Shown here: piece after piece, positions 1-38,847 of the stretch
How positions within the stretch are numbered: position 1 is the first letter of the stretch
Layout: every line of letters begins with the position of its first letter
Source of the DNA: Candidatus Levybacteria bacterium GW2011_GWA1_37_16
GTDB lineage: Bacteria; Patescibacteriota; Microgenomatia; Levybacterales; UBA12049
DNA: 38,847 nt
Direction of reading: 5' to 3'
NCBI GenBank assembly: GCA_943354875.1
Contig: CALRDJ010000003.1
Coordinates: 1 to 38,847, forward strand
Position numbers and translations under genes: made by a program
Notes under the pieces: model-generated
Databases searched by the model: none
Told to the model about the DNA's origin: nothing
The model's input: only the letters and a program-made list of their open reading frames with translations

Positions 1-289
1 CCGCATCTACAATACGCTTGAACGTAAGCGTCCAAAACGGACTGATTTCACGCTCTATAAGATCATTAAGATCTACCTGGATAAATAAGTGTTGCTTATC
101 CTCAAGATATCTGGTGGCTATATCACCGCTATTGAGAAAAAAACGCAAGAAGTTTCCAATCCCTACTCGCTTCATGCCGATAAGCGCCACACAGTGTCTA
201 CTTTTTATATGCTGACCTAAGAGCTGAGCATCTTCTTCTCTAAAAGTAATGGGGTATTGGGATTCTATGACCTGATTATCCATGACCAT
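1..289 (-). CDS. N-terminal part of a P-loop-like/hypothetical protein, runs off the window edge
   Basis: Reverse-strand reading from ATG at 287-289 gives MVMDNQVIESQYPITFREEDAQLLGQHIKSRHCVALIGMKRVGIGNFLRFFLNSG..., open to window edge; ALIGMKRVGIGNFLRFF resembles a degenerate P-loop. Confidence 0.6.
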   Translation of the reverse strand, partial: MVMDNQVIESQYPITFREEDAQLLGQHIKSRHCVALIGMKRVGIGNFLRFFLNSGDIATRYLEDKQHLFIQVDLNDLIEREISPFWTLTFKRIVDA

Positions 290-401
290 TATTGTAACGT
301 TCCTACGATAAAATCGCAACCACTATACATGTCAGATTTAAGTCAGTCATTTGTTTCGAAGCCGTCAAGCGATAGGAATATCGTTTTGTCATAATCTTCT
401 T

Positions 402-701
402 ATGAAAAGCATCGCAGAGACACCAACTCGCACATCGATACCAGACACTCACTTATCGTGGCGCCTACCTGATTATGAAGTAGGAGAGAAATACACTCAA
501 TCAACTGAGTTTGAGGAGAAGCCTGTTAGGGCCATGCAGGAACAACAGCAACAGCAGAGATCATATACTGCTCCGCTATTCAGACCACGAGAAGAACGCA
601 GAGTAACCATAGCGCAGTTTCGTGAGATTACCGGCACGCTTCCACATAGCGATTTTCAACTTAGGCAGTACGGTCGCTATGCGGGAAAACCTTCTAAATA
701 A
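402..701 (+). CDS. hypothetical protein
   Basis: ORF 351..701; ATG at 402 (MKSIAETPTRTS...) preferred, with a CATAAT-like -10 shortly upstream; no family recognised. Confidence 0.5.
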   Translation: MKSIAETPTRTSIPDTHLSWRLPDYEVGEKYTQSTEFEEKPVRAMQEQQQQQRSYTAPLFRPREERRVTIAQFREITGTLPHSDFQLRQYGRYAGKPSK

Positions 702-743
702 TACCTCTAGGTCGCGCTTTTCAAAGTGTGATATATTTACGGT

Positions 744-1973
744 ATGACTAGTGACATTGATACGCTCATTTTCCAAGCGCTTTTTGGAGACGAAGAAACG
801 AAAAAACAAAAACGAAAAAAGATCCGCGACATATCTTTAGAAAAAGGCATAGTTTCTACATCCATTCACCATCTCTATCAGGCATTCGGAACAGGAAAAA
901 TTTTTGGATTTACCGTTCCTGCTATCAATATCCGCGCACTTACCTATGATACTGCAGCCATCATATTTGAACTTATGCTAAAACATAATATTGGCGCAGT
1001 AGTTTTCGAGATCGCACGATCAGAAATAGAGTATACAGATCAGCGCCCAGATGAATACACGACATCTATTCTTGCCGGAGCCATAAAAGCCGGCTATACA
1101 GGTCCCGTATTTCTCCAGGGAGATCACTATCAGTTCAGTAAGAATAAATTTTCTATAGATGCTGATGCTGAGGTAAACCGCATTAAGGAGTTAACGAAAG
1201 AATCCATAGAAGCCGGGTTCTATAATATCGATATCGATGCCTCGACCCTCGTAGATCTAGAAAAATCCACACTACCTGAACAACAGAAAACAAATAGCAG
1301 AATTACGGCCGAAATGACCAGGTTTATCCGCTCGATACAGCCTGATACTATACAGGTTTCTATCGGCGGAGAGATCGGACACATCGGTGGAAAAAACAGC
1401 ACAGCAAATGACTTCATCGCATTTATGGATGAATATAAGAAGGAGATTGCAGAGAACGGAATAAGCAAAGTAAGTGTTCAGACCGGAACCTCTCACGGTG
1501 GCATTCCAACAACAGATGGCAAGATTGAAGATGTAAAACTCGACTTTTCAGTTCTGGAATCTGTCAGCGAAATAGCACGAGATAGATATGGCATGGGCGG
1601 CGCAGTACAGCACGGCGCCTCCACTCTACCAAATGAATTATTTGGAAAATTTGTAGAACATAAAACACTAGAAATTCATTTAGCCACTGGGTTTCAAAAT
1701 ATCGTATATGAAAATATGCCCATCCTACTTCGTGAGGAAATATATGTATGGCTTAAAGATAACCTGAAAGCGGAATGGGAAACAGACTGGACCGAAGAAC
1801 AATTTTTATACAAAACGAGAAAAAAAGCCTTCGGACCATTTAAAAAACAGCTGTTTACCCTGAGCCTTCAGGATAAACAACCTATTGCCGATGCATTATC
1901 TCAGCAGCTAGAATTCTTATTTGAGAAACTAAATACATTTAATACGAGAGAGCTAACTGATCAATTTATTTAA
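744..1973 (+). CDS. class II fructose-bisphosphate aldolase family protein
   Basis: 409 aa; motifs QGDHYQ, GEIGHIGGKNST, VQTGTSHGG, VQHGAST typical of class II aldolases. Confidence 0.85.
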   Translation: MTSDIDTLIFQALFGDEETKKQKRKKIRDISLEKGIVSTSIHHLYQAFGTGKIFGFTVPAINIRALTYDTAAIIFELMLKHNIGAVVFEIARSEIEYTDQRPDEYTTSILAGAIKAGYTGPVFLQGDHYQFSKNKFSIDADAEVNRIKELTKESIEAGFYNIDIDASTLVDLEKSTLPEQQKTNSRITAEMTRFIRSIQPDTIQVSIGGEIGHIGGKNSTANDFIAFMDEYKKEIAENGISKVSVQTGTSHGGIPTTDGKIEDVKLDFSVLESVSEIARDRYGMGGAVQHGASTLPNELFGKFVEHKTLEIHLATGFQNIVYENMPILLREEIYVWLKDNLKAEWETDWTEEQFLYKTRKKAFGPFKKQLFTLSLQDKQPIADALSQQLEFLFEKLNTFNTRELTDQFI

Positions 1974-1977
1974 GCGT

Positions 1978-2916
1978 ATGCAGGCAATTTCCCTCACCGA
2001 CTTCATTCTGGAAGATCAAAAAACCAATCTTCATGCTAGAGGAAATCTTACTCGAATACTGAATGACATCGCAGAAAGTGGCAAAATCATCGGCTTGCAT
2101 TTAAAAAAAGCAGGGCTTGTGGACATTCTCGGTACTACTGGAGACATAAACACATCAAGCGATGAGGTCAAAAAGATTGATGTATTCAGCAATAATTTGC
2201 TTATCAAAACTCTTACTATCGGTGAGCAAGTTGCTACTATTGCCTCAGAAGAGCTGGAAAACCCAATCGAACTCGGCACTGGTGATTATGTCGTTTTTAT
2301 GGATCCGCTCGACGGATCTGCAAATACAGATGCCAATATTCCAGTCGGTACTATTTTTTCCATCTATCACAAATCAGATTCCATTCTGCAGCCTGGACGA
2401 AAGCAAGTCGCTGCTGGCTATATTCTCTATGGCACCAGCGACATATTGGTGTACACCTGCGGTCATGGCGTAAATGGGTTTACTTTGGATCCATCTATCG
2501 GAACCTTTCTTCTTTCTCATTCGGACATGAAAATTCCTGAAGACGGCGATATTTACTCGGTAAATGAAGCGAATTCTCCACAGTGGGACGATACGCTCAT
2601 CAGGTTTATCGAGTCACTAAAAACATCTGGAAAAAGAGCACGCTATATCGGTTCGATGGTAGCAGATGTACACCGAACACTAATAAAAGGAGGATTATTT
2701 ATGTATCCAAACGATAATAAAAACACGACAGGAAAACTGAGGCTCATGTATGAAGTAAACCCCATGGCATTTCTAGTAGAGCAAGCGGGCGGAAGAGTTA
2801 TTTCCCATGAAACAACTAATCCACTCGACGCAGTCCCCTCCTCTGTGCATGAGAAGTCTCCCGTTATTCTCGGTAGTAAATCGCTGGTTGAAAACTTCAT
2901 ACACTTCGAAAAATAA
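1978..2916 (+). CDS. fbp: class I fructose-1,6-bisphosphatase
   Basis: 312 aa; metal-binding motif DPLDGSANTDANIPVGTIFSIY and GSMVADVHRTLIKGGLFMYP. Confidence 0.92.
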   Translation: MQAISLTDFILEDQKTNLHARGNLTRILNDIAESGKIIGLHLKKAGLVDILGTTGDINTSSDEVKKIDVFSNNLLIKTLTIGEQVATIASEELENPIELGTGDYVVFMDPLDGSANTDANIPVGTIFSIYHKSDSILQPGRKQVAAGYILYGTSDILVYTCGHGVNGFTLDPSIGTFLLSHSDMKIPEDGDIYSVNEANSPQWDDTLIRFIESLKTSGKRARYIGSMVADVHRTLIKGGLFMYPNDNKNTTGKLRLMYEVNPMAFLVEQAGGRVISHETTNPLDAVPSSVHEKSPVILGSKSLVENFIHFEK

Positions 2917-2991
2917 TTTGTCAGGTTACTGTCAGTAGTTTGTTGTTTCACTGTCAAGAAACATAAAAAAATATATTGCATACTAGTTCTT

Positions 2992-3255
2992 ATGGGAACA
3001 CCAGTAGAAGCAGCGCCAAGAAGAACAATAGTCAGGCCAGAAAGAAAACCAGTACAGATTATTGATCTCCGAAAAGAACTGCCTAGATCAAGACCAGTAA
3101 TTTCTGGAGGATCCTCAGACAATGAACCAAAAGAACAGCAAAGCTCTCTTGATTTTATAAATGACCCAGCCAACAAACATGAAGTTGATAACGAAACATA
3201 TTTACGATTTTCTATCGTAGATGCTGCCGACAGAATAATAGCTAACGAAAAATGA
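2992..3255 (+). CDS. hypothetical protein
   Basis: 87 aa ORF; stop overlaps the next ORF start (ATGA). Confidence 0.55.
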   Translation: MGTPVEAAPRRTIVRPERKPVQIIDLRKELPRSRPVISGGSSDNEPKEQQSSLDFINDPANKHEVDNETYLRFSIVDAADRIIANEK

Positions 3256-3572
3256 GAAATACACGAGAAAACATAACAGCAATGCCTTTGCCTGTACTTC
3301 CTGTAGACGTCCATGTGGATGTAAAGAGAGGAAGACTTTTCTTAGACGGAAGAGAAAGAGTACCTAGTACCACCGTTTTTTCTGCTCGATTAAGCAGGGA
3401 TGCTGAAAGCACTGGCAAACATTCACCAACTATCTTAACTATTGATGATCGGAAAGCTCCTATTTCAGATGACGAGGCTGCCTTACTAGAATCACATCTT
3501 GTTCACAGAGGAGCAAATATCCTTATACGACAAGCGTCTCAGGTAACTGAAGCTACACCCCCTCTCAGCTAG
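3252..3572 (+). CDS. hypothetical protein
   Basis: 106 aa ORF translationally coupled (ATGA) to the preceding ORF. Confidence 0.55.
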   Translation: MRNTRENITAMPLPVLPVDVHVDVKRGRLFLDGRERVPSTTVFSARLSRDAESTGKHSPTILTIDDRKAPISDDEAALLESHLVHRGANILIRQASQVTEATPPLS

Positions 3573-3583
3573 CACGAACACTC

Positions 3584-6283
3584 TTACTTTTTCCCAAACT
3601 CCAAGCGAAACTTCTTATCTGTTGCTGTATCTGAAGATATTGCCACGCTTTGTCCATTACTAATGGCTCCCGCTGGAACTTTTGTCGGCTTAAATGCATC
3701 TGGATAAAAGAATGTAAGCGCATACGGAGATGTGTCTGTTCCTGGTTGCTTAAAAAACTTCAAGTCATAGGTAAAAAATTGCTGAGAATATGAAACCTTA
3801 TGGGGGTGGGCGTATGATATGGTTACTGTCTTCACTGCTCCGCCCTGAGGAACTGTCACGAGAAATCCGTACAGCACCCTCTCCCCTTCCTCCACCTTCT
3901 CCACCTCTAGACCTTTTGGAAGCTTAAATGTTTTTGCCTCATATATCCGAGGGTCTGTTATCGCTGGCGTAATAACCTGATCTTCTCCATCTATGCTAAC
4001 TCCTTGAAGCAATGCACCAAATGGCAATACTACTCGCAGGTAATTTTTATAATCCCCTCCAGGCCATGCATTGCTTTCATTTATATACTTAATTTCGACA
4101 GTTGAATGCACTACCCCACTCTCATCGACAGAAACCTGTTGGTTAATTTTTCTTTTTACAAAGTAGTTGGCCTTATTTACTCCTAAATTTGCTTCGCTGA
4201 TTCCTAAGAAATCATTTACTGTCACTGAATCCTCTTCTCGCTCATCCCAAAGACTTGAAGACATACCATTCACCATGACTATGCTTTGGATACTTGGATC
4301 AGCAAATGCTATCATCAGATGTTTTTGCTCAATAGACTCTTTTATGGCTCGTGCTATAAATAGATATGATGTTTTCTTGTCAAAGATTTTCATTTGCAAT
4401 GCAGTAAATAGTGAGCGAAGAAAATCTTTTTTCTGAGAAGATCCAGCAAATGAATTCTTTTCTGCATGAGTCTGAGTCAGCATATACATGTTATCTGCGC
4501 TTACCACCTCTCCGTAATCAGGTACTGATACTGAGCCTATTGCCTGAAGCAGGCTCTTGATAAGCAGTATGTCTACTGCCATAACACCATCTACCACCTC
4601 TCCTGTTTCCTGATTCAGGATAAATGCCGCAGCAGAAGCATTACGACTAAAATCCGGATCAAAATTACTATCCCGTAAATACTGGTGAACGCTTGGAATA
4701 TGTCGCCTGATGGCAAATGGCGGCTCTATGTGCCCCTTCAATTGTCCGTCCGCATCGTATACATCTTTTATAGGAAAATCTACAAGTCGGCCGTTCTCAA
4801 ACGACGCGATGCCATACGACCCGATAAATCCCCCACCTGGTCGAAGCTCCATATTATTTTGAAATAAAACCAAGTATGATGTTTTTTTTCCAAAGCCTAA
4901 GATTTTAGGCGCTGAATCCAGTAGCGTCCCTGAGATATCTACCAAGTAATCTAGTGTGTCAAACAACTCTTCTTTCGTCGATCCATAAAAAAATGCTCCG
5001 ACTGTGCCCCGCATACGCTCGAAATTATTCTCCGCACGAAGTTTTTGATATAAAATCGTAGCGTTTTTAGCATCATTAACTACTATCAATATATCTGCAT
5101 CTGGATTCTTTGATTTTCCTGCCAAAATTTCTGTATACCGTATTGCCGCGTTTAGCCCGTATACGCTTGCCTGCGCTGCCTCTTTCTCCACTGAAATAAA
5201 TGACAATGGCGTGTTTATCATATCTTCCTTCCCAAGATACGAAAATTCTGTCCTTACTATCTCCGATACACTCTCAGTGTGAGTTAATACTGTCGATGCA
5301 ATACCCGCGCTCCTTCTCGCATCCGAGAGATTACCCTTCTCCGTCTCGCTGAGTGTGTGCTTCAACAGAACCCCACCTGTTACCGCCCCCACACCAGAAA
5401 CTATCAGAGGAAGAAGGAGAATGAGAACTATAAATATACCTACTGACACAGGGGTAATCATGGGAGCTTTCCTTACATGGCGCATAGTCACCAATGGATT
5501 TCTTTTTATACCATCCAGCTGCATATACGACGCTTGTATTCGCTCTCTCAGTGGATATCGATCAAATAAGTATTCACCATTAATTACTGGTAGCTCTACG
5601 CGAGAAACATCTTTTCCGAAATCAATTTTTACGTTTGGATCATTTTTTTGTATCTCATGGGCTAACCGAAGAGCTGTAGGCGGATGCTTAGGATAAGCCA
5701 AAATAATCGCTTGTTTTTTCGTACTTAATGCTCCTTTTAGTAATGCAGCAACAGCATCCTGAACATGCGTGAACCTTATATGAGACATACCGTCCCCAGG
5801 AACCACTATGCGACCTAACGATCGTGCCGAATGCAAAAATGTGTTCACCGGTCCATTATGTATAAACTTTTCTGACCCAAATAAATCTCCGCAAATAACG
5901 AGCGATATGTTCGTATAACTACTTATTTTAGAGAAAAGTGGATCAGACAGATCACTATAATGAATAAGCATGACTACCCTCTTCCTGTCTTCATCTGCTT
6001 TTTTTAGTACACCCGGGATCATACTTCGAAGCATGCTTTCACCACGATAGATGACAAATATATGAGCATACTGAACACTTGGAATAAAGGCTTTATTTTT
6101 TCGTAAAGAAATTACTGTTGTTCGTTCTAAATTTTCTTTTTTCTCAGTTATAAAAACAGCCTGAAGCGAATCATCATGTTCTTGAATCGTTCGTATTAAA
6201 CAACTTCCTAGAGTGCCCTCGTCATCCAAAACGAGGATCGCCTTTTCTGACACTTGCTGCTCTGATGTAAATGGTGACTTCAT
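3584..6283 (-). CDS. DUF4012-type membrane protein with N-terminal Rossmann/epimerase-like domain
   Basis: 899 aa; LFQNNMELRPGGGFIGSYGIASFENGRLVDF is DUF4012-like; TM segment VGIFIVLILLLPLIVSGVGAVTGG; N-terminus reads like an NAD-dependent epimerase fold. Confidence 0.8.
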   Translation of the reverse strand: MKSPFTSEQQVSEKAILVLDDEGTLGSCLIRTIQEHDDSLQAVFITEKKENLERTTVISLRKNKAFIPSVQYAHIFVIYRGESMLRSMIPGVLKKADEDRKRVVMLIHYSDLSDPLFSKISSYTNISLVICGDLFGSEKFIHNGPVNTFLHSARSLGRIVVPGDGMSHIRFTHVQDAVAALLKGALSTKKQAIILAYPKHPPTALRLAHEIQKNDPNVKIDFGKDVSRVELPVINGEYLFDRYPLRERIQASYMQLDGIKRNPLVTMRHVRKAPMITPVSVGIFIVLILLLPLIVSGVGAVTGGVLLKHTLSETEKGNLSDARRSAGIASTVLTHTESVSEIVRTEFSYLGKEDMINTPLSFISVEKEAAQASVYGLNAAIRYTEILAGKSKNPDADILIVVNDAKNATILYQKLRAENNFERMRGTVGAFFYGSTKEELFDTLDYLVDISGTLLDSAPKILGFGKKTSYLVLFQNNMELRPGGGFIGSYGIASFENGRLVDFPIKDVYDADGQLKGHIEPPFAIRRHIPSVHQYLRDSNFDPDFSRNASAAAFILNQETGEVVDGVMAVDILLIKSLLQAIGSVSVPDYGEVVSADNMYMLTQTHAEKNSFAGSSQKKDFLRSLFTALQMKIFDKKTSYLFIARAIKESIEQKHLMIAFADPSIQSIVMVNGMSSSLWDEREEDSVTVNDFLGISEANLGVNKANYFVKRKINQQVSVDESGVVHSTVEIKYINESNAWPGGDYKNYLRVVLPFGALLQGVSIDGEDQVITPAITDPRIYEAKTFKLPKGLEVEKVEEGERVLYGFLVTVPQGGAVKTVTISYAHPHKVSYSQQFFTYDLKFFKQPGTDTSPYALTFFYPDAFKPTKVPAGAISNGQSVAISSDTATDKKFRLEFGKK

Positions 6284-6321
6284 AAGGAACCCTAACTGAG
6301 ATATATCTAATTGTAGGAAAG

Positions 6322-6738
6322 TTAGGTGAGGTTGTCTAGCGCTTGGTTTACGTAACGATCGGCATCTTTATTATATTCTCTTCTTACGTGGGAGTATTTT
6401 AGGGGGATTTCAAGTTTTTTTTCTCTTTCTCGAATAGACGCCATAAGTATTTGAAGAGTTGGGTTCTTCACTCGATATATTCTATTTATTTGTGACATTA
6501 AAAGCTCTGAGTCCATAAAAAAAGAAACTTCTTCTATAGAAAGTTTTTCTTTGTTTTCGATAACCCAATCGAGTGCTTGAATAACTGCTGAGTACTCTGC
6601 GACATTGTTTGTCGCTACTCCCAATCGGTTTCCAAATCCACCCAATTGCTGACCTTTTTCATCTGTTATAAAAACTCCGGTTGCTGACGGTCCTGGATTT
6701 CCCCTACTTCCTCCATCAGTAAAAATTCGTATCTTCAT
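6322..6738 (-). CDS. ribonuclease HI family protein
   Basis: 138 aa; IFTDGGSRGNPGPSATGVFI, NNVAEYSAVIQAL, FFMDSELLMSQI. Confidence 0.88.
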   Translation of the reverse strand: MKIRIFTDGGSRGNPGPSATGVFITDEKGQQLGGFGNRLGVATNNVAEYSAVIQALDWVIENKEKLSIEEVSFFMDSELLMSQINRIYRVKNPTLQILMASIREREKKLEIPLKYSHVRREYNKDADRYVNQALDNLT

Positions 6739-7958
6739 GTTGCGCTTCGCATATAATTTTTATAATAATAGCTTGCCAGGACAACAAAAACAACACATTC
6801 GGTAATTCCGGTAATCATTGCTGACGCTAAATATGAACCAATAGGAATAAAAATAATATTTAAGCCCACATTAAAAATAGCGCAGAATAAATACGTCCAC
6901 ATTAAAAACTTTTGTTTTTTCTCAGCTATAATTCCCCACTGCAAAAGACTAGTTCCAAAGAAAAACGGTAACGAAAAAAGTAGTAATCTAAACGATGCTA
7001 TGGCTCCCACAAAGTCTTGTTTTATAAGTATTATAAGTGGAGCGAGAAACCATAAAACAATAGCAAGCACTACTCCAATTATCATAGCACATACTGTATA
7101 GGCAGCCACCATTTTTCCATTTCTTCGAAAATTTTTCTGGTTTTCCAAAAGCATAGGATACAGTGCATTTGATAAAAAAAGGGGGAGCGCAATCAGAAAA
7201 TCAAAAAACCGATACGACAGTCCATAGGTACCCACATCGGCAGTTGATTTTAGGAAAGACAAAATAAAAATATCTATACGAAAATAAATAAGATTAAAAA
7301 TAAGCATAAGACCTAGCGGTAGGCTTTTCAAAAAAAGCAATTTTACTTTTAGATGATCAACTTTCATATTTACTTTTTTGTAAATAAATATGAACGACAA
7401 CAGCGCTGTCACAATAGATCCGACGACAAAACTTCCCACGACAAAAAGAAGAGAGATGTTTGTTAAAAATGCATAGAATATAAACGCCATAGTAACCGAG
7501 GAGCCAACGAGCGATATAAGCAATAGAGCGGAATATCGTAGTTCTTTTTGATATATCGATGTGGCTGATAACAAAACTGCCTGTGCTATAAGAGTCAAAG
7601 AGAAAATAATCATGCCAGTTTTTACCATAGGAGAAAATCCTATTTCGAAAAAATCACTAAACGGCAACACCACGACAAGCAATGCAATAATTCCTACCGA
7701 AGAAAGAGCCAAAAGAATTCGAGCGACCAGTAGATTACCAAAGTTCTTATGGGGATCGTCCTGAAGAGCGATTGCATTCATGCCGAAATCTACCACGAGA
7801 TAAAGCATGCCGACAGTCGTTGTAATCTGAACAAGCTGTCCGTATCCAGTAACTCCTAAGGCTTGCGCAGTTAAAATGGTAATTAAAAGCGTTATGGATG
7901 CGGTGAGGACTTTCTGAATCACTTGATATAAGGTATTGAGGAAAATCTTTTGATGCAT
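6735..7958 (-). CDS. polysaccharide flippase (Wzx/MATE-like)
   Basis: 407 aa, many TM helices, N-terminal layout of oligosaccharide flippases; stop overlaps RNase H start (ATGA). Confidence 0.82.
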   Translation of the reverse strand: MHQKIFLNTLYQVIQKVLTASITLLITILTAQALGVTGYGQLVQITTTVGMLYLVVDFGMNAIALQDDPHKNFGNLLVARILLALSSVGIIALLVVVLPFSDFFEIGFSPMVKTGMIIFSLTLIAQAVLLSATSIYQKELRYSALLLISLVGSSVTMAFIFYAFLTNISLLFVVGSFVVGSIVTALLSFIFIYKKVNMKVDHLKVKLLFLKSLPLGLMLIFNLIYFRIDIFILSFLKSTADVGTYGLSYRFFDFLIALPLFLSNALYPMLLENQKNFRRNGKMVAAYTVCAMIIGVVLAIVLWFLAPLIILIKQDFVGAIASFRLLLFSLPFFFGTSLLQWGIIAEKKQKFLMWTYLFCAIFNVGLNIIFIPIGSYLASAMITGITECVVFVVLASYYYKNYMRSAT

Positions 7959-7974
7959 GAACTTACCTATTGTA

Positions 7975-9201
7975 TCAGATAGACTCTTTCCTCAGAAGCG
8001 GACTCCATGCCAGTCCCAATACAAAGCTGACGATCAAAAGACCCTGCTGACTTGTCAAAAAATAATGATCGGTCATACTCAGAACCAAAACAGCAATTAA
8101 CGTTGTCCGAAGAACTTTATTTTTTGTTTGAAAAAAAGTTTTCATAAGAAGATATCCCGACAAAGCAAATCCAAAAACTCCTGTTTGGCTTAAGATCAAG
8201 AGCATAACGTTGTGAACCGGCTGGTGGGACGAGTGAACATGATTATAAAAATTATTTAACCCAACGCCAAAGAATGGGTGAGACATGGTCATAGAAACAG
8301 CATTCTGGATTAACGAAAATCGCATGGATACCGACTCGTCAAAAGATGTTTGGACAAACCTCTCTGTCACGAAGGGAAAGAAAGCTCCTATTCCTACTAG
8401 CAAGGTCACCACGCCAATTATGGTTACTTTATTTACCTTTAATTTCTTATATAGAATTACCCACCCAAGGGCTCCCACAACTACTACAAGCGCACTTCTG
8501 CTCAGACTCGCAAAAAGCCCGACTATCCCCAGACACATAGATAGTATGTTTAACTTCTTGAGTGGAATAAGATTCTGGAGCATGACACCAATCACCAAAA
8601 ACCCGCCTAAGACATTCGGGTGAGAAAATGTTCCATAGGGTCTGAGGATTAATGCGCCACCAAGAGATACGTTTGCTGCGCCGGGCGTACTACCTACGAT
8701 CATACGCTCTCCAAAAAAATAAAATAATCCACCGATGGCACTCTGATGGAAAAATTGAACAACCGCTAAAAGTGACTGAGAGATTAGGCCAAGCGATAGA
8801 ACCACGAGAGATGCCCTCAAAACCTCTTTACTTGCCACATGTTTTACCAAGGCCCCAAACAATACCATCTCCACAAGTCTTACTAGTCCATATACTCCCG
8901 CGCCAGGATTCACAGAGAGCAGTATGCCTATGGAAATAACGACCACCAATGCGAAAAATAGTCGAGTCAATTGAATATTTTTTTTCTTTTTTTTTATCCA
9001 TTCTAAAAAACACTTACCATGTAAAACAAATTGTGATAGTAATAACACGTCAGTGACATACAGAGTAGGGGAGAGATAATCTACTCGAATTCCATCAACG
9101 ATAGAAAAATCCGGCCAAAAATGATAACCAAACTGGGTGGGAATAAAAAAGATGGTAATTAAGAAAAGGGGAGTAGAAAAATTTCTGATTTCAATTTTCA
9201 A
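7975..9201 (-). CDS. O-antigen ligase family protein
   Basis: 408 aa polytopic; LRPYGTFSHPNVLGGFLVIG and HPFFGVGLNNFYNH...HNVMLLILSQTG typical of O-antigen ligase/polymerase. Confidence 0.87.
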   Translation of the reverse strand: MKIEIRNFSTPLFLITIFFIPTQFGYHFWPDFSIVDGIRVDYLSPTLYVTDVLLLSQFVLHGKCFLEWIKKKKKNIQLTRLFFALVVVISIGILLSVNPGAGVYGLVRLVEMVLFGALVKHVASKEVLRASLVVLSLGLISQSLLAVVQFFHQSAIGGLFYFFGERMIVGSTPGAANVSLGGALILRPYGTFSHPNVLGGFLVIGVMLQNLIPLKKLNILSMCLGIVGLFASLSRSALVVVVGALGWVILYKKLKVNKVTIIGVVTLLVGIGAFFPFVTERFVQTSFDESVSMRFSLIQNAVSMTMSHPFFGVGLNNFYNHVHSSHQPVHNVMLLILSQTGVFGFALSGYLLMKTFFQTKNKVLRTTLIAVLVLSMTDHYFLTSQQGLLIVSFVLGLAWSPLLRKESI

Positions 9202-9207
9202 TTGAAA

Positions 9208-9675
9208 TTAAGCTCGCGGTTTCACAACTAGAGTTCGATCTTTACCTTCGCCAATAGACTCTGACATGACTTCTGGATCTTCCTGTAAAATTACATGAAC
9301 AATACGACGCTCCCAAGATTTAAGACTTGGCAGAGCAATCTCACGACTTTCAGCAAGAGCTCGTTCTTTCGCTCCCTGTGCTAATCTTTCTAATGCATCA
9401 GTCCTGTTTTTCTTATAGTCACCAACTTCGAGAGATACTCGGACAAATGTTCCAACTTTCTTATATAGCTGGAGGGATGCGATGAGCTGGAGAGACTCAA
9501 GTGTTTCACCATGGTATCCGATAATCATCCCGCTATCCTCTGTGGCGATAACCGCATTTACCCCCTCGTCTCCTATTTGTGTTTCCACAGTACCGGAAAC
9601 ACCCAGAGAACTGAGAAGCGACTCAATCGTCTCTTGTGCTATTTTAGGGTCTATAGTTGCTAAAGTTGTTTCCAT
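9208..9675 (-). CDS. jag: Jag/KhpB, KH-R3H RNA-binding protein
   Basis: 155 aa; GMIIGYHGETLESLQLIASL (KH) and R3H-like C-terminus; genomic position next to yidC. Confidence 0.9.
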   Translation of the reverse strand: METTLATIDPKIAQETIESLLSSLGVSGTVETQIGDEGVNAVIATEDSGMIIGYHGETLESLQLIASLQLYKKVGTFVRVSLEVGDYKKNRTDALERLAQGAKERALAESREIALPSLKSWERRIVHVILQEDPEVMSESIGEGKDRTLVVKPRA

Positions 9676-10493
9676 TATTTTTTATTTTTTATCAATGACT
9701 TCGATGGCCAAAACTTCATGCCTCCCCATCCTTGCAATTGATACTGCTGTAGTATACCAAAAATCGTGAATGTATTCCAATAGAGAGACAAACCGACAGG
9801 AAGCTGATATGAAAAAAGGGCAATCATGAAGGGGAAAAGATAGGTCGATTGGGTCTGAAAAGCAGTGGCAAAGTCATCTGATTTTTTCTTTTCATTCGGA
9901 TCCTTCGGCAGTATCATCATCTTTGATTGAATAAACTGCAAAACCCCCGTAATCACCGGGATAAGAAGTAAATATGGCATCGTCTGTAAAAGAGCTGAGG
10001 GTGAGAGGCCAAGTGGGATACCGAAAAAACTTAAATCCCATGGCATGGTCAGCTTAAATGTTGAGATATATACTTCGTTGTTTACAAAACGCATGGCCGC
10101 GTCTGGCGACATATTTACAATTTTTTGAAATGCATCATAAAGTGCCCAGATAATCGGCAACTGAATTATGAGAGGAAGGCATCCTGCGGCTGGATTTATC
10201 CCGTGCTCTTTATACAACTTCATCGTTTCTGTCTGAAGCTTTTTACTATCGTTCTTATGTTTATCTTTTAATCGAGAGAGGTGTGGCGCTACTGTCTGCA
10301 TCTGCTTAGAAGCTTTTAGCTGAGAATGCGTGAGGGGATACAATACTATTCTCATAACAACTGTTAAGAGAATGAGAGAAAATCCAAGCGGATAGGGCAC
10401 ATGAAGCAACAGGAGCCCATGATAAATCCCCGCCAAGACAGTAACTATTGGCTTTGTTAATGCTGCGTCAAATAAAAATCCTACTGTTTCCAT
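9675..10493 (-). CDS. yidC: YidC/Oxa1 membrane insertase
   Basis: ORF 9675..10517; METVGF start at 10493 overlaps yidD stop (TAATG); INPAAGCLPLIIQLPIIWALY. Confidence 0.95.
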   Translation of the reverse strand: METVGFLFDAALTKPIVTVLAGIYHGLLLLHVPYPLGFSLILLTVVMRIVLYPLTHSQLKASKQMQTVAPHLSRLKDKHKNDSKKLQTETMKLYKEHGINPAAGCLPLIIQLPIIWALYDAFQKIVNMSPDAAMRFVNNEVYISTFKLTMPWDLSFFGIPLGLSPSALLQTMPYLLLIPVITGVLQFIQSKMMILPKDPNEKKKSDDFATAFQTQSTYLFPFMIALFSYQLPVGLSLYWNTFTIFGILQQYQLQGWGGMKFWPSKSLIKNKK

Positions 10494-10702
10494 TATGCAA
10501 AACTGAACTGACTGCAAGAGAGTACTCTCTTCAAGCCACGTTTCATTCCTTTCACTATACCATGATCTTCAACCATCATGATGGTATATTCTGAACAACT
10601 AGGATTAAATCTGCATCCGCGAGAAACACCAAGTAGTTGGTGAAGAAGGGGAGATACGATAATTTTGTAAATGGTTAATGCCATAAGTAAAAGTTTTTTC
10701 AT
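10493..10702 (-). CDS. yidD: membrane protein insertion efficiency factor YidD
   Basis: 69 aa; GCRFNPSCSEYTIMMVEDHG. Confidence 0.93.
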   Translation of the reverse strand: MKKLLLMALTIYKIIVSPLLHQLLGVSRGCRFNPSCSEYTIMMVEDHGIVKGMKRGLKRVLSCSQFSFA

Positions 10703-10703
10703 G

Positions 10704-11021
10704 TTAGTTGATAAATTTTTGTACTTGTTCTCGTATGTTCTTATCTAGCACTTCTTTTTCCTGATCTAAGGCCTGTTTTTTGACGATAACTACCATGTCT
10801 CTTCCTGCATGTAGTCCTGTTTTAGCCAAGCACTCCCGAATTATCCGTTTTATCTTATTACGAATAACCGCTCTCATATCTACTTTTTTTGATACCACTA
10901 CGCTAAACCTACTGTGGACAGTATTGTTCATGCCAAGCTTTATAGTGAAAAACGGTGTTGAAAAAGAACGAGTGAGAGCAGGTCGAATATTTCGAGAAAG
11001 CCTATTTCCTTTTTTAAACAT
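10704..11021 (-). CDS. rnpA: ribonuclease P protein component
   Basis: 105 aa; VSKKVDMRAVIRNKIKRIIRECL; between rpmH and yidD. Confidence 0.93.
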   Translation of the reverse strand: MFKKGNRLSRNIRPALTRSFSTPFFTIKLGMNNTVHSRFSVVVSKKVDMRAVIRNKIKRIIRECLAKTGLHAGRDMVVIVKKQALDQEKEVLDKNIREQVQKFIN

Positions 11022-11155
11022 TAGATAGCCAGACGCACCCTTTTGGATGCTCGACGGCGCTTTATTACCTTTTGTCCGCTATGTGTTTTCATGCGAGACA
11101 TGAATCCATGCTTTCTCTTTCTCTTGGCTTTTTTTAACTTAATTGTTTTCCCCAT
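11021..11155 (-). CDS. rpmH: 50S ribosomal protein L34
   Basis: 44 aa MGKTIKLKKAKRKRKHGFMSRMKTHSGQKVIKRRRASKRVRLAI; start ATG at 11153-11155, ORF 5' extension rejected. Confidence 0.92.
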   Translation of the reverse strand: MGKTIKLKKAKRKRKHGFMSRMKTHSGQKVIKRRRASKRVRLAI

Positions 11156-11243
11156 ATGTGATAGTATACCAAAAATCACGCTCCCTGAAAAGAGCCGGAT
11201 GAGAAAAAAGGAAATTGACCTAGTTTTATCTCTTGACAAGAAG

Positions 11244-11252
11244 TTATCCACA
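11244..11252 (+). promoter_or_regulatory. consensus DnaA box TTATCCACA in the rpmH-dnaA divergent region, next to TTGACA (11233-11238)
   Basis: Exact TTATCCACA; TTGACA directly upstream. Confidence 0.75.
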
Positions 11253-11309
11253 TCGTTAAACTGCCTCTTACCACTAACTGCATTAGTATTATTTTTTAGA
11301 AAATCTTAT

Positions 11310-12653
11310 ATGGAAAAAGATCAAAAAAAACTCTGGGAAAATATCCTCGCAAGTCTTGAAACTGAAATTTCTCGAGCCAACTTCCTGACTCTTTTCAGAA
11401 ATACTTCTATTATTTCGCTCGACCAAGACTCAATTACCATTGCTGCGCAATCGTCTATGATTATCGATCTTATCCAAAAAAGATTCCTGGATACACTCAC
11501 TAAAACCATAGCGCAGCATGTCGGACATCCAGTACAAATTCTGTTTATTCCTAAAATAGTTTCTACTGTCCAGCCCGAGGACGATGATTCTCCGCTATTT
11601 GCTCAGGAGATCATAAGAACAAAATTACCCATTGGCCACCTCCCTCGTGTACGACCGGATTTTACCTTTCAAAACATTGCCGTATCATCAAGTAATCAGC
11701 TTGCATTCGTCTCCGCTACAACAGTTGCGAAAAACCCAGGATCCTCGTACAACCCGCTTTTCATTTATGGTCCTACCGGAGTAGGGAAGACCCATCTCAT
11801 GCAAGCGATTGCCAACGAAGTTTATTCCCAAGATCCAAATCGGAAAATAATTTATACAACGAGCGAGGAGTTTACGAATGAGGTGGTTGAGGCTATCAGA
11901 AGTAACCAAACACAAAACATGAAAAAGAGATTTCGCAACGCAGCGCTTCTTATCATTGATGACGTTCAGTTTCTCGCGGGGAAGGATAAAGTACAAGAAG
12001 AATTATTTCATACATTTAATATCCTCATGGATCATGGTGCACAAATCGTTCTCTCATCAGATCGCCCTCCACACGAAATTAAAAAACTAGAAGCGCGTTT
12101 ATCTTCTCGGTTTTCCGGAGGACTCACTGTCGACGTGGAAGAGCCAGACTTTGAGCTAAAAACCGCCATTCTACTCATCAAGGCGAAGAAGTTCGGGGTA
12201 GATCTACCCATAAATGTCGCCAAGATTATCGCAGAATCAGTTACGGATACGAGAACGCTTGAGGGAGTACTACTGCGAGTAATCACCGAGGCATCGTCCA
12301 TGGAAGGGGAGATCACCGAACAAATCGCTACTCGTGCATTGAACGGGAAAAAACCTGAACAAAATCATTTCCACGCAGACGATATCATCAAAAGCGTCTG
12401 TGAGTATTATGATGTAAAGCCCACGCAGATAAAAGGCCCCAAGCGTGATGCATCCCTAGTTCGAGCTCGACAAATAATTATGTACCTACTCAAGACTGAG
12501 CTAAAGCTTCCACTCGTCGAAATAGGAAACGCCCTTGGAGGTCGAGATCACACGACTATTATGTATGGTGTGGAAAAGATGGGAAAACTCGTACTAACAG
12601 ACGAGCGACTACATGAGGAAATCATGGGGATAACTAAAACGGTTCGGGGATAA
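11310..12653 (+). CDS. dnaA: chromosomal replication initiator DnaA
   Basis: MEKDQKKLWENILASLE... start at 11310; Walker A GPTGVGKTHL, LLIIDDVQFLAGK, C-terminal GGRDHTTIMYG. Confidence 0.97.
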   Translation: MEKDQKKLWENILASLETEISRANFLTLFRNTSIISLDQDSITIAAQSSMIIDLIQKRFLDTLTKTIAQHVGHPVQILFIPKIVSTVQPEDDDSPLFAQEIIRTKLPIGHLPRVRPDFTFQNIAVSSSNQLAFVSATTVAKNPGSSYNPLFIYGPTGVGKTHLMQAIANEVYSQDPNRKIIYTTSEEFTNEVVEAIRSNQTQNMKKRFRNAALLIIDDVQFLAGKDKVQEELFHTFNILMDHGAQIVLSSDRPPHEIKKLEARLSSRFSGGLTVDVEEPDFELKTAILLIKAKKFGVDLPINVAKIIAESVTDTRTLEGVLLRVITEASSMEGEITEQIATRALNGKKPEQNHFHADDIIKSVCEYYDVKPTQIKGPKRDASLVRARQIIMYLLKTELKLPLVEIGNALGGRDHTTIMYGVEKMGKLVLTDERLHEEIMGITKTVRG

Positions 12654-12851
12654 CTTGTTAACAATATTTAAAACCTTTGTTATAAACATGTTATACCCAA
12701 AGTTTTCCACTAGTTTTCTACATTAAAACATCTATGTTTAGACTATTAATCCAACCACTCTTGTATTTCTCCACTTTTCCCTATACACTACTACAACAAC
12801 AAATAGAATTATCTAAAGACAAAGACCGAGTTATAAAAACCATATAAATAT
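12654..12851. other. putative oriC (AT-rich dnaA-dnaN intergenic region)
   Basis: AT-rich spacer; palindrome TTGTTAACAA 12655-12664; near-consensus DnaA boxes TTATACCCA 12691-12699 and TTTTCCACT 12703-12711. Confidence 0.55.
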
Positions 12852-13970
12852 ATGAAAGTCTCGTTTTTATCAGAATCTATACAAAAAAGATTATCCCTCT
12901 TAAATCACGCAGTTTCTGCCAAAAGCCAACTACCGGTACTTTTAAACTTTCTTATAGAAACATCTGATGGGAAACTAAAAATTAGCGCTACTGATTTAGA
13001 AATAGGAATAGAAATATATATACCAACCACTATAGAGGAGGAGGGTGGAATTACTGTTCCCGCAAAAGTTTTTACTGAGCTCATCAACTCATTACCAGTA
13101 GGAAAGATAACTCTCCAAACAGAGGGTGGCTCACTAAAGGTAATCTCTTCTAGATCAGAGAGTATTTTTCAGACAATATCACAAGAGGATTTCCCAAAAC
13201 TCTATCAACAAAAGGGAGATAAGATAGCAGAGATTTCAGTTAAGGATCTTCATGACGAGTTTTTAAAAGTAGTATTCGCTGCAAGTCTCGATATAGCTCG
13301 TCCAGCATTGACTGGGGTACTTATGAAAAAAGAAGAGACAGGATTTCTTCTCGTAGCTACGGATGGCTATAGACTCTCACTTAAGCATTATAAGGCTGAG
13401 TCAGTCAGTAATTTAGAGAATGGCGCCTCATTTCTCATTCCCAGTAGGCTTATCAAGGAAGTTATAGGGTTGAAGGGGGAGGATGGGCCAGTTATTTTGT
13501 ATACTGCTAAGGAGAGTAATCAAGTGGTGTTTGAGCAAAAAGATGTACTGATAGTGGGTCGCTTGATCGAAGCAGAATTTCCGAGTTATGAACGTATTCT
13601 CCCTGAGGATTTTGCTACGAGAGTTATATTCGATAGGGGAGAGTTTCAATCTGCGGTAAAAACGAGTGCGATATTTGCGAGAGAAACTGCGAATATTATA
13701 AAAGTATCAGCACAGAAGGATAAATTGGTACTATCTGCGAATACCCCGTCTGTCGGGAGTAATTCTGTGGAAATAGAAGTGAAGCAATCAGGTGAGGAGA
13801 ATGAGATTGCGTTTAATGCTCGCTATGTACTTGACATGCTCTCTATTATTACTGAAAATGAAATGGTGTTTGAGATGACAGGACCATTAAACCCTGGAGT
13901 GTTTAAAATAGCAAGCGATCCTTCGTATCTTCATATAATCATGCCGATTCGTATACAAACAGAAAAGTAG
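12852..13970 (+). CDS. dnaN: DNA polymerase III subunit beta (sliding clamp)
   Basis: 372 aa; MKVSFLSESIQKRL..., ATDGYRLSL, YLHIIMPIRI C-terminus. Confidence 0.97.
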   Translation: MKVSFLSESIQKRLSLLNHAVSAKSQLPVLLNFLIETSDGKLKISATDLEIGIEIYIPTTIEEEGGITVPAKVFTELINSLPVGKITLQTEGGSLKVISSRSESIFQTISQEDFPKLYQQKGDKIAEISVKDLHDEFLKVVFAASLDIARPALTGVLMKKEETGFLLVATDGYRLSLKHYKAESVSNLENGASFLIPSRLIKEVIGLKGEDGPVILYTAKESNQVVFEQKDVLIVGRLIEAEFPSYERILPEDFATRVIFDRGEFQSAVKTSAIFARETANIIKVSAQKDKLVLSANTPSVGSNSVEIEVKQSGEENEIAFNARYVLDMLSIITENEMVFEMTGPLNPGVFKIASDPSYLHIIMPIRIQTEK

Positions 13971-13983
13971 GGAGGTATTGAAT

Positions 13984-15142
13984 ATGCCAATTCCTTGGCA
14001 CGAGAATATCACGAGGAGACAGATAATTGGTACTTTTTTTATTACAAGCACCACTCCTAGCTTCTTGTGATTCATCTATGCCCCAAGCACCTCCTAGAGA
14101 AAAGGCTAGAAATATTCGCTCACCAGAACTTGAAGGCGTATTTTTGCCGGGCGATATATATCGACATAAAAATGGGTTTTATTTACCCAAGAATGGCGCT
14201 TACTACAAATTTGAACCAGAGGAATTTGAGCAGTACAAGAAGAATACGTTGTTTCAGGATTATGGAAGAAGAGCTTTTAATATCGATAGAATTTCCAGAA
14301 CAGTAGTACCAATTGGTGATATACAAGAGAACCAGATAGATAACACTGGAAACTTTAAGGTAGCCAAGCCACGTGGTGGAATAGATAATGCATTCTCCTC
14401 AGGATTTCTAGATGATGCGGTCGTTCTTCTACCCTATGACAGAATACTCCTCAATGAAACGTTTGAAACACTAAAACAGGAGTTGGGTGGATCGGGGTGG
14501 GATAGGGCTCTGGATACGGTACATTTTACTCATAGATTTGAAGACTCGGTTGTTAAGGAATATGAGTCGAAAGACACAGCGGTTTCCATACAGACAAGTT
14601 TTAAAAAAGCAGACGTGTTTATAGATAGGTTTGTTCGAGATCACCCACTGGTGCAGTTGAATGGCGTGGGACATAGTCTAGGTGGCTTGATCGTTTTACG
14701 AATGGCCATGAGGCATCCTGGTGTGTTTAATAGTGTTTCTGTTTTGGCGTGTCCTGCATATGGCATAGAGCCCACTGAGGAGATGGAGAAATTAATTACG
14801 GTGGTGCATGGACTTCTGAAAGCAAAAGGAATAGAAGAGGAATTGTCTCAGAGCCTGCTTGAGTTGTGGGGTGATGCGGATTACAGAAAAAAGCTCGACA
14901 CGTTTACGGAGAGCTTTACTAAAGCTGGGAGGAGACTAACAAGTGTTTTCGTGGAGAACGATAGAATCAGTACAAAGAAAAACGCCACACTTAAGGGAGC
15001 TGAAAATATTGAATTATCACGATCTAGTTTTTCAGACTCTATTACTGACCCGTTTGGCTTAAAGGCTCACGGGAGACCACTCAGAGAGCCTGCCTCTATA
15101 GAGGCGATTGTCAGAAGCATTGGAAAGAATCCGAGACTATAG
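13984..15142 (+). CDS. predicted secreted lipoprotein, alpha/beta hydrolase (lipase-like); frame interrupted at T7 14034-14040
   Basis: ORF 14027..15142 has nucleophile motif GVGHSLGGLIV and lipobox LLASC; strong SD GGGAGGT (13970-13976) plus ATG 13984 with MPIPWHENITRRQIIGTF lies in another frame, joined if one T is skipped. Confidence 0.7.
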
Positions 15143-15164
15143 TTATCTCTCTGTCTGATAATAG

Positions 15165-16790
15165 TTAAGGATTTAAGATGGACTTCATGAATTGATAATG
15201 GAGCGGAGCGCGACCTTGGCCAAATGGATATAAGCTTTGTTTTTTCGGACAGCTATTCACGATAACTTGTTCAGGAAATAGGTTTATAAAATAAGAGACA
15301 GATTCTGCAAAGTCCTCATCCACATTGCAATCACCATATCCAGTTAGTCCTCCCTCCTTGCTTCTGATTTCCGAAATCTTGCCATAGACTGCTTTTCTCG
15401 GACTACCAGCTGGTCCATGGATGACATGTCCGAGTTCATGAATGATTATTGCCTTAAATAGCGTTTCATTTGCAGTACTGGCACCAGGAGATGTATTTAC
15501 GGTCACCTCCGGTGGATTTTTCCAATTAAATGTTTCAGTGGTTCTTCCTGAATCAGGCAGTATTTTAATGGGTAAGCCACTCCCTGCTTCTTTTAAAAGC
15601 GGAAAGAATTGTGGTGCGACACTTTTCGCATTTCCAAAAGATTCATAGGACCACCTGAGCACTTCAAGACTAAAATCCGTGGCCATATCGATGTTGAACT
15701 GGTCAAGGATTTGTTTGCGTACTGTTGCAAGGTCATTACCTACCGGAGGGACTGTTCCCGATGGAGTGACAGCGGTTAATACGCATGCATGTATGCCAGC
15801 ATACAAGTCATTGCCATAGCTATATGGACCCGAAGTGCATCCCCCTGGTCCATATAGTGAACATCCGTAATAACTTCTTGCTACGGCCTGCATCACATCT
15901 TTGTTGCTGGTCCAGGACGGATCCCATTTAGTACCATCACCATATCCGCCAAATACCGGATAGCTGATTTTTTTTAGGATAAACCCCGTGGCGATCGTGA
16001 TACTGTTTTTTAGGTTACACATGTCAGCTTCAGTCAGTTGTTCCGGGGTTTTGCCGATCATGCGAGCACCGTTTCCCACAGCTCCTCCGTCGTATGCCCC
16101 TACATCTTCAAAGGGTGGAATTGCCTTGCTCGTTCCCCTTAGTCGTGCGTATAGCACATCATGAATCTGCTTCGGTGGCTGTATTTGCATAAGACCGAGG
16201 GCGCCTGTTCCGCTTATGGCGCAGCCAATGCCTGATAGTTCTTCGTCAGCGATTCCTGCGATACTGGGAGATTCTACTCGAGCAATAGCAGCCACCACCT
16301 GTGGGGGAACAGAGGAGAGGGTAGATGCTTCTTGAAAATAGCTCAGGAGCGTAGGGCTTTTATACAGAGCTGTGGTTGGCGATTGATCGCTTCTGGTAAA
16401 CGCACAGGAAGCTAAGTTTCCAGTATATGTTGCGGGTGTTCCTGACGGGATTGTTCCACCAATTGCCGTACCTCCTGGTGTTGGTGTGTCAGATGGTTTG
16501 GTTTCTCCTCCAGAGCTCAGGACTAAAAAAAGAGTTCCGATGATAATACCAATGACTACTAGAACAGGAATAAGTTCGAAAAAGATAACTCTTCCCGCTA
16601 GTTTTTTCGCCACCGATCCAGCGACTTGTTTCTCTACTTCATCGGTTGCTTTCTTTTTCGCAAAGCGTCCTGCAATATTTCTCATCGCAGCGTTTCCTGC
16701 TTGATTTGCAACGGGATTAGAAGATGACCCCGACTGGGGAGCTTGTTGCTGGGGCTGTTCTGGTTCTTGTTCTTGTTCTTGTTCGTCCAT
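15165..16790 (-). CDS. membrane-anchored lytic transglycosylase-like protein with C-terminal HExxH metallopeptidase-like domain
   Basis: 541 aa; TM VIFFELIPVLVVIGIIIGTLFLVL; VAAIARVESPS...GALGLMQIQPP (SLT-like); IIIHELGHVIHG with downstream EDFAES. Confidence 0.75.
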   Translation of the reverse strand: MDEQEQEQEPEQPQQQAPQSGSSSNPVANQAGNAAMRNIAGRFAKKKATDEVEKQVAGSVAKKLAGRVIFFELIPVLVVIGIIIGTLFLVLSSGGETKPSDTPTPGGTAIGGTIPSGTPATYTGNLASCAFTRSDQSPTTALYKSPTLLSYFQEASTLSSVPPQVVAAIARVESPSIAGIADEELSGIGCAISGTGALGLMQIQPPKQIHDVLYARLRGTSKAIPPFEDVGAYDGGAVGNGARMIGKTPEQLTEADMCNLKNSITIATGFILKKISYPVFGGYGDGTKWDPSWTSNKDVMQAVARSYYGCSLYGPGGCTSGPYSYGNDLYAGIHACVLTAVTPSGTVPPVGNDLATVRKQILDQFNIDMATDFSLEVLRWSYESFGNAKSVAPQFFPLLKEAGSGLPIKILPDSGRTTETFNWKNPPEVTVNTSPGASTANETLFKAIIIHELGHVIHGPAGSPRKAVYGKISEIRSKEGGLTGYGDCNVDEDFAESVSYFINLFPEQVIVNSCPKKQSLYPFGQGRAPLHYQFMKSILNP

Positions 16791-16798
16791 AGCTCATA

Positions 16799-18805
16799 TT
16801 ATGGTGTTGCCGGTGACAAAGGTGATGGATTTGTAGTTGCGACTGGGGTAACAGGCGAGACTGGAAGCACAGGAATTGGCGCTGAGACAGGAGCCATAGG
16901 TGTCTGAGTGGGTGGTGCGGGTGGAGTGGGCGCAGCTGTGATGGGTTGAGCTACTGGTTCCTGACGCGCCATAGCCTGTTGACGGGCTAAAACTTCCTGA
17001 GGATTTGAGGTGATAAGCTCATGCTCAAAGGGCGCTGCGATAACCTTCATCGCCACATGGTTTTGTCCTGCGAAAAATAGTCCTTCTCCGATGTCGGCAG
17101 AAAGGAGAAGAGCTTTCTCTCCTTCTGAGAGAAAAAAGGTTTTCGTAATCATGTCCACCTCTGCGGCTCCCTGCTTTAGCAGGACTTGAATAGACGAGTT
17201 GGTGAGGACCGCCTTACCATAATCAGTAGAAAGGAAATCCTCTACGTCTTGGGTCGCTGTAGTGAGTCCCAGATAGTACTTACGAGCCCTCTTGGCTATG
17301 CTGTAAACGAATGATGCGCTGTCTTCATATTTCATCATGTACCACGCTTCGTCTAGAATAAGCAGTCTTTTTTTCAGTGTTTTTCGAACTCGTGTCCACA
17401 CGAAATCCAGAATTATATGCATGGCAATTGGTCGTAATTCTTCTTCGAGTCCTCGAATGGAGAAGACAGTAAATGGATTGGTAATATTGAAGTTAGACTG
17501 CTGATTAAAAATACCATTTAAGCTCCCCTTTATAAACTTTTCGAGTCGCAGTGCGAGTTCTTTGGCAGCAGGATCTTCTGTTCCCAGGAGTGTTTTGTAC
17601 AGGTCCTCCATAAGCGGTGCGGGTTGTTTTTGGGTCGCAGGATCTGTCGTAATGCCTTTTTGGCGATACGTCTCCATAAGCGCTCGATCTAATATGGCGT
17701 CGTGTGAGGCATCAAGTTCTCCCATAATGATGCGAAGGAGTCCGTGGAGAGAGAGGATTTTTAGTCCGAGCTCGTTTTCTCCTTCTTCATAGAGACCAGA
17801 CAGATCAAACGGATTGATCTTTATCGGAGAGTTGGAGGTAAATGATACATATTCTCCGCCAACAGTCTTGGCTAATGTTTCATATTCCCCTTCGGGGTCG
17901 ACTATGATCACCTCTGCGCCAAACATAAATTGTCGCATAGCCTCCAGTTTTATAAGAAATGATTTTCCAGAGCCTGATTTTCCGAGGACTACCTCGTTTG
18001 CGTTTTCCAGGGAAAATCGGTCAAAGATGACCAGTGAATTATTTTGCTGGTTAATACCATAGAGCACTCCTTTGTCTTGGGTCAGGGTGGCTGAGGTAAA
18101 TGGAAAAGTAGATGCGAGTGACGTCGTGTCCATATTTCGGGTGATAAAGAGCTTATCTTGTCCGGTAGGCACGGTGGATTTAAATCCTTCTTCCATTTGG
18201 AGTGTGGCTGTTTTGGCTGTCATGAGAAGTGATCCAAGCGTTGCCTGTAGTCTTCTCGTGGAATCTTCGAGGTCTCCATCGGTGTCGGCCGAAATAGTAA
18301 GGTACAGACTGAATTGGTAAAATCGTTCTACGCCCTTTGCTAGTTCTCCTTGGAGCGCAAGTGCGTCCTCCAGCGCTGCGGTGACTTTCGGATCCAAGAC
18401 TTGGTTGTGTTCGACCTGAGACGAGACGGTTGCTTCCATTTCTGCAATTTTTCGCCGTAAGTCTGAAAGGACATCGCTTGAGGTCGTAGGATAAATAAAC
18501 ATAGAGATATCCATGGTATGGTCAAAATCTATGATCGGCTGAAGCCAGTTCGCTGACACATATCGTGGATAGTCGACGACGAACAGCGTTTTAAAGAACT
18601 GTTCACCGACGCGAATAAAGCGAAAGTCTACTTCTATCGACGATGGTGCTATAACATCTGCCAGAGAAACCATGCCTTTTTCAAGAGCTGCGAGCTGTGT
18701 GGCTCCTTGGGCTGCTTGCTCAGTTGGCGACTTGGGCTTCAGTGTGCCCGGTTGGACATTCTCTGTCATGGTCGGCGTAGTTACTTTTTTGCCAAAGCCA
18801 AACAT
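16799..18805 (-). CDS. type IV secretion ATPase VirB4/TraC-like
   Basis: 668 aa; Walker A VLGKSGSGKSFLIK, Walker B RLLILDEAWYMM; start overlaps upstream stop (TAATG). Confidence 0.9.
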   Translation of the reverse strand: MFGFGKKVTTPTMTENVQPGTLKPKSPTEQAAQGATQLAALEKGMVSLADVIAPSSIEVDFRFIRVGEQFFKTLFVVDYPRYVSANWLQPIIDFDHTMDISMFIYPTTSSDVLSDLRRKIAEMEATVSSQVEHNQVLDPKVTAALEDALALQGELAKGVERFYQFSLYLTISADTDGDLEDSTRRLQATLGSLLMTAKTATLQMEEGFKSTVPTGQDKLFITRNMDTTSLASTFPFTSATLTQDKGVLYGINQQNNSLVIFDRFSLENANEVVLGKSGSGKSFLIKLEAMRQFMFGAEVIIVDPEGEYETLAKTVGGEYVSFTSNSPIKINPFDLSGLYEEGENELGLKILSLHGLLRIIMGELDASHDAILDRALMETYRQKGITTDPATQKQPAPLMEDLYKTLLGTEDPAAKELALRLEKFIKGSLNGIFNQQSNFNITNPFTVFSIRGLEEELRPIAMHIILDFVWTRVRKTLKKRLLILDEAWYMMKYEDSASFVYSIAKRARKYYLGLTTATQDVEDFLSTDYGKAVLTNSSIQVLLKQGAAEVDMITKTFFLSEGEKALLLSADIGEGLFFAGQNHVAMKVIAAPFEHELITSNPQEVLARQQAMARQEPVAQPITAAPTPPAPPTQTPMAPVSAPIPVLPVSPVTPVATTNPSPLSPATP

Positions 18806-19479
18806 TACCTCGTCCCTCCTATAATTGCGGTATTTGTAGAAGCGCTTATTTGGTTGGATCCTAGAGGGTTATATACGTCATACAGGACTCGTGCTAAATC
18901 TTCTTTTTCTAGTACTTTTGCTCGCAAGCCAAGTCTTCCCAGCTGATTGAGTATTCCGTCAGCCTTCGTATGAAGAACAGTCTTAGCGCTCTCCATTTGG
19001 CTCGATCCGGAAGATTTTTTTACTGATGCCTGAACATTTGCCAATCCTTTTTCCAGCGGTGAGTAGGGAACTACGATATAAAAACTCTTATCCAGTACGG
19101 TGTTTACTTTTACGAGTTCTTGTACGAAATCACGGTAAAGTTTTATTTGTGCTATGAGAAGGCCATTTTGTACTTCGTTTAGCCCTGGATGCAGGAGTTG
19201 TGGGTTATTTATTTGATGCGTCAAATTATTTACATATGATGAGATATCTATTTTTTTATTTCGGATAACGAGCTGAATAGAAAAAGAGAGTGAATTGAGA
19301 AAGCTGGCATACCCATAGATTTTCGCATCTTGCTCATCTCGCGATAGGAGCGCGAAGTTAGTAGCTTGGACTTCGATGATAAGACAGCCATTCCCGTTTT
19401 TTAGCAGTACGACGTTTTCTGAGATGTCAGCAATTTCGGTGAACTTCTGTGTGGATCCTGATTTAGTTTTGTTTGGCAT
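18805..19479 (-). CDS. TraC-like T4SS-associated protein
   Basis: 224 aa between PrgI-type and VirB4 genes, coupled to both; FTEIADISENVVLLKNGNGCLIIEV. Confidence 0.65.
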   Translation of the reverse strand: MPNKTKSGSTQKFTEIADISENVVLLKNGNGCLIIEVQATNFALLSRDEQDAKIYGYASFLNSLSFSIQLVIRNKKIDISSYVNNLTHQINNPQLLHPGLNEVQNGLLIAQIKLYRDFVQELVKVNTVLDKSFYIVVPYSPLEKGLANVQASVKKSSGSSQMESAKTVLHTKADGILNQLGRLGLRAKVLEKEDLARVLYDVYNPLGSNQISASTNTAIIGGTR

Positions 19480-19481
19480 GC

Positions 19482-20681
19482 TTAGGCACCGAATAAGTCC
19501 TTTCTGAGATCTTCACGCGCATCTGTTGAGATAATCTCAATGGGTTGGATAGGTTCTCCGACTGCATCTATTTGGATGAGATCAAATTTTTGTTTTCCAC
19601 CTGGATCCTCAAAAGCGAGTGTGTATGTTCCGTTCAGTAGTGAGGTGGCTGCGGCGAACTGGCCGAGCTGGTTGGTTTTAAATGCTCTGACTGGATTTCC
19701 TTCTTGGTCCTGCACTTCTACGAGAATATTTGGCAAAATATTTCCTCGGGAATCCTTTATGATTCCGACGAGTAGATTCGGTGCTTCAGGGGCAGTAGGG
19801 AGTCCGATTCGTACGCCCATTTCTTTCGTAATTTTCCGTACGTTTTGAGAAGGCGCTGGCGTATTTACTCCCTCAGAGGGAGTAAATACTGGTTGGGATT
19901 GACTGAGTTTTTTCGTCATAGACATAAGCTGTTTTTCCAGCTCTGCTTTTTGGGCCATAATCTCTTGGAGTTGTTTTTCAAGCGCTTGGGACTGTTCATG
20001 TGCCACCTCTGCTGTTTTTTGGTCAGTGACCTGTTCTGCAGCTTGGGCGTTTTGAAGCGCTTCAGCTACTTCGAGTGCCCGTTCTTCTAGAACTTTCTCT
20101 TCCTGTGGTACAGAAGGAGGAGGCGTGGCGGGCTGAGGTGCGATAACTACGGGTGTGGGCGCTATTACTATGGGAGCCGGTGCTTCTACGACTGGTTGCT
20201 CGGGTTGTAGTCGTGGGGCAGATAGATTCGTTACGTTTTGAAAAAACTTGAGTTCTTTTTCATCGAGTTTGTTTTGGGTCCTCGGTGTTTTCATTTTTGC
20301 TAAAATATCATCTATCGAGGTCAACTGAGTTTGTCCAGTCGAGTATGTCGAAGTAGATACGGGTGCAGGTATTTGGAAAATCGCTACTTCCCCGCCAATT
20401 TTTTCATAGAGATATCGCTCAGGAACGAATAGCGCTTTTATGAAATTTATAAGCATTATGTCCAGAGGTCTTCCCTCCACAGGCAGAAAGGCGAGTCCAG
20501 CTCCGAGACCCGCCGAAAAAATCATAAAAGGGAGTTTTATGAAAAGAGGGAGGGGAGATGAGAGGAAAAGCCAGGCGATGATGATGCCACCAGCCACATA
20601 TGCGAACTGCTTTATGGTCATATCGCCAATAAGCTTAAACTGGAACCCCGTTATGTCTTGTGGGATAGGATGGTTTTCCAT
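19482..20681 (-). CDS. PrgI family protein with long coiled-coil and C-terminal beta-sandwich-like extension
   Basis: 399 aa; N-terminus IPQDITGFQFKLIGDMTIKQFAYVAGGIIIAWLF is PrgI-like; C-terminus LLVGIIKDSRGNILPNILVEVQDQEGNPVRAFKTNQLGQF resembles carboxypeptidase-regulatory-like fold. Confidence 0.8.
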   Translation of the reverse strand: MENHPIPQDITGFQFKLIGDMTIKQFAYVAGGIIIAWLFLSSPLPLFIKLPFMIFSAGLGAGLAFLPVEGRPLDIMLINFIKALFVPERYLYEKIGGEVAIFQIPAPVSTSTYSTGQTQLTSIDDILAKMKTPRTQNKLDEKELKFFQNVTNLSAPRLQPEQPVVEAPAPIVIAPTPVVIAPQPATPPPSVPQEEKVLEERALEVAEALQNAQAAEQVTDQKTAEVAHEQSQALEKQLQEIMAQKAELEKQLMSMTKKLSQSQPVFTPSEGVNTPAPSQNVRKITKEMGVRIGLPTAPEAPNLLVGIIKDSRGNILPNILVEVQDQEGNPVRAFKTNQLGQFAAATSLLNGTYTLAFEDPGGKQKFDLIQIDAVGEPIQPIEIISTDAREDLRKDLFGA

Positions 20682-20787
20682 AGGCAGTTAGTCAGCATCT
20701 GAGTAATGCTAACTATGTGTAAGTAGCGTATAACGTGAAAATAATGTTTTCAAGATTATCAAACTGGGTCAAAAAATGAGGAAATTA

Positions 20788-20892
20788 GCCTGCCCCGTGA
20801 AAAATCGCTCTTTAAGCCGTACTACGAATAGTAGATCCGCTCGAAGAAACTATTTGAGCGGATAAGGCGAGAAGCAAGATGAATGGGGAGGC
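20788..20892. other. structured repeat element, copy A (nested stems, candidate RNA or hairpin element)
   Basis: GCCTGCCCC...GGGGAGGC outer stem; TACTAcgaaTAGTA hairpin; ATCCGCTC...GAGCGGAT hairpin; core shared with 26634-26741. Confidence 0.7.
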
Positions 20893-20903
20893 TGGCGTGA
20901 AAA

Positions 20904-21275
20904 TTAATTACGAGGTTTCTTTTTCGATGCTCTTATTTCTTTAATAATCAGCTCCATAGCTTTTCGTGCTATGCCTAGGTCTACTGATTCAGACTGTTTG
21001 ACGGCTACACCTTGCATTTCTTTCTCTATTTCTTGTTCGACTCGGAGATAAAATTCTTTATCAAGCTTCTCTTTTCCTTCACCAGCTTTTACCATGGCTT
21101 CCTGTGTTTTTTCCTCTAGAGCACCCTTATAGATAGCAAAGTAGGTGTCCCAGAGTATCTGCTGAATCACGAGTTTTTGATCATCATCCAGTTGCTCAAA
21201 GAGATCGAGTAGGTCTGTTTTAAATCCTTCTTCGAAAGGAAGGATTTTTATAATGCTTCTGGTCGTTAGTGTCAT
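20904..21275 (-). CDS. hypothetical protein, T4SS-locus associated
   Basis: 123 aa, coupled (ATGA) to the upstream 842-aa gene. Confidence 0.6.
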   Translation of the reverse strand: MTLTTRSIIKILPFEEGFKTDLLDLFEQLDDDQKLVIQQILWDTYFAIYKGALEEKTQEAMVKAGEGKEKLDKEFYLRVEQEIEKEMQGVAVKQSESVDLGIARKAMELIIKEIRASKKKPRN

Positions 21276-23800
21276 AATGCGTTCACCTCGTTCGCTAGTT
21301 GATTAATCATATCTCGAAAACCCGTATAGAGCTGGGGGTAGGAAATATTGCGTGTAACAGCTATGTGTCCATTTATCTGGTCGAGTGCATCCTTCATGGT
21401 GAATGGTGCTGTTAGGCCTAAATTAAACGCGTTATGCATGCGCTCAGCTAGCTGTTCTGGAGGGAATACCTTATGGAGTTTCTGGAATTCCGCTCCGCGA
21501 TTTGGCGTGTCCTGGTAGTTGAATAGTAGGTTTAGTGTTTCGTAATAACCTCTTGGTGCGTTGACTGTTCGTTCTTGTTCGGAGTAGGTATTGTTTGTCG
21601 CTCCTATATCGACAGAATCGGTAAAAGTAGCTATAGAGTCTGGTATCTGTACCGCTTTTGTAAATATTTCTCCTTGGCGAGTGGGGTTTAGGAGTCTATC
21701 GGTTAACTCTATTATTCCTTTTGTGTTCTCCGTGGTTTCATCTGCGGATTTCACGATTTTATTCTGTACCTCTATCTGCTGGTCAAGATCTTTGATTTGT
21801 ACATCGAGCGATGTCTGATATCGGATGCGGAGTTTTTTACGAGCCTCTGTCTGGGCATGTTGTAAGGCCTCCAGGTTGCTTGTTGTAAACGCAGGATCTG
21901 TGCTCCATCTGTAGGGTGGATTGTGTAGTAGATTTGTGAGCTGTGCATCGGACATAGTGAATAGGTCGTTTGCATTAAGCGTTCCGCCGCCGACAGCAGG
22001 ATTTACGATCTGGTTATACACGTCCACTTGGACTACTGGGCTAATATCATATATTTCAATCTGTCGTGCCTCATGCTCGGATTTAGCGCGAAGAATTGTT
22101 TTGCGAAGCTCTGCTTTCTCTTCAGGCGTGGTGTTGCTTATGCTATATGGTGGATTTGTGGCTAGTACGACGAGCTCGTCAAATGTCTTACTCCCTAGTT
22201 CAGCAGGGGTAATGGTGGGAGCGCCCCCTGCAGGAGCGACAAGATCGTCATATGCCTTCTGAGTTTCGCTTAGTTCTTTTGGTAGATTTTCTAAGGTTGC
22301 ACTTTCTGTCTCCTGTTGAGTTTTTATAGCTTCTTGAGACGCGTCTTTTAGCTCCGTTAGTTTCTGTATTCTATCATCTCTATCCTTTATTTCTTTAGAG
22401 AGTTGGTCTTTTTCTGGATGCTGTAAATTAGCTCGTTCTGTCGCTATAGCTTTTACATCTGCATTGTCAACAGAGCCTGTCGTAGTCCCAAGTGCAGCTG
22501 CTCTCCTTCTCGATACGTCTTCAAACTCTGTTTTGTATACATCCAGCCAGTTTCTTCTTGCCTCTGTGTGCTGCTTGCTTAGGCTGTCTCCTCCATTATA
22601 AGCGGTGTTGAGTTCATCTTTTAACCTAGTAATCTCCGTATCTATGGTTGTTGGGATATCTGTAATAATGGTGAGTTTAAATTCTTCTCGGAGCGTTCTC
22701 TCAATTTTTTTAGGGGCCTCCTGTGTAGTGGCGAACACTTTTAGTGGGGTTTTTTTACCCGCTGTTTCTGTCTTGGTAGTATCTAAGGCCTCAATTTTCT
22801 TTCTAGCTTCTTTGGCTCGGTTTCCTGCGGCAGTGTTTGTCTCCTGACCATCTTTTTTAGTCGCAATTGAGCTCCTGATAGCCTTTACTGATTCTAGGCC
22901 AATGCCATCTCTTGAGGGATCGCCTTTCATCAGTACACCTATGGATTCTACCGCTTTTTTCACATATACGTCCTGTTCTGCTTTGCGAAATCTTCGGAGA
23001 TTGCCTATTGTGTCAAGATTATCGTAGTCAGGCGTTGCTCCAGGCATGGCCAATCCTAGTGGGCCGACGCAGAAAAGGGGACTGTCAGCTGTATTATTCC
23101 AAATATCTCTCACGCCACTTCTGTTGGCATCAAATTGGTCTATTATGGTTTTTTCCCACCGAGCTTCAGATTGCTGAAAACCAGTTGTAGTAAGTGTATT
23201 TCGCAGAATTACATCTGCTGGTGTTGACTCAAGGCTTTTCAGAGGCAGGCCGATATCTGCATAAAGACTACGGAGCGCAGTGATTCCTTGTCGTATCTCA
23301 TCTCGTACGGTGTTTGCATTTCGAGTCGTTTCTACGGCTATTCTTCCTGGTATTTTCTCAATGAGATTCGTAGTTGGGTTTACTTGTAGGCTATCGAGAT
23401 CCATGCCTGTCATGGCTTGAAAGTATTCTTTTTCTGCGGGATTTGCTTTCATGGCAGTGAAGAGTTCAGGTCTGAGAGTTATGGATAGTTCTGTGCCACG
23501 TCTGTGGAAGGACTGGACTGCTCGGTGCACGCCATATCCAGCCGCTCCTACTACTGCTGCAATTCCCCCTGCCATAGCACCACCTGCTGGCGATTGAGTC
23601 GCGATGGCGTTAAGCCCTCCTAGGGTAGGAGGAGCCATGATGGCACCAGCTGTGGTGACGATTCGTCTGAGATTGGGCTGTAGGGTGTCGTACCAGAAGG
23701 CACGTACTGTGCCACGATCGCTACCATGAACGACTACTCCCTGAGCTGCGATAACTCGGGGCTCCTGAGGGTCGATTTGTGTCTTAAGACCTAACCCCAT
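21272..23800 (-). CDS. large hypothetical protein with Gly/Ala-rich hydrophobic N-terminal segment and coiled-coil-rich body
   Basis: 842 aa continuous ORF; no family recognised. Confidence 0.7.
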   Translation of the reverse strand: MGLGLKTQIDPQEPRVIAAQGVVVHGSDRGTVRAFWYDTLQPNLRRIVTTAGAIMAPPTLGGLNAIATQSPAGGAMAGGIAAVVGAAGYGVHRAVQSFHRRGTELSITLRPELFTAMKANPAEKEYFQAMTGMDLDSLQVNPTTNLIEKIPGRIAVETTRNANTVRDEIRQGITALRSLYADIGLPLKSLESTPADVILRNTLTTTGFQQSEARWEKTIIDQFDANRSGVRDIWNNTADSPLFCVGPLGLAMPGATPDYDNLDTIGNLRRFRKAEQDVYVKKAVESIGVLMKGDPSRDGIGLESVKAIRSSIATKKDGQETNTAAGNRAKEARKKIEALDTTKTETAGKKTPLKVFATTQEAPKKIERTLREEFKLTIITDIPTTIDTEITRLKDELNTAYNGGDSLSKQHTEARRNWLDVYKTEFEDVSRRRAAALGTTTGSVDNADVKAIATERANLQHPEKDQLSKEIKDRDDRIQKLTELKDASQEAIKTQQETESATLENLPKELSETQKAYDDLVAPAGGAPTITPAELGSKTFDELVVLATNPPYSISNTTPEEKAELRKTILRAKSEHEARQIEIYDISPVVQVDVYNQIVNPAVGGGTLNANDLFTMSDAQLTNLLHNPPYRWSTDPAFTTSNLEALQHAQTEARKKLRIRYQTSLDVQIKDLDQQIEVQNKIVKSADETTENTKGIIELTDRLLNPTRQGEIFTKAVQIPDSIATFTDSVDIGATNNTYSEQERTVNAPRGYYETLNLLFNYQDTPNRGAEFQKLHKVFPPEQLAERMHNAFNLGLTAPFTMKDALDQINGHIAVTRNISYPQLYTGFRDMINQLANEVNAL

Positions 23801-24204
23801 GCCTGATCGTTGTCGAAGTATTTTTCTATTTTTCCCGCATCCGGCTTTCCATCCGTAGTCAATGCATCGTAGAGCATTAAATCCACTCTGGCGTTTTCAT
23901 TGCCTCTAAGTCTTGGTAATACTTGTGAGACCTGTGTCAGATAATCTTCTAGAAAGTGGGTGATTTTATTCTCAGTCTCTTTACTAATAGTTACTTTTTT
24001 CGGCTGAGATTCTGTTTCTCTGTTTCCGACTATATCGGTACCGGTATCAATTCCCAGCTTGAAATCACGTTCATTAAATGTGCGCTTCGCATCGCGTGCT
24101 TTAGCTTCCTCGTTCGCTTTTGTTTGAAGGGCTACGTTCGGTGCGGGCGCGATTCTTCTTTGTTGAATCCTTTGTGCGAGAACATCGGGCGACTGAATAG
24201 CCAT
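23791..24204 (-). CDS. hypothetical protein
   Basis: 137 aa, overlaps start of the 842-aa gene; same operon. Confidence 0.6.
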   Translation of the reverse strand: MAIQSPDVLAQRIQQRRIAPAPNVALQTKANEEAKARDAKRTFNERDFKLGIDTGTDIVGNRETESQPKKVTISKETENKITHFLEDYLTQVSQVLPRLRGNENARVDLMLYDALTTDGKPDAGKIEKYFDNDQAWG

Positions 24205-24219
24205 ATAAGAAAATAGTAG

Positions 24220-24248
24220 TTGATGTAGGTTTTTATTTCAAGTATGCT
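24220..24248 (+). promoter_or_regulatory. sigma70-type promoter TTGATG-N17-TATGCT, probably leaderless transcript of the 24257 gene
   Basis: -35 24220-24225, 17-nt spacer, -10 24243-24248, ATG at 24257 only 8 nt after the -10. Confidence 0.6.
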
Positions 24249-24256
24249 CATTATAT

Positions 24257-25780
24257 ATGGGACCAGAAGGATCAGTAGCGCCACCACCAGAAGCGCGACC
24301 AAAGGCTCCACGACGACCAAAACCAGTATCTCCTGTAAAGCCTGCTGAAGCAGGTGTTTCTTCTGTAGTGCAAACAGAACCTCAAGTATCATCAAAAATT
24401 ACAACAGAGGCTCGGGATTTGTTAAGTAAGCTTAGTCAGGAAGGCACTGTGCCTGCTTTTATAACAGCAAATTTTCAAAGAATATTACAAGAAAACGGAG
24501 TAGCCCAAGAGGATATTAACAAGATGAGGCCAGAAGAAGCGGCAGATTGGTTGAGAAACAAAGCAAAAGCAGAAGATGAACAACCAGAATCTGGTACGCC
24601 CGCTGAGCCAGCAGATGCTACGGAGCCGACAGATGCGTCCGTGGAGAAACCTGTTGATAATAGACAGCGCTTGGAAGATCTCCGGGGAGCAAGTGATGTG
24701 GCATTGACCACAAGAGTTAGAGCGCTAAATAGCGAGTTGGGGAGAATGACTGATGAAGAATACAGAAGCGCAGTAGATGAAAATCGAGGCATAAATGTGC
24801 TTTTGACCTTAGATGATATTCGAAACGGAAAAGAGATTCAGGGAAAACTGGAGGGAGTGAAAACTGCTGAAGGCGTAGTAGTTGTCACGAATATTGCGAG
24901 CGGAGAAGAGAGCAGTGCGGTTTGTGTGATTGAGGGAAGAGCTGAGACGATGTCTATTTCTCGAGGTGCACTGGTAGATGCGCAGTTGCTTTCAGAGGCA
25001 GATGCCATGCGATCACAATTCCCAGATCCAACTAGTCCCGAGAGGATTGTGTTAGAGGCCAGAATTTCAGTCCTGCAGAATGGAGAAGAAGGTTTGCCGA
25101 CGGGAGATACGCCTATCGGAGCTGCTGTGGATGCAGCAGTAGGAAAAGTATTCGATGCAGAGTCGGCGGTGGGTATGGAGGCAGGGCTTTTGGAGTACCA
25201 TGCTGGAGCGTTAGAGCAGAAAATTCAGCAACTCCAAAAAGAAAAAAAGCCGAGAAGTATCGAGGACGAGCGACTTTTAGCGCTTTTGCGTTTAGGGCAG
25301 CTAGCGAGGGGAGAAGGGGCAGTATTTGTGCGTTCTCGAGCGATAACGATGTTAAGAGAGCGAAAAGTTGAAATACCTGAGCCTGTAGTTGCGGCATTGA
25401 ATAAGCAGTTGGGTGAAGCAAGGCCCGCGCTGGACACTCTTCTTAGATCGCTTAAGCTCAAGGATGGCGGAAAGCTTACCGATGAACAGATAGGTAAATT
25501 TAAGGATATTGTTAATCGTATTGGAATTGATCATATGCTTGCTACGGGAGGACTTGAGCCATTATTGGGTGAGGGTGGCGTAGCGCAGGTGGGTGAATTT
25601 ATTTTTGGCGATACACCAGATTCAGATATAAATGCGCAGTTAGGGAATTTATTAGCAGACAAAACATTGCTTGAAAAATATGGTGGAAAAGCGAAAAAGG
25701 GAGGATTACTTTTTCTCGTTATGATTGCTTTAGCTTCAGGAATGGTTATAAAAGACGCTGCGAGTACTGGACGTCACTAA
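24257..25780 (+). CDS. hypothetical protein with Pro-rich N-terminus and C-terminal TM anchor
   Basis: 507 aa; tail KKGGLLFLVMIALASGMVIKDAASTGRH. Confidence 0.7.
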   Translation: MGPEGSVAPPPEARPKAPRRPKPVSPVKPAEAGVSSVVQTEPQVSSKITTEARDLLSKLSQEGTVPAFITANFQRILQENGVAQEDINKMRPEEAADWLRNKAKAEDEQPESGTPAEPADATEPTDASVEKPVDNRQRLEDLRGASDVALTTRVRALNSELGRMTDEEYRSAVDENRGINVLLTLDDIRNGKEIQGKLEGVKTAEGVVVVTNIASGEESSAVCVIEGRAETMSISRGALVDAQLLSEADAMRSQFPDPTSPERIVLEARISVLQNGEEGLPTGDTPIGAAVDAAVGKVFDAESAVGMEAGLLEYHAGALEQKIQQLQKEKKPRSIEDERLLALLRLGQLARGEGAVFVRSRAITMLRERKVEIPEPVVAALNKQLGEARPALDTLLRSLKLKDGGKLTDEQIGKFKDIVNRIGIDHMLATGGLEPLLGEGGVAQVGEFIFGDTPDSDINAQLGNLLADKTLLEKYGGKAKKGGLLFLVMIALASGMVIKDAASTGRH

Positions 25781-25781
25781 A

Positions 25782-26102
25782 CTATTTACAGTTATCAAAG
25801 CCGAATTGCTTTATGCAGTCAGTTCCCGTAAGTCCTGAGATGAAATTTACTATGAAAAACGATATAAGTATTATAACCAGTCCTATGACTGCGTAGGTGA
25901 GGGTGTTTCTAGCCGAGTCGGCTTGTTTCGGGTCTCCACCAGCAGAGATGTACTTATAGCCCGCGTAGAGTATCATGAACACTGCTACGATCCCAGAAAA
26001 TATTAATAGACCATTCACTACGTTTTGAAATACTGCGGGAATGCACTTCAGGGTGGCCACGCCATTTACTACACAGTCTTTTACTATAATATTCCAATCC
26101 AT
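25782..26102 (-). CDS. VirB2/TrbC-like pilin-type protein
   Basis: 106 aa, two hydrophobic helices around YISAGGDPKQADSARNTLTYAVIGLVIILISFFIVNFISG. Confidence 0.8.
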   Translation of the reverse strand: MDWNIIVKDCVVNGVATLKCIPAVFQNVVNGLLIFSGIVAVFMILYAGYKYISAGGDPKQADSARNTLTYAVIGLVIILISFFIVNFISGLTGTDCIKQFGFDNCK

Positions 26103-26157
26103 ATATTAAGCGTAGCAAAGAAAAAGAGGTAAGTAAAGGGAATTATGGTGAAACAAC

Positions 26158-26574
26158 CTAGTAACCAGGAGCACCAGGGCGAAGGACAGGGATTTGGAGG
26201 TCGGTTAAGCTGACTCCGAATATGCCTCCAATGAATTGGATGATAAAGAATGCGAGAAGAGCGATAACGAGCCCTACGATGGCTGCCACTATGTGATTTC
26301 GTGCTGCGTCCACTGCTGCTTTATCGCCACCTGAAGTAATCCATTTGATGCCCCCATAAATAAGGAAGAAAAGTGCTGCTACAACTGCTACGATAATGAG
26401 AATAGTAATAAGGCGTGATATGAGGCCACCTAACGAGCCAAAATTAAAAGTACAAAGTAGATTAGCAGTTCTTTGATCGCCTCCGCATAAATTAACCGTA
26501 CTCTGTGCAAATGCTGGAGCTGCATAGGAGAGATAAGAGAGAAATCCTGTGGTTATGCCGATAGCTTTTTTCAT
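26158..26574 (-). CDS. VirB2/TrbC-like pilin-type protein with signal peptide
   Basis: 138 aa; signal MKKAIGITTGFLSYLSYAAPAFAQ; WITSGGDKAAVDAARNHIVAAIVGLVIALLAFFIIQFIGGIFG. Confidence 0.85.
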   Translation of the reverse strand: MKKAIGITTGFLSYLSYAAPAFAQSTVNLCGGDQRTANLLCTFNFGSLGGLISRLITILIIVAVVAALFFLIYGGIKWITSGGDKAAVDAARNHIVAAIVGLVIALLAFFIIQFIGGIFGVSLTDLQIPVLRPGAPGY

Positions 26575-26633
26575 TAATCTAATCTAATAACATTTCACTA
26601 TCCTTGTCAAGCCCCTATTCTCTTTGGGGCGTA

Positions 26634-26741
26634 GACCCCTCAACAATCGCTCTTCGAGCCGCGCTACGAATAGTAGGCCTGCCCGAAATGCTTCGCATAT
26701 CGAAGCGGGCGGGTAAGGCGAAAAGTAAGATGTGTGGGGTC
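26634..26741. other. structured repeat element, copy B
   Basis: GACCCC...GGGGTC outer stem; shared blocks AATCGCTCTT, AGCCG, CTACGAATAGTAG, TAAGGCGA, AAGATG with copy A; stem GCCTGCCCG...CGGGCGGGT. Confidence 0.7.
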
Positions 26742-26758
26742 AAGGAGTAAATTCCCCT

Positions 26759-26785
26759 GTCATCCTGAACTTGTTTCAGGATCTC
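26759..26785 (+). repeat. palindromic unit GTC-ATCCTGAA...TTCAGGAT-CTC
   Basis: 8-bp perfect stem; inverted identical 29-bp copy at 27087-27115. Confidence 0.9.
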
Positions 26786-26791
26786 CCTTTC

Positions 26792-26829
26792 GTCATTGCG
26801 ATCCCGATCTAATCGGGAGAAGCAATCTC
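26792..26829 (+). repeat. palindromic unit GTC-ATTGC...GCAAT-CTC
   Basis: nested stems ATTGC/GCAAT and TCCCGAT/ATCGGGA; near-copy at 35497-35533. Confidence 0.9.
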
Positions 26830-26832
26830 ATT

Positions 26833-26872
26833 GTCATTCTGGAGTCCGCCGAAGGCGAGACGATAGAATCTC
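26833..26872 (+). repeat. palindromic unit GTC-ATTCT...AGAAT-CTC
   Basis: stem ATTCT/AGAAT with inner GCCgaaGGC. Confidence 0.75.
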
Positions 26873-26883
26873 TTTCTCTCCTC

Positions 26884-26908
26884 GTTACTTTTTCCGAGGA
26901 AAAGTAAC
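26884..26908. repeat. palindrome GTTACTTTT-tccgagg-AAAAGTAAC
   Basis: perfect 9-bp arms. Confidence 0.8.
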
Positions 26909-27088
26909 ACAAAAACTCTTTTGCACTAAGCCTCCACCTAAAAATACTCCGTTCTCTTATCGGGGGATTGTCCTCCCCCTTCAGCAGTTCGCTGGATTCT
27001 CCCTGATAGCTCACTCCATATTTTTTTAACGGTGACTTCTTAAAGCAAAAGAAAGGGAGACCGCATATAGTTCTGCTATAGACACTGG

Positions 27089-27115
27089 GAGATCCTGAAA
27101 CAAGTTCAGGATGAC
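27089..27115 (-). repeat. inverted copy of the 26759-26785 unit
   Basis: GGGAGATCCTGAAACAAGTTCAGGATGAC (27087-27115) is the exact reverse complement of 26759-26787. Confidence 0.92.
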
Positions 27116-27157
27116 ACCGATGACACCGATGACAACGAGGAGAGAGGAGAGGGATCG

Positions 27158-27505
27158 TTATGGGGTTCCTTGGGATAAGTCTACTCCAAACAATCCTCCT
27201 ATGAATTGGACGATAAAGAGCGCGAGAAGACCGATTATAAGTCCGATGATGCTGTAGGTGAGGCGATTGCGTGCTGTCTGGAGTGCTTGTTTATCTCCGC
27301 CTGATATAGTCCACTGAATACCACTGTAGATAAGAGAGAAAAGCGCTGCGATGATGACCACGATTATAAATACGGTAATACCGCGCTGGATGATGGCTTG
27401 GCCGGCTCCGCCAGCTTCAAGCCCGCCGGTGGGGATTCCTGTGGGAGCCTGAATGACTACAGGTGTTCCATTCGAACCCGGAATTGATAATGATAGTAAT
27501 CTCAT
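27158..27505 (-). CDS. VirB2/TrbC-like pilin-type protein, N-terminus lacks an obvious signal peptide
   Basis: 115 aa; WTISGGDKQALQTARNRLTYSIIGLIIGLLALFIVQFIGGLFGVDL. Confidence 0.82.
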   Translation of the reverse strand: MRLLSLSIPGSNGTPVVIQAPTGIPTGGLEAGGAGQAIIQRGITVFIIVVIIAALFSLIYSGIQWTISGGDKQALQTARNRLTYSIIGLIIGLLALFIVQFIGGLFGVDLSQGTP

Positions 27506-27510
27506 CGTTT

Positions 27511-27928
27511 GAATTATGAATAAAGAATTATGAATTACGTGATTTAGAGCTTCGTATAAGTCCGTTTGTTATTTTATGAACAATTATCGCTTGTTCTGCA
27601 AGTTTATCATAGTTTTCTTCTGAAATGAAGCCAACGTCCCTGGCAACTAATAGTTGATTTTGAAGTTCAGTAATTGACCCGAGAGATATTGAATAAAACT
27701 GTGTTTTTTCTTTGTAAGATTGTCTGCTAAAGCCTTCCGCAATATTCGAGGTTATGGATATGGCGCATCTTCTCATCTGGCTAACTAGGCCGAAAAGCTC
27801 TTCTTTGGGAAATGTTCCCGTAGTCGAATAAACCATCAAGACTAATTTATGTCCTTCTTTCCAAGCATTCAAATCATGGAATGTCCTAATCCTGCTTTCC
27901 GTAATTCTTAATTCATGCGTCATAATTC
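27511..27928. mobile_element. putative four-helix-bundle (S23/IVP) cassette 1 bounded by 29-bp imperfect inverted repeats
   Basis: Arms 27511-27539 and 27900-27928 match 24/29 after reverse complementing; they contain the gene's stop and start regions. Confidence 0.6.
27528..27923 (-). CDS. four helix bundle protein (S23 / 23S rRNA IVP / Avd-like family)
   Basis: MTHELRITESRIRTFHDLNAWKEGHKLVLMVY...CAISITSNIAEGFSR; start at 27923 (ORF extends to 27947). Confidence 0.88.
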   Translation of the reverse strand: MTHELRITESRIRTFHDLNAWKEGHKLVLMVYSTTGTFPKEELFGLVSQMRRCAISITSNIAEGFSRQSYKEKTQFYSISLGSITELQNQLLVARDVGFISEENYDKLAEQAIIVHKITNGLIRSSKSRNS

Positions 27929-27936
27929 TTGCGAGA

Positions 27937-29328
27937 TCACTTTCCAAATCCCGGGATTTTTAGGATGTCTACTCCTACTACTTGGAGGATGACGAGGGCA
28001 AAGATCATAAACAGAAGTCCGATGACAGCAGAGGTGAGTGTCTCTCGTGCTGCTTTTAGTTTTTCAGGGTCTCCCTGAGAGGTCATAAATCGATAGCCAG
28101 TAGCGATAATTATGAGAAGGAGTATTCCCCCTGCTAGGCTTAGGATGATGGAGAAGATTTTTTTTACAAAATCAGCGGGATTTGTATCGATATCGCCTAT
28201 GGCCGTATTTACCTTCTTGCATTGATAGGTTTTTCCTCCCCATATATCTTTTCCTTCAACCAGGCTATTTTCTGCGCAAGGAAGCTTCATGGTTTGAGGT
28301 CTGGCTGGATCTGGGAGCTTGAAGTCTCCGGCGTTGGCTCTGGAGCATTGAGCTGTTCCTGGCGCAGGGGGTCCGGGGGTAAAGTTTAAGAGGATGCCAT
28401 TTGTATCGCAGTGGGTGGTGGCTATAGAGAGCCCTGAAACTTTATTAAGGCCTAAGGTAAATACAGTGAGGACTACATTTGCTACATCTCCTACATATGT
28501 AGGTCCGTTGCTGAGGACTGTACTCATCTTTTCTATGCAGAACTTTTTACTGCCTACCTCATCTGTCGAGTTTGCAGGGATGGGAAATTCATCGAATATC
28601 GTCTGATTTTTTTTAGTAGTAAATGCTGGTTGGGCAAAGACACCTCCTTCCCACCACCACCAGTAAGTGGTTTCGGGAGATAGATTAGTGATTCGTGAAA
28701 CTTGAGCTACTGTTCCTGCTTGGAAGGTGCATGCATTTTGGGTTACGACGTCTATTTTCGGTAGCGTGGCTTGTGATGCAGTGGGTTTTTTTTTACCAAC
28801 TTGTATGGTAGTTTCGCCAAGAAAGTATTTTTTATCAGTACATTTGCGTATATCAGTAGTCTTACATATGGCTATGGTCCATGGTTGATCTGGGAATTCA
28901 TCTCCAGTAACAAATGATCGTATTCCCGTAAGTCTTTCATGCAACGGCCCTATTAAGCTAATGTCAGTGGTTAATTTGGTAGCAGAAGATGGGGTAACCC
29001 AATGATGGTCAGGTTGACGCGTGACTAATATTCCGCCGCCTTCTTTAAAAAAATTTTCAGGAAACCCTCCAATCTTTGGGTAGGCAAGGACATAATAAGA
29101 TCCTGCAAACGAGCAGTCAGGGTCGCCAGAAATGGTAATACTCATGGTTCCGCTAAAGGTTGCTGGTAGTGGATCGTTGCCAAATAAAGTGTCTGTTGTG
29201 AGAGTGCAGGCGGCATGTGCTGTCGAAGGAGTGCTCAGGAATGTGGAGATTACGAAAAATAACGATAGTACGACAGGCAGAAATCTTCTCACCTCTTCAT
29301 CGTAGCGCAAAAACAGCAGGAATTGCAA
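27937..29328 (-). CDS. secreted/membrane T4SS-associated protein with C-terminal VirB2-like two-helix domain
   Basis: 463 aa; signal peptide FLPVVLSLFFVISTFLSTPSTAHA; C-terminus GGILLLIIIATGYRFMTSQGDPEKLKAARETLTSAVIGLLFMIFALVILQVVG. Confidence 0.75.
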   Translation of the reverse strand: MQFLLFLRYDEEVRRFLPVVLSLFFVISTFLSTPSTAHAACTLTTDTLFGNDPLPATFSGTMSITISGDPDCSFAGSYYVLAYPKIGGFPENFFKEGGGILVTRQPDHHWVTPSSATKLTTDISLIGPLHERLTGIRSFVTGDEFPDQPWTIAICKTTDIRKCTDKKYFLGETTIQVGKKKPTASQATLPKIDVVTQNACTFQAGTVAQVSRITNLSPETTYWWWWEGGVFAQPAFTTKKNQTIFDEFPIPANSTDEVGSKKFCIEKMSTVLSNGPTYVGDVANVVLTVFTLGLNKVSGLSIATTHCDTNGILLNFTPGPPAPGTAQCSRANAGDFKLPDPARPQTMKLPCAENSLVEGKDIWGGKTYQCKKVNTAIGDIDTNPADFVKKIFSIILSLAGGILLLIIIATGYRFMTSQGDPEKLKAARETLTSAVIGLLFMIFALVILQVVGVDILKIPGFGK

Positions 29329-29338
29329 GCAACGTAAC

Positions 29339-29882
29339 TAGACGGTAGAAGGTGGAGAGTTGAAGATAAAGCTTTGACGGTAGAAAATAGATGGTAGAAG
29401 ATAGAATTTTGAAGATTGAAGATGGAGCATAGAATGAATACAATGAGATTGTGATCAGAAGTTTTAAAGACTTAGAAGTTTACCAAGAGTCATATGAACT
29501 TGCTATTTTGGTTAACCGAGAAGTTAACAAATTGCCACTTTTTGAACGAAATGACCTAGGATCGCAACTTCGGAGAGCATCAAAATCCGCGCCTTCAAAT
29601 ATTGCAGAAGGCTGGGCTAAAAGAAGGTTTGAAAAGCAATTTAAGCTACATTTGGATTCAAGCATAGGCTCATGCAATGAAATGGAAGTTCATATAAGCA
29701 TGGCGAGAGATTTAAGTTTTTGGAAAAAAGATTTTTGTGAAAGTCTACTTCAACGATACTTACTGCTTGGTGGGAAAATAACCAACTTAAGAAATAATTG
29801 GAAAACGTTCTAATCTACCTTCTACGTTCTATCTTCAAGTATCTATTCTCCATTTTCTATTATCTACCGTCTACGGTCTATT
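29339..29882. mobile_element. putative four-helix-bundle cassette 2 bounded by degenerate TAGA-rich inverted repeats
   Basis: GACGGTAGAAAATAGA 29376-29391 vs reverse complement of 29856-29871 (GACGGTAGATAATAGA), 15/16; flanks 29339-29435 and 29814-29882 otherwise similar. Confidence 0.58.
29451..29813 (+). CDS. four helix bundle protein (S23 / IVP / Avd-like family)
   Basis: 120 aa; FKDLEVYQESYELAILVNREV...LRRASKSAPSNIAEGWAKR. Confidence 0.9.
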   Translation: MIRSFKDLEVYQESYELAILVNREVNKLPLFERNDLGSQLRRASKSAPSNIAEGWAKRRFEKQFKLHLDSSIGSCNEMEVHISMARDLSFWKKDFCESLLQRYLLLGGKITNLRNNWKTF

Positions 29883-29990
29883 GATATTGTCAGTTTTTTG
29901 TATCGTTTTCGTGTTCTTGTCAGAGATTCGTGTCTATTAGTGTGGTTTGTCGTCAAGCGTGTTTACGCTTCTTCGTGTATCTTTGTGTTC

Positions 29991-32942
29991 ATGGGAGAGC
30001 AAGTTATAAGACCAGAATCGTTGACAAGTCAGCCTCATCCCGCATATGCTAGAGGTGGAGATATTTCTATGCCCATAGACAACACTGGAGACACACGAAG
30101 ACCTCCTCGTCCGAGAACACAGGAAGAAGTTATAGCCGCGATGCCTCGCAGAGAGGGTTATGAGGTAGCAGAAGAAATGGAGAGGGCAGAGCGTGAAAGA
30201 GGTGAGCGGGTAGCTCGAGAGGCCTCTCGAGCAGGGCCTCAGCAAAGACCGCGACTTGCGGAAAACATGCGGCCGATATCTGGGGGAGCGAATGGAGTAC
30301 ATATCCAAGCAGATGACATCCAGGATCCCAGGATCAGAAGAGAGTTAGAGCGATTAAATAATTTCATGGATGTAAACGATGGTGTTCATGATACGACGCT
30401 TCTTCAGGAAGCAGACAAGCACATAGGGCGTTTAGAGGGGGTAAATCCTGCAGATCGATCAAATGCATTGAATCGAATTCGTGCGGAGCAGGTTGCAGCG
30501 CGCCAGCACATGGAGCAGGAAGCATTAAGACATAAACCTCAGCGTAACAGGCGGGAAGAAGAGTCAGATGATCTAGATTTTCATCCAACTGATTTTTATG
30601 GAGCAACGAAGCTCTCAAAGAATGAGATAGAGAATATTCCAAAGTGGATAGAACAGATGATTAAAACTGTTCGTGATCGTTCAGAAGCTCATGGTGGAGA
30701 CCACGGTCTTCACGCAGTGAGTGGTGACCTAGAGCACAATGATCTAGACCAGCTGTTTAACCGCATGTTTAGGAGGGTAGATAATTCTCCCCGTGAATCA
30801 TTTGAGCATGCATTTGGACAAGTCGGTAGTCAGGAGGAAACAGAATTTTTTACTCAGATCCAGCAATATCGCTTTCAGCTCCAGAAGGAGCATAAGCATG
30901 AAGAGTCGGGCGTGGTCGAGCAGATAATCCACAAATATGAAGTAGAGAAGAGTGCGCGTAGCACACTCCATAATGCTTACTATATCGCTGATTCAGGACG
31001 AGAGATGAAAGACTTCGTCGGATTTATCGCGACGTTCGCCTCTGAATATGCAGATGCGGCATTTCAAAACGCTCCTGAAGTAGAAGCAGCAGTGCGTGTG
31101 CGTGAGCAGGTCTTATTTCAGATAAAGCGGGAAAATAATGGATTTATTCCTCACTCGGTCATCGCCTTTAATCCGAAAATTTATGGATCAGAATTTGATC
31201 ATCGTGCTAAAGCTATGATGCGTACGATGAATGGTAAGAAGCTTTTCGGGGATATACTCGGAGAGTGGAAGATAGATCGGGCCTTGGAGCTTTCTCGAGG
31301 ACTTGGTATGGTCACCTGGCGGTATTTGGAGATCGTAGCAGAGTGTCCACTCCCTGATATTAATGGATCGAATAAGGCTCAGCAAAGTATTCCATGGGAG
31401 CTCATCACGTGGGACATGAATCCGATGGATCATAAAGTAAAGAGGTATCGTATCGGTCGACAGATGCAGTCAATTCTGATCGCAGGAGGAACGCGTACAA
31501 AACAAGGCATGTGGGATAAAAATGAATTGTCAGGCGCATTAGAGCAGTACGAGATAAGCAAGAATATCGATGAGAGTTCCGGGTTCGTAAGCGGTATGGA
31601 CCGGAATAACTTATTTAAAATCGGCGGACCCTTTACGCACACGGGATGGCGTACATTCGTAGCTGCGATGGATGAGAATATGGAGGGACTGGAGCCGATG
31701 CTTGAAAACGATCCGGGAGTAGCGATAAAACTGTTATTCAATAGATATCATGACCACGATCAGGTAAAAGAGCGTGACGCATTTTTAAAAAGTCCAGGTG
31801 TCGCAGGATTATCGACTGCAGAGACAAAACGGCTGTGGGATGAGGAGAAAGAGCGAACAAAGGACGCTGCAAACGAACGGTGGAGTGATGACGATGCGAA
31901 TGCTTTTAAATCGACCACTGCGCGTATTCCACACGTGATGCTTCGTCTCATCACAGACCCTGGATATAAGCTTTTAGATCCAGAAGAGAGGACGAAGTTG
32001 ATGAGAGATATTTTTGGAGATCGCGTGAATCAACCTGGTTTTCAGGAGTACTACTCAAATGTAGAAACACAGCTAACGATCGCAAAGGAAGGACTCCTCA
32101 AAAGGAGAAGGGAATATATAGCTGAGAAAGAACGACGAGAAAAGGCACATGAAAGCCTAGAGGGCTTAGTGTTTAAAAACAGATTAGTGGATGATCCGGA
32201 TGATCCGGATGATGATTTTAAGCTTATTACTGATGATGGTCTGCGAGACCAGGCGATAACGCTTCATCGGGTGATGACTGACCGTATGGATAACGATGAT
32301 ACGTTAGTGGAGAAGATTATAGAAAAGCATAAAGCGCGTGGATTTATGTTCGCGATTACTGCTGAGGATATTCCTTGGGGAGAATTTGCCTATCGAAAAA
32401 CTGGAGGTCGAGGATTTTTCACTCGAAAAGCAAATGATAACATGGCAGACAAGGGTGCGACCGATGAGCTCATGAATATCCTGAAGAATATTAAGCAGTT
32501 TAAGAAGCCAGAGCAAATATATGAGTCTATCTATAAGATGTTCATGGCTGCTGAGACACATGATCTTGATCGGGCACAGGATGCGGTGATATTCGTTCTA
32601 AAAGGTATTATCCGGGTATATCAAAAAGATGGAATACTGAAGATACCTATCTTAGGAGATTTAGAGAGCGCTCGAAGACAAGCGACTGGTCAGTACGAAG
32701 GAGACTCTCTCGCTCAGGATTTCTATGGGCGAAGTATTGCTCCGGCGTGGGATGACGATGCTATTTATAATCTTATATCGATGTTCCAGCCTATTCTCGA
32801 AAAAGATCAAATAGAGGCGCTTCGAAAAGAAGTCGGGGCGACTTTAGGGAAAGCGTTGTGGGCTAAGTCAAAATTAGCAATATACTTAGGTCTTATAACG
32901 TTTATGCTGGAGTTTTTTAACAAATTAACGAAGACGAAATAA
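29991..32942 (+). CDS. very large hypothetical protein, C-terminal TM anchor
   Basis: ORF 29898..32942; ATG 29991 (MGEQVIRPES...) preferred, TATCTT 7 nt upstream; tail KSKLAIYLGLITFMLEFFNKLTKTK. Confidence 0.72.
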   Translation: MGEQVIRPESLTSQPHPAYARGGDISMPIDNTGDTRRPPRPRTQEEVIAAMPRREGYEVAEEMERAERERGERVAREASRAGPQQRPRLAENMRPISGGANGVHIQADDIQDPRIRRELERLNNFMDVNDGVHDTTLLQEADKHIGRLEGVNPADRSNALNRIRAEQVAARQHMEQEALRHKPQRNRREEESDDLDFHPTDFYGATKLSKNEIENIPKWIEQMIKTVRDRSEAHGGDHGLHAVSGDLEHNDLDQLFNRMFRRVDNSPRESFEHAFGQVGSQEETEFFTQIQQYRFQLQKEHKHEESGVVEQIIHKYEVEKSARSTLHNAYYIADSGREMKDFVGFIATFASEYADAAFQNAPEVEAAVRVREQVLFQIKRENNGFIPHSVIAFNPKIYGSEFDHRAKAMMRTMNGKKLFGDILGEWKIDRALELSRGLGMVTWRYLEIVAECPLPDINGSNKAQQSIPWELITWDMNPMDHKVKRYRIGRQMQSILIAGGTRTKQGMWDKNELSGALEQYEISKNIDESSGFVSGMDRNNLFKIGGPFTHTGWRTFVAAMDENMEGLEPMLENDPGVAIKLLFNRYHDHDQVKERDAFLKSPGVAGLSTAETKRLWDEEKERTKDAANERWSDDDANAFKSTTARIPHVMLRLITDPGYKLLDPEERTKLMRDIFGDRVNQPGFQEYYSNVETQLTIAKEGLLKRRREYIAEKERREKAHESLEGLVFKNRLVDDPDDPDDDFKLITDDGLRDQAITLHRVMTDRMDNDDTLVEKIIEKHKARGFMFAITAEDIPWGEFAYRKTGGRGFFTRKANDNMADKGATDELMNILKNIKQFKKPEQIYESIYKMFMAAETHDLDRAQDAVIFVLKGIIRVYQKDGILKIPILGDLESARRQATGQYEGDSLAQDFYGRSIAPAWDDDAIYNLISMFQPILEKDQIEALRKEVGATLGKALWAKSKLAIYLGLITFMLEFFNKLTKTK

Positions 32943-32973
32943 CTTTTTATAGAGCTGATATACGTCTCTCGCC

Positions 32974-34800
32974 TTATCCCATATCAACCAAGTCATCTCC
33001 TATTGTGCCCATGGCAGGCATAGATTTGGTTGGACCGGAGTGACCAACTGCATTATCAACTTTTTCTCCAAATCTCATTTTCTGTAGGAGTAGTCCAAGC
33101 GGCGTGTGGGATTTCGATGGATCAATGAACGCAGAGAGAGAGCTGTATGGACTACTGAGTGAATGCCAGGCGCTGCTGACTACGCCAGGACCTACTGCAG
33201 CCGCCTGGAGAATAGAAGGAGTGTATTTGAATTGAGAAGCTTTGAATGTATCGCGCATAATATTTACCACCTGAGGAGCTAGGAGAATAAGGCCAAGTCC
33301 TACAAGTGCGCCAATGCCGTTGGTCGTGCTTGGGTTGGCAATCATGGGAGGGACAAATGTAGTCTCTGGATTAGCACTTGCGAAACTATTTATCAAGACT
33401 CGTCCCATGAGAAAAAGCCCTATGGTGACGGGAAATACAGATGAGTATGCTGCCATGTCACGGAGCCACGCACCGAAGTTAAGTGGAGACCCGGGGAATA
33501 CTCCCGCCATAATCCAAAACGGTGAGAAGATAATATCCAGAAGAAGAAAGACATATGCCTGGAGAAGCTGGAGCCAGAGGCGAAACAGTGACCACATTAT
33601 CGCAATAGCGAGGATGAGCCCAGTGAGAAGAAATCCGATCGCATTTAATATTTGAGGAGCAAAAGCAAAAAACCCAGCTGCCATCGCAGCGCCTATGGTA
33701 GCTCCTATAGCGTCTTTTAATAATCCGCCGCTAAAGTTGGCCACGATAGACGCCATAAGAACTGGTACTCCGATAGTGGCGCCAACACCAGTAAGCGAGA
33801 GAGCAGTTGCGACGAGATTGGCAGCTTTGGTGCCAAACGTATATCCAAGTGCGAAGCCAATTCCTCCGACGATGGTTCTCCCGATGGCAGTTTCTCCTAC
33901 TGGTTGGAAAAAATCTCCGCCTGTCTGAGCGGCAGGTCCTACCAGGCTGAGAAAGCCGAGCTTATCTCCTCCTACGCCTCCTATGGCATTTGCTGCGGTG
34001 AAGGGATTGGTGGCATTGGTGATCGTGGTAAGACTGGGTAAGTCATCGGCAAGTTTTTTATCAGCCTGGGAGATGATATTTGCAGAGAGATATATGGTGG
34101 TATACATCATGTCGATGATAAATCCAGAAATCGAGAATGAAAAAGTGACGAGAAGGAGGCTGACAATCATCTTCGGTATTTGGTTCTCGATAGTCATGAC
34201 CGTGCGTGGATCGATCTTAAACCGGAGCATGATAGCAAATCCTACGACTAAGAAAACGAGAGTAAATAAGAGATATACGATATTTCGAAATGCCATCCAC
34301 AGACTCATGATCGGTTGTAGTCCGCAAAATCCCTGCCCGTGGAACTTTAGTAAATCTGGAGTGCAGGGATCAGCTGCATAGGTTTTTTTCGCAAAGCCGA
34401 AGTTCCCAGCGAGGTGATCGAAGTATTGGTGGGTATGTACGGGAATATTGAATGTCATGCTGATGAGTCCAGTCATCATGCCGATAGCGCCTTTACTGTC
34501 TTCTACATATCCCAATTTTCCAGTTTTCGTATCGATGCCGAGGCATTTGGCGGTAGGGCTCGTGGGATCTTTTCCAGTCAGTGCGCACTGAGCAGCAACC
34601 ATAACTTCGATAAAGGCGTTTTGGGTATAGGTGTGCATGTTATGAGGAACATCTGGATTCGTATCCATCTTGTTCGGCACAGAGTTAGTGGTGGGCGAAG
34701 GAGTGGTCTGGGCGAAGGAGGGGGATACGGCTAGTGGCGTATAGCAGATAGCGAGTAGGATAAAACTAAGAGCGAGTTTTTTTAGGGCAGGGAAGGTCAT
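32974..34800 (-). CDS. VirB6/TrbL-like T4SS membrane protein
   Basis: ORF to 34833; likely start MTFPALKKLALSFILLAICYTPLAVSPSFAQ at 34800; many TM segments, WSLFRLWLQLLQAYVFLLLDIIFSPFWIMAGVFPGSPLNFGAWLRDMAAY. Confidence 0.8.
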   Translation of the reverse strand: MTFPALKKLALSFILLAICYTPLAVSPSFAQTTPSPTTNSVPNKMDTNPDVPHNMHTYTQNAFIEVMVAAQCALTGKDPTSPTAKCLGIDTKTGKLGYVEDSKGAIGMMTGLISMTFNIPVHTHQYFDHLAGNFGFAKKTYAADPCTPDLLKFHGQGFCGLQPIMSLWMAFRNIVYLLFTLVFLVVGFAIMLRFKIDPRTVMTIENQIPKMIVSLLLVTFSFSISGFIIDMMYTTIYLSANIISQADKKLADDLPSLTTITNATNPFTAANAIGGVGGDKLGFLSLVGPAAQTGGDFFQPVGETAIGRTIVGGIGFALGYTFGTKAANLVATALSLTGVGATIGVPVLMASIVANFSGGLLKDAIGATIGAAMAAGFFAFAPQILNAIGFLLTGLILAIAIMWSLFRLWLQLLQAYVFLLLDIIFSPFWIMAGVFPGSPLNFGAWLRDMAAYSSVFPVTIGLFLMGRVLINSFASANPETTFVPPMIANPSTTNGIGALVGLGLILLAPQVVNIMRDTFKASQFKYTPSILQAAAVGPGVVSSAWHSLSSPYSSLSAFIDPSKSHTPLGLLLQKMRFGEKVDNAVGHSGPTKSMPAMGTIGDDLVDMG

Positions 34801-34805
34801 ACGAT

Positions 34806-34869
34806 GAATTATGAAGTAGGGATCACGAATCATGGAAAACCATAATTCATAATTCTTTATTCATGATTC
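34806..34869. repeat. solo hairpin repeat of the cassette-1 inverted-repeat family (30-nt arms, AAAA loop)
   Basis: Arm 34840-34869 reverse-complemented matches 27511-27539 at 27/29; arms match each other 22/30. Confidence 0.8.
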
Positions 34870-34933
34870 CAATTACAGTGTGGAATATTTGGGAGAAAAA
34901 GTCAACGCTGAGAGCGGAAACGGATACTCTATG

Positions 34934-35106
34934 CTATTAAGCTTTTAATTTGCTCTTTGAATGGAGATAGATCTTTTTGAACGACCTCCCATATAAGTTC
35001 TAAATCTAGTCCAAAATATTCATGGACAATCTTATCTCTCATTCCTGCAATCTCTTTCCATACTCTCCAAAATATGTCTAAGAAAGACTTGTGGATCCTT
35101 TTTCAT
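34934..35106 (-). pseudogene. hepT: HepT-like toxin remnant with internal deletion and frameshift
   Basis: MKKDPQVFLRHILES joined out of frame to WKEIAGMRDKIVHEYFGLDLELIWEVVQKDLSPFKEQIKSLIA*; RxxxxH motif RDKIVH retained. Confidence 0.8.
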
Positions 35107-35393
35107 AAAATTTGTATTTGGTCTTTCTGAATATATACTTTTAAGTATGGAGAAATAGATTTGTATGTTAATAAATCAATCTTTTTCCCAAGCGCTTCCT
35201 GCAATTTGTTCTCAAGCCCTATTAAATCAAGAAGACTTTTTCCTTTCGGAAGTTCCACGAGTACATCAATGTCGCTGTCTTCTGTTTCTTCTCCGCGAAC
35301 ATATGACCCAAAAAGAGAAGAGCGTGTAACGCCTGCTTCTTTCAGGATGGGTAAGGCTTTATTTTTAATATTGTCTAAATTTGCTTGCGTCAT
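35103..35393 (-). CDS. mntA: MntA-like minimal nucleotidyltransferase antitoxin
   Basis: 96 aa; SLFGSYVRGEETEDSDIDVLVEL; stop overlaps HepT-remnant start (ATGA). Confidence 0.88.
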   Translation of the reverse strand: MTQANLDNIKNKALPILKEAGVTRSSLFGSYVRGEETEDSDIDVLVELPKGKSLLDLIGLENKLQEALGKKIDLLTYKSISPYLKVYIQKDQIQIL

Positions 35394-35496
35394 AAAGATA
35401 TCACCTTTTTGATTATATCAAACCTGAAAAGAATTTCTCTCGAGGAAAAAAGTCAACGGGACTTACGGTAATTGTTTCGGAAATAACAAGTAAATC

Positions 35497-35533
35497 GTCA
35501 TTGCGATCCCGTTTAATCGGGAGAAGCAATCTC
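35497..35533 (+). repeat. palindromic unit GTC-ATTGC...GCAAT-CTC
   Basis: near-identical to 26792-26829. Confidence 0.9.
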
Positions 35534-35577
35534 AGGACCTGACGGCAGACCCGCTTCGACGCGAGGTGAGCAAACCA

Positions 35578-35622
35578 GAGATCGCCACGTTTCCCCGCCT
35601 TGGCGGGGATCCTCGCGATGAC
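35578..35622 (-). repeat. palindromic unit GTC-ATCGC...GCGAT-CTC (on minus strand)
   Basis: reverse complement GTCATCGCGAGGATCCCCGCCAAGGCGGGGAAACGTGGCGATCTC. Confidence 0.85.
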
Positions 35623-35648
35623 GTGACTTTGTTTAGTAATTACGTCTA

Positions 35649-36047
35649 TTACTCACTCTTTTTAGAGTTTTTCGATAGCCACGAAGAAATTTCTTCAACT
35701 TTCATATCTTCCTTCTCGATTTGTAATATAAACTGTACTAAATTTTTTTGTTTCACTTCCAGGGAATAGTTATTCATCTCTAAAAATAAAAGTGTGGTGG
35801 CCGTAGCAGTTCTTTTATTTCCATCGACAAAAGGATGATTCATGATCAAGGAGTGAAGCAGCGATGCGGCTTTATGAAAAATAGAGGGATACAAATCTTC
35901 TCCATCAAAACTAGATTGTGGTCTGAATACTGCAGATTCTAAAAGTCCTAAATCACGTAAGCCGTGACTGCCGCCATATCGTTCAATTTGGTCTGTATGT
36001 ACGGTAATGACTTGTTCGAGGTTAAGAAAGTACGTATGAGAAGTCAC
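35649..36047 (-). CDS. doc: Doc-type (Fic fold) death-on-curing toxin
   Basis: 132 aa; Fic motif HPFVDGNKRTATATTLLFLE; GTG start. Confidence 0.9.
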   Translation of the reverse strand: MTSHTYFLNLEQVITVHTDQIERYGGSHGLRDLGLLESAVFRPQSSFDGEDLYPSIFHKAASLLHSLIMNHPFVDGNKRTATATTLLFLEMNNYSLEVKQKNLVQFILQIEKEDMKVEEISSWLSKNSKKSE

Positions 36048-36049
36048 TG

Positions 36050-36289
36050 TTATTTATGAGCCAACTCCTCCAAGGCCTCTCCATATTCTGTATTTACTTT
36101 TTCAAGTAGGCTGTAAAAATCTTTCTTTTTGGTATTTCTTTTCTTTTCGAGACGCCTAATAACCACAGAATTATTGGTCGGGGCGATATTCACTTCCGAG
36201 CCATCACGCAACCCAAGATCGAGAAGAACTTGACGAGGTATACTAACGACCACGGAATTTCCGTTTTTGTAGAGTTTTTGTGTGTACAT
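36050..36289 (-). CDS. AbrB/MazE/SpoVT-family antitoxin
   Basis: 79 aa; MYTQKLYKNGNSVVVSIPRQVLLDLGLRDGSEVNIA; 2 nt from doc start. Confidence 0.88.
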   Translation of the reverse strand: MYTQKLYKNGNSVVVSIPRQVLLDLGLRDGSEVNIAPTNNSVVIRRLEKKRNTKKKDFYSLLEKVNTEYGEALEELAHK

Positions 36290-36352
36290 ACAGACATTGT
36301 ACTGACAATGTACTGACTTGTCAAGAGATTGTCGATGAGATGAGTTCAGGCG

Positions 36353-38347
36353 TTATTTGCGGAAATGAATGCTTTTGACTACCGTTTTCATGGTTTCCAT
36401 ATATGATCCTTCTGTTAATATATTTGTGCCGAGTACGACCCATTGCCGCCCATTTCCGATAAAGGTGGCTACGACGGTTTCTCGTGCAGGTGAAGTACTG
36501 GTGAGGCCAGGAGAGTTAAACGACATCATGAGAACTGGCGAGCCATCTACGGTTATATCTGTTATGCGAGAAGACATTCGTCCGCCAGCTTGTTCTATCT
36601 GTATGACTCTTTCGCTCATGAGATCTTCTTTCTTTTTCCAAGAATCTTGCTGAGTGGGTAGGGTAGCATTAACTTGAAAGTAGGTGAATGATTCAAAGCC
36701 TTTAGTGGGTGCCATAAATCCATCGCCTTTCGGGTCTTTCGCATATTGCCAGCCAGCAGGATAGTCGATGGTATATGGGAACTGAGGTGAGACAAACTGC
36801 CTGATCCAATTCGTCGGAAGTTCTGCCTGTGCCATGGGTTTGGCAGGAGCGGCTGTAGCTTCAAATGGTCTTTGATTATTTGAAGCTACTCCGACTTTTG
36901 CTGGTTCAGCTGGGAGTGCTCGAGCGGGACCTGGCGTAGGAGTTGGGTTTTTGCGCATATAGTCTTCTTTAACAAGTGGATCAATAGGTAGCACCTGAAT
37001 ATTTCTAATTGACTCCTCAAAGTTTTGTATTATCTGTGCCTGATCGGATTCAGCATTAAGCACAATCATAAAAGCTCTATTGTCAGCGTCTACAAAAAGC
37101 GCTTGTTTAAATGTCCAGTCAGGCTTCTTATGAGTCTGGTAGACGGTGTCGTATCCGTTTATTTTGATACTCTCTTGAGGTAACCCAGCATCCACACGGT
37201 CTCTGATATATTCTCGTGCACTCTGGTGGGAGTCTCTCAATGATGTATAAATCATTATACTGGCAACAGGTTGTCCAGAACTACGCTTAGACTGTACAGT
37301 GGATAAGAAAGTTTCTGGTTCGTTTTCGGGCCTGTTTTGTTTTGTCCATGCTGAAGAAGAATCCGGAAATCTTATTCGCCCAATTGGGCGATCTGTTTCG
37401 TACCATTTTTTACCAGGGCCAATCTCTGTGGTTGGGAACTTGGCGGGGATAGATGGTTTGGCAGATTCTAGGAAAGCAGGGGTGGGGGCACTGGCTCTGT
37501 TTTCGGAGGAAGGAGTATTGATTTTAAAAGTACTCAGTATTTGCTTGTTTTGTTCGATCACTCGAGATTCGCTCGGGTCCGCTGAGGAGAGAAGAGTTAC
37601 CCATGTGCCTTTATCCTCTGTTATAACAGTTGCTACGACAATTCTCGCACCTGTATCGCGAAGAATCCACGTGCTTGCAGGTTTTTTACTTACTTCAGTG
37701 TCTGGAAGTTTTTTAGCAGATATATTATCTTGTATTCCTTTGGTCAGCTCTGTGATGGCAGGATTGCCTGCATCATACGCCATTACTACGAATGCAGTTT
37801 TGGGTTGTCCGATTTCATCCTTGTCTGTAGATGAAAACAAGTATGCCCCATTTGGTGTTTCTGTAGGTTTGATTTGGATGTTCTTAGGGAGACTAACCTC
37901 AAATCGACTACGTCCATTCGGGTCTTTGTAGAGATTTATTTCGCTGGAAGTCGACTGGGTAGTTTCGGGAGATCGTGGGGTAGCAGTAGGTACTCCTTTT
38001 GGAGGCTCAGCTAGTTTTGCAGGAAATGCGGTAGGAGCTCGCATGGGTTCATCTGCGAGTTTGGCTCGTGCTGCGGTCGGAGGAGGGAGCTGTGTGGGTT
38101 CAGCAGAAACAGAAGTAGCGGTAAAGAGGGCGATCGGTCTTGGCTCAGAAGCGGTGGGAGTTGGGGATCCAGCGAGGCGAGCTGCAACTCGTGCTTCTAC
38201 GGCTGCGTCAAATGCGATAGCGGTTCTGTCGGGAGTGGGGGAGGATCCAGGCCTGGCACAGGCGGCCATAAATGGAGACAGGAGAACAGCTCCAAAAGCG
38301 CGACGACTTACTCGTCCGGTGACTAATCGATCAATTAATTTACTCAC
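36353..38347 (-). CDS. predicted Tat-exported lipoprotein with several PsbP-like repeats
   Basis: 664 aa, GTG start; VSRRAFGAVLLSPFMAAC (twin-Arg + lipobox); three similar ~150-aa units ending in FKI / IQVL / IHF-like strands. Confidence 0.75.
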   Translation of the reverse strand: MSKLIDRLVTGRVSRRAFGAVLLSPFMAACARPGSSPTPDRTAIAFDAAVEARVAARLAGSPTPTASEPRPIALFTATSVSAEPTQLPPPTAARAKLADEPMRAPTAFPAKLAEPPKGVPTATPRSPETTQSTSSEINLYKDPNGRSRFEVSLPKNIQIKPTETPNGAYLFSSTDKDEIGQPKTAFVVMAYDAGNPAITELTKGIQDNISAKKLPDTEVSKKPASTWILRDTGARIVVATVITEDKGTWVTLLSSADPSESRVIEQNKQILSTFKINTPSSENRASAPTPAFLESAKPSIPAKFPTTEIGPGKKWYETDRPIGRIRFPDSSSAWTKQNRPENEPETFLSTVQSKRSSGQPVASIMIYTSLRDSHQSAREYIRDRVDAGLPQESIKINGYDTVYQTHKKPDWTFKQALFVDADNRAFMIVLNAESDQAQIIQNFEESIRNIQVLPIDPLVKEDYMRKNPTPTPGPARALPAEPAKVGVASNNQRPFEATAAPAKPMAQAELPTNWIRQFVSPQFPYTIDYPAGWQYAKDPKGDGFMAPTKGFESFTYFQVNATLPTQQDSWKKKEDLMSERVIQIEQAGGRMSSRITDITVDGSPVLMMSFNSPGLTSTSPARETVVATFIGNGRQWVVLGTNILTEGSYMETMKTVVKSIHFRK

Positions 38348-38349
38348 CT

Positions 38350-38385
38350 ATTACTGTAATAGCACAGTAATTTGGCTGTTGTCAA
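38350..38385 (-). promoter_or_regulatory. promoter TTGACA-N18-TATTAC with overlapping palindrome ATTACTGT-n6-ACAGTAAT
   Basis: Palindrome 38350-38371 with perfect 8-bp arms, TTGACA on minus strand at 38380-38385, start codon about 3 nt away. Confidence 0.6.
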
Positions 38386-38416
38386 TAGTTTAATGCGGAG
38401 AGAGGGAGATTTCCGG

Positions 38417-38701
38417 TCATCCGACCGGACCGAGTCGTATGACTCGGCGATTCTTCTCGAGTACGTCACGATATTGCTGTTTAAGCAACCTTCTTCCCTC
38501 AGTTGTTTTCAGAAACCTTTCTCTTCTCAGCGCATCAGATTTTAAAAGATAGGCCTCATATCCAATAAGTTTTAGTGGTCAAAAGTTCTTGGTAGACCTG
38601 ACTTTTCCGTCGTGGTGATCCTTAATTCTCGTAATAGGATTAGCGGTTTGTCCTTTGTAGATATCGTTGTTTGCTAGCAAAAGAAAATAAACGTAGTTCA
38701 T
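38417..38701 (-). pseudogene. GIY-YIG endonuclease-like gene with in-frame UGA
   Basis: MNYVYFLLLANNDIYKGQTANPITRIKDHHDGKVRSTKNF*PLKLIGYEAYLLKSDALRRERFLKTTEGRRLLKQQYRDVLEKNRRVIRLGPVG*, same frame on both sides of the stop (38579-38581). Confidence 0.82.
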
Positions 38702-38702
38702 G

Positions 38703-38789
38703 CGGAGAGGGGGAGATTCGAACTCCCGATACCCTTGCGAGCATACCTGCTTTCCAAGCAAGCGCACTAGGCCACTATGCGACCTCTCC
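38703..38789 (-). tRNA. tRNA-Ser (anticodon GGA)
   Basis: GGAGAGG...CCTCTCC acceptor stem, anticodon loop CTTGGAAAG, long variable arm, GTTCGAATC T-loop; no encoded CCA. Confidence 0.92.
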
Positions 38790-38847
38790 TTTTATATCAA
38801 TTTCCGTGCTTCTTCCCAAACTTTTCTGTCTGACGGATAGGTAAGCT

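What the first reader, a model, noticed from the sequence alone, without database searches (positions are those of the whole stretch)
20788..20892. Structured ~105-nt element with compensatory substitutions, copy A
Copy A (20788-20892) and copy B (26634-26741) share blocks in the same order: AATCGCTCTT, AGCCG, CTACGAATAGTAG, variable hairpin, TAAGGCGA, AAG, AAGATG. The variable hairpin is ATCCGCTC/GAGCGGAT in A and GCCTGCCC/GGGCGGGT in B, with two fully compensatory pair changes (T-A to C-G twice) and two consistent single changes. An outer stem also changes while staying paired (GCCT.CCCC/GGGGAGGC versus GACCCC/GGGGTC), and ATC/GAT and CTT/AAG stay paired around conserved internal loops. This looks like selection on a folded RNA or ssDNA shape. 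Copy A sits between two T4SS genes.
Basis: seen in the sequence. Interest (0 to 1): 0.77.

Follow-up and report, generated by a model that had tools for sequence, protein, structure and literature searches.

The report
Recoding insertions at core-gene ends
The two look-alike stretches are members of a large, undescribed family of ~72-base folded DNA elements, scattered through Microgenomates (CPR) genomes, which insert at the very ends of essential genes and leave the gene working by supplying a silently re-spelled copy of the end they displaced.

Summary
A and B are two of four copies in this genome of a conserved ~72-nt element absent from Rfam: a rod of 3-bp helices, purine-rich internal loops and a GAATA-type loop. 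A covariance model finds it in 51 of 73 genomes of the family (up to 24 copies each) and patchily elsewhere in the phylum. 17 of 19 pairs show double-sided changes.

It is not tied to T4SS. The element's 5' end faces a gene body (start or end), 16S/23S rRNA or a promoter. In at least 18 loci it lies between imperfect direct repeats that duplicate the gene's terminus: copy 1 joined to the gene (with a linking hairpin), copy 2 displaced just after the element. The copies differ mostly synonymously (84:22 codons). Targets are core genes: gyrB, rpsI, rpsG, rplL, secA, tsaD, mreB, pth. A sister genome has clean empty sites at two of them. Copies at one target in different genomes resemble each other more than copies within a genome.

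Best reading: a site-specific mobile DNA unit recognised as a folded strand and carrying a rescue copy of its target's end. Insertion is shown; the enzyme and transfer route are not.

The parts
20792..20892 (+). Copy A of the element, with outer stem; atypical, carrying an apical hairpin insertion
   Evidence: R1 99.9 bits, E 8.9e-30; R2 47.2 bits
20835..20863 (+).
   Evidence: Alignments
26634..26741 (+). Copy B of the element, outer stem GACCCC/GGGGTC
   Evidence: R1 119.1 bits, E 5.7e-36; R2 64.2 bits
26677..26714 (+). Apical hairpin inserted in copy B (GCCTGCCC/GGGCGGGT)
   Evidence: Alignments
26612..26629 (+). Linking hairpin (hp1) CCCC-TATTCTCTTT-GGGG directly 5' of copy B, joined by CGTA (26630-26633)
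   Evidence: Read in the sequence; such hairpins are enriched 5' of the element: 36% against 7% for a perfect arm of 6 bp or more
26605..26610 (-). -35-like TTGACA reading away from copy B toward the T4SS pilin gene 26158-26574; part of the short GTCAAG repeat found again at the 3' end of copy B
26740..26744 (+). TCAAG at and just after the 3' end of copy B, second copy of the short direct repeat
   Evidence: the same GGGTCAAG junction recurs in the promoter class of copies
26158..26574 (-). T4SS pilin gene (PF18895), start faces the 5' end of copy B
   Evidence: Pfam E 5.8e-7
19482..20681 (-). PrgI-family T4SS gene, start faces the 5' end of copy A
   Evidence: Pfam E 1.2e-7

Best explanation
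A and B belong to a family of short, non-coding, site-specific mobile DNA units. Each unit is [copy 1 of the target's end, usually closed into a hairpin] + [72-nt element whose + strand folds into a conserved rod]. It sits exactly at the end of a gene, rRNA or promoter, immediately in front of the native sequence (copy 2). Copy 1 encodes the same amino acids in different codons, so the gene stays functional while its native end is displaced. SHOWN: the conserved folded strand; insertion, with duplicated gene ends and empty sites in a relative; mostly synonymous divergence of the two ends; target-specific lineages. INFERRED: the folded strand is recognised as single-stranded DNA by an enzyme supplied in trans, a site-specific recombinase or a homing nuclease plus recombination, and re-spelling is kept because it spares the gene and weakens recombination or re-cutting between the repeats. 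NOT KNOWN: the enzyme, and whether units move often or are old and mainly lost.
For: Covariation and clean detection: 17 of 19 pairs, score 0.557 against at most 0.07; exactly 9 hits at E below 0.01 in the 922-kb genome G064. Empty sites: at rpsI and gyrB, G033 has the element between two copies of the gene end (RRKKQSPKR* twice; KIATLDI*/KVATLDI*) and the same-genus genome G064 has one copy and no element. Direct repeats start at the element's 3' end: 18 copies match at 16 or more of 24 positions against 2.4 expected, 7 at 18 or more against 0.15. Codon differences between the two ends: 84 synonymous to 22 non-synonymous over 18 loci (L041 re-read in its rplL frame). The element's 5' side faces the gene body in 5'-end and 3'-end insertions alike, including rc(element) before 16S and 23S and element(+) after 23S. 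Same-target copies in different genomes are 0.77 identical, same-genome copies at different targets 0.70, unrelated pairs 0.69 (P = 3e-9 for same-target against unrelated). The strand tolerates G.T more than A.C: 106 against 36 cells.
Against: No enzyme is identified. Only a minority of the 175 copies have a clearly recognisable repeat. Copies A and B show only very short repeats (B: GTCAAG; A: CGTGAAAA-TAAT, at chance level). Mobility in the present has not been seen; some sites could be old and vertically inherited. The empty-site comparison is between two species, so loss in G064 is not excluded. The G.T excess comes from an alignment fitted to a + strand model. Coding frames were assigned from ORFs, not from expression.
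Confidence: 0.6

Rival explanations
1. It is a cis-regulatory or RNA-processing structure (leader, attenuator or RNase substrate) acting in the transcript of the adjacent gene.
For: Strong covariation; many copies lie in 5' leaders or between operon genes, some directly abutting a Shine-Dalgarno; the same target genes carry it in several genera.
Against: The transcribed strand differs between sites: rc(element) before 16S and start codons, element after 23S and stop codons. Many copies lie upstream of a -35 box, outside the transcript of the gene they face. Flanking gene-end duplications and empty sites are not explained. No gene-function theme beyond conserved core genes; no Rfam match.
Confidence: 0.17
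2. It is a REP/REPIN- or IS200-like hairpin moved by a Y1 (RAYT) transposase.
For: Folded single strand, multi-copy, mainly intergenic; element and Y1 copy numbers correlate (rho 0.50).
Against: None of 30 Y1 loci has an element within about 1.5 kb; G017 (11 copies), G030 (7) and G000 (4) have no Y1; after controlling for other families the partial correlation is 0.24. Copies within a genome are hardly more alike than copies between genomes, unlike REP families. Long gene-end repeats are not expected of Y1 transposition.
Confidence: 0.1
3. The units are worn-down attachment ends of larger integrative elements that use tyrosine or serine integrases, the interior having been lost.
For: Streptococcal ICEs use the same kind of targets (3' ends of rplL and rpsI, 5' end of ebfC/ybaB) and leave direct repeats of 12-54 bp holding the gene end (PMC4701971).
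Against: One 72-nt sequence serves many unrelated targets; no clear distant first copy of the repeat was found within 40 kb of the G064 elements; all copies seen are short, none large.
Confidence: 0.13

Closest known systems
Rickettsia palindromic elements (RPE) and other prokaryotic MITEs
   Same: Short, foldable, dispersed, found in and next to genes (review PMC10969869)
   Different: RPEs are inserted in frame and translated as part of the protein; here the gene end is duplicated and re-spelled so nothing foreign need be translated. No within-genome amplification is seen here.
ICE/IME integration at gene ends by tyrosine integrases
   Same: Same kinds of target (rplL and rpsI 3' ends, ybaB/ebfC 5' end), gene end restored by the element, direct repeats of similar length (PMC4701971)
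   Different: Those elements are many kb and encode their integrase; here the unit is about 115 nt, non-coding, with diverged, mostly synonymous repeats.
23S rRNA intervening sequences (IVS) and short CPR rRNA insertions
   Same: Short insertions in rRNA genes, uncharacterised short (<200 bp) CPR insertions, IVP proteins co-occurring (PMC11270868)
   Different: Most copies here flank protein genes; only one copy seen inside 16S (L116); IVP genes are not embedded in the element.
REP/REPIN elements with RAYT transposases
   Same: Folded-strand recognition plausible, intergenic, multi-copy
   Different: Different architecture, no RAYT adjacency, target-specific rather than genome-specific lineages.
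Integron attC sites
   Same: Folded strand with conserved unpaired bases, variable helices and variable apical part (from general knowledge of attC)
   Different: No RYYYAAC/GTTRRRY boxes, conserved GAATA loop instead, not in cassette arrays.

Membership tests
Any Rfam 15 family | Score above the curated threshold of a family | tested here: not met
   No match for the element at gathering nor at E up to 10 except an implausible snoRNA model at E 4.8 mostly outside the element
REP/REPIN (RAYT) | Cognate Y1 transposase gene flanked by the element | tested here: not met
   0 of 30 Y1 loci carry the element nearby
REP/REPIN (RAYT) | Y1 transposase present in element-bearing genomes | tested here: not met
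   15 of 51 element-bearing genomes lack PF01797, including some with 7-11 copies
TnpB/IS605 omega-RNA | TnpB-type nuclease in the genome | tested here: not met
   PF07282 in only 3 of 73 genomes
Retroelement (own or resident reverse transcriptase) | Reverse transcriptase in element-rich genomes | tested here: not met
   PF00078 in 19 of 73; absent from G033, G090, G071, G014, G010, G017
23S rRNA IVS/IVP element | IVP gene inside or bordered by the element | tested here: not met
   Of 30 IVP loci only 2 have a clear element within about 1.5 kb and none is bordered by it
23S rRNA IVS/IVP element | IVP gene in the same genomes | tested here: met
   35 of 35 genomes with 2 or more elements have PF05635; copy numbers rho 0.72, not corrected for phylogeny
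Site-specific integrative element (ICE/IME type) | Insertion at gene end with direct repeats containing the gene end | tested here: met
Site-specific integrative element (ICE/IME type) | Encodes an integrase | tested here: not met
   The unit is about 115 nt; no clear distant partner repeat in G064
Integron attC | R'/R'' boxes GTTRRRY/RYYYAAC | tested here: not met
   Not seen at the ends of the aligned copies
Riboswitch or leader RNA | Constant strand relative to transcription of one gene class | tested here: not met
   Both strands are found in transcribed positions; targets include rRNA, tmRNA and unrelated protein genes

The most novel reading that the evidence does not exclude
A non-coding homing-like element of about 115 nt that spreads by invading the termini of indispensable genes and carries a synonymously re-spelled rescue copy of the invaded end, acting in effect as a natural miniature 'insert and rescue' element recognised as a folded DNA strand.
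Probability: 0.35. Interest if true: 0.92.

Novelty: new variant of a known kind. Interest (0 to 1): 0.78.

Why it matters
It would be a new way for selfish DNA to live in streamlined genomes: hitting the most conserved genes without breaking them, using no coding capacity. It makes a testable case for natural recoding rescue, offers many independent insertion sites for working out the mover, and explains part of the structured intergenic DNA of Microgenomates. It would also warn annotators that the true and displaced ends of core genes (gyrB, rpsI, rplL, pth) can sit side by side.

Tried and rejected
Rfam at gathering and permissive thresholds: nothing credible. Independent small RNA transcribed from the + strand: no promoter excess on the + strand of the 5' flank (40 seen, 37.7 expected), whereas minus-strand promoters cluster 20-40 nt from the element. 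TnpB-guided homing, attractive because a native target follows the folded scaffold: TnpB is nearly absent. Own or resident reverse transcriptase: absent from several element-rich genomes. LAGLIDADG_3 nucleases: in 19 of 73, unrelated to copy number by eye, mostly inside long proteins. GIY-YIG: in all genomes, rho 0.61 but partial 0.25, and G090 has 13-18 elements with one GIY-YIG gene. Y1 transposase: see rivals. Remnants of large elements: no clear distant repeat in G064. IVP as the embedded mover: IVP genes are not bordered by the element, so its correlation is a lead only. Inverted pair in L114: a long perfect inverted repeat near a contig end, treated as a probable assembly effect. Viral-contig scans gave no answer three times, so presence on phages is untested.

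Full report
CHECK. Copies A and B are present as reported. Both fold well on the + strand; A is 5.7 standard deviations below shuffled sequence. Rfam has nothing credible for them.

FAMILY. The pattern CTACGAATAGTAG-N24-54-TAAGGCGA found a third copy in another genus, where the CTT/AAG helix is CCG/CGG. A covariance model from these three finds the element in 51 of 73 genomes of the window's family, 1-17 copies each. A second model built on 22 short copies finds up to 24 in one genome, 4 in the window's genome (C3:20792, C3:26634, C23:15495, C29:5790) and 13 positive genomes among 384 sampled across the phylum, two of them outside the class. An exact-pattern scan of named genomes returned Gottesman-, Levy-, Roizman-, Woese- and Curtissbacteria and other Microgenomates/Patescibacteria records. 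In a complete 922-kb scan of G064 the model gave 9 hits below E = 0.01.

ANATOMY. The core is about 72 nt: variable outer stem; ATC/GAT; a GCN by NAA loop; a freely covarying NNN(T)/(A)NNN helix; tandem GA/GA; GCC/GGC; an asymmetric loop; and a 4-bp hairpin usually closed by GAATA. Helix letters change together while unpaired letters stay fixed: 17 of 19 pairs have double-sided changes and 95.7% of cells pair. Wobbles favour the + strand: G.T 106 cells, A.C 36, mostly in the outer stem, with the caveat that the model itself was built on that strand.

CONTEXT. Neighbours are diverse. In the first survey the gene on the element's 5' side pointed away from it in 51 of 71 placements. About 45 copies read, on the opposite strand...GGGTC-TNCG-hairpin-CTTGACA, i.e. 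they stand just upstream of a -35 box, and minus-strand promoters are concentrated 20-40 nt away while + strand promoters are not enriched. Others stand before 16S, before 23S, after 23S (in the spacer before 5S), before tmRNA, next to a tRNA whose 5' end is partly repeated, and one lies inside a 16S gene (L116, element 448-518 within the SSU match). In the dnaX-ybaB spacer the element is present in six genomes and absent from others, two of which have a simple CCCGCC hairpin there instead.

INSERTION. Because G033 and G064 are in one genus, their loci could be compared directly. In G033 rpsI ends in ...RRKKQSPKR*, then a short spacer, the element, and a second reading of the same residues in other codons; G064 has one end and no element. 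gyrB shows the same with KIATLDI* and KVATLDI*. Across all copies, the 24 nt after the element match the 5' flank at 16 or more positions in 18 cases where 2.4 are expected from re-paired flanks. In the clear cases the match begins at the element's 3' end, and the last two element bases usually equal the two bases before copy 1. In 18 coding cases the differing codons are 84 synonymous and 22 non-synonymous (with L041 read in its rplL frame). The total printed (86:33) includes loci with doubtful frames, which I left out. Targets identified from their sequences (and earlier outputs; recognised by me, not run through Pfam): gyrB, rpsI, rpsG, rplL, secA and tsaD at the 3' end; mreB, pth and a PHP-domain gene at the 5' end. 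Copy 1 is the one joined to the gene, so the element's 5' side faces the gene body whichever end was hit. This explains the orientation bias and shows that orientation follows position relative to the gene body rather than transcription.

LINKING HAIRPIN. In 36% of copies a perfect arm of at least 6 bp closes a hairpin ending within 7 nt of the element, against 7-8% in controls. In the cases read by eye its 5' arm lies near the start of copy 1. The unit therefore looks like two tandem hairpins, the first made from the target's own end.

LINEAGES. Copies at the same target in different genomes are more alike (0.77) than copies at different targets in one genome (0.70), which are close to unrelated pairs (0.69). 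The family has not expanded by within-genome bursts; each site has its own lineage.

MOVER. TnpB and reverse transcriptase are excluded as general partners. Y1 transposase correlates moderately but is missing from several rich genomes and was never adjacent. IVP (PF05635) gives the strongest co-occurrence: rho 0.72, partial 0.46, and all 35 genomes with two or more copies have it. These figures are not corrected for phylogeny, IVP is not known to be catalytic, and its genes are not bordered by the element, so it is only a lead. The window itself has two IVP genes near B.

HOW IT WORKS. Shown: a conserved folded strand, insertion at gene termini, re-spelled duplicated ends, target-specific lineages. 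Inferred: recognition as folded single-stranded DNA, a trans-acting recombinase or nuclease, and rescue as the reason that insertions in core genes survive. Why both ends keep their coding sense is best explained if copy 1 travels with the unit and copy 2 was until recently the working end of the host gene. A simple old target-site duplication would have let copy 2 decay.

COPIES A AND B. A stands between the start of a PrgI-type T4SS gene and the stop of the next gene. B stands upstream of a T4SS pilin promoter with a clear linking hairpin and the GTCAAG repeat. Neither has a long gene-end repeat; they are ordinary members whose meaning comes from the family.

Noticed in passing
window 27528-27947 (-) and 29451-29813 (+): Two 23S rRNA intervening-sequence protein (PF05635) genes near copy B; IVP copy number tracks element copy number across the family.
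   Followed up: partly
window 25782-26102, 26158-26574, 27158-27505 (all -): Three T4SS pilin genes (PF18895) around copy B.
   Followed up: partly
L085, L091 (dnaX-ybaB spacer): In relatives lacking the element at this site a simple CCCGCC...GGCGGG hairpin stands in the same place, as if repeat families replace one another.
   Followed up: no
L028, L045, L075, L205, L212, L213, L221, L222, L037: A second hairpin, AAGAAACTSTAA...SAGTTTCTA, recurs between the element and the start of a downstream gene (an S21-like gene in several).
   Followed up: no
L304, L314, L299, L119: CTAGTTACTAG-like tandem repeats flank IVP genes and at least one element.
   Followed up: no
L116 448-518: One element lies inside a 16S rRNA gene match; may be one of the uncharacterised short CPR rRNA insertions (PMC11270868).
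   Followed up: partly
window 26760-26840: TGTCATCCTGAACTTGTTTCAGGATC and TCATTGCGATCCCGAT...AATCGGGAGAAGCAATCTC palindromic repeats directly downstream of copy B.
   Followed up: no
L052 around 1402-1572: The 5' end of a tRNA (Leu-like) is partly repeated on the far side of an element.
   Followed up: partly
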